64,000 bases of DNA from Streptomyces candidus. GTDB taxonomy: Bacteria > Actinomycetota > Actinomycetes > Streptomycetales > Streptomycetaceae. A program made the translations under genes and the position numbers. Of the stretch, positions 1 through 64,000 are shown in pieces. Location: positions 248,001 through 312,000 of the forward strand of contig NZ_JACHEM010000003.1 of assembly GCF_014207445.1 (NCBI RefSeq), read 5' to 3'. Position 1 is the stretch's first letter; every line of letters begins with the position of its first letter. The notes beneath the pieces were generated by a model. That model was not told the origin of the DNA. It made no database searches and saw nothing but the letters and a program-made list of their open reading frames with translations.

Positions 1-114
1 CGACGCAGGGCCGGAGCCCGTGCGTCACACGCCCCAGCCGAGGCCACGCGTGGCACCGGGACCAACGAAGCCGCCCGCGGTCCGGTCACGCGCCGTACGG
101 GTGAGTGCGGGAAC

Positions 115-186
115 GCACGCGCCCCGCCGCCGCACCGTGCCCCACCGGAGGCACGCGCCCCGCCGCCGCATGCTGCCCCACCTGAG
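115..186. repeat. Tandem pair of 36-bp direct repeats
   Basis: Bases 115-150 and 151-186 are two adjacent copies of a 36-bp unit; the first 20 bases are identical and 32 of 36 match overall. The pair lies just 3' of the chorismate mutase gene. I see no gene in bases 1-207. The repeat looks like a local duplication rather than a mobile element. Confidence 0.7.
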
Positions 187-207
187 GCACCCGGCCGGGC
201 GCGCACG

Positions 208-525
208 TCAGACGCGCCCCCGGCACAGTTCGAGCAGCGTCATCGCCAGCGTCGTGCCGGGCTTGCCGAGCGCGTCCCTGTAGTGGCCGAGGACCTCCAT
301 TTCGCGGGACAGGTTGACGCGGCGGCCACCCGAGGTGATCCGGGCCTCCTGGATGACCGCCGAGACCGCCATGCGCTCCTGGACGAGGCCGATGATCCGG
401 TCGTCGAGGGCGTCGATGCGTTCGCGTGCGCCGGTGATGAGGGCGGCGGCGTCCTCGGTGCGGGCACCCGTGACGTCGGTGGCGCTTGCGGGGGCGGGGA
501 GGGTCGTCGGGATGGTGGCGCTCAT
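208..525 (-). CDS. Chorismate mutase, AroQ class, monofunctional
   Basis: A 105-residue protein that should convert chorismate to prephenate, the branch step to phenylalanine and tyrosine, in the cytoplasm. An all-helical AroQ core starts with the R-x-x-I-D-x-x-D-x-x-I pattern at residues 34-44 and ends with the ELCR helix. The first 30 residues are a low-complexity tail. The lysine usual at the end of helix 1 is replaced by Arg in the EARI segment, as I recall for other actinobacterial members. The start ATG has a GGAG Shine-Dalgarno six bases upstream. No other aromatic gene is adjacent. Expression is probably set by the leader ORF and hairpin upstream (585-746). Confidence 0.88.
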   Translation of the reverse strand: MSATIPTTLPAPASATDVTGARTEDAAALITGARERIDALDDRIIGLVQERMAVSAVIQEARITSGGRRVNLSREMEVLGHYRDALGKPGTTLAMTLLELCRGRV

Positions 526-584
526 GTCCGTACTCCTGGGGTGTCGGGGAGCGCCCGCGGGTCACCGGGTCCGGAAACGACAGA

Positions 585-612
585 GCGCCCCGGGCCTGTC
601 GGCCCGGGGCGC
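585..612 (-). terminator. 12-bp hairpin, probable attenuator of chorismate mutase
   Basis: Bases 585-596 and 601-612 form a perfect 12-bp GC stem with a four-base loop. On the minus strand it begins 22 nt after the stop of the leader ORF and ends 59 nt before the chorismate mutase start. It is followed by a weak pyrimidine run (TCTGTCGTTTCC). A terminator between a promoter with leader peptide and its gene implies attenuation; that reading is inference. Confidence 0.7.
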
Positions 613-634
613 CTGGGAAGTCGCTTGTCAGTTG

Positions 635-709
635 CTACAAGCAGCACGACCGTGGCAGCCGGACGGGCCGGATGCCATAGGTAAAGACGGAGGTCTGGTG
701 CTTGCGCAT
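635..709 (-). CDS. Leader peptide (24 aa) before chorismate mutase
   Basis: A short ORF of 24 codons plus TAG, starting with ATG only six bases after a GATACT -10 box, so its mRNA would start at or next to the A of ATG (leaderless). The centre reads Val-Phe-Thr-Tyr-Gly with codons TTT and TAT, both rare in Streptomyces; the end is Ser-Cys-Cys-Leu. Phe and Tyr are the end products of the chorismate mutase branch, so slow decoding at these codons could sense them. The Cys-Cys end is an alternative sensor. Codons 14-16 contain CGGCCCG, complementary to CGGGCCG in the 5' arm and loop of the terminator, so an alternative fold is possible. Too short for normal gene callers. Confidence 0.6.
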   Translation of the reverse strand: MRKHQTSVFTYGIRPVRLPRSCCL

Positions 710-715
710 GGCGCC

Positions 716-746
716 AGTATCGCCCCACGCACGCGTGGCGCGTCAA
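716..746 (-). promoter_or_regulatory. Promoter of the chorismate mutase leader, with a palindrome in the spacer
   Basis: On the minus strand TTGACG (746-741) and GATACT (721-716) are separated by 19 bp. Inside the spacer lies the perfect inverted repeat CCACGC-AC-GCGTGG (725-738), well placed for a repressor to block polymerase. The two boxes match the housekeeping (HrdB) consensus; the spacer is slightly long. Confidence 0.6.
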
Positions 747-791
747 CCCGGGGCTCGTACGGTGAGACGAACCGGGCACCGTCATCCCCGG

Positions 792-797
792 TAGAAT
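792..797 (+). promoter_or_regulatory. -10 box of guaA promoter
   Basis: TAGAAT matches the Streptomyces -10 consensus and would start transcription near base 804, giving a leader of about 37 nt before the GTG at 841. No clear -35 box is seen. Confidence 0.45.
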
Positions 798-840
798 CGA
801 CAACACCGACCCACCTGCTCCCACCGCCGGAAGGCCGCCA

Positions 841-2418
841 GTGTCATCTGCGTCCCCCGCTGCCGCGCCAGACACCGTTCTCGTCGTCGACTTCGGTGCC
901 CAGTACGCCCAGCTCATCGCCCGCCGTGTCCGCGAGGCCCGGATCTACAGCGAGATCGTCCCGAGCACCATGCCGGTGGCCGAGATGCTCGCCAGGAATC
1001 CGAAGGGGATCATCCTCTCCGGCGGTCCGTCCTCGGTGTACGCCGAGGACGCCCCCGCCATCGACCGCGCCCTTTTCGAGGCCGGCGTGCCGGTGTTCGG
1101 CATGTGCTACGGCTTCCAGATCATGGCCACCACGCTCGGCGGCACCGTCGACGACAACGGCGCCCGCGAGTACGGCCGTACGCCGCTGAAGGTCACCCGG
1201 TCCGGCTCGACGCTCTTCGAGGGCACCCCGGACGACCAGTCGGTGTGGATGTCGCACGGCGACGCGTGCTCCGCCGCTCCCGAGGGCTTCACCGTCACCG
1301 CGTCCACGGACGTCGTGCCGGTCGCCGCCTTCGAGAACGACGAGAAGAAGCTCTACGGCGTCCAGTACCACCCCGAGGTCATGCACTCCACGCACGGCCA
1401 GCAGGTGCTGGAGCACTTCCTCTACCGCGGCGCGGGCATCGAGCCCACCTGGACCACCGGCAACGTCATCGAGGAGCAGGTCGCCCTCATCCGCGAGCAG
1501 GTCGGTGACAAGCGCGCCATCTGCGGCCTGTCCGGCGGCGTGGACTCCGCGGTCGCCGCCGCCCTCGTCCAGAAGGCCATCGGCGACCAGCTGACCTGCG
1601 TCTACGTCGACCACGGTCTGATGCGCAAGGGCGAGACGGAGCAGGTCGAGAAGGACTTCGTCGCCGCGACCGGCGCCCGCCTGGTGGTCGTCGACGCCGA
1701 GAAGCGCTTCCTCGACGCGCTGGCCGGCGTCTCCGACCCGGAGACCAAGCGGAAGATCATCGGCCGCGAGTTCATCCGCGTCTTCGAGCAGGCGCAGCTC
1801 GAGATCATGCAGGAGGAGGGCCCCGACGTCGCCTTCCTGGTCCAGGGCACCCTCTACCCGGACGTCGTCGAGTCCGGCGGCGGCACCGGCACCGCGAACA
1901 TCAAGTCCCACCACAACGTGGGCGGTCTCCCCGACGACATCGAGTTCGAACTCGTCGAGCCGCTGCGCCAGCTGTTCAAGGACGAGGTCCGGATGGTCGG
2001 CCAGGAACTCGGTCTGCCGGACGAGATCGTCCAGCGCCAGCCCTTCCCCGGCCCCGGCCTCGGCATCCGCATCGTCGGCGAGGTCACCAAGGACCGCCTG
2101 GACCTGCTGCGCGAGGCCGACGCCATCGCCCGCGAGGAGCTGTCGGCGGCCGGTCTCGACCGCGAGATCTGGCAGTGCCCGGTCGTGCTGCTCGCCGACG
2201 TGCGCTCGGTGGGCGTGCAGGGCGACGGCCGCACGTACGGCCACCCGATCGTGCTGCGCCCGGTGTCCTCCGAGGACGCCATGACGGCGGACTGGACGCG
2301 CATGCCGTACGACGTGCTCGCGAAGATCTCCACGCGCATCACCAACGAGGTGGCGGACGTCAACCGGGTCGTGCTCGACGTGACGAGCAAGCCGCCGGGG
2401 ACGATCGAGTGGGAGTAA
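841..2418 (+). CDS. guaA: GMP synthase (glutamine-hydrolysing)
   Basis: A 525-residue cytosolic enzyme that aminates XMP to GMP with glutamine and ATP, the last step of GMP synthesis. The N-terminal class I amidotransferase has the nucleophile Cys89 in GMCYGFQ and the His177/Glu179 pair in QYHPEV. The ATP-pyrophosphatase domain has the PP-loop SGGVDS at about 231-236. The C-terminal dimerisation domain ends in the family-typical IEWE. Length is normal for the family. The GTG start has GGAAGG 4-9 bases upstream. It stands alone, with a strong hairpin after the stop. Confidence 0.98.
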
Positions 2419-2447
2419 TCCCCCTGCTCGGGCCTGCTTGAGGTCAG

Positions 2448-2489
2448 CGCCGATGCCGTCGCTCATTCGTTTGGGCGGCGGCATCGGCG
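2448..2489 (+). terminator. Terminator of guaA
   Basis: Bases 2448-2462 pair with 2475-2489 (15 bp, one G-U) around a 12-base loop, starting 30 bases after the guaA stop. There is no strong T-tract, as is common for Streptomyces terminators. Confidence 0.7.
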
Positions 2490-2505
2490 TACCCGCTGGG
2501 TACGC
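2487..2505. promoter_or_regulatory. Perfect 8-bp inverted repeat before the Uma2 gene
   Basis: GCGTACCC-GCT-GGGTACGC is a perfect palindrome with a 3-base centre that overlaps the end of the guaA terminator and lies 38 bases before the Uma2 start codon. It is a candidate operator; no regulator gene is adjacent. Confidence 0.4.
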
Positions 2506-2543
2506 TCAATCGACAGGCGAGACTCCGTCCCATGGGAGCAATC

Positions 2544-3152
2544 ATGAGCGCCGCACGTGACTACGAGCTGCCCGAGGACTACGAGTGGCCCCGCCCTCCC
2601 GCGGGCGGCTGGCTGGCGGACGACCTCGACACACTCCCGAATCTGCCTCCGCACACGGAGCTGATCGACGGGAGCCTCGTTTTCATGCGTCCGCAGACCA
2701 CTTTCCACATGCGCACCATGCGTCTGTTGGAGAACAGCCTGCTCGACCAAGCCCCGGAGCACCTTGACGTCTTCCGCGAGTTCAGCGTCGAGCTGGACGT
2801 CCGGAACCGACCGGAGCCGGACGTGCTCGTCGTGCCCACCGGCGCGGACACCGGACCGAAGCGGACCTTTCTCCGTCCGGTAGACGTCGTCCTCGCCGTC
2901 GAAGTCGTCTCCGACGAGTCCCGCGACCGCGACCGCGAGGTCAAGCCCCGCAAGTACGCCGCCGCCGGCGTCCCGCACTTCTGGCGCGTGGAGGAGAACG
3001 AGGGCCTGCCGGTCGTCTACGTCTACGAACTCGACCCCGCGCTCAAGGCGTACGTCCCGACCGGCATCCACCACCGCACCCTGAAGCTGGACGTCCCGTA
3101 CCCGCTCGAGATCGACCTCACCGCGATCGACCGCCGCCGCACCTCCCGCTGA
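2544..3152 (+). CDS. Uma2-family (DUF820) PD-(D/E)xK nuclease-like protein
   Basis: A 202-residue protein with the restriction-endonuclease-like core of the Uma2 family: PDV near the middle, then VEVVS, then a lysine-containing stretch leading to KYAAAGVPHFWRV. In the family these supply the acidic and basic residues of a PD-(D/E)xK active site. Streptomyces genomes carry many such single genes and their role is unknown. The start at 2544 is preferred over the in-frame ATG at 2532 because GGGAG sits at 2534-2538, a correct distance from 2544. No toxin-antitoxin partner or transposase is next to it. Confidence 0.85.
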   Translation: MSAARDYELPEDYEWPRPPAGGWLADDLDTLPNLPPHTELIDGSLVFMRPQTTFHMRTMRLLENSLLDQAPEHLDVFREFSVELDVRNRPEPDVLVVPTGADTGPKRTFLRPVDVVLAVEVVSDESRDRDREVKPRKYAAAGVPHFWRVEENEGLPVVYVYELDPALKAYVPTGIHHRTLKLDVPYPLEIDLTAIDRRRTSR

Positions 3153-3280
3153 CCCCGCCGTCACCCCGCCTCCGCCTGCCCGCGGGCCGCACGCGCTTCC
3201 CGGTACGGCACAATTCCCGTGCGAGGCATGGACGTTCACCCGTCGTGGGTGGCTCGGGCAGGGAAAGGGCGGCAGTTGTC

Positions 3281-4570
3281 GTGGCAGTGCAAGAGGCGAG
3301 ACGGAGCACGCACGACAGCGGGCACGGCACGGGGCACGGCGGAGGCTGTGTCTGCGGCGACTGCCCCAGCGGCGCCCGGGAGGGCCATCGGCGTGCGGTG
3401 GCCGCCTTCCTGGCCAAACGCGACGAACTCGCCACCGGGGGAGGGCTGCCCGCCGCGGTCGCCCACTCGGCCGGCGCCTCCCGGCAGTGGGTGTCGGACG
3501 AGCTGACGCAGTCGGCGCGGGACGTCGCCGAGCGGGCGCGGGAGGCGGGCGACGTGTGGCTGCGGCTGCTGTGGCGCAGGACGCTGCTGGTGCTGTGGGG
3601 GGCCGTGGTGGCCCTCGCGCTGGTCCAGGCGTTCACCGCCATCGGTACGGGCTGGACGCTCGCCCGTACCGCGGGGCTGGTGGCCGCCGTCGTCACCGCC
3701 GCCCTGCTGACGGCCGCCGCGCGGGTGCACCGCAAGCGCGGGGGGCTGCTCGCACCGCTGATCGGCGAGGACAACCGGCTCTCCACCTCGCGCACCGTCG
3801 CGGCCTGCTGGATCCTGCTGGCCGTCTTCGCGGTGCTGGTGCTCGCGGTGCAACTGGCCGGGGCGTCCCGCCCCGCCCACCGGGACGCGCTGATCGCGGG
3901 ACTCGACCTGGCCCGGGGCGCGGGCGTGCTGACCGTCCTCGCGCTGACCTGCGCGATCGCCGTGGTGGTACGCCGCGTGGTCGGCGTACGGGTGCGGAAG
4001 CAGACCCTCCAGAAGGTACGGGCGGACCGGCCGCGCGCGGCCGACCTGCTGACGGACGACTCCGGGCGCGGCAACTTCGGCGACGTGCAGTTCGTCCTCG
4101 TGTCGACCGTCGCCGTCGTCTTCGCCGCCGTACGGCTCGCCAGGCGGCCGGAACAACTGCCCGACCTGCCCTGGGGGCTGGCCCTGCTCGTGGCGGTGTC
4201 CGCGGCGACGTACTTCGCCGGGAAGTACGCGGAGGGCGGCCGTCCGGTCGTGCTGTCCGTCGTACGGGGCAGGGAAGCGGGTGACCTCGACGGCCCGGTC
4301 CGCACGGGCGACGACATCGAGATCCGGGGCGCCGGATTCGTGCCGCCCGGGGCGCAGACCCCGGACCGGCTGGCGCGGATGGTCGTACGGATCGGGACGG
4401 TCCACGTCCACGTGCCGCTGGTGCCGGTGCCGGGCGGCTTCGCGAATCCGACGGACAGCACGCTGACCGTGCCGGTACCGGTCGAGGTGGAGCCGGGACG
4501 GGTCGCCGTGCAGGTGGTGACGGCGGCGGGCGTCGAGACGAACCGCTGCGAGATCGACGTCACCGACTGA
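3281..4570 (+). CDS. Conserved membrane protein with a C-terminal IPT/TIG-like beta domain
   Basis: About 429 residues from the GTG at 3281; an in-frame ATG at 3245 would add 12 residues, and GGGAAAGGG at 3261-3269 favours the GTG. The N-terminal part has a Cys-rich CVCGDC segment and a soluble helical region. Five or six hydrophobic helices follow, at roughly residues 100-335. The last 95 residues are soluble and beta-rich, starting near GDDIEIRGAGF, like an IPT/TIG or immunoglobulin-like domain. A CACAAT -10-like box lies near 3208. I do not recognise a specific family and assign no function; it is probably an envelope protein with an extracytoplasmic C-terminal domain. Confidence 0.75.
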   Translation: MAVQEARRSTHDSGHGTGHGGGCVCGDCPSGAREGHRRAVAAFLAKRDELATGGGLPAAVAHSAGASRQWVSDELTQSARDVAERAREAGDVWLRLLWRRTLLVLWGAVVALALVQAFTAIGTGWTLARTAGLVAAVVTAALLTAAARVHRKRGGLLAPLIGEDNRLSTSRTVAACWILLAVFAVLVLAVQLAGASRPAHRDALIAGLDLARGAGVLTVLALTCAIAVVVRRVVGVRVRKQTLQKVRADRPRAADLLTDDSGRGNFGDVQFVLVSTVAVVFAAVRLARRPEQLPDLPWGLALLVAVSAATYFAGKYAEGGRPVVLSVVRGREAGDLDGPVRTGDDIEIRGAGFVPPGAQTPDRLARMVVRIGTVHVHVPLVPVPGGFANPTDSTLTVPVPVEVEPGRVAVQVVTAAGVETNRCEIDVTD

Positions 4571-4675
4571 GCCCGGCGATCGACCGCACCACCCGCTGAG
4601 CCCCCCGCCCCCGCGTCGAACGTAGGGTCGGGAGACGGGACGTGAGGCACAGCGCGAGGAAGGCGGGGCCGGACC

Positions 4676-5200
4676 ATGGCATACGGCGGATACGGGACGG
4701 GCGGCACGCGCGCGTACGGAACGAACGAACCACGGGGCTGGAAGCACACCGCGAGCCGCTTCGCCCTGCTCCCGCTGCGTGTGTTCCTCGGCGTCACCTT
4801 CGTCTACGCGGGCCTCGACAAGCTCACCGACAGCGCCTTCCTGTCCGCGAGCGGCAACGGTTCGATCGGTCAGGTGATGAGCTCGGTGCGCGACGCTTCG
4901 GCCGTGCCGTGGCTCGTCGACCTGGCGCTCAAGGCCCCCGAGGGCTTCGGCTACGGTCTCGCGGTCGCGGAACTCCTCGTCGGGCTCGCCACCCTGGTGG
5001 GGATATTCGGGCGGGTGGCGGCCGTCGGCGGGGCGCTGATCTCGCTCAGCCTGTGGCTGACCGTCAGCTGGCAGACCACCCCGTACTACTACGGCAACGA
5101 CCTCGCTTATCTGATGGCGTGGCTGCCGCTGGTGCTCGCCGGGTCGTCGGTCTTCTCGCTGGACGCGATGCGCGCCCTGCACCGCCGCCGGATGCCGTAG
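4676..5200 (+). CDS. DoxX-family membrane protein
   Basis: A 174-residue protein with four predicted membrane helices. It shows the DoxX pattern: LLPLRVFLGVTFVYAGLDKL at the first helix, an AVAELLVGLATLVG helix, and a helix before the Arg-rich C-terminus. DoxX/DoxD proteins are small quinone-linked membrane proteins; in actinobacteria some take part in thiol and redox homeostasis, but the role of this copy is unknown. The Gly/Tyr-rich first 20 residues are cytoplasmic. A TAGGGT -10-like box lies at 4623-4628. Its 3' end overlaps the opposite-strand small membrane gene (5107-5370) by 94 bp. Confidence 0.85.
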   Translation: MAYGGYGTGGTRAYGTNEPRGWKHTASRFALLPLRVFLGVTFVYAGLDKLTDSAFLSASGNGSIGQVMSSVRDASAVPWLVDLALKAPEGFGYGLAVAELLVGLATLVGIFGRVAAVGGALISLSLWLTVSWQTTPYYYGNDLAYLMAWLPLVLAGSSVFSLDAMRALHRRRMP

Positions 5201-5370
5201 CCGACCAGGGCGGCGGCCGCGGCGACGACGAGGCCGCCGCACAGCACCGGGACCGGCGTCCACCACGGAGTGTGCCAGGCCCCCGACTCGTCGGCGCCGT
5301 ACACGGCCACGACGGTCAGGAAGGTCAGGCCCAGGACCGCGCGGCCCGGCAGGAAGTCATGACGCGGCAC
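5107..5370 (-). CDS. Small membrane protein downstream of the PspC gene
   Basis: An 87-residue ORF read from the GTG at 5370, overlapping the PspC-protein stop by 14 nt, which suggests translational coupling. It has two hydrophobic segments (AVLGLTFLTVVAVYG and VLCGGLVVAAAAALVGYGI), with an Arg-rich turn and a hydrophilic tail. The long convergent overlap with the DoxX gene is unusual; the coding part may be only the first 60 residues with a read-on tail. I do not recognise a family. Coupling to the PspC gene and the two membrane helices are the reasons to believe it. Confidence 0.5.
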   Translation of the reverse strand: MPRHDFLPGRAVLGLTFLTVVAVYGADESGAWHTPWWTPVPVLCGGLVVAAAAALVGYGIRRRCRARIASSEKTDDPASTSGSHAIR

Positions 5371-6730
5371 GCTGCACCTCCAGTTGTCCGACGCCCACTT
5401 CGAGGCGGAGCGTGAGGGTTCCGGCCGGCTCCGCCCCCGGGGGCGGCGGCAGGGTGCGCGTCTCGTGCCGGCCGGAGTGCACGTCGATGTCGTCGGGACG
5501 CTGGTCGGGGAGCTGGATGTCACCCATGCCGACCTCCATGGTCACCTCGACGGTCGCGTCGCGGGGGACGATCACGCGCAGCACACCCGCGCCGACCTCG
5601 GCACCGGTGGTCAGGGTGGTGCCGGGCGGCACGGTCACGGCACTGAGGTCGAGCCGCCCCTCGCCGGCGCCGAGTTCGTACCGCGGCTGGACCGCTTCGA
5701 CGCCCGCCGGACGCCAGCTCTCGGTGCCCCAGTGGGCGGTGATGTCCTTGGGGATCGTCGTGGCGGCCGTCAGCAGGCCGGCGGTGAGCAGCGCCAGGAG
5801 GATCGTTCCGACGCCGACGCGTCCGAAGACAGACGCGAGGACCAGCCCGAGGCCGAACACCGCGAGTGCGCAGGCCAGTCCGACCGAGAGACTGGTGCCC
5901 AGCGGATGCGAGTGCCAGAGCGCCGCCGTGCCGGCCCCTCCGGCGATCACGGCGACGAGGAAGGTGAGGCCGCCGAGGGAGCGGGGGCGCGGATCCCGTG
6001 CGCGGGCCGGGGGCACGAGGCCGTCCTTCGCCGGGCGTCGGTCCGCGGGAAGCGCCTCGGGCGGCCCCCAGAGGTAGCCGTACGGAACGGGTCCCGTGGT
6101 GCCGTCCTTGACGATCGGGTCGCGCCACCAGGACGGGGCGCCGGGAACCGGCGGGGCCTTCGTCTCGGGGGGCGCGGCGACGTCGGCGACCGGGGCGGTG
6201 CCCGGCTCGTCGGAGGCGGCGGCCGCCCGGCGCTGCCGGGACCAGACGGTGCTGACCCCCACGACCAGCAGGAGCATGACGGAGAAGCCGAACGCGCCGC
6301 CGTTGTGCAGCAGCGAGAGGAACATGCCGCAGCCGAGCAGGGCGAGGAGCACGGCGACCAGCGCGGGACCGTCGACGCGGCCGGTCAGCAGCCGCTTGGC
6401 CTCGTTCTCGTCGTCGCCCTCCAGCGGGATCAGCAGCCAGGCGAAGCCGTACGCGATCAAGCCGATGCCGCCGGTCACGGCGGTCACGCCGAGCACGACG
6501 CGGAAGATCACCGGGTCGACGTCGAAGTACCGGCCCAGCCCGCCGCAGACGCCGCCGACGGTCCTGTGCCGCCGGCTGCGCCGCAGCCGCGGGGGGGACT
6601 CGGCGACGGAGCCGGCCGTTTCGGCCCCCGCGGCGGTGCCCGGGGCGCCCGCCGGACCGGGACCGGCTGCCGGGCCGCCCGCCCGGCCGGGCCGGACGGC
6701 GGCCGTCGCTTCGTCGTGGACTTCTGTCAT
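5357..6730 (-). CDS. PspC-domain membrane protein with LiaF-like C-terminal domain
   Basis: A 457-residue protein. After a Pro/Ala-rich tail comes a PspC domain with the core GGVCGGLGRYFDVDPVIFR and its membrane helix; several more helices follow. The last 120 residues are a beta-rich extracytoplasmic domain (AVTVPPGTTLTTGAEVGAGVL and onward) of the kind found in LiaF/YvqF and toast-rack proteins. In Gram-positive bacteria such proteins sense cell-envelope damage and tune a neighbouring two-component system. It is transcribed away from a kinase that also carries PspC, which fits this job. The start at 6730 (MTEVHD) is preferred over 6751 because GGGG precedes it. Confidence 0.88.
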   Translation of the reverse strand: MTEVHDEATAAVRPGRAGGPAAGPGPAGAPGTAAGAETAGSVAESPPRLRRSRRHRTVGGVCGGLGRYFDVDPVIFRVVLGVTAVTGGIGLIAYGFAWLLIPLEGDDENEAKRLLTGRVDGPALVAVLLALLGCGMFLSLLHNGGAFGFSVMLLLVVGVSTVWSRQRRAAAASDEPGTAPVADVAAPPETKAPPVPGAPSWWRDPIVKDGTTGPVPYGYLWGPPEALPADRRPAKDGLVPPARARDPRPRSLGGLTFLVAVIAGGAGTAALWHSHPLGTSLSVGLACALAVFGLGLVLASVFGRVGVGTILLALLTAGLLTAATTIPKDITAHWGTESWRPAGVEAVQPRYELGAGEGRLDLSAVTVPPGTTLTTGAEVGAGVLRVIVPRDATVEVTMEVGMGDIQLPDQRPDDIDVHSGRHETRTLPPPPGAEPAGTLTLRLEVGVGQLEVQRAAS

Positions 6731-6883
6731 ACGCCCCATGGTGACCGGCATCCGCGGCCCGCGGCACCTGGGGCGACCCTGGCTGATCCCTGATTTCCGC
6801 AGGTCGCACCCTGCGGTTTCCCTCAGGGGATTCCGGGGTCTTCCCCCATGTGCCGGGCCCGGTCACCGTGTGACCATCGAGTC

Positions 6884-8188
6884 ATGTCGTCCATCGCCCC
6901 GAGCCGCCGAGCGGCCCGCACTCCCGCCTCCGAGCAGGACTCGGCGGAGCCACCGCCGCGCAAGCTCTACCGCAGCGCGGACGGTCGGATGCTCGGCGGG
7001 GTCGCCCGGGGTCTGGCGGGGCACCTGGGGCTGCCGGTGGCCTGGGTGCGGATCGCGTTCCTCGCGCTGTTCCTGACGCAGGGGCTGGGCGCGCTGGTGT
7101 ACGCCGTGTTCTGGTTCGTCGTGCCGCTGGGCGTCGGCGGGGTGGGGGCCGAGCCGCGCAGTGCCTTCGAGACACTGCCGGACGGGCGGCGCAGGCTGCG
7201 GATGCCCGACAAGGGGCAGGTCGCCGCGCTCGTCGCGGTGTGCGTCGGGGCCGCGATCTTCATCAGCAACGTCGACACGGCGGGCTCGGGCCGGTACGTG
7301 TGGCCGCTGCTGCTGACCGGGGCGGGCGTCGTGCTCGTCTGGCGGCAGGCCGACAACGCCCGCCGGGCGCACTGGACGGAGGCCGACAGCGGGCGACGCC
7401 GGATGCTCCAGGTGATGCGCGGCCTCGCCGGGGTCGCCCTGGTCGGGGTCGGCTTCACCGTCTTCCTGGTCGTCCGGGGCTCCGCCGCCCAGCTCGGCAA
7501 CGTCCTGACGGCCGCCCTCGCGGTCATCGTCGGGGTCGGGCTGCTGGCCGGTCCGTACCTGGTCCGCATGGGGCAGGACCTCTCGGAGGAGCGCCTGATG
7601 CGCATCCGCGCCCAGGAGCGGGCCGAGGTCGCCGCCCACGTCCACGACTCCGTCCTGCACACCCTCACCCTGATCCAGCGCAACGCCGACGACGGCTCGG
7701 AGGTGCGCCGCCTCGCGCGTGCCCAGGAGCGGGAACTGCGCAACTGGCTGTACCGGCCCGAGGGCACCGGCAAGGACGAGTCGGAGGAACCCGCCACGCT
7801 CGCCGACGCGGTGAAGCGGGCCGCGGCCGAGGTCGAGGACAAGCACGGGGTGCCCCTGGAGGTCGTGGTGGTCGGCGACTGCCCGCTCGACGAGAAGCTG
7901 GCCGCACAGATGCAGGCCGCGCGCGAAGCGATGGTGAACGCCGCCAAGTACGGTGGCGAGGGCGGCGCGGTGCAGGTCTTCGCGGAGGTCGAGGGCCGTC
8001 TGGTCTTCGTGTCCGTACGCGACCGGGGGCCGGGCTTCGACCTCGACGCCATACCGGCCGACCGGATGGGTGTACGGGAGTCGATCATCGGCCGGATGGA
8101 ACGCAACGGCGGCAGCGCACGGCTGCGTTCCGCGCCCGACGGGGGCACGGAAGTCGAGCTGGAGATGGAGAGGGCGGCGGACTCATGA
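6884..8188 (+). CDS. Sensor histidine kinase with N-terminal PspC domain
   Basis: A 434-residue membrane kinase. The PspC domain (KLYRSADGRMLGGVARGLAG) leads into four or five helices to about residue 230. A HisKA_3-type dimerisation segment follows with the H-box in AAHVHDSVLHTLTLIQ; the histidine in HDS is the likely phospho-acceptor. The HATPase_c domain shows AREAMVNAAKYG (N-box) and DRGPGFD (G-box). The start at 6884 excludes 12 upstream codons with poor context. Its stop overlaps the start of the response regulator (ATGA), so the two form an operon divergent from the PspC/LiaF-like gene. The likely signal is cell-envelope stress (inference). Confidence 0.92.
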   Translation: MSSIAPSRRAARTPASEQDSAEPPPRKLYRSADGRMLGGVARGLAGHLGLPVAWVRIAFLALFLTQGLGALVYAVFWFVVPLGVGGVGAEPRSAFETLPDGRRRLRMPDKGQVAALVAVCVGAAIFISNVDTAGSGRYVWPLLLTGAGVVLVWRQADNARRAHWTEADSGRRRMLQVMRGLAGVALVGVGFTVFLVVRGSAAQLGNVLTAALAVIVGVGLLAGPYLVRMGQDLSEERLMRIRAQERAEVAAHVHDSVLHTLTLIQRNADDGSEVRRLARAQERELRNWLYRPEGTGKDESEEPATLADAVKRAAAEVEDKHGVPLEVVVVGDCPLDEKLAAQMQAAREAMVNAAKYGGEGGAVQVFAEVEGRLVFVSVRDRGPGFDLDAIPADRMGVRESIIGRMERNGGSARLRSAPDGGTEVELEMERAADS

Positions 8189-8895
8189 CCGAACAGGGCG
8201 CACAGGCCACGGAGGGGCAGGGGCACGGCCCCGGCCGGCAGGTACGGGTGGTGCTGGTCGACGATCACCGGATGTTCCGTACCGGAGTGCAGGCCGAGAT
8301 CGGCCAGACCGCGGTCACCGGCGTCGAGGTGGTCGGCGAGGCCGCCGACGTCGACCAGGCCGTCACCGTCATCACGGCGACCCGGCCCGAGGTGGTCCTC
8401 CTCGACGTGCACCTGCCCGGCGGCGGCGGGGTGGAGGTGCTGCGCCGGTGCGCGCCGCTGATGTCGGACGCGGAGCGCCCCGTGCGGTTCCTGGCGCTGT
8501 CGGTGTCGGACGCGGCGGAGGACGTCATCGGGGTCATCCGGGGCGGCGCGCGCGGTTACGTCACCAAGACGATCACCGGGGCCGACCTGATCGACTCGGT
8601 GTTCCGGGTGCAGGACGGGGACGCGGTGTTCTCGCCGAGGCTCGCCGGGTTCGTTCTGGACGCGTTCGCCTCGACGGACGCGCCGCCGGTCGACGAGGAC
8701 ATGGACCGGCTCACCCAGCGGGAGCGCGAGGTGCTGCGGCTGATCGCGCGCGGCTACGCGTACAAGGAGATCGCCAAGCAGCTGTTCATCTCCGTGAAGA
8801 CGGTCGAGTCGCACGTCTCCGCGGTGCTGCGCAAGCTCCAGCTCTCCAACCGGCACGAGCTGACCCGCTGGGCGACCGCGCGGCGGCTCGTCTGA
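8185..8895 (+). CDS. LuxR/NarL-family response regulator
   Basis: A 236-residue cytosolic DNA-binding regulator. The receiver domain has the acidic pair in LVDDH, the phospho-acceptor Asp in VVLLDVHLP and the conserved Lys in VTKTI. The C-terminal GerE-type helix-turn-helix reads LTQREREVLRLIARGYAYKE then KTVESHVSAVLRKL. It starts inside the stop of the kinase gene (ATGA) and is its cognate partner. A likely target is the divergent PspC gene, but no binding site is recognised. Confidence 0.95.
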   Translation: MTEQGAQATEGQGHGPGRQVRVVLVDDHRMFRTGVQAEIGQTAVTGVEVVGEAADVDQAVTVITATRPEVVLLDVHLPGGGGVEVLRRCAPLMSDAERPVRFLALSVSDAAEDVIGVIRGGARGYVTKTITGADLIDSVFRVQDGDAVFSPRLAGFVLDAFASTDAPPVDEDMDRLTQREREVLRLIARGYAYKEIAKQLFISVKTVESHVSAVLRKLQLSNRHELTRWATARRLV

Positions 8896-8984
8896 GGTGC
8901 GAGCCGCAGGCGGACGTGCATCACAGGACAGGGGCGTGACCGCGAGCAACCCCGGAGCGGGATCGCCCCTCTAGTACCCATGTG

Positions 8985-10103
8985 ATGAGTCTGACCGGCA
9001 CCCCCTTCCTCGTGACAGCGGCATGCCTCCTCGTGGTCGCGTTCGTGCTGCCCCTGGCGCTGTGGAGCCGGCTGCGCGGACCCGCCCTCGTGCGCGGCGG
9101 CACCCGCGTGCTGATGCTGCTGTTCGCGCAGATCACGGCCATCACGGTGGTCTTCGTCGCGGTCAACAACGCCAACGGGCTGTACGACACGTGGGACGAC
9201 CTCCTGGGCACCGGGGACCACTCGGGTGCCGCAGCCGACCTCGGGCCCGACGGCACGGGCGGCCAGAAGCTGTCCGAGCAGCCGAAGCAGCCGGCCCGCT
9301 TCACGCCGGTCACCGACGCCAGGATGGGCGAGGGTGTGCGGGTCACCCAGCTCAGGGGCCGGATATCCGGCGTCGAGGGCGAGGTGTACGTATGGCTGCC
9401 GCCGCAGTACGACGACCCGGCGTACCGGGACAAGAAGTTCCCGGTGGTCGAGCTGCTGCCCGGCTACCCGGGCTCCGCGAAGGCCTGGTTCGGCGCCCTT
9501 GAGGTGAACAAGCAGCTGAAGCCGCTCATGGAGCAGGGCAAGGTCAAGCCGTTCATCCTGGTCTCGCCGCGCACCAACCTGCTCGGTGACCAGACCGACA
9601 GCGGCTGCGCCAACACCCCCGGCAAGGTCAACGCCGAGACGTGGCTGAGCGTCGATGTGCGCAGGATGGTCTCCGACACCTTCCGCGCCTCCGACAGGGC
9701 TGCGGACTGGGCGGTCGGCGGGTACTCGGCAGGCGCCCACTGCGCCGCCAGGCTGGCCGTCGCCCACCCCGACCGCTACCGGGCGGGCGTGAGCCTCTCC
9801 GGCTTCAACGACCCCAACGGGGAACCCGCCGCGCTCACCGCGGCGACGCCGGAGCTGCGGCGCGCCAACAACCCGTACCTGCTCCTGAAGAAGGCCACCG
9901 ACGCGGGCAAGCCGCCGCGCACCGCCCTGTTCGTCTCGGGTGCGGCGGGCGACGGCTATGAGAGCGGCACCGCGTTGAAGAGCGTGGCGAAGGAGCCGAC
10001 CACGGTACGGGTGGTGAAACTGACCGGGCCCCACGGCACCAGCGTGTGGAAGCAGCAGGTGCCGGAGGTGTTCCGGTGGCTTTCGGAGCAGGTGGGCACG
10101 TAG
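8985..10103 (+). CDS. Membrane-anchored esterase (putative esterase / mycolyltransferase-like fold)
   Basis: A 372-residue protein. Two hydrophobic helices (about 8-30 and 45-65) anchor it; the rest should be extracytoplasmic. The alpha/beta-hydrolase domain carries the nucleophile motif GYSAG and a late His in GPHGTSVW; the region VWLPPQYDD...ELLPGYPGS is typical of the esterase-D / antigen-85-like family. The substrate is unknown. A TAGTAC box at 8972-8977 would start transcription at about the ATG, so the mRNA is probably leaderless; GTG 8982 is the alternative start. It ends six bases before a convergent small gene. Confidence 0.85.
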   Translation: MSLTGTPFLVTAACLLVVAFVLPLALWSRLRGPALVRGGTRVLMLLFAQITAITVVFVAVNNANGLYDTWDDLLGTGDHSGAAADLGPDGTGGQKLSEQPKQPARFTPVTDARMGEGVRVTQLRGRISGVEGEVYVWLPPQYDDPAYRDKKFPVVELLPGYPGSAKAWFGALEVNKQLKPLMEQGKVKPFILVSPRTNLLGDQTDSGCANTPGKVNAETWLSVDVRRMVSDTFRASDRAADWAVGGYSAGAHCAARLAVAHPDRYRAGVSLSGFNDPNGEPAALTAATPELRRANNPYLLLKKATDAGKPPRTALFVSGAAGDGYESGTALKSVAKEPTTVRVVKLTGPHGTSVWKQQVPEVFRWLSEQVGT

Positions 10104-10109
10104 CAGGGG

Positions 10110-10265
10110 TCAGTACCTGCGGCCGCCCGTCCGGCCGCCGCGCAGCTTGCCCAGCAGCGACTTGGCCTGAGCGCGGCGTCGCGGGTCGGACGCCTGGCGG
10201 CGGATGGTGCGCTGCCCCTGCGGACTGCGTGCGTAGCTCTTGAGCTTGTTGATGATGCCCGGCAT
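10110..10265 (-). CDS. Small very basic protein (51 aa), unknown
   Basis: A 51-residue protein starting MPGIINKLKSYARSPQGQR and ending LLGKLRGGRTGGRRY. About a third of its residues are Arg or Lys. The start is supported by a GGAGG Shine-Dalgarno with proper spacing; longer upstream starts lack one. It lies 86 bp after the NlpC/P60 gene on the same strand. Short proteins of this look are common in Streptomyces and their function is unknown; nucleic-acid binding is possible from charge alone. Confidence 0.7.
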   Translation of the reverse strand: MPGIINKLKSYARSPQGQRTIRRQASDPRRRAQAKSLLGKLRGGRTGGRRY

Positions 10266-10351
10266 GGCTGTTCCTCCGGTCGTCTCGTGCGCCGTGGAGG
10301 TCACGGCCCTTGCCGGACGTGTACCCGCCCCCGAACCGGTGATGCGGTCTC

Positions 10352-11449
10352 TCACGCGGGTCGTGTCATTCCGGTCAGCGGCATCTCGTCGATCGGGGCG
10401 ATGCGTACCGGGGCGCCGGGCCGCGGGGCGTGGATCATCTTGCCGTCGCCGATGTACAGGCCGACGTGTGTGATGCCGGAGTAGAAGAACAGCAGGTCTC
10501 CCGGTGCGAGCTGGGAACGCGAAAGGCGCTGTCCCGCGTTGATCTGGGTGTAGGTGGTACGGGGCAGGGCGACGCCCGCGGACCGCCAGGCGGCCTGGGT
10601 CAGGCCCGAGCAGTCGAAGGAGGCGGGACCGGTGGCACCCCAGACGTAGGGCTTCCCGAGCGCGCCGTAGGCGAACGAGACGGCTTGCGCGGCGCGGGCG
10701 TTGGGCGCGCGGGTGCCGCCGCGCGGAAGGCCGGCGCGCGCGCCGCGGTCGGCCCGGTCCCCGTTCGTCCCGCCGTGCCCGTCCTGGGCGGCGTACGCGG
10801 CCCGGTCGGCGGCGGTGAGCCGGGCGAGCAGGGCCTCGGCTTCGGCGATCTTCCCCTGGATCATCGCCTTGTGCTTCTGCAGCTCGGCCCGCGCGGCGGT
10901 GAGTTCGGCGAAGCGCCGGTCGGCGGTCCCGCGCAGCCGGGCCACCTCGGTGGCCTGCCGCTGTGCGCCCCGCACCGTGACGGCCTGCCGGTCGCCCGCC
11001 CGTCCGGCGAGCGCGGCGCGCTCCAGGTACCGGTCGGGGTCCGAGGTCAGCGCGACCTGGAGCGCGGGCTCGACGCCGCCGGAGCGGTACTGGGCCGTGG
11101 CCAGCGCGCCGAGCGCGTCGCGGGCCGCGTTCAGCCGCTCCGTCCTGCGTGCCGCCTCGTCCCGCAGTGCGTCCAGCGACCTCTTCGTCCGTTCGGACTT
11201 CTCCTTGACGCCGTTGTACGCCTCGGTGGTGGCCTCCGCGTCGTGGTACAGCGTGTCGATCCTCGACTTGATCTGGGCCGCCGTGAGCGTCGGCTCCGCC
11301 TGTGCGGTGCCCTCCAGCGCGGTGGTTCCCGCGGCGCCCGCCAGGGCGAGGGTGACCGCGGTGGTGCGGGCGGAGCGGGCGCGGCGTGCGGTGCTGCCGA
11401 TGAGCGAGCGCTGCTTGGGCTTACGGTGCGCTGCCACGAGGGCGTTCAC
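10352..11449 (-). CDS. Secreted NlpC/P60 peptidoglycan hydrolase
   Basis: A 365-residue exported protein. A long signal peptide (Arg-rich start, then TTAVTLALAGAAGTTALEG ending at AQA) is followed by a coiled-coil region to about residue 215, like the autoinhibitory coil of RipA-type hydrolases. The C-terminal NlpC/P60 domain has the catalytic Cys in FDCSGLTQ, a His in GITHVGLYIG and a further His in KMIHAPRPG. It should cleave peptide stems in the wall. The GTG start has GGAAGGAC upstream. The mRNA has about 100 nt of strong stem-loops before the start (11495-11599). Confidence 0.93.
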   Translation of the reverse strand: MNALVAAHRKPKQRSLIGSTARRARSARTTAVTLALAGAAGTTALEGTAQAEPTLTAAQIKSRIDTLYHDAEATTEAYNGVKEKSERTKRSLDALRDEAARRTERLNAARDALGALATAQYRSGGVEPALQVALTSDPDRYLERAALAGRAGDRQAVTVRGAQRQATEVARLRGTADRRFAELTAARAELQKHKAMIQGKIAEAEALLARLTAADRAAYAAQDGHGGTNGDRADRGARAGLPRGGTRAPNARAAQAVSFAYGALGKPYVWGATGPASFDCSGLTQAAWRSAGVALPRTTYTQINAGQRLSRSQLAPGDLLFFYSGITHVGLYIGDGKMIHAPRPGAPVRIAPIDEMPLTGMTRPA

Positions 11450-11494
11450 GTCCTTCCACGGTGCGTCCGTCGCGGACGCGGGTTCCGTACGCGG

Positions 11495-11599
11495 CCGGCG
11501 GCGGTCCCGGACAGGGGGAACGGGACCGCCGCCGGTGTATGTGGCGACGGCGGCCGACAGCCGCCCCGGGGCCGGGGCGGCGGTGGGGAGTCGGCCGCC
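11495..11599 (-). promoter_or_regulatory. Structured 5' leader of the NlpC/P60 gene (two strong hairpins)
   Basis: Bases 11495-11509 and 11521-11535 form a perfect 15-bp stem with an 11-base loop. Bases 11549-11558 and 11590-11599 form a 10-bp stem that encloses a second perfect 9-bp stem (11561-11569 with 11572-11580). The hairpin nearer the gene ends 45 bases before the GTG and could act as terminator or translation control. I do not see the conserved elements of the c-di-AMP (ydaO) riboswitch known before related wall hydrolases. The rest of 11450-11796 holds no gene that I can support. Confidence 0.5.
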
Positions 11600-11796
11600 T
11601 GGGGAGGGACGCTAAACCTGGGCCTCACGGCACGGCCTTCGAATGCCCGCTACTGAGCGAAAGTGGTCAGCCCTTGACCGCCGTTGACTGCCGCCAGGAA
11701 TGCGGAACCACTACTCCCGCCTGCTCCGTGACCAAAGGGGCGGAGGGGCCCGCCCTGGCGCGGGGAGCCTGCTAAGGCGTGGCTAGGCTCCGTGTC

Positions 11797-12150
11797 ATGG
11801 ACGTACTCCTCCACTTCTTCGTGGCCCTGCACATCATCGGCATCGCCTCGCTCCTCGGCGGCTTCCTCACCCAGATGAAGGCGATGAGCGCGGGCACGGC
11901 CCGCTTCGGGCCCGCGATGCTGCACGGAGCGCTGCTCATGCTGATCACGGGCATGATCCTGGTCGGCATCAACGAGGCCCAGGGCCATGCCCTCAACCAC
12001 ATCAAGATCGGCATCAAACTGGCGATCCTCGTGGTGATCCTGGGCATCGTCTACGTCAAGCGTGACGAGGAGAAGGCGGAGAAGGGCCTGTTCGCCGCGG
12101 TCGGCGCCCTGACGACACTGAACGTCTTCCTCGCCGTCCTCTGGGTCTGA
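11797..12150 (+). CDS. Small four-helix membrane protein, unknown
   Basis: A 117-residue protein with four hydrophobic helices and short loops, starting MDVLLHFFVALHIIGIASL. The start at ATG 11797 is set by a TAGGCT -10 box at 11784-11789, seven bases upstream, so the mRNA should be leaderless; there is no Shine-Dalgarno. I recognise it only as a conserved actinobacterial integral membrane protein. It lies upstream of pcrA in the same direction, but pcrA has its own promoter. Confidence 0.8.
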   Translation: MDVLLHFFVALHIIGIASLLGGFLTQMKAMSAGTARFGPAMLHGALLMLITGMILVGINEAQGHALNHIKIGIKLAILVVILGIVYVKRDEEKAEKGLFAAVGALTTLNVFLAVLWV

Positions 12151-12258
12151 CCTCGCGCCCCACCGCCCCGAGGGCGGCCGTTCCCCGGGCGGCGCCGGCC
12201 CGCCCCGGTGGCCGGTCACCGGCCGGTCACCTTCCGTGGTGGCGCATTCCGGGACCGG

Positions 12259-12281
12259 TTGTCAGTGGCTCCGCCTAGACT
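12259..12281 (+). promoter_or_regulatory. RecA-NDp / PafBC-type DNA-damage promoter of pcrA
   Basis: TTGTCAGTG (12259-12267), eight bases, then TAGACT (12276-12281). This is a full match to the consensus tTGTCRGTG-N8-TAnnnT known from mycobacterial LexA-independent DNA-damage promoters that need PafBC. Transcription would start about 12288, so the leader is only a few bases. Confidence 0.8.
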
Positions 12282-12290
12282 CGGTGGACG

Positions 12291-14762
12291 ATGAGCAGCC
12301 TCTTTGACGACAGTTTCCTGGCCGGCCTCCAGTCCAGGGACGACTCGCCCCCGCCGCCCCCGGAGGACACCGACGCAGGCGTACCTCCGGAGGAGGTTCC
12401 GCACGACCTCTTCGCAGGCGCGTTCGACGGTCCGCCCCCGCCCAGGGACGCGTACTACCGCGACGGCGCGCCCCGTACGGTCGTCGACCCCGCGGCACTG
12501 CTCGACGGGCTGAACGACAACCAGCGCGCCGCCGTCGTGCACGCCGGGTCGCCGCTGCTCATCGTGGCCGGAGCCGGTTCCGGCAAGACCCGCGTGCTCA
12601 CCCACCGCATCGCGCACCTGCTCGCCGCCCGCGGAGTGCACCCCGGCCAGATCCTGGCGATCACCTTCACCAACAAGGCCGCCGCGGAGATGAAGGAGCG
12701 CGTCGAGGCCCTGGTCGGCCCGCGCGCGAACGCGATGTGGGTGTCCACCTTCCACAGCGCCTGCGTGCGCATCCTGCGCCGCGAGTCCAAGAAGCTGGGC
12801 TTCACCTCCTCCTTCTCGATCTACGACGCCGCCGACTCCAAGCGCCTGATGGCCCTGGTCTGCCGCGACCTGGACCTCGACCCGAAGAAGTTCCCGCCGA
12901 AATCCTTCAGCGCCAAGGTCTCCAACCTCAAGAACGAACTGGTGGACGAGGAGACCTTCGCCGGACAGGCCGCCGACGGTTTCGAGAAGACGCTCGCCCA
13001 GGCGTACGCGATGTACCAGGCCCGCCTCCGCGAGGCGAACGCGCTGGACTTCGACGACATCATCATGACCACGGTGCACCTGCTCCAGGCGTTCCCGGAC
13101 GTCGCCGAGCACTACCGGATGCGCTTCAGGCACGTCATGGTCGACGAGTACCAGGACACCAACCACGCCCAGTACACGCTGGTACGGGAGCTGGTCGGCC
13201 CGTCCGGCCCCACCGACGCCCCCGGTGAGCTGTGCGTCGTCGGTGACGCCGACCAGTCGATCTACGCCTTCCGCGGCGCGACGATCCGCAACATCCTCCA
13301 GTTCGAGGAGGACTACCCGGACGCCAGGACGATCCTCCTGGAGCAGAACTACCGCTCCACCCAGACGATCCTCAGCGCCGCCAACGCCGTCATCGAGCGC
13401 AACGAGAACCGCCGCGCGAAGAACCTCTGGACCGACGCCGGCGCCGGCTCCCGGATCACCGGGTACGTCGCCGACACCGAGCACGACGAGGCCCAGTTCA
13501 TCGCCGAGGAGATCGACCGGCTCACCGACGCGGGCGACGCCAGGGCCGGGGACGTCGCCGTCTTCTACCGCACGAACGCCCAGTCCCGCGTCTTCGAGGA
13601 GATCTTCATCCGGGTCGGCCTGCCGTACAAGGTCGTCGGCGGTGTCCGCTTCTACGAGCGCAAGGAGGTCCGGGACGTCCTGGCCTACCTGCGCGTGCTG
13701 TCCAACCCCGAGGACACCGTCCCGCTGCGCCGCATCCTCAACGTGCCCAAGCGCGGCATCGGCGACCGCGCCGAAGCCATGATCGACGCCCTCTCGCTGC
13801 GCGAGCGGATCAGCTTCCCGCAGGCCCTGCGCCGCGTCGACGAGGCGTACGGAATGGCCGCCCGCTCGGCCAACGCCGTCAAGCGCTTCAACACGCTGAT
13901 GGAGGAGCTCCGTACGATCGTCGAGTCCGGCGCCGGACCCGCCACCGTCCTGGAAGCCGTGCTCGAACGCACCGGCTACCTCGCCGAGTTGCAGGCCTCC
14001 ACCGACCCCCAGGACGAGACGCGCATCGAGAACCTCCAAGAACTCGCCGCCGTGGCCCTGGAGTTCGAGCAGGAGCGCGAGGGCGAGGACACCGGCACGC
14101 TCGCCGAGTTCCTGGAGAAGGTGGCCCTGGTCGCCGACTCCGACCAGATTCCCGACGAGAGCGAGGACGGCTCCGGGGTCATCACCCTGATGACCCTGCA
14201 CACCGCCAAGGGCCTCGAATTCCCGGTCGTCTTCCTCACCGGCATGGAGGACGGCGTCTTCCCCCACATGCGCTCCCTGGGCAACACCAAGGAACTGGAG
14301 GAGGAGCGCCGCCTCGCGTACGTCGGCATCACCCGCGCCCGCGAACGGCTCTACCTGACCCGCTCCACCATGCGCAGCGCCTGGGGCCAGCCCTCGTACA
14401 ACCCGGCCTCCCGCTTTCTGGAGGAGATCCCGGACACCCACGTGGAGTGGAAGCGCACCGGTGCGCAGATCCCGGCCGGTCCGGTCTCCGGTTCCAAGGC
14501 CGGCGGCGTGGCCGCGTCCCTCTCCTCGTCGCTGTCGCAGTCCCGTGCGCGCGGCGGCCCGTCGGGCTTCGCCACCCGGCGTACGTCCGACAAGCCGGTC
14601 ATCTCGCTCGCGGTCGGCGACCGGGTCACCCACGACCAGTTCGGCCTCGGCACGGTGGTCACGGTGACCGGCTCCGGTTCCGACGCGCAGGCCACCATCG
14701 ACTTCGGCGGCGACCGCCCGAAGAAGCTGCTGCTGCGGTACGCACCCGTGGAGAAGCTGTAA
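12291..14762 (+). CDS. pcrA: ATP-dependent DNA helicase PcrA/UvrD
   Basis: An 823-residue SF1 helicase for repair and replication-conflict resolution. After an acidic, Pro-rich tail of about 65 residues, LNDNQRAAVVHA is the Q motif and GAGSGKTR the Walker A. Later motifs: ITFTNKAAAEM (Ia), VDEYQDTN (II), GDADQSIYAFRGA (III), LEQNYRST (IV), TLHTAKGLEFPVVF (V) and ERRLAYVGITRAR (VI). The last 60 residues form the PcrA Tudor-like domain that binds RNA polymerase (VGDRVTHDQFGLGTVV). Length is normal for actinobacterial PcrA. Its promoter carries the PafBC damage box. Confidence 0.97.
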   Translation: MSSLFDDSFLAGLQSRDDSPPPPPEDTDAGVPPEEVPHDLFAGAFDGPPPPRDAYYRDGAPRTVVDPAALLDGLNDNQRAAVVHAGSPLLIVAGAGSGKTRVLTHRIAHLLAARGVHPGQILAITFTNKAAAEMKERVEALVGPRANAMWVSTFHSACVRILRRESKKLGFTSSFSIYDAADSKRLMALVCRDLDLDPKKFPPKSFSAKVSNLKNELVDEETFAGQAADGFEKTLAQAYAMYQARLREANALDFDDIIMTTVHLLQAFPDVAEHYRMRFRHVMVDEYQDTNHAQYTLVRELVGPSGPTDAPGELCVVGDADQSIYAFRGATIRNILQFEEDYPDARTILLEQNYRSTQTILSAANAVIERNENRRAKNLWTDAGAGSRITGYVADTEHDEAQFIAEEIDRLTDAGDARAGDVAVFYRTNAQSRVFEEIFIRVGLPYKVVGGVRFYERKEVRDVLAYLRVLSNPEDTVPLRRILNVPKRGIGDRAEAMIDALSLRERISFPQALRRVDEAYGMAARSANAVKRFNTLMEELRTIVESGAGPATVLEAVLERTGYLAELQASTDPQDETRIENLQELAAVALEFEQEREGEDTGTLAEFLEKVALVADSDQIPDESEDGSGVITLMTLHTAKGLEFPVVFLTGMEDGVFPHMRSLGNTKELEEERRLAYVGITRARERLYLTRSTMRSAWGQPSYNPASRFLEEIPDTHVEWKRTGAQIPAGPVSGSKAGGVAASLSSSLSQSRARGGPSGFATRRTSDKPVISLAVGDRVTHDQFGLGTVVTVTGSGSDAQATIDFGGDRPKKLLLRYAPVEKL

Positions 14763-14783
14763 CACCCTCGCCGTACGCACGGA

Positions 14784-14820
14784 AGCGGGCCCGCACCGGA
14801 CAGTCCGGCGCGGGCCCGCT
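14784..14820. terminator. Bidirectional terminator between pcrA and the M23 gene
   Basis: Bases 14784-14794 pair with 14810-14820 (11 bp) and, after one mismatch, 14796-14800 with 14804-14808. It lies between the convergent stops at 14762 and 14840. Confidence 0.75.
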
Positions 14821-14839
14821 CCGGTGACGGGACGGGCGG

Positions 14840-16435
14840 TTACGTGGGGTCGAGCCCCTTGCTGCGCAGCCAGGCCAGCGGGTCGACGGCGGATCCGCCG
14901 GCGGGCCGGACCTCGAAGTGCAGGTGGGCGCCGGTGGAGTTGCCGGAGTCGCCCGCGTAGCCGATGACGTCGCCCGCCTTCACCGGTCCCGAGCGGATCT
15001 TGGTGGTGGAGAGGTGGCAGTACCAGGTCTCGGTGCCCGACGGGGAGACGACTTTCATCATGTTTCCGTACGCGCTGTTGTACTGGTAGCTGACCTCGCC
15101 GTCGGTCGCCGCCATCACCGGCGTGCCGTATCCGACGGGGAAGTCGATGCCGGTGTGCACCGCCGCCCAGTTGACGCCCGCCTGCCCGTAGTACGCGCTG
15201 AGGCCGTGCTGTTCGACGGGGAGCACGAACTTCGGACGGGCGGCCTCCTTGCGGGCGGCCTCCTCGGCCTTGCGCTTGCGCTCCGCGTCCTGCCGCACCT
15301 TGAGGTCGATGCGCTCCTGCGTACGGCTGGCGCGGTCGCCGAAGTCACGGGCGTCGGCGCTCAGTCCTGCGAGCTGGGTGTCGAGCTTGCGGTTGACCGC
15401 GACGGCCTTGACGGTGGCCGGGTCGGCGGTGGTCAGGGCGACCGGCTTGGGCTTCGTCTCTTCGGCTCCGGCGACGCCGCTCACGGAGGCGGCGGCGATT
15501 CCTGCGACGCCCATGACACAGGCGGAGGGCACGGCGACCTTGATGAACGCGGAGCGCTTGGCGGGCGGGCGGCGGCGGCCACGGCCCGCGGGGGCTCGGC
15601 GGGCGGCACGGGGGCCGGCCGCCACGGGTTCCGGTACGGGACCGGGACCGTCCGCGTCGTCGGGGACTTCGAGGACGGCGGGGAACTCGGCGGTGCTGTA
15701 GTCGCCGTCGGCGGCGGCGGTGTCCGCGGGCTCCGAATCAGCGGCCGGGTCCCAGTCGGAGGCGTCGAAGACGCCGGTGTCGACGCCGCTCGTGCTGACG
15801 CTGCCGGCGTCGAAGCTGTCTGCTTCGTAGGTGCCGGTTCCGAGCCCGCCGGGTTCGAAGTGGCCCGCATCGCCCGTCTCGAAGGTGCCCGTCCCGAAGG
15901 TGCCCGCTTCGAAGGTGGCGGTTTCGGGGCTGGGGTCGTACGGCTGCCACTGGTGGCCCACGGAGCTGTCGGCCGTGTACGCGAACTGGGTCGCGTCGAA
16001 CTGTCCGCTCTCGAAGGGCGACTGCTGGGCCTGGTGGATCTGGTCCGCCTGGTTCCAGACCTGCGCGTCCCACTGCCCGGTGGTCGGCGCGTCGCCGCTG
16101 TCGTAGCCGTAGGAGAGCGGGCCCGCCTGGGCGGGGATGTCGGCGGTGTGCCCGTGGTCGCCGGGTCCGGCCCAGCTGCCGGAGGTGTCGTACCCCTGGC
16201 TCTGGCCCTGGTCGGGGCCCTGACCCAGGGTGTGTGCCTGCTGCGAGTGCGCGGCGTAGGCGCCGTACGCGGTGTTCTCGTGCGAGCCGGTGTCCCAGGG
16301 GGAGGTGTCGTACGTGCCGGTGGGGGTACTGGTACCGGACGGACCGCCGAAGAGGGGGTCGTTCTCGTAGGTGCCGTTCTCGAAGGTGCCGGTGGGGTAC
16401 GTGTCGTACCCGGCGTGGGGTTGCTGGTCGTTCAC
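14840..16435 (-). CDS. M23-family peptidoglycan endopeptidase with long acidic repeat tail
   Basis: A 531-residue membrane-anchored wall hydrolase read from the GTG at 16435. The first 270 or so residues are acidic, Gly/Thr/Tyr-rich and repetitive (many TGTFE/TGTYE units) and should be cytoplasmic and disordered. An Arg-rich stretch and one helix (VAVPSACVMGVAGIAAASV) follow, then a charged coiled coil, then the M23 domain. That domain shows HTGIDFPVG (zinc His and Asp) and HLHFE (third ligand). It probably cuts peptide cross-links outside the membrane. The 255 bases upstream hold a perfect palindrome GCCGTGATCACGGC at 16648-16661 but no gene. Confidence 0.9.
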   Translation of the reverse strand: MNDQQPHAGYDTYPTGTFENGTYENDPLFGGPSGTSTPTGTYDTSPWDTGSHENTAYGAYAAHSQQAHTLGQGPDQGQSQGYDTSGSWAGPGDHGHTADIPAQAGPLSYGYDSGDAPTTGQWDAQVWNQADQIHQAQQSPFESGQFDATQFAYTADSSVGHQWQPYDPSPETATFEAGTFGTGTFETGDAGHFEPGGLGTGTYEADSFDAGSVSTSGVDTGVFDASDWDPAADSEPADTAAADGDYSTAEFPAVLEVPDDADGPGPVPEPVAAGPRAARRAPAGRGRRRPPAKRSAFIKVAVPSACVMGVAGIAAASVSGVAGAEETKPKPVALTTADPATVKAVAVNRKLDTQLAGLSADARDFGDRASRTQERIDLKVRQDAERKRKAEEAARKEAARPKFVLPVEQHGLSAYYGQAGVNWAAVHTGIDFPVGYGTPVMAATDGEVSYQYNSAYGNMMKVVSPSGTETWYCHLSTTKIRSGPVKAGDVIGYAGDSGNSTGAHLHFEVRPAGGSAVDPLAWLRSKGLDPT

Positions 16436-16690
16436 CAACGTCTCTCTCGCCTCGGCAGCAGGACCTGTGCCCGGGAGCCCGGGGGCGCCCAGAGTGGAAG
16501 CAGTGGCGCGACTGTACCCGGCGGTATGCGACGACGACAATCTCCGGCTGGTTTTGAGCGAGCAGGAAACGGGCAATCGGCCGTCTTTTGGTGGACGGCG
16601 GGCGTGGCTCTGCGGCTGCGTTCGGCGAATGTTCGAGAGTTGCGGGGCCGTGATCACGGCTCTTTCACCGGACGCGCACGGGCCTTACGT

Positions 16691-17596
16691 TCACGCGACG
16701 GAGACATTTCCTGCGGCGTCGGCGTCGGTGTTTCCCTGGCTCTGCAACGCCTGGCGGATCGCGGCTGCGACAGCCGGGTGGACCGGCAGCGCGAGATGAC
16801 CGATCCCGCTGACCTGCACGTTCCGGGCGATCAGATCGGGATGGTGAATGCGGGCCGTTTCCACCGGAAGCATTAATTGATCAAGGTCGCTCCAGAAACT
16901 CACGAAGCGTGTGCGGCACCCGGGTGCGGGCAGTGCCAGTTCCTCGATCACGGAAGATGTGGGTCGCATCTGACGGACGAGGGGATGGGCACTCATGGGC
17001 GGTGCGACGCGTGTTCCCTCGTGCGGAGTTCCGAGAGTGACAAGAGTGCGCACGCGCGTGTCGCCGCCAAGTCGCTGCGTGTAATAGCGGGCGATCAGAC
17101 CGCCGAGGCTGTGCCCGACGATGTCGACCTCCCGGTGCCCGGTGCGCGCACAGACCTCCTCCACGTGGCTGCCGAGGAGTTCGGCTGCGACGCGGATGTC
17201 GGAGGTGAGCGGCGAGTAGTTGAGCGAGGCGAGATGACGCCAGCCGTGCCGGGCCAGTGAACGCCGGAGCAGCACGAACACCGAGCGGTTGTCCGCGAAC
17301 CCGTGCAGCAGAACGACCGGCGGGCGTGCCGGGCACGGCAGTTCGGCCGGTGCGGGCGGTCCGGCCGGTGCGGACGGCCTGGTCGGTGGGGGCTGTCCGG
17401 TCGGCGGGAACGGTTCGTCGGGGGGCCGCCCGGCGGTGGCAGGGCCGGACTCGGCGCTGCGTTCCGCCCGTATCCCCGACGGATAGAGCAACAAGTGGCC
17501 GCAGAAAATGGCCAGTTCGAGCGCTGTGGCACGGAGGAGCGGCGAGACGGCGGAGATCGTGGAGAGGGGAAAGGGGCGGAATGGGGTGACCTTCAT
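16691..17596 (-). CDS. Triacylglycerol lipase-like alpha/beta hydrolase
   Basis: A 301-residue protein with a hydrophobic N-terminal helix (ALELAIFCGHLLLYP) that could be a signal or anchor, a Pro/Ala/Thr-rich linker, and a lipase domain. PPVVLLHGFADNRSVF is the oxyanion-loop region, VDIVGHSLGGLIARYY holds the nucleophile Ser in GHSLGG, and SGIGHLALPVHP the catalytic His. It resembles bacterial lipases of the LipA type. The start at 17596 is chosen over 17656 because GGGAGG precedes it. It probably acts outside the membrane on acyl esters; the substrate is unknown. Confidence 0.85.
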   Translation of the reverse strand: MKVTPFRPFPLSTISAVSPLLRATALELAIFCGHLLLYPSGIRAERSAESGPATAGRPPDEPFPPTGQPPPTRPSAPAGPPAPAELPCPARPPVVLLHGFADNRSVFVLLRRSLARHGWRHLASLNYSPLTSDIRVAAELLGSHVEEVCARTGHREVDIVGHSLGGLIARYYTQRLGGDTRVRTLVTLGTPHEGTRVAPPMSAHPLVRQMRPTSSVIEELALPAPGCRTRFVSFWSDLDQLMLPVETARIHHPDLIARNVQVSGIGHLALPVHPAVAAAIRQALQSQGNTDADAAGNVSVA

Positions 17597-18003
17597 GGAT
17601 GGCCGACCTCCCGAACGGCACGCGTGGGGACGGCCTCGATCCCCGTGTGCCCTCATGGGTGCCGTGACGGAGGCCGGTGGAGAGGGGGAGTGGGCCGTAC
17701 CGCCGTGCCGGGCGGCTGACGGCGCGGTGGTACGGCGACCTCGTTGCGGCTCCCCGTGCGTCCGTGCCCCGGTGCGGCGGTGGCGGTGCTCGTCCCGTCT
17801 TCCTGCTCACCCTGCCGACCGATGCGGATACGACGCTCAGCGAACATGTCCCACGTGTGATTTCCCCCTCTCCACTCGCCGCGAAACGGCGGCGTGCGGG
17901 ATGCTGTGGTCAGCGGGATAACGTTCGTTCACTTCCCTGTCCCTCCCGGGGCGGGGGACGTTGCGCGCCAACGGCGGCGCGTGCGTACTGGGAGGCAGCA
18001 GCG
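17597..18003. other. Divergent promoter region between the lipase and icmB (407 bp, no gene)
   Basis: No ORF here has convincing coding character; an opposite-strand frame at 17653-17847 has no Shine-Dalgarno and an Arg/Pro-rich shadow composition. A GATAAC -10-like box at 17917-17922 points to icmB. Just after it comes the repeated ACGTTCGTTC. A GGGAGG Shine-Dalgarno lies before icmB. Confidence 0.5.
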
Positions 18004-18411
18004 ATGGGTGTTACTGGACCGATCCGTGTGGTGGTCGCCAAGCCGGGTCTCGACGGGCACGACCGTGGGGCGAAGGTCATCGCCCGTGCGCTGCGGGACG
18101 CGGGTATGGAGGTCATCTACACCGGCCTGCACCAGACCCCCGAGCAGATCGTGGACACCGCGATCCAGGAGGACGCGGACGCGATCGGCATGTCGATCCT
18201 GTCCGGTGCGCACAACACGCTCTTCGTCAAGGTCATCGACCTGTTGAAGGAGCGGGACGCGGCGGACATCAAGGTCTTCGGCGGCGGCATCATCCCCGAG
18301 GACGACATCGCGCCGTTGAAGGCGAAGGGCGTCGCGGAGCTCTTCACGCCGGGTGCGACGACGACGCAGATCGTGGAGTGGGTGCGGGCGAACGTCCGCG
18401 TCGGGGTGTAG
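18004..18411 (+). CDS. icmB: Isobutyryl-CoA mutase small (B12-binding) subunit
   Basis: A 135-residue cobalamin-binding protein. [20 protein letters not shown] contains the DxHxxG motif whose His ligates cobalt; SILSGAHN and GGGIIPEDD complete the base-off B12 site. The sequence is close to what I recall of Streptomyces IcmB, which with IcmA interconverts isobutyryl-CoA and n-butyryl-CoA and so feeds polyketide precursors. A role with methylmalonyl-CoA or MeaA-type mutase is the alternative. Earlier in-frame starts (to 17677) lack coding character. The large subunit is not in this window. It is convergent with the DUF5691 gene, 27 bp away. Confidence 0.9.
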
Positions 18412-18438
18412 CGGGCGCGGCGGTACGGCGGGCGGGGG

Positions 18439-20178
18439 CTATGGCGCGGTGCCCTCCGGCGCGGTGCCGTCCAGCTCCGCCCGCATGGCGGCCCGCAGCC
18501 GGAGCGTCCCCACCAGCCGCTGGAACGCCTCCGACCAGTAGCCGCCCGCCCCAGGAGCCGCTCCCTCCGCCTCGTCCGGTGTGGTGGTGAGGACGGCCAG
18601 GCGGTCCGCCTCGCCCGGGTCGAGGCAGCGTTCGGCCAGGCCCATCACTCCGCTGAAGCTCCACGGGTAACTTCCGGCGTCCCGCGCGATGTCCAGTGCG
18701 TCGACCACTGCGCGCCCCAGCGTCCGCGACCACGGCACCACACACACGCCCAACAGCTGGAACGCTTCCGACAGGCCGTGCGCCGAGACGAACGCGGCGA
18801 CCCAGCCGGCCCGCTCCTCGTCCGGCAGGGCGGCCAGCAGCTTCGCCCGTTCGGCGAGCGAGGCCGTGCCGGGGCCGGAGTCGGGCGGCAGGGCGGGCGG
18901 GCCGAGCAGGGCGCGCGCCCACTGCGCGTCACCCTGCCGTATCGCCGCCCGGCACCAGGCCGCGTGCAGTTCCTCCTGCCACCCGTCGGAGACGGGCAGC
19001 GCGACGATGTCCTCGGCGGTGCGTCCGCCGAGGCGCGCCCTCCACGCCGGCAGCGGCGCGGACTCCACCAGCTGTCCCAGCCACCACGACCTCTCCCCCC
19101 GGCCGGTGGGCGGTTTGGCGACGATTCCGTCCCGCTGCATCGCCGCGTCGCACTCGTGCGGCGCCTCCACCACGATGCCGCCGTCGCCCGTCCGGTCGAG
19201 GCCGACGCAGGAGGTGGCCCGCGCCGCCATCCGCGCGGCGAACGCGGAGGCGGGCAGCGCGGAGAGGAGTTCCGCGGCCACGGACCGGACGTTGCGGCTG
19301 CGGTCCGCGAGCGCATGTTCCAGGAAGTCCTCGTCCGCAGCGCTCAGTTCGGCGCGCAGCGAGTCCAGGAACATCAGCCGGTCCTCGGCCCGCTCGCTCT
19401 GCCAGGTCGAGGCGAGAAGGGTGCGTGCGGCGGACGGATCGGCGGCGCGCACGGCGCCGAGGAGACCGACCCGCTCGGCGAACAGGCCTTCCTCCCAGAG
19501 GTTCCGTACGGCCTCCGCGTCCCGTATGTCGGGGAGCGTGGTGCCGCCCGCGGTGCCGCGCAGGGCGAACTTCCACTGCGGGTTGAGGCGGGCCAGCCAC
19601 AGGCCGCGCGTCCCCGCGAACTGCAGGGCCTGCGGACGCAGATCGGTGCGGGCGCGGGCCGCGTCGAGGAGGGCCGGGAGGAGGGCCGGGGGCGCCTGGA
19701 AACGGCGGAGGTTGGCGGCGGCCAGCCACTGGGGGAGGAGTTCGGTCAGGTCGGGGGCACTGCCGCGGCGGCCCGCGGCCTGGGCGGGGGCGGCGCGGTC
19801 GGCGAGAAGCTGGGCGAGGCGGCGCCGGGCGGCAGGAGGGAGGGCGGGGCGGGGGTCCGGCGGGGCCACCGGGAGGGCAGGTCCGGCGGCGGCGGGGAGC
19901 AGGGCTGCCCGGCGGCGAACGGTGTGCAGGGCGGCAGCGTCGAGGAGGGCGAGGGGCGGCTCCTTGGGGGGTCCGGAACGAGCGCGGCGGCCGGCGTCCG
20001 GGGCGGGGCCGCTGGCGGCCTCCGTGCCGGTCCCGGCGCCCGTGCCGGGGCCCGAGCCCGCACCGGTTCCGGTGGCAGGAGGGCGCCGGTCGGTGCCCAG
20101 GAGGGCGGAGGTGACGAGGTCTTCCCAGGTGGGGGTGGCAGGGACAGCAGGGGCGGGCTGGGGGCCGGGGCCGGTCAT
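18439..20178 (-). CDS. DUF5691 family protein of the SWIM/MoxR/VWA cluster
   Basis: A 579-residue, probably cytosolic protein with no membrane helices. It starts with TWEDLVTSALLGTDRRPP, typical of DUF5691, followed by a Gly/Pro linker. The middle is helical and contains a HEAT-like segment (about residues 285-320, ALADRSRNVRSVAAELLSAL), suggesting a protein-binding scaffold. It starts 60 bp after the SWIM gene stop with a GGAGGG Shine-Dalgarno, so the two form an operon. Function is unknown; the family usually sits beside SWIM, MoxR, DUF5682 and VWA genes, as here. Confidence 0.85.
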   Translation of the reverse strand: MTGPGPQPAPAVPATPTWEDLVTSALLGTDRRPPATGTGAGSGPGTGAGTGTEAASGPAPDAGRRARSGPPKEPPLALLDAAALHTVRRRAALLPAAAGPALPVAPPDPRPALPPAARRRLAQLLADRAAPAQAAGRRGSAPDLTELLPQWLAAANLRRFQAPPALLPALLDAARARTDLRPQALQFAGTRGLWLARLNPQWKFALRGTAGGTTLPDIRDAEAVRNLWEEGLFAERVGLLGAVRAADPSAARTLLASTWQSERAEDRLMFLDSLRAELSAADEDFLEHALADRSRNVRSVAAELLSALPASAFAARMAARATSCVGLDRTGDGGIVVEAPHECDAAMQRDGIVAKPPTGRGERSWWLGQLVESAPLPAWRARLGGRTAEDIVALPVSDGWQEELHAAWCRAAIRQGDAQWARALLGPPALPPDSGPGTASLAERAKLLAALPDEERAGWVAAFVSAHGLSEAFQLLGVCVVPWSRTLGRAVVDALDIARDAGSYPWSFSGVMGLAERCLDPGEADRLAVLTTTPDEAEGAAPGAGGYWSEAFQRLVGTLRLRAAMRAELDGTAPEGTAP

Positions 20179-20238
20179 CGGGTCCCTCCGGGAGAGTGGG
20201 CGGGCGCGGTGCGGGCGGCGGTTACGGAGCCGGGCTGG

Positions 20239-21612
20239 TCAGGTCAGGGGGGTGGGGGCGGGCGAGCCGGGGGACCAGGCGGTGAGGGGGAGGAGGCCCT
20301 GGGGGGTGAGTTCGGCGAAGACGTCGAGAGGTCCGCCGCCGGACAGGGCGACGAGCTTCCACAGGCCGGGCCTGCCCAGGGCCCGCGGTGCGAGGGGGAG
20401 GGCCGACCGGCCGTCCTTGTCGGCCAGTTGCCACCCGTCGTTCGTCATGGCCGGTATCACCGCCGCGAGCACGACCGGCCAGGACTCCAGCCAGGGGTCC
20501 TCCCGCAGAGCGCGTCCGTACGCCTCGACCGCGTCCGTGACGCTTCCGCCGGGGGGTGTCCCGGAAGCGGGAAACGGCGGGACGAACTGCTCGCCCAGGG
20601 TTGCCCGCAGCTGTCCGGCACCGCCGTGCGGCAGCAATACGGCGTCGACCGCGAGCCCCACCGGCAGCGACACCTCGGGCGCCCGGCCGGCCGCACCGAA
20701 GGACAGCACCAGTGCCGTGCGCCCGCGGTCCTGCCCGTACAGCCAGATCCTGCGGGTGGCGACCCTGCTGTCGGCCTGGTCGTACTGGGCGAGCACCTGC
20801 CAGCGGTCGCGGAGCGCCGGGCCGCCGGGGGAGGAGGGCAGTCCGACCCTCGTCCGTACGGTCGTCGCGAGCGCGGACGGCAGCCGTGCGCGGCCGAGCC
20901 ACGCCTCGTCGAGAAGGTGCAGCAGCGCGCACTCCTCCAGAAGCCGCACGGGCCAGCCGGGCCCGGAGGCGGGGAGGGCGCCCAACTCCCGCACCCGGGA
21001 CGCCAGTCCCGGGGCCTGTGCGTCGACCATGCGTGCCGCGGTCTCCTCCCACATCCCGTACCCCGCGTGCTCGGCGGCGGCCAGTCCCCCGCGCAACAGG
21101 TCCGCCAGCCGCTGTTCCAGCTCCGCGGCACCCGCACTGATCCGGGCCTCCCGGCGCTCCGCCCGCCGTCTGGCCGCCTCGGGATCGGCGGTCCTGGCGG
21201 CGGGGGCCACGCTCGCCGCCCCCGGTTCCTCCTCCGCGCTCCCCCTGGCCGCCGCCCGCTCCCTGCGGGCGTCGAGCCATTCCGCCGCCCAGTCCGCGGG
21301 CGCTGTCTCCCGCACGACGACCGGGTCGTCCGAGACCCAGAGCAGCAGCAGGCCCAGCGCGTGCTTGCAGGGGAATTTCCGGCTCGGACAACTGCACTTG
21401 GCGGCGGCCCCGGGTCCCGTCAGGTCCACGGCCGTCCGGTACGGACGGGTGCCGCTGCCCCGGCACAGTCCCCATAGCGCGCCGGTGCCGTCGTACCCCG
21501 CGTCCGACCACGGCACGGCGGTGCCGAGTCTGCTTCCCGCACGTGCCGACGCGGCGTCAGGAGCCAGTGCCAGCACCTGTTCCGCCGTCCAGCGAACCCC
21601 CAGCTGATTCAT
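20239..21612 (-). CDS. SWIM zinc-finger protein
   Basis: A 457-residue protein. The SWIM motif CxCxnCxH is complete in KCSCPSRKFPCKHALGLLLL (about residues 72-91) and should bind one zinc; SWIM domains bind DNA or proteins. Helices with a charged EARRRAERREARIS stretch follow, then a long C-terminal domain without a recognised fold. The ATG at 21612 is supported by the promoter: TTGTCAGTG-N8-TACCGT ends eight bases upstream, so the mRNA is nearly leaderless. It is the first gene of the minus-strand arm of the cluster, followed by DUF5691. Confidence 0.9.
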   Translation of the reverse strand: MNQLGVRWTAEQVLALAPDAASARAGSRLGTAVPWSDAGYDGTGALWGLCRGSGTRPYRTAVDLTGPGAAAKCSCPSRKFPCKHALGLLLLWVSDDPVVVRETAPADWAAEWLDARRERAAARGSAEEEPGAASVAPAARTADPEAARRRAERREARISAGAAELEQRLADLLRGGLAAAEHAGYGMWEETAARMVDAQAPGLASRVRELGALPASGPGWPVRLLEECALLHLLDEAWLGRARLPSALATTVRTRVGLPSSPGGPALRDRWQVLAQYDQADSRVATRRIWLYGQDRGRTALVLSFGAAGRAPEVSLPVGLAVDAVLLPHGGAGQLRATLGEQFVPPFPASGTPPGGSVTDAVEAYGRALREDPWLESWPVVLAAVIPAMTNDGWQLADKDGRSALPLAPRALGRPGLWKLVALSGGGPLDVFAELTPQGLLPLTAWSPGSPAPTPLT

Positions 21613-21619
21613 GTCTCCG

Positions 21620-21642
21620 ACGGTAGACGCCACCACTGACAA
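21620..21642 (-). promoter_or_regulatory. RecA-NDp / PafBC-type promoter of the SWIM gene
   Basis: On the minus strand TTGTCAGTG (21642-21634), eight bases, then TACCGT (21625-21620): a full match to tTGTCRGTG-N8-TAnnnT. It shares 12 bases (GATTGTCAGTGG) and the downstream ACCGT with the moxR promoter at 22263. Confidence 0.75.
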
Positions 21643-21741
21643 TCGGTCTGACCTGCGGGGCCGCCGGTCGATCGCTTGACTTTGCCTGGCCTTTGCGCTT
21701 CTGTGCGATCTCCGCACTTCCTGATCCGGGGGACCCCAGAG

Positions 21742-22191
21742 ATGAACCGCACTGCCCGCACCGCTACTTGCGCCGCCGCCGTCACGGCCCTCCTGTTCGG
21801 TCTCGGCGCGTGCGCCGGGGTGGAGGAGGCCGTGAAGGCAGGTGCTTCCCAGGGGGCGGAGAAGGCGGCCGACGAGCTGCTCAAGACGCCTTACGAGGTG
21901 ACGTACGAGGTCACAGGCAAGGACGTCGTGCTGATCAAGTACAGCGGCGGCAAGGGCACGGACCTCGCCCCGGAGGAGGACACGGTCGACAAGCCGGCCG
22001 TCCCGTGGCAGAAGACCGTCACGCTGAAGGGCGCCATGCCGCCCTCCGTGATGCCCGAGGCCGCCGACATGCTCAAGACCGACGCCGACATCGCCTGCAA
22101 GATCGTCTACAAGGGCAAGGTGCTGGCCGAGGCCAAGGGGCAGAAGGCAGTGATGGGCGGCTGCATCGCCGCCGCACCCATGAACAGGTAG
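21742..22191 (+). CDS. MmpS-like lipoprotein between the two arms of the cluster
   Basis: A 149-residue lipoprotein. The signal sequence ends in the lipobox LGAC, so the mature protein would start at that Cys on the outer face of the membrane. The rest resembles the MmpS fold: YEVTGKDVVLIKYS, a middle PW-Q/K-TVTLKG strand, and a late ADIACKIVYKGKVLAEAKG...GGC pattern with two Cys that may pair. MmpS proteins assist MmpL transporters in mycobacteria; here no transporter is adjacent. The ATG at 21742 has GGGGGACC upstream. Whether it belongs to the MoxR cluster or just sits there is unclear. Confidence 0.75.
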   Translation: MNRTARTATCAAAVTALLFGLGACAGVEEAVKAGASQGAEKAADELLKTPYEVTYEVTGKDVVLIKYSGGKGTDLAPEEDTVDKPAVPWQKTVTLKGAMPPSVMPEAADMLKTDADIACKIVYKGKVLAEAKGQKAVMGGCIAAAPMNR

Positions 22192-22262
22192 CCCCGCAGC
22201 GCCCTGCTCCGAAGTGCCCGCGGGTGCTCGGTATTTGGGCTCCGACCTGCGACGACGCTTGA

Positions 22263-22285
22263 TTGTCAGTGGCATGGTGCACCGT
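22263..22285 (+). promoter_or_regulatory. RecA-NDp / PafBC-type promoter of the moxR operon
   Basis: TTGTCAGTG (22263-22271), eight bases, then CACCGT (22280-22285). The left box is perfect; the -10 has one mismatch (C for T at its first base) to TAnnnT. Transcription would start about 22292, 29 bases before the ATG, and a GGAGGGGG Shine-Dalgarno lies between. Confidence 0.65.
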
Positions 22286-22320
22286 GGAAACCACATCCGG
22301 GATATCTGGAGGGGGATTCC

Positions 22321-23487
22321 ATGACCACGCCTGCAATCGACTCGACCGATGCGGACGGCACGGCGGACACGGCCGGCCCGGCCGGCGTCGGGATGCCGCC
22401 GGAAGCGCCCGAAGCCCTGCGACCGCACGCCGAGGACGCGTTCGCGGAGGAACTCAAGGCGCTGGCCGCGGCCGACGACCGGCCGCGGCCCGCCCGTTGG
22501 AGGCTCTCGCCCTGGGCAGTGGCCACCTATCTCCTCGGCGGCACGCTCCCCGACGGCACGGTGATCACACCGAAGTACGTGGGTCCGCGCCGTATCGTCG
22601 AGGTCGCCGTCACCACGCTCGCCACCGACCGCGCCCTGCTGCTGCTCGGCGTTCCCGGCACCGCCAAGACCTGGGTGTCCGAACACCTGGCCGCAGCCGT
22701 CAGCGGCGATTCCACGCTGCTCGTCCAGGGCACCGCCGGCACGCCCGAGGAAGCCATCCGGTACGGGTGGAACTACGCCCAGCTCCTCGCGCACGGTCCC
22801 AGCCGTGAAGCCCTCGTACCGAGCCCGGTCATGCGGGCCATGGCCGAGGGGATGACCGCCCGCGTCGAGGAACTGACCCGCATTCCGGCGGATGTGCAGG
22901 ACACGCTGATCACGATCCTCTCCGAGAAGACGCTGCCCATCCCCGAACTCGGCCAGGAGTGCCAGGCCGTCTCCGGGTTCAACCTCATCGCGACCGCCAA
23001 CGACCGCGACCGCGGCGTCAACGACCTCTCCAGCGCCCTGCGCCGCCGGTTCAACACGGTGGTCCTGCCGCTTCCCGCGACGCCCGAGGACGAGGTCGAC
23101 ATCGTGTCCCGACGGGTCGAACAGCTGGGCCGCTCCCTCGACCTGCCGGGTGGCGCCGAGGCCGTCGACGAGATCCGCCGCGTCGTCACCGTCTTCCGTG
23201 AGCTGCGCTCCGGAGTCACCGAGGACGGCCGTACCAAGCTCAAGTCCCCGTCCGGAACGCTGTCCACCGCCGAGGCGATCTCCGTCGTCACCGGCGGTCT
23301 CGCCCTCGCCTCCCACTTCGGCGACGGCGTGCTGCGCCCGGGAGACGTCGCCGCCGGAATTCTCGGTGCGGTGGTCCGCGATCCGGCGGCGGACCGGGTC
23401 ATCTGGCAGGAGTACCTGGAGACCGTCGTCCGCGAGCGGGACGGCTGGAAGGACTTCTACCGCGCCTGCCGCGAGGTGACCGCATGA
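22321..23487 (+). CDS. MoxR-type AAA+ ATPase
   Basis: A 388-residue AAA+ protein. Walker A is GVPGTAKT (110-117). The usual DE pair of Walker B is replaced by EE in RVEELTRIPADVQDTL; sensor 1 is in NLIATANDRD; SSALRRRF holds the arginine-finger region. A helical lid follows. MoxR ATPases act as chaperones or activators together with a VWA partner, which is encoded two genes downstream. The first 55 residues are an acidic tail. The stop overlaps the DUF5682 start (ATGA), showing translational coupling. Promoter: the PafBC-type box at 22263. Confidence 0.93.
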   Translation: MTTPAIDSTDADGTADTAGPAGVGMPPEAPEALRPHAEDAFAEELKALAAADDRPRPARWRLSPWAVATYLLGGTLPDGTVITPKYVGPRRIVEVAVTTLATDRALLLLGVPGTAKTWVSEHLAAAVSGDSTLLVQGTAGTPEEAIRYGWNYAQLLAHGPSREALVPSPVMRAMAEGMTARVEELTRIPADVQDTLITILSEKTLPIPELGQECQAVSGFNLIATANDRDRGVNDLSSALRRRFNTVVLPLPATPEDEVDIVSRRVEQLGRSLDLPGGAEAVDEIRRVVTVFRELRSGVTEDGRTKLKSPSGTLSTAEAISVVTGGLALASHFGDGVLRPGDVAAGILGAVVRDPAADRVIWQEYLETVVRERDGWKDFYRACREVTA

Positions 23488-25958
23488 CGACCGCCGCGGA
23501 CGTTGCGGCCGTGGCACCCGAAGCCCCTGCGGGCACGGCTGCCCGGCCCGCCGGACCACCGGGCGCCCCCTCGTCGCCCCCGCGGGGGCCCTGGCTTCTG
23601 GGAGTGCGCCATCACGGCCCCGGTTCGGCCCGCGCGGTGCGGGAGGCACTCGACGCAGCGCGTCCGCGCGCCGTGCTGATCGAGGGGCCGCCGGAGGGGG
23701 ACGCCCTGCTCCCGCTCGCCGCGGATCCGGGGATGCGGCCGCCGGTCGCCCTGCTGGCACACGTGCGGGACGACCCGGGCCGGGCGTCGTTCTGGCCGCT
23801 CGCCGAGTTCTCCCCGGAGTGGGTCGCCATCCGCTGGGCGCTGGCGCACGACGCGGCCGTCCGCTTCATCGACCTGCCGGCCGCGCACTCGCTGGCGGCC
23901 CGCGAAGAGCCCGAGGAGAGCGGTCAGGACGGCCACGGGGCCGTACCGGGTGTTGAGTTCGACGACAGACCCGAGGAAGACGGAGGCGGGTCCGCCGCGC
24001 TGCGGGTCGACCCGCTCGCCGTGCTCGCCGACGCAGCAGGGTACGACGACCCGGAGCGCTGGTGGGAGGACGTCGTCGAGCACCGCGCCGCCGGGGAGAG
24101 CGACGCGTTCGCCCCGTTCCAGGCCGTCGCCGACGCCATGGCGGCGCTGCGCGAGGAGTACGGCGACGCGGGGCACCGCCACGACCTGGTGCGCGAGGCA
24201 CACATGCGCCTCCAGTTGCGCGCGGCGAATAAGGAGTTCGGCGACGACGTCGCGGTGGTCTGCGGCGCGTGGCACGTTCCCGCGCTGGCCGGCAGGCCGC
24301 CCGCCCTGACCGCCGACCGGGCACTCCTCAAGGGGCTGCCCAAGGTCAAGGCCGAGCTGACCTGGGTCCCCTGGACCCACCGCCGGCTCGCCCGGCGCAG
24401 CGGATACGGCGCGGGCATCGACTCGCCCGGCTGGTACGGCCACCTGTTCGACGCGGCGGACAAGCCGGTCGTGCGCTGGATGACCAAGGCCGCCGGGCTG
24501 CTGCGCGACGAGGACCGACCCGTCTCCTCCGCACACGTCATCGAGGCCGTACGGCTCGCCGAGGCCCTCGCCGTCATGCGCGGGCGGCCGCTCGCGGGGC
24601 TCACCGAGACGACCGACGCGATCCGGGCCGTCATGTGCGAGGGCTCCGACGTACCGCTCTCGCTCGTACACGACAGGCTGGTCGTCGGCGACGTGCTGGG
24701 CGAGGTGCCGGAGGGAGCCCCCGCCGTCCCGCTGCAACGCGACCTCACCCGGCAGCAGCGCACCCTGCGGCTCACAGCGGAAGCCGCGGTGCGGGAGTTG
24801 GATCTCGACCTGCGCAAGGACACCGACGCCGCCCGCAGCCGCCTGCTGCACCGACTGCGGCTGCTCGGCGTCGGCTGGGGCGAGCCGGCCGTCTCGCGGG
24901 GCAGCACCGGCACCTTCCGCGAGGGCTGGCGGCTGCGCTGGGAGCCCGAACTGTCGGTAAAGGTCGCCGAGGCAGGGATCTGGGGCACTACCGTCCTGGC
25001 CGCCGCCACCGCGAAAGCGCAGTCCCAGGCGGTCTCGGCGAAGGCGCTCGCGGACATCACCGCCCTGGCCGAACGCTGTCTGCTCGCCGAACTCCCCGAC
25101 GCGCTGCCCGTGGTGATGCGCTGTCTCGCCGACCGCGCCGCCCTGGACAGCGACGTCGGTCACCTCGCCCAGGCACTCCCCGCCCTCGCCCGCACCCTCA
25201 GGTACGGCGATGTGCGCGGCACCGGCACCGCCGCCCTCACCGACGTCGCCGCGGGCCTCGCCGAACGGATCTGTGTCGGTCTGCCCCCCGCCTGTACGGG
25301 TCTGGACGCGGAAGGCGCCGCCGAAATGCGCGGCCACCTCGATGCCGTGCACACCGTGACAGCCCTCCTCGACCGTCCCGCCGGGGAGCGGGGCGGCGAC
25401 AGCTCCGCTGCCCTGCGCGCGCGGTGGGCCCACGTATTGGGCAAGCTCGCGGGGCGGGACAGCGTCGCCGGAGTGATCCGGGGCCGGGCCGTCCGCCTCC
25501 TCCTCGACGACGGGCGGCTCGACGAGGAAGAGACCGCACGTCTCATGGGCCTCGCCCTCTCGCCCGGAAATCCGCCGGCCGACGCGGCGGCCTGGGTCGA
25601 GGGCTTCGCCGGCGGCGCGTCCGGATCGGGCATGCTCCTGATCCACGACCAGCGCCTCCTCGGCCTGGTCGACGCCTGGCTCACCGAGGTGGCGCCGGAC
25701 GCCTTCACCGATGTGCTGCCGCTGCTGCGGCGCACGTTCTCGGCGTACGAGGCGGGGGTGCGGCGCACCCTCGGCGAGCTGGTCCGGCGCGGACCCGCCG
25801 GACCAGCCGGCGGCGGGCCGAGAGCCGGGACGGAGGCCGCCGCACCGGGCTTCGGACCCGCGCTCGACCCGGCGCGCGCCGACGCCGTGCTTCCGATCCT
25901 GCACCTGTTGCTGGGCATTGACCAGGAAGACGCTCCGACGGAGGCGACCACCCCATGA
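23484..25958 (+). CDS. DUF5682 protein with TIKI/TraB/EreA-like GxxH motifs
   Basis: An 824-residue cytosolic protein, the largest of the cluster. The N-terminal 270 residues hold GVRHHGPGS (G40-H43), VLIEGPPEGD (Glu67) and VVCGAWHVP (G261-H264). Two GxxH motifs plus a Glu after the second strand are the signature of the TIKI / TraB-PrgY / EreA / ChaN superfamily of probable metal-dependent hydrolases; membership is my inference. An acidic insert lies at about 141-170. The remainder is alpha-helical and may be a repeat scaffold. It overlaps both neighbours by four bases (ATGA). It is the best candidate for the effector of the MoxR-VWA machine. Confidence 0.88.
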   Translation: MTTAADVAAVAPEAPAGTAARPAGPPGAPSSPPRGPWLLGVRHHGPGSARAVREALDAARPRAVLIEGPPEGDALLPLAADPGMRPPVALLAHVRDDPGRASFWPLAEFSPEWVAIRWALAHDAAVRFIDLPAAHSLAAREEPEESGQDGHGAVPGVEFDDRPEEDGGGSAALRVDPLAVLADAAGYDDPERWWEDVVEHRAAGESDAFAPFQAVADAMAALREEYGDAGHRHDLVREAHMRLQLRAANKEFGDDVAVVCGAWHVPALAGRPPALTADRALLKGLPKVKAELTWVPWTHRRLARRSGYGAGIDSPGWYGHLFDAADKPVVRWMTKAAGLLRDEDRPVSSAHVIEAVRLAEALAVMRGRPLAGLTETTDAIRAVMCEGSDVPLSLVHDRLVVGDVLGEVPEGAPAVPLQRDLTRQQRTLRLTAEAAVRELDLDLRKDTDAARSRLLHRLRLLGVGWGEPAVSRGSTGTFREGWRLRWEPELSVKVAEAGIWGTTVLAAATAKAQSQAVSAKALADITALAERCLLAELPDALPVVMRCLADRAALDSDVGHLAQALPALARTLRYGDVRGTGTAALTDVAAGLAERICVGLPPACTGLDAEGAAEMRGHLDAVHTVTALLDRPAGERGGDSSAALRARWAHVLGKLAGRDSVAGVIRGRAVRLLLDDGRLDEEETARLMGLALSPGNPPADAAAWVEGFAGGASGSGMLLIHDQRLLGLVDAWLTEVAPDAFTDVLPLLRRTFSAYEAGVRRTLGELVRRGPAGPAGGGPRAGTEAAAPGFGPALDPARADAVLPILHLLLGIDQEDAPTEATTP

Positions 25959-27274
25959 CCCCACCCGGCCCCACCTCCACGCCCGCCCCCGCCGCCGACC
26001 CCACACCCGGCCCCAGCCCTGCCCCCGCCACCACAACCGCGTCCGATCCCGCCACCGCCACCGCCACCGCCACCCCCGCACCCCCACCCGCCCCCACCGC
26101 ACCGGAATCCGCTGTCGACGAGCGGCTGCGGCGATGGCGGATGGTTCTCGGCGGCGGCTCCGCCGACGGCACCGGCCGGGCGCTCACCGGCCGGGACGCC
26201 GCGATGGACGGCGCCCTCACCGCCCTCTACGGCGGCCGCGGCGCCTCGGGAGCTCACAGCGGGACGCAGGGCGGGAGCGGCGACAGGTCCGGCGGACTCG
26301 GCGCCTCCGCACCGTCGGTCGCCCGCTGGCTGGGCGACATCCGGACGTACTTCCCCAGCTCCGTCGTCCAGGTCATGCAACGCGACGCCATCGACCGGCT
26401 CGGGCTGTCCGCATTGCTCCTGGAGCCGGAGATGCTGGAGGCCGTAGAGGCCGACGTCCATCTGGTCGGCACGCTCCTCTCGCTCAACAAGGCGATGCCC
26501 GAGACCACCAAGGAGACCGCCAGGGCCGTCGTGCGCAAGGTCGTGCAGGATCTGGAGAAGCGCCTTGCCTCCCGCACCCGCGCCACCCTCACGGGCGCTC
26601 TGGACCGCAGCGCCCGCGTCCAGCGGCCCCGGCATCACGACATCGACTGGGACCGTACGATTCGCGCCAATCTCAAGAACTACGTCCCCGGCCGCAGCAC
26701 CGTGATACCCGAACGGCTGATCGGACACGGGCGGGCCTCCCAGTCGGTCAAGAAGGAGGTCGTGCTCTGCGTGGACCAGTCGGGCTCGATGGCGGCCTCC
26801 GTCGTCTACGCGTCCGTCTTCGGCGCCGTCCTCGCGTCGATGCGCTCTTTGCGGACGCGACTGGTCGTCTTCGACACCGCCGTCGTCGACCTCACCGACG
26901 ACCTCGACGACCCCGTGGACGTGCTCTTCGGCACCCAGCTCGGCGGCGGCACCGACATCAACCGGGCCCTCGCGTACTGCCAGTCCCGGATCACCCGCCC
27001 CGCCGACACCGTCGTCGTCCTGATCAGCGACCTGTACGAGGGCGGCATACGCAACGAGATGCTCAAGCGGGTCGCCGCGATGAAGGCCTCCGGGGTCCAG
27101 TTCGTCACGCTGCTCGCCCTTTCGGACGAGGGCGCCCCCGCCTACGACCGCGAGCACGCGGCGGCCCTGGCCGCCCTCGGAGCCCCCGCCTTCGCCTGTA
27201 CCCCGGACCTGTTCCCCGAGGTCATGGCGGCGGCCGTCGAGAGGAGGCCCATACCGGTACCGGACACGGCATGA
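25955..27274 (+). CDS. VWA-domain protein, MoxR partner
   Basis: A 439-residue protein. The first 50 residues are a Pro/Thr/Ala-rich tail. A helical middle region precedes the von Willebrand A domain, whose metal site (MIDAS) is complete: DQSGSM starting at residue 274, the Thr in GGGTDINR, and the Asp in LISDLYEGG. VWA partners of MoxR ATPases bind substrates or clients through the metal site. It is last in the coupled moxR-DUF5682-VWA operon. There is no signal peptide or membrane helix, so the complex should be cytosolic. Confidence 0.93.
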   Translation: MTPPGPTSTPAPAADPTPGPSPAPATTTASDPATATATATPAPPPAPTAPESAVDERLRRWRMVLGGGSADGTGRALTGRDAAMDGALTALYGGRGASGAHSGTQGGSGDRSGGLGASAPSVARWLGDIRTYFPSSVVQVMQRDAIDRLGLSALLLEPEMLEAVEADVHLVGTLLSLNKAMPETTKETARAVVRKVVQDLEKRLASRTRATLTGALDRSARVQRPRHHDIDWDRTIRANLKNYVPGRSTVIPERLIGHGRASQSVKKEVVLCVDQSGSMAASVVYASVFGAVLASMRSLRTRLVVFDTAVVDLTDDLDDPVDVLFGTQLGGGTDINRALAYCQSRITRPADTVVVLISDLYEGGIRNEMLKRVAAMKASGVQFVTLLALSDEGAPAYDREHAAALAALGAPAFACTPDLFPEVMAAAVERRPIPVPDTA

Positions 27275-27316
27275 CCGGACAAGGGAACACCGGACGTCCG
27301 GTCCGTCGGACACTGC

Positions 27317-27473
27317 GTGACAGCGCTCAAGGCTGCGAGTGGCACTCTGTGACAGGTATCACCGCTCAGGTGTGAGCTGCGATTTAGGGACCCACGTCCC
27401 TCGGGGATAACCTGCGAGACGGACATGCCGCGTACCGGAACCGTGTACGCCTCCCTAGTGACAGCGCTGTCAC
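27317..27473 (+). promoter_or_regulatory. sucCD promoter region with CRP-like site and palindromes
   Basis: TGTGACAGGTATCACC (27348-27363) matches the CRP pattern TGTGA-N6-TCACA at nine of ten positions. AGGGAC-CCAC-GTCCCT (27386-27401) is an inverted repeat. GATAAC (27405-27410) is a good -10 box, placing the start near 27417, so the CRP-like centre would be near -61. In the leader lies GTGACAGCGCTGTCAC (27458-27473), a perfect 16-bp palindrome; its first 11 bases also occur at 27317-27327. Which protein binds is not known. Confidence 0.5.
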
Positions 27474-27555
27474 GTTGCCTTCGCGGCACGCCCATCGCAT
27501 TCAACACACGAACCGCGATAACGAACCGCGAACACCAGAAAAGGGACGGACGCGC

Positions 27556-28737
27556 GTGGACCTGTTCGAGTACCAGGCGAGGGACCTCTTCGCCAAGCAC
27601 GGTGTACCGGTGCTGGCCGGTGAAGTCATTGACACGCCTGAGGCGGCGCGCAAGGCCACTGAGGGGATGGGCGGCAAGTCCGTCGTCAAGGCTCAGGTGA
27701 AGGTCGGCGGCCGCGGAAAGGCCGGCGGCGTGAAGCTCGCCGCCACCCCCGACGAGGCAGTCGCTCGCGCGACGGACATCCTCGGCATGGACATCAAGGG
27801 CCACACGGTCCACAAGGTGATGATCGCCGAGCTGTCTCCGGAGATCGAGGCGGAGTACTACGTCTCGTACCTCCTCGACCGCACCAACCGCACCTTCCTG
27901 GCCATGGCCTCGGTGCAGGGCGGCATGGACATCGAGGAGGTCGCGGAGAAGACTCCCGAGGCCCTCGCGAAGGTCCCGGTCAACGCCAACGACGGCGTCA
28001 CCATCGAGAAGGCCCGCGAGATCGTCGCGCTGGCGAAGTTCCCGGCCGACGTGGCCGAGGGTGTCGCCGAGGCCATGGTGACCCTGTGGGACACCTTCGT
28101 CGCGGAGGACGCCCTCCTCGTCGAGGTCAACCCGCTGGTGAAGACCAAGGACGGCCGCATCCTGGCGCTGGACGGAAAGGTCTCTCTCGACGAGAACGCC
28201 GACTTCCGCCAGCCCGACCACGAGGCTCTTGAGGACAAGGCCGCAGCCAACCCGCTCGAGGCTGCCGCCAAGGCCAAGAACCTCAACTACGTCAAGCTCG
28301 ACGGCGAGGTCGGCATCATCGGAAACGGTGCCGGTCTGGTCATGTCGACCCTGGACGTCGTCGCGTACGCCGGTGAGAACCACGGCAACGTGAAGCCCGC
28401 CAACTTCCTCGACATCGGTGGCGGCGCCTCCGCAGAGGTCATGGCGAACGGCCTGGAGATCATTCTCGGCGACCCGGACGTCAAGTCCGTGTTCGTCAAC
28501 GTCTTCGGCGGCATCACCGCCTGCGACGAGGTCGCCAACGGCATCGTTCAGGCCCTTGAGCTGCTCAAGAGCAAGGGCGAGGAAGTCAACAAGCCCCTCG
28601 TTGTCCGTCTCGACGGCAACAACGCGGAGCTGGGTCGCAAGATCCTCTCCGACGCCAACCACCCGCTCGTGCAGCGCGTGGACACCATGGACGGCGCGGC
28701 CGACAAGGCCGCCGAGCTCGCCGCAGCTGCGAAGTAA
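27556..28737 (+). CDS. sucC: Succinyl-CoA synthetase beta subunit (ADP-forming)
   Basis: A 393-residue TCA-cycle enzyme subunit that with SucD makes succinate and ATP or GTP from succinyl-CoA. It starts [19 protein letters not shown], with the ATP-grasp domain ([20 protein letters not shown]) and ends in the ligase-CoA domain ([36 protein letters not shown]). The GTG start at 27556 has AAGGGACGG upstream; the open frame extends to 27475 but without coding character. It is 21 bp from sucD, one operon. Control elements lie upstream (27317-27473). Confidence 0.97.
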
Positions 28738-28758
28738 GGAAGAGGGACTCCAAACACC

Positions 28759-29643
28759 ATGGCTATCTTCCTCACCAAGGACAGCAAGGTCATCGTCCAG
28801 GGCATGACCGGTGCCACGGGCATGAAGCACACCAAGCTCATGCTGGCCGACGGCACCAACATCGTCGGCGGCGTGAACCCGCGCAAGGCCGGCACGTCCG
28901 TCGACTTCGACGGCACGGAGGTCCCGGTCTTCGGCTCGGTCAAGGAGGCCATGGAGAAGACGGGCGCGGACGTGTCCGTCCTCTTCGTGCCGCCGGCCTT
29001 CGCCAAGGCCGCCGTCGTCGAGGCGATCGACGCCGAGATCCCCCTCGCCGTCGTCATCACCGAGGGCATCGCGGTCCACGACTCGGCCGCCTTCTGGTCG
29101 TACGCCTCGGCCAAGGGCAACAAGACCCGCATCATCGGCCCGAACTGCCCCGGTCTCATCACCCCGGGCCAGTCCAACGCCGGCATCATCCCGGGCGACA
29201 TCACGAAGCCGGGCCGCATCGGCCTGGTCTCGAAGTCCGGCACGCTGACGTACCAGATGATGTACGAGCTCCGTGACATCGGCTTCAGCTCCGCCGTCGG
29301 CATCGGTGGCGACCCGGTCATCGGTACGACGCACATCGACGCGCTCGCCGCGTTCGAGGCCGACCCCGACACCGACCTGATCGTCATGATCGGCGAGATC
29401 GGCGGCGACGCCGAGGAGCGTGCGGCCGACTACATCGCGAAGAACGTGTCGAAGCCGGTCGTCGGCTACGTCGCGGGCTTCACCGCCCCCGAGGGCAAGA
29501 CGATGGGTCACGCCGGCGCGATCGTCTCCGGTTCGTCTGGCACCGCCCAGGCGAAGAAGGAGGCCCTTGAGGCCGCCGGCGTCAAGGTCGGCAAGACGCC
29601 GACCGAGACGGCGAAGCTGGCGCGCGCGATCCTCGCGGGCTGA
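28759..29643 (+). CDS. sucD: Succinyl-CoA synthetase alpha subunit
   Basis: A 294-residue subunit that binds CoA and carries the phospho-His intermediate. The Rossmann CoA-binding domain begins [20 protein letters not shown]; the catalytic His251 is in [12 protein letters not shown], and GPNCPGLI is conserved. It follows sucC by 21 bp with a GGAAGAGGGA Shine-Dalgarno; a strong terminator follows. Length is normal for the family. Confidence 0.97.
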
Positions 29644-29698
29644 TCCGCAGCACCCGTTCACGGCGTCCGCCTGCGGCGCCGGCACGGTTTTCCGTAAG

Positions 29699-29738
29699 CA
29701 CGTGGCCCGCACCCCGGAGACGGGGGGCGGGCCACGTG
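29699..29738. terminator. Bidirectional terminator after sucD
   Basis: Bases 29699-29710 pair perfectly with 29727-29738 (12 bp) and an inner CCCCG/CGGGG stem (29712-29716 with 29721-29725) extends it. It lies between the convergent stops of sucD and the XRE/sigma-like gene. Confidence 0.8.
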
Positions 29739-29764
29739 CGTTGTGCGACGCCTTCCGCGACCTC

Positions 29765-31324
29765 TCAGCGGGGCTGCGGAAGCAGGCGCTCCGGGCCGGC
29801 CTCGGGCTCGGCGCGGAGCTTGGCGCGCAGTTGCATGTCGTACGAGGACAGCCGCTGCGGTCCGCTGTGCGCGGGGACCCCACCGACCGGTTCGCCCGGA
29901 GGGCGCGGCGATTCGTACCGGGTCGGAGCGGTCGCGAGGGTGAACGCGGTCGCGCCGATGATCAGCGTGGTGAACGCGATGGCCGCCCGGGTCCAGAACC
30001 GGATTCTGCGCTCGCCGCCCGTCCGTACCGCCTCGCCCGGCGGGAGGCCGTCCGCCGGCTGGGCGAGCGCGAGCGTGCCGAGACGTTCCTGCAGCAGGGC
30101 GGACTGTTCCGCGGGGGTGCGGGCCTCGGCCACCTCCGGCAGCCGGCGGGCCACGACGGAGCGTGCGTACTCCAGTCGGCTCGCGGCGGCCGGGGTGGTG
30201 GCCTCGGTCTCGGCCGCGGTCTCGGGCAGGTCCAGACCGAGGCCGTCGTAGAGGACGAGGGTGCGGCGGTACGGGGGCGGCAGTTCGAGCAGGGCGTGCA
30301 GGAGGGCGCGGGGGACGGCGGCCGGTCCGGCCCCGTTCGCGGAGACGGCCTCGGATCCGGCTGCGGACGGCTCCGCGGGCGGCCCGCAGTCCGACGGCGC
30401 GCCCGTCGCCGCTGCCGCGGGCTCCGGCGCCGCGGTGGGTTCGTCGACGCGCCGGTGGCCGGGACGCAGGCGGTGCCAGGGGGACATCGCGTACTCGTAC
30501 GCCGCCGCGCGCACCCAGCCCGCCGGATCGCGGTCGGTGGCGACCGCGGGCCAGCGCTGCCAGGCGAGCTGGAAGGCCCGCTCGACCGTCTCCCGGGCAA
30601 GCCGGTTGCGCCCGGTGAGGAGGTAGGCCTGGCGGACCAGGGAGGGTGCGGTGCGCGCGTAGAGCTCGTCGAAGGCCTGGGCGGGGGTGCGACGGCCCGG
30701 CTGCGGGAGGCCGCCGGGGTGCTCCGGCGCGGCGGGGGACTTCCCGCGGGCCGGGGTGGCGGGGTGATCCGTGCGCGCACGGACCCGTTCGGCGGGGCGA
30801 TCCGTGCGGGCCGTTCCGGCGGGTCGGGCCGGGGCGGCGGTGGGGTTCGTGCGGGTTGTCCCGGCAGCGGCTTCCTCCGAGGCCTGCGGGGCGGCCGATG
30901 CCGGTGCGTCAGGTGCGTCCCGCGTATCGGGCGGGGGGCCGGTACGGGCCGGGGTGGCGCGGCCCTCGGTCCTGAGTTCTTCTTCGATGCCGGCGAGGAG
31001 CCCGGCGTACACCTCCCCCTTGTGACCGCGGGGGGTGGTGCGGCCCGTTTCCCAGGCGCGGACCGTTTCGCGGGTGACGCCCAGGATCGTCGCCACCTGT
31101 GCCTGCGACAGCGCCTTGGCCTCGCGCAGCCTTCGGCGCTCCTTCGGGGGCGGCAGGGGGTCCGGCGGCCCGGCGGTGGGAGCAGCGGGCGCGGCGGGCG
31201 CGGTGGGCGCCGTGGGAGCGACGGGTGCCCCGGGAGCAGCGGAGGTCGCGGGAGCGAGGGGTGCGGCGGGAGTGGTGGGCGCCGCGGGTGCGGAGGTGGT
31301 GGCGGACCGGAGGATGTGCGTCAT
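29765..31324 (-). CDS. XRE-type regulator with sigma-factor-like middle and a C-terminal membrane helix
   Basis: A 519-residue mosaic protein. After an Ala/Pro-rich tail (about 55 residues), an XRE helix-turn-helix reads [22 protein letters not shown] low-complexity linker follows. The middle ([22 protein letters not shown] then [17 protein letters not shown]) resembles region 2 of ECF sigma factors, and [21 protein letters not shown] resembles region 4. One hydrophobic helix ([20 protein letters not shown]) near the end would anchor it to the membrane. The fusion suggests a membrane-bound regulator, not a normal sigma factor. It is divergent from the DUF6350 gene across an AT-rich spacer. 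Confidence 0.82.
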
Positions 31325-31400
31325 GGACGAGCCTCCCCGGCCCCGGCCGCCTCTGTGGTCCCCGCGGCCCCCGCGACCCGCGTTGCACTGAATCGGACGA

Positions 31401-31424
31401 AAAAGTACATAAACGTATATTGAG
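31401..31424. promoter_or_regulatory. AT-rich island in the divergent promoter region
   Basis: The segment AAAAGTACATAAACGTATAT, followed by TGAG, is the most AT-rich stretch of this part of the window and lies 77 bp before the XRE/sigma-like start and 62 bp before the DUF6350 GTG. It offers -10-like hexamers on both strands and is a likely promoter or operator core. Exact boxes cannot be fixed by eye. Confidence 0.4.
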
Positions 31425-31485
31425 CGACACGGCGGTCATTCACCCGTTACGTGAAGATGGCGCGTGTCGTGGGCAGCATGGCGAC

Positions 31486-33576
31486 GTGAACCCGAACCCA
31501 GTGGCCCAGCCCCACCACCAGCACGAGCGCCACAACGAGCGCGAGCAGGGCAACGGGGGGCCGCGCTCCGCGGCGCCCGGGTCGTCCGCGGTGTTCGGAC
31601 CCGTCGTGTCGTCCGCGTCGGTCGTCTGTCTGCTGCGCGGGGCGCTGGCCGCCGGGCTGGGGCTGGGGACGTTCGCCGTCGTGGTGATGGTGCTGTGGAT
31701 CAGTTCGCCGTACCCGGACGCGGGCGCCGGAGCCGCGCTGCGCATCGCCGCCGGTCTGTGGCTGCTCGCGCACGGCGCCGACCTCGTGCGCGCCGAGACC
31801 CTGAGCGGGGTCGCCGCGCCCGTCGGGCTGACCCCGCTGCTCCTTGCCGCGCTGCCGCTGTGGCTCGCGCACCGGGCGGCCAGGGACGCGCTGGAGGAGG
31901 ACGAGGACGAGGACGACCGGCGGAACGTGCCCTCCGGCTGGACGGCCTTCGGTGGCGTGACGGTCGGCTACCTGCTGGTGGGATGCGCCGCAGTGTTCTA
32001 CGCAGCCGGGGGACCGCTGCCCGCCGAACCGCTCGGCGCGGCCGTGTACGTGCCACTCGTCGTGGCGACCGCCGCCGGGGCCGGGGTGTGGACCGCGTAC
32101 GGGCGCCCGCGCGGCCCGCTGCCAGGATGGGTCCCGGAGGGCGTGCGGCGCGCCTTCGTGCGCGCCCGGCTCGCGGCCGCGGCGCGGGCGGCGGCAGCCG
32201 GGACGACGGCGCTGGTGGGCGGCGGGGCTCTGGTCGTCGGAGCGTCGCTGACCATGCACGCGGAGCTCGCGCAGCAGTCGTTCCAGCAGCTCGCGGGGGA
32301 GTGGTCCGGGCGGTTCGCGGTGCTGCTGCTGGCGCTGACACTGGTGCCCAACGCCGCCGTCTGGGCGGCTTCGTACGGGATCGGGCCGGGGTTCGGGCTG
32401 GGGACGGGGGCGACCGTCTCGCCGCTCGGGACGACGGGGGACGTCGCGCTGCCGGACTTCCCGCTGCTGGCGGCGCTGCCCGCACAGGTCCCTGCCACGC
32501 CGCTCAACTGGGCCGCTTCGGCAGCGCCGTTGGCGGCCGGGCTGGCGGTGGCGTGGTTCACCGTACGGGTGGCCGCGCCCGCGTATGCCGTACGGGAGGA
32601 GGCCTGGAGCCGGAGCAGGACGGCGGGTACGGCTGCGCTCGCCGGGGCCGGCTGCGGGGCGGCGACGGCGGTGCTGGCGGCGGCGTCGGGCGGACCGCTG
32701 GGCGCGGAACGGCTGGCGGAGTTCGGCCCGGTGTGGTGGGCCACGGGGCTGGGCGCGGCGGTCTGGACGGCGGGCGTGGGGACGCTCGGGGCACTGGGGC
32801 TACGGGCCTGGCGCCTGCGGGGGCCCTGGCGGGGATGGCGGGTTTTCCGGGTCTTCTCCGGTGGCGGGACCCAGGCGGCCTCCGGGGCTCCCGGGACCGG
32901 CGAGGACGCCGGGGACACCGTGACTTCCGGAGGGGCTGCCGGGTACGTGCCTCCCGTGGCCTCCTGGGTCTCGCTCGGGCGGGGGGCGCCTGGGGTACCT
33001 CTGCTGCCCGAGCCCCCCGTGGCACCCGTGGCCCCCGACGTACTTGCGATCCCTGACCCGCCCGGGGTGCCCGACGCGCTTGCGATCCCCGATCCGACTG
33101 TGGTCCCCGACGGACCCGCGGTTCCCGATCCGACTGTGGTCCCCGACGGACCCGCGGTTCCCGACCCGACTGTGGTCCCCGACGGGCCCGTTCCCGAGGC
33201 ACCTGCGATCTCCGAGGTACTCGTGCTTCCCGACGCCCCTGCGATCCCCGCGACCCCCGCGATTCCCCCCACGCCCGATACCGCCCGGCCGCCTGTGACC
33301 CTCGAAACGTCCGCGGCTGCCGTGCCGCCCATGCCGCTCACGCCTCCCCCGGGCCCCCCGCCACCCGTGCCTCCCGTACCGAAAGAGCCTTTTGCGGCGC
33401 CGGCCGTCCCCGGGCCGGCCGAGGCCCCGGGTGCTACCGGAGACGGATCGCCGTACGCGGGGGAGGCCGACAACTGGCATGACAGCGAGGCGCGGGAGGC
33501 CCGGTGGGCGGCGTTGAGAGACGCGTCCGGGGGGCTGGTGCCGGAGCTTCCGGAGGAGCGGGAGCGGGGGGAGTAG
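31486..33576 (+). CDS. DUF6350-type polytopic membrane protein with Pro-rich repeat tail
   Basis: About 696 residues from the GTG at 31486; the start is uncertain because no strong Shine-Dalgarno is seen. Residues 40-450 hold some ten to twelve hydrophobic helices, as in the actinobacterial DUF6350 membrane proteins usually found beside purN. The C-terminal 230 residues are hydrophilic and Pro/Val/Ala/Asp-rich and include three tandem copies of a 12-residue unit ([12 protein letters not shown]). The very end is conserved-looking ([20 protein letters not shown]). Function is unknown. Confidence 0.78.
33088..33192 (+). repeat. Three tandem 36-bp coding repeats
   Basis: Units at 33088-33123, 33124-33159 and 33160-33192 (last one shortened) encode [12 protein letters not shown]. 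The first two are identical in DNA, which points to a recent in-frame duplication and probable length variation between strains. Confidence 0.85.
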
Positions 33577-33646
33577 AGGGCGGAGCGCCGGTCGTGCGGG
33601 CGCGGCGGAACAGCGGCTGCCCGCCCCCGACGAGCGCCCGCCGCTC

Positions 33647-34501
33647 CTACTCCTTCACTCCGAAGACCGGGATCAACGACTTGGGCAGTTCCTCGTTGCA
33701 CGAGAGCTGTGCCGACTTCGTCAGGGAGTCCGCCACGCACGTGTAGTAGTCCCGGTACACCATCTGCACCGTGAACGTCGCCGCCACGATCGCCAGCGCC
33801 AGGCCCGCCGTCACCAGTCCGCTCACCGCTGCCGTCGTCTGCTGCCTGGTGGAAACGGGCGGGGCGGCAGCGGTGGCGGGCGGGGAGGTGGCGGCGGCAG
33901 CCGTGCTCGCGGCCGGCTTGTCGCGGAGGGCGCTGATGCCCCAGTACAGCGCCAGCGACCCGAGCAGCAGCGCGATCTCCCGCTGGGTGAACACCGCGAA
34001 GAAGAACGCCCACATGCCCGCGAGCAGCGCGTAGCGTGCCCTGCGCTGGGTCGGGTCCGTCGGGTCCCAGCGCAGCCCGGCGCCGGGGCCGTTCCCGGTG
34101 CCGTCGGGTCCGCCCTGGCCGCGGCCAGTTCCGCCGTTGCCGCCGAAGCCTCCGTTGCCCCGCCCCGGCTGGCGGTTGCTCCACTGGCCCGCCCAGGGGG
34201 ACCGGGAGGAGGAGTCGTTGTCCGGGGTGTCGCCCTCGTCCTGCTTGCGGGGACGCCAGGGCTGATCCGGCCTGCCCTCGGGCGGCGGGGCGAACGGGTT
34301 GTCCTCGCGCGCGGAGGCTCCCGGCTCCTCCGTCTCGGAGGACGGGGACGAGGAGGACGACGGGCCCTCCCGGAGCAGCCTCCCATCGGCCGGCGGCACC
34401 GGGGATCCCGGCGACGTCGGCACGGCCGTCAGCGGCGGCTGCACCGGCAGCGGAGCGAACGGGTGGCGGAGAGCCGCGGTGCGGCGGCGTCGGTCCGTCA
34501 T
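33647..34501 (-). CDS. Membrane protein with disordered N-terminus, unknown
   Basis: A 284-residue protein. The first 165 residues are low-complexity (Ser, Pro, Gly, Asn; a GGFGGNGGTGRGQGG stretch) and should be cytoplasmic. Three hydrophobic helices follow (YALLAGMWAFFFAVFTQ, IALLLGSLALYWGISAL and LVTAGLALAIVAATFTVQMVY), then a short C-terminal tail with two Cys (YTCVADSL...LSCNEELP) probably outside. The ATG at 34501 is preferred over the upstream start at 34558. It lies divergent from purN in the DUF6350-purN neighbourhood. I do not assign a function. Confidence 0.75.
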   Translation of the reverse strand: MTDRRRRTAALRHPFAPLPVQPPLTAVPTSPGSPVPPADGRLLREGPSSSSSPSSETEEPGASAREDNPFAPPPEGRPDQPWRPRKQDEGDTPDNDSSSRSPWAGQWSNRQPGRGNGGFGGNGGTGRGQGGPDGTGNGPGAGLRWDPTDPTQRRARYALLAGMWAFFFAVFTQREIALLLGSLALYWGISALRDKPAASTAAAATSPPATAAAPPVSTRQQTTAAVSGLVTAGLALAIVAATFTVQMVYRDYYTCVADSLTKSAQLSCNEELPKSLIPVFGVKE

Positions 34502-34793
34502 CTGGTGAACGTCTTCCCCTCGGACCTCCGTCGGCTCCCGGAGCGTTGTGCTCCGCAATGCGGCAGGTCGTATGTCGTCTGGTTTCTCCGCGCCCTTCGT
34601 CGCCCGGGGCGCGGAACGGGACGGAGTCCTGCCCTGACGCTACCTCCCGCCCGCGCACCCGTCCCGTGGGGGCGGCCCGGTGTGCCGGTATCGTTGCCAG
34701 CGGTCGACGCCTTCGTAGGGTTCCCCGTATCGGGGGGTGCGAGTCGTTCGTACGACCACACAAACCGCACGAGCCGCGAGAAAGAGACCCGCC

Positions 34794-35471
34794 GTGGCCT
34801 CCCCGCCCCCCGCAGCATCCGCCCTCTCCTCGGTCCACCCACCGGCCGCCGGGCGTCCTGCCCGTGTCGTCGTCCTGGTCTCCGGTTCCGGTACGAACCT
34901 CCAAGCCCTGCTCGACGCCATCGCCGCGGACGAGGGGTACGGAGCGGAGATCGTCGCGGTCGGCGCCGACCGCGACGGCATCGCCGGCCTGGAACGGGCC
35001 GCGGACGCCGGGATCCCCGCGTTCGTCCGCCGGGTGAGGGACTACGGGACGAGGGAGGAGTGGGACGCGGCGCTGGCCGCCGCCACCGCCGCCTACGAGC
35101 CCGATCTCGTCGTCTCCGCGGGGTTCATGAAGATCGTGGGCAAGGAGTTCCTCGCCCGCTTCGGCGGCCGGCTGGTGAACACCCACCCCGCCCTGCTGCC
35201 CAGTTTTCCCGGTGCGCACGGTGTCCGTGACGCCCTCGCGTACGGCGCGAAGGTCACCGGGTGCACGGTCCACTTCGTCGACGACGGCGTCGACACCGGC
35301 CCGATCATCGCCCAGGGCGTGGTCGAGGTCCGCGAGGAGGACGACGAAGCCGCGCTCCATGAGCGCATCAAGGAAGTCGAGCGCACGCTGCTCGTCGAGG
35401 TCGTGGGGCGTCTCGCCCGCAACGGCTACCGCATAGAGGGACGAAAGGTTCATGTCGGTGAACTCCGCTAA
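34794..35471 (+). CDS. purN: Phosphoribosylglycinamide formyltransferase
   Basis: A 225-residue enzyme that formylates GAR to FGAR with 10-formyl-THF, the third step of purine synthesis. [18 protein letters not shown] is the phosphate-binding start; the catalytic Asn-His-Asp set is in [20 protein letters not shown] and [12 protein letters not shown]. The GTG at 34794 has GAGAAAGAG upstream. Its end overlaps purH by 20 bp, so the two are coupled. FolD, which makes the formyl donor, lies 2.5 kb downstream. Confidence 0.96.
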
Positions 35472-37059
35472 CCCGGCCAACTCCAGCAACAAGAAGCCCA
35501 TCGAGCGGGCGCTGGTCAGCGTCTACGACAAGACCGGTCTTGAGGAGCTGGCCCAGGGCCTGCACGAGGCGGGCGTCGAGCTGGTGTCGACGGGCTCCAC
35601 CGCCGCGAAGATCGCCGCCACCGGCGTGCCGGTCACCAGGGTCGAGGAGCTCACCGGCTTCCCGGAGTGCCTGGACGGCCGGGTCAAGACCCTGCACCCC
35701 CGCGTGCACGCCGGCATCCTCGCCGACCTGCGGCTGGAGGACCACCAGCGGCAGCTGGCCGAGCTGGAGATCAAGCCCTTCGACCTGGTCGTGGTGAACC
35801 TCTACCCGTTCACGCAGACCGTCGCCTCGGGTGCCACCCCCGACGAGTGCGTCGAGCAGATCGACATCGGCGGCCCCTCCATGGTCCGCGCCGCCGCCAA
35901 GAACCACCCGTCGGTCGCGGTCGTCACCAGCCCCGAGCGGTACGCGGACGTCCTCGCGGCGGCCAAGGACGGCGGCTTCGACCTCGCCGCCCGCAAGCGC
36001 CTCGCGGGCGAGGCCTTCCAGCACACGGCCGCGTACGACGTGGCGGTGGCGGGATGGTTCGCCGACGGCTACGCGGCGCCCGACACGGAGTCCGGCAACG
36101 GCTCCGCCGCGGCCAGCTTCCCCGACTTCGTCGGGCGGACCTACACCCGCGAGAACGTCCTGCGCTACGGCGAGAACCCGCACCAGGGCGCCGCGCTCTA
36201 CGTCGACGGCACGGGCGGTCTCGCCCAGGCCGAGCAGCTGCACGGCAAGGAGATGTCGTACAACAACTTCACCGACACCGACGCCGCCCGCCGTGCCGCC
36301 TACGACCACGCCGAGCCCTGCGTGGCGATCATCAAGCACGCCAACCCGTGCGGCATCGCCATCGGTGACGACGTCGCCGAGGCCCACCGCAAGGCGCACG
36401 CCTGCGACCCGCTCTCGGCCTTCGGCGGTGTGATCGCCGTCAACCGCCCGGTCAGCGTCGCGATGGCGGAGCAGGTCGCGGAGATCTTCACCGAGGTCAT
36501 CGTCGCTCCGGGGTACGAGGACGGGGCCGTCGAGGTGCTGGCCCGCAAGAAGAACATCCGGGTACTGCGCTGCGACGGCGCCCCCTCGGCCGAGGTCGAG
36601 GTCAAGCCGATCGACGGCGGCGCCCTCCTCCAGGTCACCGACCGCCTCCAGGCCGAGGGCGACGACCCGGCGCACTGGACGCTGGCCACCGGCGAGGCCC
36701 TGTCCGCGGAGGAGCTGCGGGAACTGTCCTTCGCCTGGAAGGCCTCCCGCGCGGTCAAGTCCAACGCGATCCTGCTCGCCAGGGGCGGCGCGTCCGTCGG
36801 CGTCGGCATGGGCCAGGTCAACCGGGTCGACTCCGCGAAGCTGGCCGTCGAGCGGGCGGGCGAGGAGCGGGCGCGCGGCTCGTACGCCGCGTCCGACGCC
36901 TTCTTTCCGTTCCCGGACGGGCTGGAGATCCTGCTGGACGCGGGCGTCAAGGCCGTGGTCCAGCCCGGCGGTTCGGTCCGTGACGAGCTGGTCGTGGAGG
37001 CCGCGAAGAAGGCGGGCGTGACGATGTACTTCACCGGTACGCGTCACTTCTTCCACTAG
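35452..37059 (+). CDS. purH: Bifunctional AICAR transformylase / IMP cyclohydrolase
   Basis: A 535-residue bifunctional enzyme for the last two steps to IMP. The N-terminal cyclohydrolase (MGS-like) domain has [28 protein letters not shown] and [15 protein letters not shown]. The transformylase domain has [13 protein letters not shown], the catalytic Lys-His in [15 protein letters not shown] and ends [10 protein letters not shown]. The ATG overlaps purN by 20 bp and has a GAGGGACG Shine-Dalgarno. A perfect terminator follows. Confidence 0.97.
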
Positions 37060-37084
37060 TACCTCGGCGGCGGCGCACGCGAAA

Positions 37085-37123
37085 GGCCGCCGGTACCCCG
37101 CGAGGAGCGGGGTACCGGCGGCC
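37085..37123. terminator. Terminator between purH and the convergent membrane-protein gene
   Basis: Bases 37085-37100 pair with 37108-37123, a perfect 16-bp stem with a seven-base loop; it can serve both strands. Confidence 0.85.
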
Positions 37124-37149
37124 TCCGTCGTGCCGGGTGCGGCGGTGGA

Positions 37150-37743
37150 TCAGCCGCGCGGGCGGTTGAACCAGGCGGCGCCGTCGGACTTGCCGACGAA
37201 CACGGCGATCAGGATCGCCATGACGGTGTGGGCCAGGCCGACGAGGATGAACGGGTAGATGCCGAGGATCGCGGTGATGATGCCGAACACCAGCGCCGTG
37301 ATGCGGATCCCGTTGCCGCCCTTGCCGAACTTCGCGCCGAGGACGATCGCCAGGACACCCCAGGCGAGCACGGCCACCGTGGCCGCCCACAGGGCACCGG
37401 TGGAGAAGTCGGCCAGCTGCTCGAACTGGACGTCCTTCTTGAGTTCCTCGGAGTTCTGGGCCGCGCTGATCGTGGCGGCGGACAGTGCGAACAGGATCGC
37501 GCCGATGACCTGGAGACCGCCGATGACGAAGAGCATCACGCGGGCGGCCTTCACCCCGCCGGGCATCTCCTGCGGGCCGCCGTAGCTGCCGTACGGGTCG
37601 GCGGGCTGGCCCTGCGGGTAGCCGTAACCCTGCTGCGGGACGCCCTGCGGGGCCTGCTGCGGGTAGCCGTAGCCGGGCTGGCCCTGCTGGGGCTGGCCGC
37701 CCTGGGGCTGGCCGTAGGGACTGTTGGGGTCGCCGAAGCTCAC
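37150..37743 (-). CDS. Membrane protein with Gln/Pro/Tyr/Gly-rich N-terminus
   Basis: A 197-residue protein from the GTG at 37743, which has a GGAGGAAT Shine-Dalgarno; the open frame up to 37890 lacks one. The first 65 residues are repeats of the type QPxxGYGYPQ, a low-complexity cytoplasmic tail common in actinobacterial membrane proteins. Four hydrophobic helices follow, two on each side of a soluble segment (NSEELKKDVQFEQLADFS). No family function is known to me. Confidence 0.8.
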   Translation of the reverse strand: MSFGDPNSPYGQPQGGQPQQGQPGYGYPQQAPQGVPQQGYGYPQGQPADPYGSYGGPQEMPGGVKAARVMLFVIGGLQVIGAILFALSAATISAAQNSEELKKDVQFEQLADFSTGALWAATVAVLAWGVLAIVLGAKFGKGGNGIRITALVFGIITAILGIYPFILVGLAHTVMAILIAVFVGKSDGAAWFNRPRG

Positions 37744-37959
37744 TAGCGATTCCTCCGTTGACGGTGCTGGGGACGGTGCGGGCCGAGCGGAGGAAGATAC
37801 GTGAGAACCAGCGGTGTGCCCCCCCTGCGTGCCGCGTGCTGCGCGCCACATCGTGGTATTACCGTCGGCTTTTTGTCCAGCCGGAAGCACTATGCGTTGT
37901 GTAAGTGCAATGTTCGACCGCCGCTGACGGCCGTGCGGAACCGGCGAATTGGAACCTCG

Positions 37960-37984
37960 CCCCCGTCTTCCGCGAAGATGGGGG
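37960..37984 (+). promoter_or_regulatory. Hairpin covering the folD ribosome-binding region
   Basis: Bases 37960-37970 pair with 37974-37984 (11 bp, one G-U) around a three-base loop, ending one base before the folD ATG. The 3' arm is GAAGATGGGGG, the only Shine-Dalgarno-like stretch, so it would be hidden. Alternatively GAAGAT is itself the -10 box and the mRNA is leaderless; then the hairpin would not be transcribed. Confidence 0.4.
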
Positions 37985-37985
37985 C

Positions 37986-38855
37986 ATGACTGCCCAGATT
38001 CTCGACGGCAAGGCCACCGCAGCCGCGATCAAGTCCGAACTCACCGGCCGCGTGGCGGCCCTGAAGAGCCGGGGAATCACTCCCGGGCTCGGCACCCTGC
38101 TTGTCGGCGACGACCCGGGCAGCAAGTGGTACGTGGCGGGCAAGCACCGCGACTGCGCCCAGGTCGGCATCGCGTCCATCCAGCGCGAACTGCCGGACAC
38201 CGCCTCCCAGGAGGAGATCGAGGCTGTCGTACGGGAACTCAACGAGGACCCCGCCTGCACCGGCTACATCGTCCAACTCCCGCTCCCCAAGGGCATCGAC
38301 ACCAACCGCGTCCTGGAACTCATGGACCCGGCCAAGGACGCCGACGGCCTGCACCCGATGAGCCTCGGCCGCCTGGTCATCGGTGAGACCGGCCCGCTGC
38401 CCTGCACCCCGTACGGCATCGTCCAGTTGCTCCGCCACCACGGCGTCGAGATCGCCGGCGCGCACGTGGTCGTCGTCGGCCGCGGCATCACCATCGGCCG
38501 CCCGATGCCGCTGGTGCTCACCCGCAAGTCGGAGAACGCGACCGTCACCCAGTGCCACACCGGCACCCGCGACCTCTCCCACCACCTGCGCCAGGCCGAC
38601 ATCATCGTGGCAGCCGCCGGTGTGCCGCACCTGATCAAGCCCGAGGACGTCAAGCCGGGCGCGGCCATCCTGGACGTCGGCGTGAGCCGCGACGAGAACG
38701 GCAAGATCGTCGGCGACGTGCACCCGGGCGTCACCGAGGTCGCCGGCTGGGTCGCTCCCAACCCGGGCGGCGTCGGCCCGATGACCCGCGCCCAGCTCCT
38801 CGTCAACGTCGTCGAGGCGGCCGAACGCGCCGCCGACGCCGCAGACGCGGGCTGA
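37986..38855 (+). CDS. folD: Methylene-THF dehydrogenase / methenyl-THF cyclohydrolase
   Basis: A 289-residue bifunctional folate enzyme that interconverts methylene-, methenyl- and 10-formyl-THF, the formyl donor for PurN and Pur[21 protein letters not shown] has the YxxxK catalytic Lys; [20 protein letters not shown] and [10 protein letters not shown] are family signatures; [13 protein letters not shown] starts the NADP Rossmann fold; [16 protein letters not shown] closes it. The ATG at 37986 is just after a hairpin. DUF3017 follows 13 bp later as an operon. Confidence 0.97.
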
Positions 38856-38868
38856 GGGGCCACCCCCG

Positions 38869-39573
38869 ATGCCCGGCAAGGCAGACGACCGCGGCGCGCG
38901 CGGCACCGAACCGGAAGCGACCGGGCCGACGGCCGCGGCCGACACGGCGGGCGCGGCCGAGGTGACGGCCACCACCGGAGCGACCGCCGGGACCGGCGCC
39001 GCGGAGGCGACCGGAGCGACCGCCGGGACCGAGCAGAGCGACGCGAACCGGAGGGCCGGGGCGAGCGCTGTTCCCGCCGGCTCCGGTGCGTTCGAGGTGC
39101 CGGACGAGGCGGACGCGGTCGACGGAGTCGACGGGGCCAAGGGCGTCGTCAGCGCTCCCGGCCCCGACGGGCCCGTGCGCACCACCCGCCGCTTTCCCCT
39201 GTTCACCCGGGACACCGCCCGCCCCGAGGGCGGCGGGCGGGCCGCGCCGCGCGACGCCCCGGCGCCCGCCCGCCAGTGGCCGCTGATCGCCGTCCTCGGC
39301 ATGACGGCGCTCGGGCTGCTGCTCGTCGCGGTGGACGCGTTCGGGATCGGATTCCGGCTGGGCACGGTGCTGGTGGGGGTCGCGCTGCTCACCGGTGCGG
39401 TACTGCGCTGGTTCCTGCCGTCGGTGGGCATGCTCGCGGTCCGCTCCCGCTTCACCGACATCGTGACCTACGGAGCGCTGGGCCTGACGATCACGCTGCT
39501 GGCGATGATGGCGCAGCCCAACGGGCTGAAGATCCCCATCCTGGAGTCGGTGGTCCGCTTCACGGTGCGCTGA
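38869..39573 (+). CDS. DUF3017 membrane protein
   Basis: A 234-residue protein: about 135 residues of Ala/Thr/Gly/Asp-rich tail, then three hydrophobic helices (PLIAVLGMTALGLLLVAVDAF, GTVLVGVALLTGAVLRWFL and IVTYGALGLTITLLAMMA). The conserved part is the helices. DUF3017 proteins follow folD in many actinobacteria, as here with a 13-bp gap. The tail contains short repeats (GATAGT). Function is unknown. Confidence 0.85.
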   Translation: MPGKADDRGARGTEPEATGPTAAADTAGAAEVTATTGATAGTGAAEATGATAGTEQSDANRRAGASAVPAGSGAFEVPDEADAVDGVDGAKGVVSAPGPDGPVRTTRRFPLFTRDTARPEGGGRAAPRDAPAPARQWPLIAVLGMTALGLLLVAVDAFGIGFRLGTVLVGVALLTGAVLRWFLPSVGMLAVRSRFTDIVTYGALGLTITLLAMMAQPNGLKIPILESVVRFTVR

Positions 39574-39581
39574 GCACGCGC

Positions 39582-39655
39582 CGCGGGGAACGGCCGTTCC
39601 CCGCGAAAGGCCGGTGGCCGGTTCCTTCCCGTTCCGCGGGGAGGAACCGGCCACC
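39582..39655 (+). terminator. Two hairpins ending the folD-DUF3017 operon
   Basis: Bases 39582-39605 are a perfect 24-bp palindrome (12-bp arms). Bases 39613-39625 pair perfectly with 39643-39655 (13 bp). Together they make a strong double terminator. Confidence 0.8.
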
Positions 39656-40206
39656 GTCATGTACGGGCCCACGCCGCGGCGCCCGCGCCCGGTGTGGGGG
39701 ATGCCACAGACGGGGCGGTGGCGCGCAGTTGCACGCCGTCAGGTAGGACCCGGGAAACCATGTGGCCGGGGGTGCCGCGGAGCGTTCGAACGAAAGATCC
39801 GCGGGCAGAAGTGGAGGGAACCGTTCCGGTATTGGACGTCGTCTTGGTGTCCGGCCGGAGCCTGGCGTTCCACTGCGGAACACCGCAAGAAACATGTTTC
39901 ACGCGAAGGCATCGAAAGGTGGACTTGTAGTGACATGAGGGATGCCGGGAGGCAGAGGGCAGGGCTACGGCAATCCGCACACAGCATCGGTGGGACACTG
40001 GTTCAGGCGATCGGGACGAGAGGCGCGCAACGGCGTGCGCCGGTGTTCCGATCCGCTCCCGTGCGCTCCCACCCCAGGAACTGACATCCTGGCTTCGCGC
40101 ATCCCTCTGGGTAGCCAGGTTTCCCCAGGTTCTCGGGGACACGGGCAGGGGGCAGGGAAAGAGCGCGGGGCACATCAGGAACGTACGGGGGGACAAGGGG
40201 GAAGCA
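39656..40206 (+). other. 551-bp region without a supported gene, upstream of the XRE-DUF2690 gene
   Basis: No frame has both good codon use and a ribosome site; a plus-strand frame at 39694-39930 was rejected. The region is less GC-rich than its surroundings near 39820-39960. It holds the palindrome GAAACATGTTTC (39889-39900) and an inverted repeat CCTGGCT/AGCCAGG near 40088-40120. GGGGGAAGCA just before 40207 is the Shine-Dalgarno of the next gene. Confidence 0.5.
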
Positions 40207-42988
<2,782 letters not shown>

Positions 42989-43045
42989 CGCAGGATCTAC
43001 GCGTATCGCTGTGCGTGCTCGGCCTGATCCGAGACAGAACCCAAT

Positions 43046-43080
43046 AAAGCCCCCCGGCGGTCCTACCGCCGGGGGGCTTT
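43046..43080 (+). terminator. Strong intrinsic terminator of mdh
   Basis: Bases 43046-43061 pair perfectly with 43065-43080 (16 bp, three-base loop). The stem starts with AAA and ends with TTT, giving the best T-tract in the window. It lies 183 bp after mdh, beyond the duplicated 3' end. Confidence 0.9.
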
Positions 43081-43131
43081 GTGTGCGCCAGAGTGTTGTG
43101 CTCCTGCTGTGGAATGTAGTACTTCTTATAC

Positions 43132-43383
43132 ATGAGCGAGCAGGTGCACAACAGAATGGCTGTCGTGAGAGCCGAGCGGAAGGTGTCGCGGCAGGCTCTC
43201 GCCGAGGCGGTGGGCGTCCACTACCAGACCATCGGCTACATCGAGCGCGGGCAGTACAACCCGAGCCTCGATCTCGCCCTGAAGGTCGCCGCGTTCTTCG
43301 AGCTGCCGGTGGAGGCGCTGTTCTCCCTGGAGCCGTTCGGCCCGCTCACGCAGGAGATCTACGGGAGGAAGGCACAGCCATGA
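43132..43383 (+). CDS. Small XRE-family transcriptional regulator
   Basis: An 83-residue protein that is almost only an HTH domain: NRMAVVRAERKVSRQALAEA, VGVHYQTIGYIERGQYNPSL, then LKVAAFFELPVEALFSLEPF. It is the short Cro-like type often paired with a membrane protein. The promoter region is AT-rich (TAGTAC at 43117-43122, TTATAC at 43126-43131) and the ATG has no Shine-Dalgarno, so translation may be leaderless or nearly so. Its stop overlaps the next start (ATGA), so the pair is one operon. Confidence 0.9.
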   Translation: MSEQVHNRMAVVRAERKVSRQALAEAVGVHYQTIGYIERGQYNPSLDLALKVAAFFELPVEALFSLEPFGPLTQEIYGRKAQP

Positions 43384-43937
43384 ACTCGACCGCCGACAAG
43401 ACCGAGTTGACGGGATACGACCGGCGCATGCGGGCGCTGATGAACGATCCGCGGGGACGCGTCCTGCACGCGACGAAGGGCCGTCGCCGGGCCGCTGTCG
43501 CCGCGAGCGTGGGTCTCACCGCCGCGGCGGTGACCCTCGTCGCGCGGATGTTCACGTACGACGAGCTGTGGGCCGCCTTCGCCCTCCTCCCCGTTCTCCT
43601 CCTCTGGTGCCTGGCCACCGGAGCGCTCAACAGTGCCACCCGGGGCCTGTTCGAGCTGCGCGTCCGGGCCCTGGACGAACGTCAGCTTCTGGAGCGCGAG
43701 CGGGCCCGCAGTGCGGCGCACATGATGACCGGGGCGCTCATCTTCGGCGCGGCGGTCGGCCTGTGGGTGAGTACGGTCCTCGGCGACGGTCACCTCACGC
43801 GCGCGTACGTCGCGCCGCTGCTCGCCGGTGTCTTCGTCCTCCACTGGATGATGCCGCTGTGGATCGCGGGCCTCCTCGCGCAGGACGCCCCGGCGGACGA
43901 CTCCGCCGACGACGGCGAGGGCCCTTCTTACGGCTGA
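43380..43937 (+). CDS. Membrane protein partner of the XRE regulator
   Basis: A 185-residue protein with a hydrophilic N-terminus (YDRRMRALMNDPRGRVLHAT) and four hydrophobic helices in two pairs, separated by the charged stretch ELRVRALDERQLLERERARS. The tail is acidic. It starts within the stop of the XRE gene, which suggests a linked role, for example control of the regulator by the membrane protein. I know no function for the family. Confidence 0.8.
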   Translation: MNSTADKTELTGYDRRMRALMNDPRGRVLHATKGRRRAAVAASVGLTAAAVTLVARMFTYDELWAAFALLPVLLLWCLATGALNSATRGLFELRVRALDERQLLERERARSAAHMMTGALIFGAAVGLWVSTVLGDGHLTRAYVAPLLAGVFVLHWMMPLWIAGLLAQDAPADDSADDGEGPSYG

Positions 43938-44025
43938 ATCCCCACGACCTGTTCCGGTCGGCTGCCCGGGACCTACCATGTCCCCTTGCCGGTACAGGAG
44001 TTCAAGCGGCGGAGGGGGACGGGCC

Positions 44026-44814
44026 ATGGCGCAGGCCGACGACCCGGCGCGCGCGGTTCGGGACGGGGCGGGAGCGGGGGAGGGGGACGGCGGGCAACCC
44101 CTGTATGCGCGCTCCCCGTTCAGCGCGGCGAAGCCGCGAGGACGGTTCCGGTTCCGCTTCACGCCGCCCAACGTCCTCCTCGTGGTGCTCGGGCTCCTGG
44201 TCGGAGTCGGCACGGGGTGGATCGTCCAGGACCCCGTTGCCGCTCCGGCCACGCCGTCGCCTGCCCCGCCCGCGGCGCGGCAGGCCGCGCCGCTGGCGCC
44301 GAAGCCCCGGCCTCCGGTCAAGGCCCCATCGGAGAAGGTGACTTCGCGGCTGCCCGGGGCGTCCGGGACCCCCGTACTTCCTCCCGACTCCGCCGTGATC
44401 CGGGACCCCTCCGGTGTCACCCTCGCCGTTCCCGTCGGCTGGCGGCGCGAGGTGGCGGGCTCCGTGCACTACCGGTCGTCCGACTCCCCGCACTCCCGCT
44501 TCCTCCGGTTCTGGCCGCTCGCCGGGACCCGGACGAGTGCGACCCGTGCGCTGCGGGTCACCGTCGCGTCCCACCGGCAACGGCCCGGCTACGAGCTGCA
44601 CGCCCTGCACCCCACCACCCGCGGCTCGGCCGAGCTCGTCCACTCGTACGACAGCCCGCGGACCGGGCAGCGGCTGACGCTCGTCCAACGGGTGTTCCCG
44701 ACCACCGACGGCCGGCGCCACGTCCTCGCGGTGGCCGGGCCCGCCGCCGAGTGGCCCCGCCAGCGGACCGTCCTGGAAACGGCCCTGCGGCACTTCGCCC
44801 CCGGCGAGGAGTGA
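44026..44814 (+). CDS. Single-pass membrane protein, unknown
   Basis: A 262-residue protein: an acidic/Gly-rich tail, a basic stretch, one helix (NVLLVVLGLLVGVGTGWIV at about 60-80), a Pro/Ala-rich linker and an extracytoplasmic domain of about 125 residues (GVTLAVPVGWRREVAGSVHY onward) that looks like the beta-rich domain attached to many actinobacterial kinases and lipoproteins. The ATG at 44026 has GGAGGGGGAC upstream; the in-frame ATG at 43978 does not. Stand-alone; function unknown. Confidence 0.75.
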   Translation: MAQADDPARAVRDGAGAGEGDGGQPLYARSPFSAAKPRGRFRFRFTPPNVLLVVLGLLVGVGTGWIVQDPVAAPATPSPAPPAARQAAPLAPKPRPPVKAPSEKVTSRLPGASGTPVLPPDSAVIRDPSGVTLAVPVGWRREVAGSVHYRSSDSPHSRFLRFWPLAGTRTSATRALRVTVASHRQRPGYELHALHPTTRGSAELVHSYDSPRTGQRLTLVQRVFPTTDGRRHVLAVAGPAAEWPRQRTVLETALRHFAPGEE

Positions 44815-44849
44815 CCCGCAGCACCCCCGGATCTCGGCGCTTCCGCCCG

Positions 44850-44920
44850 GGGCCCTGGAAACTCCGGGCCCTGGAAACTCCGGGCCTTTGGAGCTCCGAC
44901 CCCTCCGAGCTCCGACCCTT
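44850..44920. repeat. Short tandem repeats in an intergenic region
   Basis: GGGCCCTGGAAACTCC occurs twice in tandem (44850-44865 and 44866-44881), followed by two copies of GAGCTCCGACCC. They could fold or slip in replication; no function is evident. Confidence 0.6.
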
Positions 44921-44995
44921 GCACGCGTGAGCGTTCCGGCGGCCTCATATCTTGATCAAGTTCACCCGCGAACATCCCGCGCCCGGAGGCACCCC

Positions 44996-45346
44996 ATGCC
45001 CGAACTGTTCCGCAGCAAGCCCGACACCCTGGTCGTCGCTCTGAGCGACCGCGAGGAGATCCTCGGCGAACTCCGCCGCGCCCTCGCGTCCGCCGACGAC
45101 GCCGAGCGCCCCGGCCTCGGCCGCGCCATCGCTCTCGTGGAAGCGGTCCCGTCCCGTTCGGAGGCCGAACTGCGCGGCCTGTGGGCCCGGGAGCGCATCG
45201 CATCCACGGGCTTTCCCCTGGCGGACCTCAAGCCCGACTCGATCGCCGCCGTCCGGGCCCTGCGCAAGGCCGAGCCCGGCCTGCGGCTCGTGCAGGCGCT
45301 GGCCCTCACCAAGCTCGCGGCCGCCCCGGACGCACAGCAAGCCTGA
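44996..45346 (+). CDS. Small conserved protein, unknown (116 aa)
   Basis: A 116-residue soluble protein, helical and without Cys, from the ATG at 44996, which has a GGAGG Shine-Dalgarno. It starts MPELFRSKPDTLVVALSDRE and contains two regular amphipathic stretches (ILGELRRALASADDAERPGL and SIAAVRALRKAEPGLRLVQA). The second looks like the ribosomal-L7/L12-C-terminal-like motif (KxxPGLRLxxALALT) seen in many Streptomyces short proteins; this is a weak match. Function unknown. Confidence 0.7.
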   Translation: MPELFRSKPDTLVVALSDREEILGELRRALASADDAERPGLGRAIALVEAVPSRSEAELRGLWARERIASTGFPLADLKPDSIAAVRALRKAEPGLRLVQALALTKLAAAPDAQQA

Positions 45347-45440
45347 TCGGGTCTTATGTCCGGCCTGTAAGTGACTCATGGCACTTTCGGCCACGTATTC
45401 GGCATGCTTTCGGCCCGCCGGGGGAGGGGTCCCGCCGCCA

Positions 45441-45458
45441 GTTCCACCGGTGTGGAAC
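45441..45458. promoter_or_regulatory. 18-bp perfect palindrome before the betaine operon
   Basis: GTTCCACCGGTGTGGAAC is a perfect 18-bp palindrome ending 28 bp before the betB start codon. Its size and place fit an operator for a dimeric repressor (TetR-, GntR- or LacI-like). No regulator gene is adjacent to the operon. Confidence 0.5.
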
Positions 45459-45486
45459 AAAACGGGAAACGGAAGGCGAAAACGAC

Positions 45487-46986
45487 GTGTCGGCTGAAAA
45501 GACCATTCATGTGGGCGGGGTGTGGCAGGAAGCCATGTCCGGTGCCACGCGGGACATCCTCGACCCCGCGGACGCGAAGGCGTTCGCCGTGGTCGCCGAG
45601 GGTGGGGTCGAAGACGTCGACGCCGCAGTCGCCGCCGCGAGCAAGGCCTTCGCCGGTGGCGAGGGCGCCTGGCCGCGGACCCCCACCGCCGAGCGCGCAG
45701 CCCTGCTGCGCCGTGTCGCGGACCTCCTGCAGCGCGACCGCGAGGAACTGGGCCGGCTGGAGGCCCAGGACGCGGGCAAGACCGTGGAGGAGGGACGCGT
45801 CGACATCGACTGCGTCACCGACGCCTTCCGCTACTTCGCCGACCTGGTGATCGGCGAGGGCGGCGGCCGGGTCGTGGACGCCGGTTCGCCGGAGATCCAC
45901 AGCGTCGTCGTGCACGAGCCGGTGGGCGTGTGCGCGCTGATCACCCCGTGGAACTACCCCCTGCTCCAGGCCAGCTGGAAGATAGCCCCGGCGCTCGCCG
46001 CGGGCAACACCTTCGTGATCAAGCCCAGCGAGATCACGCCGATGACGACGGTCGCGCTGATCGCCCTGCTCGTCGAGGCGGGCCTGCCCGCGGGCGTCGC
46101 GAACATCGTCACCGGACCCGGCGCCTCGGTCGGCGCCCGGATGGCCGAGCACCCGGACGTCGACCTCGTCTCCTTCACCGGCGGCCTGGTCAGCGGTACG
46201 AAGGTGATGCAGGCGGCCGCCGAGACGGTCAAGAAGGTCGCCCTGGAGCTGGGCGGCAAGAACCCGAACGTGGTCTTCGCCGACGCCTGCGCGACCGAGG
46301 AGGGCTTCGACACGGCCGTCGACCAGGCCCTGAACGCCGCCTTCATCCACAGCGGGCAGGTCTGCTCCGCCGGAGCGCGGCTCATCGTCGAGGAGTCCGT
46401 GCGCGAGCGCTTCGTCGCCGAACTCGCCCGCCGTGCCGAGCGGATCCGGATCGGGCGGGGCACCGGGAAGGGCGTCGAGTGCGGACCGCTGGTCTCCGCC
46501 CAGCAGCTGGAGAAGACCGAGTACTACGTCGCCGCGGCCATCGAAGAGGGCGCGACCGTGCGCGCCGGCGGCAAGCGGCCCGAGGGCGACGGCTACGAGG
46601 GGTACTTCTACCGGCCGACCGTCCTCGACGGCTGCCACCGCGAGATGCGTGTCGTCCGGGAGGAGACCTTCGGGCCGATCCTCACCGTCGAGACGTTCAC
46701 CACCGAGGACGAGGCGATCGCCCTCGCCAACGACACCGAGTACGGGCTCGCGGGCGGCGTCTGGTCCGCCGACCCCGGCCGCGCCCGCCGGGTGGCCGCG
46801 CGGCTGCGGCACGGCACCGTCTGGATCAACGATTTTCACCCCTACCTGCCGCAGGCCGAGTGGGGCGGATTCGGCAAGTCCGGCATCGGCCGGGAGCTGG
46901 GCCCGGCGGGCCTGGCCGAGTACCGGGAGTCCAAGCACATCTACCAGAACCTGGCCCCGAAGCCGGTTCGCTGGTTCGCGGGCTGA
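45487..46986 (+). CDS. betB: Betaine-aldehyde dehydrogenase
   Basis: A 499-residue NAD(P)-dependent aldehyde dehydrogenase. It has the ITPWNYPLLQASWKIAPALAA segment, the general-base Glu in LELGGKNPNVVF and the catalytic Cys in HSGQVCSAG; EETFGPIL and the C-terminal helix are typical. Position with a choline-oxidase-like gene and a glycine-betaine ABC importer makes betaine aldehyde the likely substrate, giving glycine betaine. The GTG at 45487 has a GGAAGG stretch upstream. It is the first gene of the operon behind the 18-bp palindrome. Confidence 0.9.
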   Translation: MSAEKTIHVGGVWQEAMSGATRDILDPADAKAFAVVAEGGVEDVDAAVAAASKAFAGGEGAWPRTPTAERAALLRRVADLLQRDREELGRLEAQDAGKTVEEGRVDIDCVTDAFRYFADLVIGEGGGRVVDAGSPEIHSVVVHEPVGVCALITPWNYPLLQASWKIAPALAAGNTFVIKPSEITPMTTVALIALLVEAGLPAGVANIVTGPGASVGARMAEHPDVDLVSFTGGLVSGTKVMQAAAETVKKVALELGGKNPNVVFADACATEEGFDTAVDQALNAAFIHSGQVCSAGARLIVEESVRERFVAELARRAERIRIGRGTGKGVECGPLVSAQQLEKTEYYVAAAIEEGATVRAGGKRPEGDGYEGYFYRPTVLDGCHREMRVVREETFGPILTVETFTTEDEAIALANDTEYGLAGGVWSADPGRARRVAARLRHGTVWINDFHPYLPQAEWGGFGKSGIGRELGPAGLAEYRESKHIYQNLAPKPVRWFAG

Positions 46987-47143
46987 CACCTCGGGCCGAG
47001 GCGGGAGGCGGCGACCGAGGTGACCGCGCCCCGGGGGGCCCGGAGGACCGCCTGCCCGTCGCGGCCACCGGCCCCCCGCCGGGCCCATCGGCCCACCCAC
47101 CTGAGCGGCCCTGCCGCCCCCTCACCCCGTCGCGCCGGGCGGC

Positions 47144-47164
47144 GGGGCCAGGACCCCTGGCCCC
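47144..47164 (+). terminator. Hairpin between betB and the GMC oxidase gene
   Basis: GGGGCCAGG and CCTGGCCCC (47144-47152 and 47156-47164) form a perfect 9-bp stem with a three-base loop, 58 bp before the next start. It could lower read-through from betB; the 236-bp spacer holds no gene. Confidence 0.45.
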
Positions 47165-47222
47165 GACCCGTCCCGACCGCCCTCTTACGCGCAGCACCTT
47201 CCGTACGAACAGGAGAGCATCC

Positions 47223-48770
47223 ATGCCCGATCCCACCCACGAGTACGACTATGTCGTCGTCGGCGGCGGAACCGCCGGTTCGGTGATCGCCTCCCGCCTC
47301 ACCGAGGACCCCTCCGTCCGTGTCGCCGTCATCGAGGGCGGCCCCTCCGACGTCGACCGCCCCGACGTCCTCACCCTCCGGCGCTGGATGGGCCTCCTCG
47401 GCGGCGAGCTGGACTACGACTACCCGACCACCGAGCAGCCACGCGGCAATTCGCACATCCGGCACAGCCGGGCCCGCGTCCTCGGTGGCTGCTCCTCGCA
47501 CAACACCCTCATCGCGTTCAAGCCGCTGCCGTCCGACTGGGACGAGTGGGAGGCGAACGGCGCCGAGGGCTGGGGTGCGGCGGCCATGGACCCGTACTTC
47601 TCCAAGCTCCGCAACAACATCGTCCCGGTCGACCGGAAGGACCGGAACGCGATCGCCCGCGACTTCGTCGACGCCGCGCAGAGCGCCCTCGGCGTGCCGC
47701 GCGTCGAAGGGTTCAACAACAAGCCCTTCGAGGACGGCGTCGGCTTCTTCGACCTCGCCTACCACCCGGAGGACAACAAGCGGTCCTCCGCCTCGGTCGC
47801 GTACCTGCACCCGTTCCTGGACCGCCCCAACCTCCACCTGATGCTGGAGACCTGGGCGTACCGGCTGGAGCTGGAGGGCACCCGGGCGCGCGGCGTCCAC
47901 GTCCGCACCAAGGACGGCGAGGAGGTCCTCGTCCGGGCGACCCGCGAAGTCCTGGTCTGCGCGGGCGCGGTGGACACCCCGCGACTGCTCATGCACTCCG
48001 GGATAGGCCCGGCGCGCGACCTCGAAGCGCTCGGCATACCCGTGGCCCTCGATCTCCCGGGCGTCGGCGAGAACCTGCTCGACCACCCCGAGTCGGTCAT
48101 CGTCTGGGAGACCGACGGGCCGATCCCCGAGAACTCGGCGATGGACTCCGACGCGGGCCTGTTCGTCAAGCGGGACCCGGAGCACGCGGGTCCGGACCTG
48201 ATGTTCCACTTCTACCAGATCCCCTTCACCGACAACCCGGAGCGGCTGGGGTACGAACGCCCCGCCCACGGTGTGTCGATGACCCCGAACATCCCCAAGC
48301 CGCGCAGCCGCGGCCGGCTCTTCCTCACCAGCGCCGACCCGGCCGTGAAGCCCTCCCTCGACTTCCGGTACTTCACCGACGAGGACGACTACGACGGCCG
48401 CACCCTTGTCGACGGCATCCGCATCGCCCGCGAGATCGCGAAGACCGAACCGCTCGCCGGCTGGCTGACCCGAGAGGTCTGCCCCGGTCCCGACGTCGTC
48501 TCCGACGAGGACCTCAGCGAGTACGCCCGCAAGGTCGCGCACACCGTGTACCACCCGGCCGGCACCTGCAAGATGGGTGCCGCCGAGGACGAACTCGCCG
48601 TCGTCACACCAGACTTGAAGATCAAGGGCCTCGAAGGCATCCGCATTGCCGACGCGTCCGTCTTCCCGACCATGACCGCCGTGAACCCGATGATCGGCGT
48701 CCTGATGGTCGGCGAGAAGTGCGCGGAGTTGCTCGTCCGTCCCACCGCAGCTCCGGGAGGCGCCGCGTAA
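47223..48770 (+). CDS. GMC oxidoreductase, choline oxidase/dehydrogenase-like
   Basis: A 515-residue flavoprotein. [18 protein letters not shown] is the FAD-binding start. [12 protein letters not shown] aligns with the choline oxidase (CodA) segment of Arthrobacter, as I remember it; His93 corresponds to the His99 that binds FAD covalently there, followed by Asn94, while Thr95 replaces Ser101. The catalytic His is in [11 protein letters not shown] and the Asn in [14 protein letters not shown]. It should oxidise choline to betaine aldehyde or on to betaine. It is more like soluble choline oxidase than the membrane-linked BetA. The ATG has GGAGAG upstream; its stop overlaps the next start (TAATG). 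Confidence 0.88.
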
Positions 48771-49951
48771 TGTCCAGTACCCACGCAGGAACCGCAGAGG
48801 CCACCGGGACCGCGCAGAGCGCCGGGGACGACGTCGTCTTCTCCGTACGCAACCTGTGGAAGGTCTTCGGCCCCAAGGCCGAGAAGATCCCCGGCAACGC
48901 CGAGTACGCCGACCTGTCGGTCGAGGAGCTCCGCGCCCGCACCGGCTGCACCGCCGCCGTCCGCGACGTCTCCTTCGACGTCCGCAAGGGCGAGGTCTTC
49001 GTCGTCATGGGCCTCTCCGGCTCCGGCAAGTCGACGCTGGTCCGCTGCCTGACCCGGCTCATCGAGCCGACCTCAGGCTCGCTCGCCATCGACGGCGAGG
49101 ACGTCCTGGCCATGGACAAGGGCCGGCTGCGCGAACTGCGCAGGCACCGCGCCGCCATGGTCTTCCAGCACTTCGGCCTGCTCCCGCACCGCACGGTCCT
49201 CGACAACGTCGCCTACGGCCTGGAGATCCAGGGCATGGGCAAGTCCGAGCGCCGCGCCAAGGCCGCCGAGGTCGTCGCCAAGGTCGGCCTGCAAGGGCTG
49301 GAGAACCGCCGTCCGGGCCAGCTCTCCGGCGGCCAGCAGCAGCGCGTGGGCCTGGCCCGCGCCCTCGCCGTCGACCCCGAGGTCCTGCTGTTCGACGAGC
49401 CGTTCAGCGCACTGGACCCGCTGATCCGCCGCGACATGCAGGAAGAGGTCTGCCGGCTGCACGACGAAGAGGGCCGCACCATGGTCTTCATCACCCACGA
49501 CCTCAGCGAGGCCCTGCGCATCGGCGACCGCATCGCCCTGATGCGCGACGGGCGGGTCGTCCAGATGGGCACCCCCGAGGAGATCGTGGGCTCGCCCGCC
49601 GACGACTACGTACGGGACTTCGTCCGCGACGTGCCGCGCGAGCAGGTCATGACGGCCCGCACCGCGATGCGCCCCCCGGTGGGCGACGAGGCCGAGCAGG
49701 GCGCGTCCGTCGCCCCCGGCGTCACCGTGTCCGAGGCCATCGAGGCGGTCGTCCGCACCGGAGGCGTCGTCCGGGTCGTCGACAACGGCCGCTGCCTGGG
49801 CGTCGTCGACCACCAGGGCCTGCTCGCCGTGGTGGCGGGCCTGGGCGCCGACTTCCCGGCCGCTACGGGTGCGACGGGTACGTCCGCCGGCGCGGGCGTA
49901 CCGCGGCCCGACGCCGCCACCGGTACCACCGGCGAGGTGATCCCCGCATGA
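48770..49951 (+). CDS. proV: Glycine betaine/proline ABC transporter ATPase (ProV/OpuAA type)
   Basis: A 393-residue ATPase. Walker A is GLSGSGKST near residue 82; [15 protein letters not shown] is the ABC signature and [14 protein letters not shown] the Walker [18 protein letters not shown]-like features follow. A C-terminal CBS-like domain ([20 protein letters not shown]) is where ionic strength is sensed in OpuA. The N-terminal insert [20 protein letters not shown] is typical of ProV. It starts in the stop of the GMC gene and its stop overlaps proW (ATGA), so the whole operon is coupled. Confidence 0.95.
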
Positions 49952-51993
49952 CGGCTCCCACGATCTCCGCCACCGCGCGCGACCAGCGCGAGAAACCCTC
50001 CCCCGCGGACGGCAGGCCCGCCCCGGCCGGGAAGTTCCGCACGGTCCTGCACCACCGCGCCGGCCGCAAGCTCCTGCCGCTCGCCGTCGCCGTCCTGGTG
50101 CTGCTGCCGCTGGGCGCCGCACTGTGGGGCGGCGGCGGCTGGCCCGCCGCCCAGACCGTGGACGTGTCCGGACCCCTCGACGACGCCAACGACTGGGTCC
50201 TCGACAACCGCGACACCCACCCCCTCTTCCTCTACTTCCTGCTCCACCTCTCCAACTCCGCCACCAGCGCCGTCGACGCCGTGTACGCGGGCCTCGCCCA
50301 GCTCGGCTGGGTCGGCGTCACCGCCGGCGCCGTGCTGCTCGCCTGGCGGGCCGGGGGCCTGGGCCGCAGCGGACTGAAGGTGGCGGCCACCGCGCTCGCC
50401 GCGTTCGCCGTCTGCGGTGCGCTCGGCATGTGGGACCCGACGCTGATGACGATCGCCCTGATGATCGTCGCGGTGGCCGCCGCGTCCCTGGTCGGCGTCG
50501 TCCTCGGTCTCGCGGCCGGGCTCTCCGACCGCTTCGACCGGATCCTGCGCCCCGTCCTGGACACCATGCAGGTACTGCCCGCGTTCGCCTACCTGCTGCC
50601 GTTCGTGCTGGTCTTCGGCACCGGCACGCCCGCCGCCCTGCTGTGCACCGTCATCTACGCCGCCCCGCCGATGGCCCGCCTCACCGCGCTCGGCATGCGC
50701 GGCGCGGACGCCGGAGTGCTGGAGGCCGCCACCTCGCTCGGCTCCAACGGCTGGCAGCGGCTGCGCACGGCCCGGCTGCCGCTGGCCCGCAAGGAGATGC
50801 TGCTCGGCCTCAACCAGACGATCATGATGGCGCTCTCCATGGTGGTCATCGCGGCGCTGGTCGGCGCGGGCGGCCTCGGCGAGGAGGTCTACTCCGCGCT
50901 GTCCACGGTCGACGTCGGCAAGGCGCTCGCCGCGGGCATCCCGATCGTGCTGATCGCGATCTGGCTGGACCGTACGACCGCCGCCGCGGGCGACCGCATC
51001 GGCGACTCCGCCTCCTCCGCCGCGCCCTCGGGCCGCGGCAGGTTCCTGCACGGCCGGTGGGCCTGGGCCCTGGTGGCCGCGGGCACCGTCGCCGCCGCGG
51101 TCGCGGGACGCCTCGCCGGTGCCCGGCTGTGGCCCGAGGCCTGGACGTACGGCATCTCCACCCCGGTCAACAAGGCCCAGGAGTGGATCACCGAGAACCT
51201 GTCGTCCGGCGTCCCGGTCCTCGGCGGCACCGAGGTGTGGTCCCAGAACTTCACCCTGTGGGTCCTCAACCCCCTGCACGACGGCCTGACCTGGCTCCCC
51301 TGGTGGGCACTGCTGCTGCTCGTCGCGGGCGTGGCCTGGCTGGTCGGCACCTGGGGCACCGCGCTGACCGCGACCCTCGCGATGGCCGGGATCGGCGTCC
51401 TGGGCGTCTGGGACAAGTCCCTCAACACGCTCTCCCAGGTCCTGGCGGCCCTCGTCGTCACCCTCGTGATCGGCTTCGCGGTCGGCATCATGGCCGCCCG
51501 CGCCCGCCGCTTCGAACGTGTCGTACGACCGGTGCTCGACGCGATGCAGACGATGCCGCAGTTCGTGTACCTGATCCCGGTCGTCGCCCTGTTCGGGGTG
51601 ACCCGCGCCTCCGCGATCATCGCGGCCGTCGTGTACGCGCTGCCCGCGGTCATCCGCATCACCACCCAGGGGCTGCGCGAGGTCGACCCGGCCGCCATGG
51701 AAGCATCCCGTTCCCTCGGTGCCGGGTCCCGCCAGCAGCTCCTCCAGGTCCAGCTCCCGCTGGCCCGCCCCGCCCTCCAGCTCGCCGTCAACCAGGGTGT
51801 CGTGCTCGTCCTGGCGGTGGTCGTCGTCGGCGGCCTCGTCGGTGGCGGCGCGCTCGGCTACGACGTCGTCAAGGGCCTGTCCCGCGGCGAGATGGGCATC
51901 GGCATGACCGCCGGCGCGGCGATCGTCTGCCTCGGCCTGGTCCTGGACCGCCTCACCCAGCCCGCGAAGGCACGTGCCCGCAAGGGTGCCTGA
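49948..51993 (+). CDS. proW: Glycine betaine ABC permease, two permease domains fused
   Basis: A 681-residue permease, about twice the usual length, made of two ProW-type halves. Each half has an extracytoplasmic-type stretch ([40 protein letters not shown]), a set of helices, and an EAA loop facing the ATPase ([40 protein letters not shown]). One polypeptide could thus form the whole membrane channel. It overlaps proV by four bases and is followed by the binding protein. Such fused permeases occur in other Streptomyces. Confidence 0.93.
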
Positions 51994-52060
51994 GCCTGCC
52001 GCACCACTCGCTCCCGCTCCTCCGTCTTCGCTTTCCCGCCAGAGAAGAGAGATCAGCGTC

Positions 52061-53038
52061 ATGAATCGCACGCAGCTCACGCGCACCACCGCGGCCCGCG
52101 CCGCCATAGCCTCCTCCGCCGTCCTCGGCCTGCTCGCCCTCAGCGGCTGCGGCGCCGCGGAGACCGGCAGGAGCACCGAGGCGGGCGGCACGAAGACCGT
52201 GTCCCTCACCGTCCCCTCCTGGGTCGGCGCCCAGGCCAACGTCGCCGTCGCCTCGTACCTCCTGAAGAAGGAGATGGGCTACACGGTCAAGTCCCAGCAG
52301 ATGGGCGAGGTCCTCGCGTGGGACGCCCTGTCCAAGGGCGACATCGACGCGATCATGGAGGACTGGGGCCACCCCAAGGAGGAGAAGCAGTACGTCGAGA
52401 ACAAGAAGACCGTCGTCAAGGGCGGCGACCTCGGGGTCACCGGTCACATCGGCTGGTTCGTGCCGAAGTACTACGCGGACAAGCACCCGGACGTCACGGA
52501 CTGGAAGAACCTCAACAAGTACGCCAAGGACTTCGCGACCGTCGAGAGCGGCGGCAAGGGCCAGATCCTCGAAGGCTCCCCGGACTACGTCACCTACGAC
52601 GAAGCCCTCATCAAGAACCTCAAGCTGAACCTCAAGCCCAAGTTCGCCGGCTCCGAGGCCAGCCAGATCACCGCGATCAGGAAGTACGCGAAGGAGAAGA
52701 AGCCCTTCCTGACGTACTGGTGGAACCCGCAGTGGCTGAACAACGAGATCGAAATGGTCGAGGTCAAGCTGCCGGAGTACAAGGAGGGCTGCGACGCCGA
52801 TCTAAAGAAGATCGCCTGCGCCTACCCGAACACCCCGCTGCAGAAGTTCTTCAACAAGGACTTCGCGAAGGACGGCGGCGACGCAGCCACCTTCCTGAAG
52901 AACTTCAAGTGGACCACCGACCAGCAGAACGACGTGGCCCTCATGATCGCCGACCAGAAGCTCTCGCCGGAGGCCGCCGCCGAGAAGTGGGTCAAGGCCA
53001 ACGAGTCCACCTGGAAGGCCTGGATCCCGAAGAAGTAG
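52061..53038 (+). CDS. proX: Glycine betaine/choline-binding lipoprotein (OpuAC family)
   Basis: A 325-residue lipoprotein with lipobox LSGC, to be anchored at the Cys outside the membrane. The OpuAC domain has SLTVPSWVGAQANVAVASYL, IDAIMEDWGHPKEEKQY, GWFVPKYYADKHPDV and LTYWWNPQW; the Trp residues would form the aromatic cage for the trimethylammonium group. The ATG at 52061 follows AGAGAAGAGAG. It closes the import part of the operon, which has a very strong terminator after it. Confidence 0.94.
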   Translation: MNRTQLTRTTAARAAIASSAVLGLLALSGCGAAETGRSTEAGGTKTVSLTVPSWVGAQANVAVASYLLKKEMGYTVKSQQMGEVLAWDALSKGDIDAIMEDWGHPKEEKQYVENKKTVVKGGDLGVTGHIGWFVPKYYADKHPDVTDWKNLNKYAKDFATVESGGKGQILEGSPDYVTYDEALIKNLKLNLKPKFAGSEASQITAIRKYAKEKKPFLTYWWNPQWLNNEIEMVEVKLPEYKEGCDADLKKIACAYPNTPLQKFFNKDFAKDGGDAATFLKNFKWTTDQQNDVALMIADQKLSPEAAAEKWVKANESTWKAWIPKK

Positions 53039-53051
53039 CCGGACCGCACAC

Positions 53052-53103
53052 GCACACCGCGCCGGGCCCGACGGATCAGTCCGTCGGGCCCGGCGCGGTG
53101 TGC
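53052..53103 (+). terminator. Very strong terminator of the betaine operon
   Basis: Bases 53052-53075 pair perfectly with 53080-53103, a 24-bp stem with a four-base loop, 13 bp after the proX stop. Confidence 0.9.
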
Positions 53104-53191
53104 GCACCCGTCACCGGCGGCGGAGCCGGTGGCGGAGGAAGCGATGGGACGGCGAACCGCTCTCCGGCCGGTCCGCGTGCTCGCCCCGCCG

Positions 53192-53701
53192 TCAGCCCTT
53201 GTGCGAGCCCGCCGTGTAGTGGCCGGGGACCATCCGGGTCGAGACCGCGAAGCGGTTCCACACGTTGATCGTGTTGATGGCGGCGATCAGGTGGGCGAGT
53301 TCGACCTCGTCGAAGTGCTTGGCGGCCTTGTCGAACACCTCGTCCGGGACGAAACCGTCGGTCAGCACCGTGATCGCCTCGGTGAGTTCGAGCGCGGCGA
53401 TCTCCTTCGCCGTGTAGAAGTGCTGCGACTCCTCCCACGCCGACAGCTGGATGATGCGCTCCACGCTCTCGCCCGCCGCGAGGGCGTCCTTGGTGTGCAT
53501 GTCGAGGCAGTAGGCGCAGTGGTTGAGCTGCGAGGACCGGATCTTGACGAGTTCGGCGACCACCGGGTCCAGCCGCTTCGTGGTGGCCTTCTCCAGCTGG
53601 AGCATCGCCTTGAAGACCTCGGGGGCGTGCTCGGTCCAGTTCATGCGGGGCGTGTGCTCGGGGACGCGGGTGGCTGCTGAGGTGTTCTCGTTCGTGGTCA
53701 T
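53192..53701 (-). CDS. AhpD-like carboxymuconolactone decarboxylase family protein
   Basis: A 169-residue all-helical protein with the AhpD-type motif HCAYCLDMHTKDALAAG, a CxxC followed by His, which suggests a thiol peroxidase or redox activity. It ends FAVSTRMVPGHYTAGSHKG. The start at ATG 53701 has no Shine-Dalgarno; TACCGT lies seven bases upstream, so it may be leaderless; GTG 53710 is the alternative. It is divergent, by 47 bp, from a MocR regulator, a pairing often seen in actinobacteria and likely its control gene. Confidence 0.9.
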   Translation of the reverse strand: MTTNENTSAATRVPEHTPRMNWTEHAPEVFKAMLQLEKATTKRLDPVVAELVKIRSSQLNHCAYCLDMHTKDALAAGESVERIIQLSAWEESQHFYTAKEIAALELTEAITVLTDGFVPDEVFDKAAKHFDEVELAHLIAAINTINVWNRFAVSTRMVPGHYTAGSHKG

Positions 53702-53735
53702 GGGCACCACGGTACGGAGCGCGCGGCCCGCCGGT

Positions 53736-53744
53736 ATGGTCCAT
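53736..53744. promoter_or_regulatory. Small palindrome in the CMD/MocR intergenic region
   Basis: ATGG-T-CCAT lies in the 47-bp gap between the divergent starts, near the MocR GTG. It is a possible half-site for the MocR protein; the match is short, so the call is weak. Confidence 0.3.
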
Positions 53745-53748
53745 TTCC

Positions 53749-55317
53749 GTGAAAGATTCCTGGGCCAATTTCCTGGCGTCCTCCGGCGTCGACCTCCATC
53801 TCGACCTGCACGGACCCGGTCTGCGGACCGGTCTGCGCAACGCCCTGCGCGAGGCCGCCCGCAGCGGCCGGCTCGCCCCCGGCACCCGGCTGCCCTCCTC
53901 CCGCACCCTCGCCGCCGATCTCGGCATCGCCCGGAACACGGTCGCCGACGCGTACGCGGAACTGGTCGCGGAGGGATGGCTCACCGCCCGCCAGGGATCG
54001 GGGACACGGGTCGCCGAGCGGGCCGCCCCCGCCGCGCCACGCAAGCAGCCGGGGCGCACACGGACCGGGCACGCGCAGGATGGTCACCCACAGGCGGGGC
54101 ACACCCGGACCGGCCGCACGCAGACCGATCGCTCCCAGGCCGGCCCCGTGCGGACCGGCCCCGTGCGGACCGCGCCCGCTCCCGCAGGACACCGCCCGCC
54201 CGCCGGGCGGGCCCGGCCCCCGGCCCGTACCGCGCCCGCGTACAGCCTGCTGCCCGGCTCGCCCGAGCTGTCGTCCTTTCCGCGCGCCGAGTGGGTCAAG
54301 GCGTACCGCAAGGCGCTGTCCGCCGCCCCGTACGAGGCCTTCGGGTACGGCGATCCGCGCGGCCGGCCCGAGCTGCGCACCGTGCTCGCCGAGTACCTGG
54401 CCCGGGCGCGGGGCGTGCACGCCGACCCGGAGCGCATCGTGATCAGGTCGGGGTACGTGAACGCGCTGACCTTCCTCGCCGGGGCGCTGCGCCGCCGCAG
54501 TCCCGGCGCGAAGGCCGTCGCGGTCGAGGAGTACGGACTGGACTTCCACCGGGAGTGCTTCCGGGCGGCCGGGCTGCGCATCCCGCCGATCGGCGTCGAC
54601 GAACTCGGCGCGCGGACAGGCACGCTGGCGGAGCTGGGCGGCGGTGTCGGGGCGGTGCTGCTCACCGCCGCCCACCAGTTCCCGACCGGGGCGGCCCTGC
54701 ACCCGGACCGGCGCGCGGCGGCCGTCGACTGGGCGCGGAGCACGGGCGCGCTGATCCTGGAGGACGACTACGACGGCGAGTTCCGCTACGACCGCCAGCC
54801 CGTCGGCGCGCTCCAGGGGCTCGATCCGGAGCGCGTCGTCTACCTGGGAACGTCGAGCAAGGCCCTCGCGCCGGGACTGCGGCTGTCCTGGGCGGTGCTG
54901 CCCGAGGACTGCCTCGGCCTGCTCTCCCCGCACGACAACACCTCCAGTGCGCTGGAGCAGCTCGCCCTCGCCGAGTTCATCGCCTCCGGCGCGTACGACC
55001 GGCACATCCGCTCCGCGCGGCTGCGTTACCGGCGGCGGCGCGACGACCTGGTGGCCGCACTCGCCCGGCACGCTCCGCACGTCACGGTCAGCGGGATCGC
55101 GGCCGGGCTGAACGCCATCCTCGAACTCCCGCGCGGCACCGAGCGGTCGGTGGTCCGGGCCGCGCACTGGCAGGGGCTGGCGGTGGTGGGGCTCTCCGGC
55201 TTCCGGCACCCGCAGGCGCCCGGGGAGGGCCGGGACGGGCTGATGGTCGGCTACGCGACGCCCACGGACAGCGCCTGGGCGGGCACCCTGGAGACGCTGA
55301 TCAGGGCCCTGCCGTAG
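53749..55317 (+). CDS. MocR/PdxR-family regulator (GntR HTH fused to aminotransferase domain)
   Basis: A 522-residue regulator. The GntR HTH spans about residues 10-85 (LREAARSGRLAPGTRLPSSR, TLAADLGIARNTVADAYAEL). An Arg/Gly/Thr/Gln-rich repeat linker (about 95-150) follows. The fold-type I PLP domain has ILEDDYDGEFRYDR and the PLP-binding Lys in LGTSSKALAPGLRLSW. Members sense PLP or amino compounds. The start is a GTG at 53749 with no clear Shine-Dalgarno. It is divergent from the AhpD-like gene, its likely target. Confidence 0.92.
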   Translation: MKDSWANFLASSGVDLHLDLHGPGLRTGLRNALREAARSGRLAPGTRLPSSRTLAADLGIARNTVADAYAELVAEGWLTARQGSGTRVAERAAPAAPRKQPGRTRTGHAQDGHPQAGHTRTGRTQTDRSQAGPVRTGPVRTAPAPAGHRPPAGRARPPARTAPAYSLLPGSPELSSFPRAEWVKAYRKALSAAPYEAFGYGDPRGRPELRTVLAEYLARARGVHADPERIVIRSGYVNALTFLAGALRRRSPGAKAVAVEEYGLDFHRECFRAAGLRIPPIGVDELGARTGTLAELGGGVGAVLLTAAHQFPTGAALHPDRRAAAVDWARSTGALILEDDYDGEFRYDRQPVGALQGLDPERVVYLGTSSKALAPGLRLSWAVLPEDCLGLLSPHDNTSSALEQLALAEFIASGAYDRHIRSARLRYRRRRDDLVAALARHAPHVTVSGIAAGLNAILELPRGTERSVVRAAHWQGLAVVGLSGFRHPQAPGEGRDGLMVGYATPTDSAWAGTLETLIRALP

Positions 55318-55350
55318 CGCCGGATGCTTTTGTGGCGGGTACGGGGCCGG

Positions 55351-55386
55351 CCCCGGGCTCCGTACGTCGCCGTACGGAGCCCGGGG
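55351..55386. terminator. Terminator between the MocR and STAS genes
   Basis: Bases 55351-55366 pair perfectly with 55371-55386 (16 bp, four-base loop), between two convergent genes. Confidence 0.85.
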
Positions 55387-55430
55387 TCGGGGGAAGGGGG
55401 CCGGGGTGCGGCCCGTGCGTCGGCCTCGGC

Positions 55431-55847
55431 TCAGCCCCGGGCCTCCTTCGCCAGCAGGTGCCCGCACCGGGTCGCCGCCAGCAGCCGTCTCACGGCCGTG
55501 GACGCGGCGGCCAGCACGAGCCGTCTGCCGCCGCGCCGCCAGGCCAGCAGTGCGTTGACGAAGCCCGAGTCGCAGAAGGTGACCCGGGACGCGTCGACCA
55601 CGAGGCAGGTGTGCCCGAAGGCCGCCGCCGAGGTGAGCAGCGCGCTCAGCGGGGCCGCCGTGAAGTGGTCGATCTCGCCCTGGACGGCGATGGAGAGGGT
55701 GCTCCCCTCGGTGCGGCAGGAGGCGACCACGGAGGTGACCCGGGGAGCGGGGGAGTGCTTCTTCGGCAGTATGTGGGAGGGGCTTGCAGTGGTGTTCACG
55801 CCGTCTGCAACGAGCCCCGGGCGCCCCCGGGTACTGGCGCCGCTCAC
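55431..55847 (-). CDS. STAS-domain anti-sigma factor antagonist-like protein
   Basis: A protein of 138 residues (GTG 55847) or 122 (GTG 55799); neither start has a good Shine-Dalgarno. The STAS domain reads LSIAVQGEIDHFTAAPLSAL, LVVDASRVTFCDSGFVNALL, LVLAAASTAVRRLLAATRCG. The Ser in CDSGF is the expected phosphorylation site used to switch binding to an anti-sigma kinase. No kinase or sigma gene is adjacent. A SigB-like promoter candidate lies upstream (55966-55993). Confidence 0.85.
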   Translation of the reverse strand: MSGASTRGRPGLVADGVNTTASPSHILPKKHSPAPRVTSVVASCRTEGSTLSIAVQGEIDHFTAAPLSALLTSAAAFGHTCLVVDASRVTFCDSGFVNALLAWRRGGRRLVLAAASTAVRRLLAATRCGHLLAKEARG

Positions 55848-55965
55848 GGATCACCCGGCCGCACGAACACGCGGCGGACACCGTGGGGAAACGGATGCCT
55901 CGGGCGAGCGGAAGCCCCGGCCGGACGGGGGAGACCGGCCGGGGCGGTTCGGGGGGCGCGGTGAA

Positions 55966-55993
55966 GGACCCGCGCATAGATGAATAATAAACC
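55966..55993 (-). promoter_or_regulatory. Possible SigB-type promoter of the STAS gene
   Basis: On the minus strand GGTTTA (55993-55988), 16 bases, then GGGTCC (55971-55966), against the Streptomyces SigB pattern GNNTT-N14-16-GGGTAY. The -35 fits; the -10 has a mismatch and the spacing is at or just over the limit. The spacer is AT-rich, unlike the surroundings. Confidence 0.3.
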
Positions 55994-56135
55994 ATTGCTG
56001 GGGGTGTCCGGCCCACCGGGCAAATCGACGCGGTGCGGACTCCGGCGTTCCTCCCGGGGCAGGAGCCCTTTAGTCTGTCGACGGTCCGGAGCCGGTGGAG
56101 CGCACCGGCGGAGAATCACGGGGGAGTGGCGGGGC

Positions 56136-56423
56136 ATGGCGGCGCAACGGCGCAAAATGAGGTCCAGCACGGTGGCGCTCGGCAGCATGGGACTGCTCGC
56201 ACTGGCGCTCACGTCCTGCGGTTCGGAGCCGGACAAGCGGTGCGCGGACCGCAGCACCCGCGAGGTGCGGTCCGACTCCGACTGCGACAGCGGCGGACGC
56301 GGCGGCTCGGCCGGCTACTACTACGGCGGCAAGGTCAACAACAGCAAGGTCGAGGGCGGCAGCTTCGACAAGTCCGCGGTGAGCCGGGGCGGCTTCGGCT
56401 GCTCGGGCTCGGGCGGCGGCTGA
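56136..56423 (+). CDS. Small YgiB-like lipoprotein with RGGFG tail
   Basis: A 95-residue lipoprotein. The signal peptide ends in the lipobox LTSC; the mature part has a Cys-containing DKRCADRSTREV...DCDSGG segment, a YYYGGKVNNSKVEGG stretch and ends SRGGFGCSGSGGG. An RGGFG close to the C-terminus is also a feature of E. coli YgiB/YjfM (DUF1190), whose gene sits before the ATP-grasp gene ygiC/yjfC, the same layout as here. The ATG at 56136 has a GGGGAG stretch. It may be a client of the downstream enzyme (inference). Confidence 0.75.
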   Translation: MAAQRRKMRSSTVALGSMGLLALALTSCGSEPDKRCADRSTREVRSDSDCDSGGRGGSAGYYYGGKVNNSKVEGGSFDKSAVSRGGFGCSGSGGG

Positions 56424-56571
56424 CCCCGCCCCGCCGGCACCCCGTCCGTACCGAGCCTTCGCGCCGGTACGAGCTCCTGCTCCGCCCGCGTGGGGTCTCT
56501 CCCGGCCGGGACGGCGGCCCCGCAAGCCCGTACGCGTCCATCCGGCCCGACCGCCACCCCAGAGGCACCCC

Positions 56572-57756
56572 GTGAAACGCCACACCACCGCCCCCCGCCC
56601 CGACTGGCAGCGCATCGTCGAGGAACAGGGCGTCATCTACCCCCTGACCCGCTACCCCGACGACACCCTGCGCCCCTACTGGGACGAGAGCGCGTACTAC
56701 TCCTTCACGCTCCCCGAGGTCGAGGCGCTCGAAGAGGTCGTGGAGGAGCTGCACGCGATGTGCCTGGCCGCCGCCGCGCACATCGTCGCCACCGGCCGCT
56801 TCGCCGACCTCGGCATCACCGACCCCGAGCTGGCCCGGCTGGTCGCCGAGTCCTGGCACCGCCGCGCCGAACTGCCCTCCCTGTACGGCCGCTTCGACCT
56901 GCGCTACGACGGCACCGGCCCTGCCAAGATGCTGGAGTACAACGCCGACACCCCCACGTCCCTCGTCGAGGCGGCCAGTGCGCAGTGGTTCTGGATGGAG
57001 GAGCTGTTCCCCGGCGCCGACCAGTGGAACTCCCTGCACGAGCGCCTGGTCGACGCGTGGAGGACGCAGGCGCGCCTCCTGCCGCCGGGACCGCTGCACT
57101 TCGCGCACTCCGACGGCGACGAACTCGGCGAGGACCTGATGACGGTCGCGTACCTGCGCGAGACCGCCGAGCAGGCGGGCCTGCGCACCGAGGCGCTCTC
57201 CGTCGAGCAGATCGGCTGGGACCGGCTCTCCGGCCGCTTCGTCGACGAGAAGCTCCGCTTCATCCGCAGCTGCTTCAAGCTCTACCCGTGGGAGTGGCTG
57301 GCCACCGACCGGTTCGGCCCGCACGTGCTGTCCACCCTCGACAACGGCGGCGGCACCGGCAGCACCTGCTGGATCGAGCCCGCCTGGAAGATGCTGCTGT
57401 CCAACAAGGCCCTCCTCGCCGTCCTCTGGGAGCTCTACCCCGGCCACCCGAACCTGCTCGCCTCCTACCTCGACGGCCCGCGCGAACTGGCGCGGGAGAA
57501 GGGGTACGTGGCCAAGCCCCTCCTCGGCCGCGAGGGCGCCGGAGTCACCGTCCACGCGCCGGGCTCCGCGCCGCCCGAGGTCTCCCAGGACCCCGTCTGC
57601 TACCAGGAGCTGGCCCCGCTGCCCGACTTCGACGGCAACCGCACGGTGCTCGGCGCATGGGTCGTCGAGGACGAGGCGGCGGGGCTCGGCATCCGGGAGT
57701 CGGCGGGGCCGGTCACGGACGAGTACGCCCGCTTCCTGCCCCACGTCATTCTCTGA
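56572..57756 (+). CDS. Glutathionylspermidine synthase-like ATP-grasp protein (YgiC/YjfC family)
   Basis: A 394-residue ATP-grasp ligase. YDGTGPAKMLEYNADTPTSL, KLYPWEWL, WIEPAWKMLLSNKALLAVLW and KPLLGREGAGVTV match the synthetase domain of glutathionylspermidine synthase; the amidase half is absent, as in YgiC. Streptomyces do not make glutathione, so the substrate must be another carboxylate or a peptide. The GTG at 56572 has AGAGG upstream. It is 148 bp after the RGGFG lipoprotein in the same direction. Confidence 0.9.
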   Translation: MKRHTTAPRPDWQRIVEEQGVIYPLTRYPDDTLRPYWDESAYYSFTLPEVEALEEVVEELHAMCLAAAAHIVATGRFADLGITDPELARLVAESWHRRAELPSLYGRFDLRYDGTGPAKMLEYNADTPTSLVEAASAQWFWMEELFPGADQWNSLHERLVDAWRTQARLLPPGPLHFAHSDGDELGEDLMTVAYLRETAEQAGLRTEALSVEQIGWDRLSGRFVDEKLRFIRSCFKLYPWEWLATDRFGPHVLSTLDNGGGTGSTCWIEPAWKMLLSNKALLAVLWELYPGHPNLLASYLDGPRELAREKGYVAKPLLGREGAGVTVHAPGSAPPEVSQDPVCYQELAPLPDFDGNRTVLGAWVVEDEAAGLGIRESAGPVTDEYARFLPHVIL

Positions 57757-57829
57757 GGGCCCGCCCCCTTCCGAGGCGCCTCCGCGGGAGCCCTCGCCCT
57801 CCGAGCGGCCCCTCGTCCCGCGCGGGCCC

Positions 57830-60284
<2,455 letters not shown>

Positions 60285-60424
60285 CCCGCACAGGGACGTG
60301 ACGCAGGTCCCGCGAGCCCTGGACCTCGGGCTCTGGCCCCGAGGCCCCTGCGCCCGCCACACTGCACCCGTACAGCACCATCGCCCGCAGCCATTCGCCC
60401 GCACCGACGACGGAGGAGAACGAC

Positions 60425-61006
60425 GTGGGGACCGTAACGCTCGGCGTTTCGATCGCGGTCCCGGAGCCGTACGGCAGCCTGCTCCAGCAGCGGCGTGCGG
60501 CCTTCGGGGACCCGGCCGCCCACGGCATCCCCACGCACGTCACGCTCCTGCCGCCGACCGCGATCGACGCGGACGCGCTGCCGGCCGTGGAGGCGCACCT
60601 GGCGGCCCTCGCCGAATCCGTCCGGCCCTTCCCGATGCGGCTGTCCGGCACGGGCACCTTCCGCCCGCTGTCGCCCGTCGTCTTCGTGAAGGTCGTCGAG
60701 GGCGCGTCGGCCTGCGCGTGGCTGCAGAAGCGGGTGCGGGACGCCTCGGGGCCGCTGGCGCGCGAGCTCCAGTTCCCGTACCACCCGCACGTCACCGTCG
60801 CGCACGGGATCAGCGAGGAGGGCATGGACCGGGCGTACGGGGAACTGGCGGAGTTCGTCGCGCAGTGGTCGTGCACGTCGTTCGCGCTGTACGAGCAGGG
60901 CGCGGACGGGGTCTGGCGCAAGCTGTGCGACTACGCGTTCGGCGGGGGAGCGGCGGGCGACCTGCCGCCGCAGGGGCTGCCGCACGACGCGCCGGTGCTG
61001 TACTGA
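60425..61006 (+). CDS. 2H phosphoesterase (2'-5' RNA ligase family)
   Basis: A 193-residue protein with the two H-x-T motifs of the 2H superfamily, HVTLLPP (about residue 38) and HVTVAHG (about 120). The family hydrolyses cyclic or 2'-5' phosphodiesters of RNA or nucleotides. The last 25 residues are Gly/Pro-rich. The GTG at 60425 has GGAGGAGAACG upstream. It follows trpS by 140 bp in the same direction but with its own leader. Substrate not known. Confidence 0.9.
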   Translation: MGTVTLGVSIAVPEPYGSLLQQRRAAFGDPAAHGIPTHVTLLPPTAIDADALPAVEAHLAALAESVRPFPMRLSGTGTFRPLSPVVFVKVVEGASACAWLQKRVRDASGPLARELQFPYHPHVTVAHGISEEGMDRAYGELAEFVAQWSCTSFALYEQGADGVWRKLCDYAFGGGAAGDLPPQGLPHDAPVLY

Positions 61007-61043
61007 GGCGGGGGCCGTACGGAGGCGGGGGCCGGCCGTGTGT

Positions 61044-61112
61044 CTCTGCGGGTGCGTGGGTGGCTGGTCGCGCAGTTCCCCGCGCCCCTGAGGGGGCGCC
61101 TCCTGAGGGGCG
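61044..61112. repeat. Streptomyces intergenic palindromic repeat (REP-like)
   Basis: The segment holding GGTCGCGCAGTTCCCCGCGC followed by CCCT and an inverted GGGGCGC is, from memory, a sequence found many times between genes in Streptomyces chromosomes. Here it lies between two convergent genes and may act as terminator. GGGGGCGCC and GGGGCGCC around 61092-61113 form further small inverted repeats. Confidence 0.6.
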
Positions 61113-61136
61113 CCCTGCGGGGGTTCGGTGGGTGCG

Positions 61137-61892
61137 TCAGATCGGCAGGCGGCGGAAGAGGGGCCTGGGGACGTGCCGCAGGGCCGACATCACCGCCCGC
61201 AGCGTCCCCGGCACCCACACCACCTCCGCGCGCCTGCGCAGCCCCGCCTCGATCGCCGTGGCGACCGCCTCCGGCGTCGTGGCCAGCGGGGCCTCCTGGA
61301 GGCCCTCCGTCATCTTCGTCCGTACGAAACCGGGCCTGACGATCATCACGTGCACTCCCGTGCCGACCAGCGCGTCGCCCAGCCCCTGGGTGAACGCGTC
61401 CAGGCCCGCCTTGCTCGACCCGTAGATGAAGTTGGCGCGCCGGGCCCGCTCGCCCGCCACCGACGACAGCACGACCAGCGAGCCGTGCCCCTGCCCCTGG
61501 AGCGCGTTCGCACACACCAGGCCCGCCGAGACGGCCCCCGTGTAGTTGGTCTGGGCGACCCGCACGGCCGCCATCGGGTCGGCCTCGTCGTTGGCCTGGT
61601 CGCCGAGCAGCCCGAAGGCGAGCAGCACCATGTCGATGTCGCCCTCGGCGAAGACCTTCCCCAGCACCTCCTCGTGCGAGGCGGAGTCGAGCGCGTCGAA
61701 GGCGACCGTGTGCACGTCCGCGCCGAGCCTGCGGAGCTGTCCGGCGGCGGCCTCCAGCGCGGGGGACGGCCGTCCGGCGAGCCACACCGTGCGGGCGCGG
61801 CGGGCGACGAGACGGCGGGCGGTGGCGAGTCCGATCTCGGACGTGCCGCCGAGGACGAGCAGGGACTGCGGGGTGCCGAAGGCGTCCTTCAT
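61137..61892 (-). CDS. dprE2: Decaprenylphospho-erythro-pentofuranosid-2-ulose 2-reductase (DprE2-like)
   Basis: A 251-residue short-chain dehydrogenase. SLLVLGGTSEIGLATARRL is the NAD(P) motif (TSEIG is typical of DprE2); LSSVAGERARRANFIYGSSK has the catalytic Ser, Tyr and Lys. It reduces the keto intermediate made by DprE1 to decaprenylphosphoryl-arabinose. It follows dprE1 by 58 bp on the same strand. Members in Streptomyces are less studied than in mycobacteria. Confidence 0.9.
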   Translation of the reverse strand: MKDAFGTPQSLLVLGGTSEIGLATARRLVARRARTVWLAGRPSPALEAAAGQLRRLGADVHTVAFDALDSASHEEVLGKVFAEGDIDMVLLAFGLLGDQANDEADPMAAVRVAQTNYTGAVSAGLVCANALQGQGHGSLVVLSSVAGERARRANFIYGSSKAGLDAFTQGLGDALVGTGVHVMIVRPGFVRTKMTEGLQEAPLATTPEAVATAIEAGLRRRAEVVWVPGTLRAVMSALRHVPRPLFRRLPI

Positions 61893-61950
61893 GACTGCGT
61901 ACTCCTTGGGTGGGGTGCTGGCGGGGCGGGCGTGCCGCGGGGCCGTCGGG

Positions 61951-63324
61951 CTAGAGGGCGAGGCGCCGGGACAGGTCCGAGGTGAAGACCCCGTGGGGGT
62001 CCAGCTCGGCGCGCAGGGAACGGAACCGGTCGATCTGCGGGTACATCGCGGCGAGCGTCTCGGGCCGCACCCGCGAGTCCTTCGCCAGGTACAGCCGTCC
62101 GCCCGCCGCGGCCACCTCCTCGTCGAGTTCGTCGAGGAAGACGCCCAGGCGCGGCAGGCCCGCCGGGATGTCGAGGGCCAGCGTCCACCCGGGCACCGGG
62201 AAGGACAGCCACCCGGAGTCCCCCCGTCCGAACCGCTTCAGGACCGCCAGGAACGACGGGCAGCCGCGCCGCGAGATCCGCATGACGATCCGCCGCAACG
62301 CCTCCTCCTGCCCGTACGGCACCACGAACTGGTACTGGACGAAGCCGCCGCGCCCGTAGATCCGGTTCCAGTGCGGCACCCCGTCCAGCGGGTGGAAGAA
62401 CGTGGAGATCTTCTGGAGTTCACCGGTCCTGGCCCGGGGCGCCCGCCGGTACCAAAGCTCGTTGAACAGGCTCACCGACCGCTTCCCCAGCAGCCCTTCC
62501 GGTACGAAGGCGGGCGCGGCAGGCAGCTGCCCCGGCCGGAACACCAGGGGGTGGCGGGCGGCCCGGGGCGGCAGCACGTCCAGCGGGGCGTGGTCGCCGC
62601 GCGTCAGCACCGAGCGCCCCGTCGCCGCACCCTTGGCGAGCAGGTCGATCCAGGCGACGGAGTACCGGTAGAGGTGGTCGGTCTCGGTCAGCCGTGTCAT
62701 CAAGTCGTCGAGGTCCGTGGCCCGCTCGGTGTCGACCGACATCAACGAGGTTTCCACGCGCAGGAGTTGGATCGTCGCCGAGAGGATGACCCCGGTCAGG
62801 CCCATGCCGCCGGCCGTCGCGTCGAAGAGGTCCGTGCCCGGCAGGACCGTCCGGGCCTGCCCGTCCGCCGTCAGCAGCTGCAGCGACCGCACGTGCCGGG
62901 CGAAGCCGCCGGACACGTGGTGGTTCTTGCCGTGGATGTCCGCGCCGATCGCCCCGCCCACCGTGACGTACCGCGTGCCGGGCGTCACCGGCACGAACCA
63001 GCCCAGCGGCAGCAGCACTTCCATCAGCCGGTGCAGGCTCACCCCCGCGTCGCACACCACCATTCCGGTGTCCGCGTCGACGGTGCGGATGCGGTCGAGA
63101 CCCGTCATGTCGAGCACCGAGCCGCCCGCGTTCTGCGCGGCGTCGCCGTACGCCCGCCCCAGGCCCCGGGCGATCGAGCCGCGGGTCCCGCAGCCGCGCA
63201 CCGCCGCCGCCGCTTCCTCGTACGTACGGGGCCGGACCACCAGGGCGGTCGTCGGGGCGGTGCGTCCCCAACCGGTCACGGAGGCGAAGTCGTCGACGGA
63301 GAGCGCGGTGATGAAGTCAGGCAT
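61951..63324 (-). CDS. dprE1: Decaprenylphosphoryl-ribose oxidase (DprE1-like)
   Basis: A 457-residue FAD enzyme of the VAO type. SIARGLGRAYGDAAQNAGGSV and VTVGGAIGADIHGKNHHVSG bind FAD. The C-terminal domain has GCPSFLAVLKRFGRGDSGWL, where Cys355 would be the equivalent of the mycobacterial Cys387 that benzothiazinones attack. It oxidises decaprenylphosphoryl-ribose at C2. The ATG at 63324 lies eight bases after a GATACC box (63338-63333), so the mRNA may be leaderless. It forms an operon with dprE2 and is divergent from the PAP2 gene. Confidence 0.92.
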   Translation of the reverse strand: MPDFITALSVDDFASVTGWGRTAPTTALVVRPRTYEEAAAAVRGCGTRGSIARGLGRAYGDAAQNAGGSVLDMTGLDRIRTVDADTGMVVCDAGVSLHRLMEVLLPLGWFVPVTPGTRYVTVGGAIGADIHGKNHHVSGGFARHVRSLQLLTADGQARTVLPGTDLFDATAGGMGLTGVILSATIQLLRVETSLMSVDTERATDLDDLMTRLTETDHLYRYSVAWIDLLAKGAATGRSVLTRGDHAPLDVLPPRAARHPLVFRPGQLPAAPAFVPEGLLGKRSVSLFNELWYRRAPRARTGELQKISTFFHPLDGVPHWNRIYGRGGFVQYQFVVPYGQEEALRRIVMRISRRGCPSFLAVLKRFGRGDSGWLSFPVPGWTLALDIPAGLPRLGVFLDELDEEVAAAGGRLYLAKDSRVRPETLAAMYPQIDRFRSLRAELDPHGVFTSDLSRRLAL

Positions 63325-63499
63325 GGCGTGACGGTATCCGGAGAAATGCCGCTTTTCGCCGAGTTGGACCCTGTTTCGGCGGAACGGGTGGTTGATTGGG
63401 GTGTCAATCCGGAATGTCATGAATATTTGCTTTTTGTAGACAAGAGTCACCCCTGACGTGCGCCCCCCGGCCACGCCCACCCGATCCGAGGGATGACAG

Positions 63500-64000
63500 A
63501 TGCGAGAAGTGGACCACCGCTTGCTGTCCGCGATGCGCGACTGCGGAACGGACCCCAAGGTGGCCGCCGCCGCGCGTGCGCTCTCCTTCAGCGGCGAACA
63601 CGGCGCGCTGTGGCTCGCCGCCGGGCTGACCGGCGCGGCCCTCGACCGCGACCGGCGGGCGGCCTGGCTGCGCGGTACGGCACTGATCGCCGCGGCTCAG
63701 GCGGCGAGCATGGGCGTCAAGCGCACCGTGCGCCGGCCCCGTCCCCGGCTCGCCGCCCATCAGCCGTTGGTGAAGACCCTCGGGCGGCACTCCTTCCCCT
63801 CCTCGCACGCCGCCTCGGCCGCTGCCGCCGCCGTCGCCCTCGGCACTCTGAGCCCCGTCGCCCGGCGGGTCGTGCCACCGCTGGCCGCCGCGATGTGCGT
63901 CTCCCGGCTGGTCGTCGGCGTCCACTACCCGAGCGACGTCGCCGCCGGTGCGCTGCTCGGCGGACTGACCGCGGGCCTCGGAGCCACATGGCTGGCCGCG
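63500..64000 (+). CDS. PAP2-family phosphatase, cut by the window end
   Basis: An open frame of at least 167 codons with no stop before base 64000. The three PAP2 motifs are present: KRTVRRPRPRL, PSSHAASA and SRLVVGVHYPSDVAAG, with both catalytic His residues. GAGGGATGACAG before the ATG is the Shine-Dalgarno. In mycobacteria a PAP2 phosphatase removes the 5-phosphate of decaprenylphosphoryl-5-phosphoribose just before DprE1 acts, so the divergent dprE1 suggests this role (inference). The 175-bp gap has an AT-rich centre (63413-63445) that should hold both promoters. Confidence 0.88.
   Translation, partial: MREVDHRLLSAMRDCGTDPKVAAAARALSFSGEHGALWLAAGLTGAALDRDRRAAWLRGTALIAAAQAASMGVKRTVRRPRPRLAAHQPLVKTLGRHSFPSSHAASAAAAAVALGTLSPVARRVVPPLAAAMCVSRLVVGVHYPSDVAAGALLGGLTAGLGATWLAA

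Follow-up and report, generated by a model that had tools for sequence, protein, structure and literature searches.

The minus-strand chorismate mutase gene in the 64,000-nucleotide stretch of Streptomyces candidus DNA analysed here (the window) is preceded by a conserved leader which we take, with a probability of roughly 0.85, to be a ribosome-mediated transcription attenuator that senses the charging of Phe- and Tyr-tRNA and sets the expression of this stand-alone enzyme. Chorismate mutase stands at the branch point where chorismate is directed to phenylalanine and tyrosine, and the gene would probably be turned on only under shortage of one of these two amino acids. The conserved open reading frame (ORF), its codons, its stop position, the RNA helices and their mutual exclusivity are computed results, whereas we infer the leaderless start, the stalling, the termination, the amino-acid signal and the starvation response (Table 1).

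Table 1. Features of the chorismate mutase leader and gene (positions in the window)
Feature	Position	Strand	Basis
Promoter, TTGACG (746-741) and GATACT (721-716), spacer 19 nt	716..746	minus	read from sequence
Leader ORF, 24 codons, MRKHQTSVFTYGIRPVRLPRSCCL and stop (709-635)	635..709	minus	ORF reading; conserved in 178 loci
Helix H1, anti-antiterminator, CUAUGGC (680-674) with GCCACGG (656-650), inner CCGG/CCGG	650..680	minus	arm-swap, between-family comparison
Helix H2, apical part of the antiterminator, GCUUG (642-638) with CAAGC (627-623)	623..642	minus	covariation, arm-swap
Antiterminator, GUCCGG-C-UGCC (664-654) with terminator 5' arm (about 613-601), enclosing H2	601..664	minus	folding, arm-swap
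Terminator-like hairpin (613-584), 13 pairs, loop GACA, tail TCTGTCGTTTCC	584..613	minus	sequence, arm-swap z -15
Shine-Dalgarno-like AGGAG of the chorismate mutase gene (537-533)	533..537	minus	read directly from sequence
Chorismate mutase gene, monofunctional AroQ type, 105 aa	208..525	minus	profile matches

A conserved leader in front of the chorismate mutase gene

The gene product was identified as chorismate mutase by profile search (PF01817, E 2.8e-7; NF005894, E 5.8e-36). Elsewhere in the genome, a 603-aa open frame contains a second chorismate mutase type II domain (G000:C1:120957-121193, L201; PF01817, E 3.8e-21). Because the enzyme makes prephenate, the precursor of phenylalanine and tyrosine, the codons of the leader match the products of the pathway: its Phe-Thr-Tyr-Gly is encoded by TTT ACC TAT GGC, with TTT at 685-683, TAT at 679-677 and the stop codon TAG at 637-635. 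Both aromatic codons are rare, as the initial annotation had stated; in the 23 likely coding ORFs of the window, TTT makes up 8 of 275 Phe codons (2.9%) and TAT 6 of 230 Tyr codons (2.6%). The other parts that it had described, namely a promoter, a 24-codon ORF beginning six bases after the -10 box, a Cys-Cys-Leu end and a hairpin 22 nt past the stop, are likewise all present in the sequence. The hairpin consists of 12 perfect pairs and one G.U pair, the distance of 22 nt being that to the perfect part. The guaA gene, whose product has the domains of a GMP synthase, lies divergently on the plus strand (841-2418), so that the hairpin cannot terminate any neighbouring gene.

Since the -10 box ends only six bases before the leader ATG at position 709, the leader transcript is probably leaderless. 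The arrangement recurs in relatives: in 72 of 76 Streptomyces loci, 5-7 bases separate the end of an ATACT box from the start codon, and the promoter spacer measures 17-18 nt in 50 of the 52 Streptomyces loci with a detectable -35 box (17 nt in 42 of them). The window spacer has 19 nt, compared with 17 nt in most relatives.

Among the genome contigs that carry the enzyme, a scan found 80 Streptomyces-type loci, or 81 including the window locus, and the same leader was parsed automatically in 76 of these. Of the five unparsed loci, three begin with GTG, another has TTTATC, and the fifth (L001) is clipped by the contig end. A covariance model (R1) matched the element in 217 of 298 Streptomycetaceae genomes, with all 17 genera counted being represented. 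When 20 family genomes without a match were checked, 16 were found to contain no NF005894 chorismate mutase above the cut-off, and element and gene therefore tend to disappear together. In another match-free genome (G259) a contig edge falls at the gene and cuts the leader off, two more (G044 and G059) have a diverged FSYG leader (MSSFGVTRSFSYGTG.. and MSSFDVTRSFSYGTG..), and in G070 the chorismate mutase gene is present with no recognisable leader. The sequence TTTACCTATGG is present once in 7.4 Mb of the host genome, and no similar leader was found before its class II DAHP synthase or prephenate dehydratase genes. Comparison with the Rfam 15 families gave no covariance-model match up to E 1.

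Related aromatic leaders (FFYGYR, FYYGTG, FSYGHR and FYGDR) precede the chorismate mutase gene in other families of the class. The short ORFs found there upstream of the enzyme, right behind a -10-like box, are MLANRRFFYGYGPGS, MLRSRRFGYGFPAG, MSTSARRFSYGHRIVPAG, MRQAAFRFSYGFRN, MSDRRSYFYYGTGSPAAVGRA, MTRSAFFFYGSGRVR, MSTQRFYGHRIPVPARV, MTSAATRFFYGYRPPVAV, MLDKRRFFYGYRSAVPVV and ..FYGDRARSPL. We defined a strict leader rule, requiring an ORF of 9-36 codons, F-(x)-Y-G/P and a correctly placed -10 box; it was satisfied by 22 of 38 upstream regions outside the Streptomycetaceae and by 0 of 2,280 dinucleotide shuffles. This result and the matches within the family show that the element is more than a chance arrangement. 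The family holding MLDKRRFFYGYR is probably that of the mycobacteria. Four loci of probable mycobacteria (L233, L234, L237 and L239) have GTG-started RRFFYGYR(P/S)AVPV leaders before chorismate mutase, an H1 of 12-13 bp that spans the YGYR codons, and a T-rich tail behind a GAGCCCCG...CGGGGCUC hairpin. In family f20 (L242, L246, L247, L251, L253 and L266), the leader ..FYG(D/G)RARSPL is accompanied by an H1-like helix (UGGGGACCG/CGGUCCCCG); no clear matching terminator was found in this family, and its output may differ.

Mutually exclusive helices in the leader RNA

In the proposed mechanism, transcription would start at or beside the ATG, and a 70S ribosome would initiate on the leaderless transcript. 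With ample Phe and Tyr, a ribosome that has reached the stop codon would cover H2 together with the 3' portion of segment 2, which the antiterminator needs, the GC-rich terminator would form, and transcription would stop before the gene. When either amino acid is short, the ribosome would wait at TTT or TAT and cover the 5' arm of H1, leaving segment 2 free to pair with the 5' arm of the terminator; in the resulting long antiterminator H2 would form the tip, and polymerase would enter the gene. If the ribosome is absent, H1 would form and termination would be favoured in most relatives.

The 5' arm of H1 consists of the Tyr-Gly codons. In its family form, CUAUGGC pairs with GCCAUGG around CCGG/CCGG, and the window helix contains one A-C mismatch. 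Other families have different complementary sequences at this position (CUACGGGUACCG/CGGUGCCCGUGG, AUGGCUACCGG/CCGGUAGCCGU, UGGGGACCG/CGGUCCCCG and AUGGCUA/UAGCCAU). H2, which overlaps the region of the leader stop codon, covaries strongly (GCUUG/CAAGC, GUCUG/CAGAC, GUUC-GUGUG/CACAC-GAAC, GCCUG/CAGGC and CGUCG-CGUGCG/CGCACG-CGACG). H1 and the core of the antiterminator are nearly invariant inside the family and too poor in variation for column covariation to inform; the case for covariation therefore rests on H2, the terminator and the comparison between families, and to the latter we added an arm-swap test, in which the 3' halves were exchanged between sequences.

Native antiterminators were more stable than swapped ones (mean -27.7 versus -25.7 kcal/mol; z -5.6, 0/5000 permutations), and the same test returned 2/2000 for H2, 7/2000 for H1 and 0/2000 for the terminator (z -15). 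Two wrong pairings, which served as negative controls, went in the opposite direction. The short pairing of segment 2 with the terminator, taken alone, was not significant by arm-swap (198/2000), and for the window alone the antiterminator segment does not clearly exceed shuffles in stability (z -0.64). Across the aligned relatives, then, the Phe and Tyr codons are conserved, and the alternative helices are kept according to the arm-swap test while their sequences change between families.

For a ribosome modelled with Tyr in its A site, we folded the RNA that it leaves exposed, down to where the terminator 5' arm ends. The predicted structure is a single long hairpin with interruptions, capped by H2, in which leader RNA pairs with at least 56% (mean 74%) of the terminator 5' arm in each of the 53 nonredundant sequences. 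The initial annotation had noted that CGGCCCG in codons 14-16 can pair with CGGGCCG of the 5' arm. This complementarity exists, but the 7-bp helix was rejected as the whole antiterminator, which is longer and partly different: the short helix would lie mostly under the Tyr-waiting ribosome and its loop sequence differs in relatives, whereas the longer hairpin fits all 53 sequences.

Using a footprint-constrained partition function, we obtained for each ribosome position the mean pairing between leader RNA and the terminator 5' arm. It was 0.65 when the A site held the first Phe codon, 0.82 for TTT, 0.82 for ACC, 0.73 for TAT and 0.64 for GGC, and fell to 0.00 at the stop, a value due in good part to the assumed ribosome footprint. 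In the state without a ribosome the mean pairing was 0.17, and H1 formed at 0.79. For the window's own sequence the model without a ribosome favours the antiterminator (0.92), which together with the A-C mismatch in H1 may make this strain leakier.

The components of an attenuator are thus found together: a short leader ORF with codons for the amino acids of the pathway, conserved across families; a terminator hairpin between leader and gene; and, in the computed structures, a mutually exclusive antiterminator that a waiting ribosome would free. The same leader could also act through Rho-dependent termination or polarity, with leader translation shielding the RNA and the hairpin serving as a 3'-end stabiliser. 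The weak U-tract after the hairpin would suit such an output, as would one family without a clear terminator matched to the antiterminator. We nevertheless consider it unlikely, because the hairpin is strong and GC-rich, lies at a nearly constant distance after the stop and shows complementary changes among relatives, and because the antiterminator is built from the hairpin's own 5' arm.

Leader codons, stop position and peptide tail

F-T-Y-G or a close variant is conserved in the 178 parsed loci, and the Streptomyces consensus of the leader is M-(L/R)-x-x-x-T-F-x-F-T-Y-G-x-R-P-x-G-C-H-G-R-A-A-stop. At 176 of these loci Phe is encoded by TTT, at 175 Tyr is encoded by TAT, and an extra aromatic residue two codons upstream (F-x-F-x-Y-G) is present in 150. 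As TAT-GGC doubles as the 5' arm of H1, the conserved bases are by themselves no proof of selection on the peptide; between families, TTT/TTC and TAT/TAC are both used while Phe and Tyr persist. The stop codon follows 45 nt after TTT in 150 of the 178 loci, and this conservation of codons and stop suggests that the leader is translated. Conserved codons, probable leaderless start, stop position, terminator and arm-swap results together support the Phe/Tyr-responsive attenuator of chorismate mutase that the initial annotation had postulated. In two leaders (L176 and L186) the motif is FWFGYG and FWFGHG, encoded by TTC and TAC/CAC; L186 has His in place of Tyr, and the 3' arm of H1 becomes CCGUGG in step.

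We think it quite unlikely that the element is an ancient, class-wide attenuator of Actinobacteria in which the conserved (F)x(F/Y)YG nascent peptide itself adds arrest, so that tRNA charging is read together with a peptide-specific signal. Very unlikely, too, is an arrest peptide proper, in which nascent F-x-F-T-Y-G would stall the ribosome upon sensing a small molecule, such as an aromatic metabolite or an antibiotic, and not uncharged tRNA. In its favour, the Gly behind Tyr is retained even in distant families; however, the conservation of the YG codons is accounted for by their role as the 5' arm of H1, the residues flanking the motif vary, and it is Phe and Tyr, both products of the pathway, that recur.

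Compared with the consensus, the window leader has one inserted base (CGGCCCGtCCGG), which changes its tail to VRLPRSCCL. The same kind of +1 shift, again in the second half of the leader, is seen in four other loci (L046, L056, L095 and L141), where the stop lies 54 nt after TTT and not 45. A second inserted T, found only in the window, yields a TAG 48 nt after TTT, near the ancestral place of the stop. The RNA has been kept, the tail peptide lost and the stop restored, which is the signature expected if the final position of the ribosome matters and the tail sequence does not. The tolerance of C-terminal frameshifts and the extreme nucleotide conservation in Streptomyces would also be compatible with a conserved non-regulatory feature, that is, a structured 5' UTR or a small RNA with an incidental ORF, but this is highly improbable given that the aromatic codons and the place of the stop persist across families whose codon identity and helices differ. 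Attenuation by cysteine, with the ribosome waiting at the Cys-Cys codons near the leader end, had been offered in the initial annotation and would agree with the window peptide and with the Cys-rich leaders proposed in mycobacteria (PMC4633059), but we reject it with hardly any reservation: the Cys-Cys-Leu end is the product of a lineage-specific frameshift, Cys-Cys occurs at only 6 of 178 loci (a +1-frameshifted tail being present at five of these), the consensus of the tail is GCHGRAA or GRHGSS, the conserved Cys run of the mycobacterial leaders is absent, and the gene serves aromatic rather than sulfur metabolism.

Relation to known attenuators

Attenuation by Phe leaders is already known from pheL-pheA and aroR-aroF, whereas the chorismate mutase element in Actinobacteria appears to be undescribed. 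A survey from 2005 reported that the phenylalanine and tyrosine genes of Actinobacteria have no RNA structures in front of them (PMC1262725), and none of the eight leader peptides listed for S. lividans belongs to chorismate mutase (PMC8079986). Our literature search, to which most subscription journals were out of reach, found no account of a chorismate mutase leader in Actinobacteria. The element is notable for the depth of its conservation. A conserved attenuator in several families of the class would, if true, fill in the missing Phe/Tyr control, and would be relevant to the supply of aromatic precursors for Streptomyces natural products.

The E. coli pheL leader has a Shine-Dalgarno start, whereas the window leader comes from an actinomycete, is probably leaderless and has Phe and Tyr codons in F-x-F-T-Y-G with no Phe run. 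The pheL-pheA attenuator (Zurawski et al. 1978, as cited in PMC11802643) resembles the proposed one in its Phe-rich leader peptide, its terminator/antiterminator switch and its control of chorismate mutase activity. Its target, however, is a bifunctional chorismate mutase-prephenate dehydratase and not a monofunctional AroQ; the window leader lacks the Phe-codon run before a bifunctional pheA that marks the pheL family, and no sequence relation between the two leaders was seen. The aroR-aroF attenuator of the actinobacterium C. glutamicum (Neshat et al. 2014, as described in PMC11802643 and PMC4046766) also serves aromatic pathway control and has a Phe-Tyr-Phe leader. It controls DAHP synthase and answers Phe but not Tyr, whereas the window element precedes chorismate mutase and in this departs from the aroR pattern.

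In Streptomyces, trpL-trpE, leuL-leuS and ilvL likewise have leaderless short leaders, regulatory codons and GC-rich terminators (PMC1262725, PMC8079986), but they serve other amino acids and genes. Some chorismate mutase leaders carry Trp beside Phe (FWFTYG in L173, L175, L179 and L189), and these few strains might read the supply of Trp as well.
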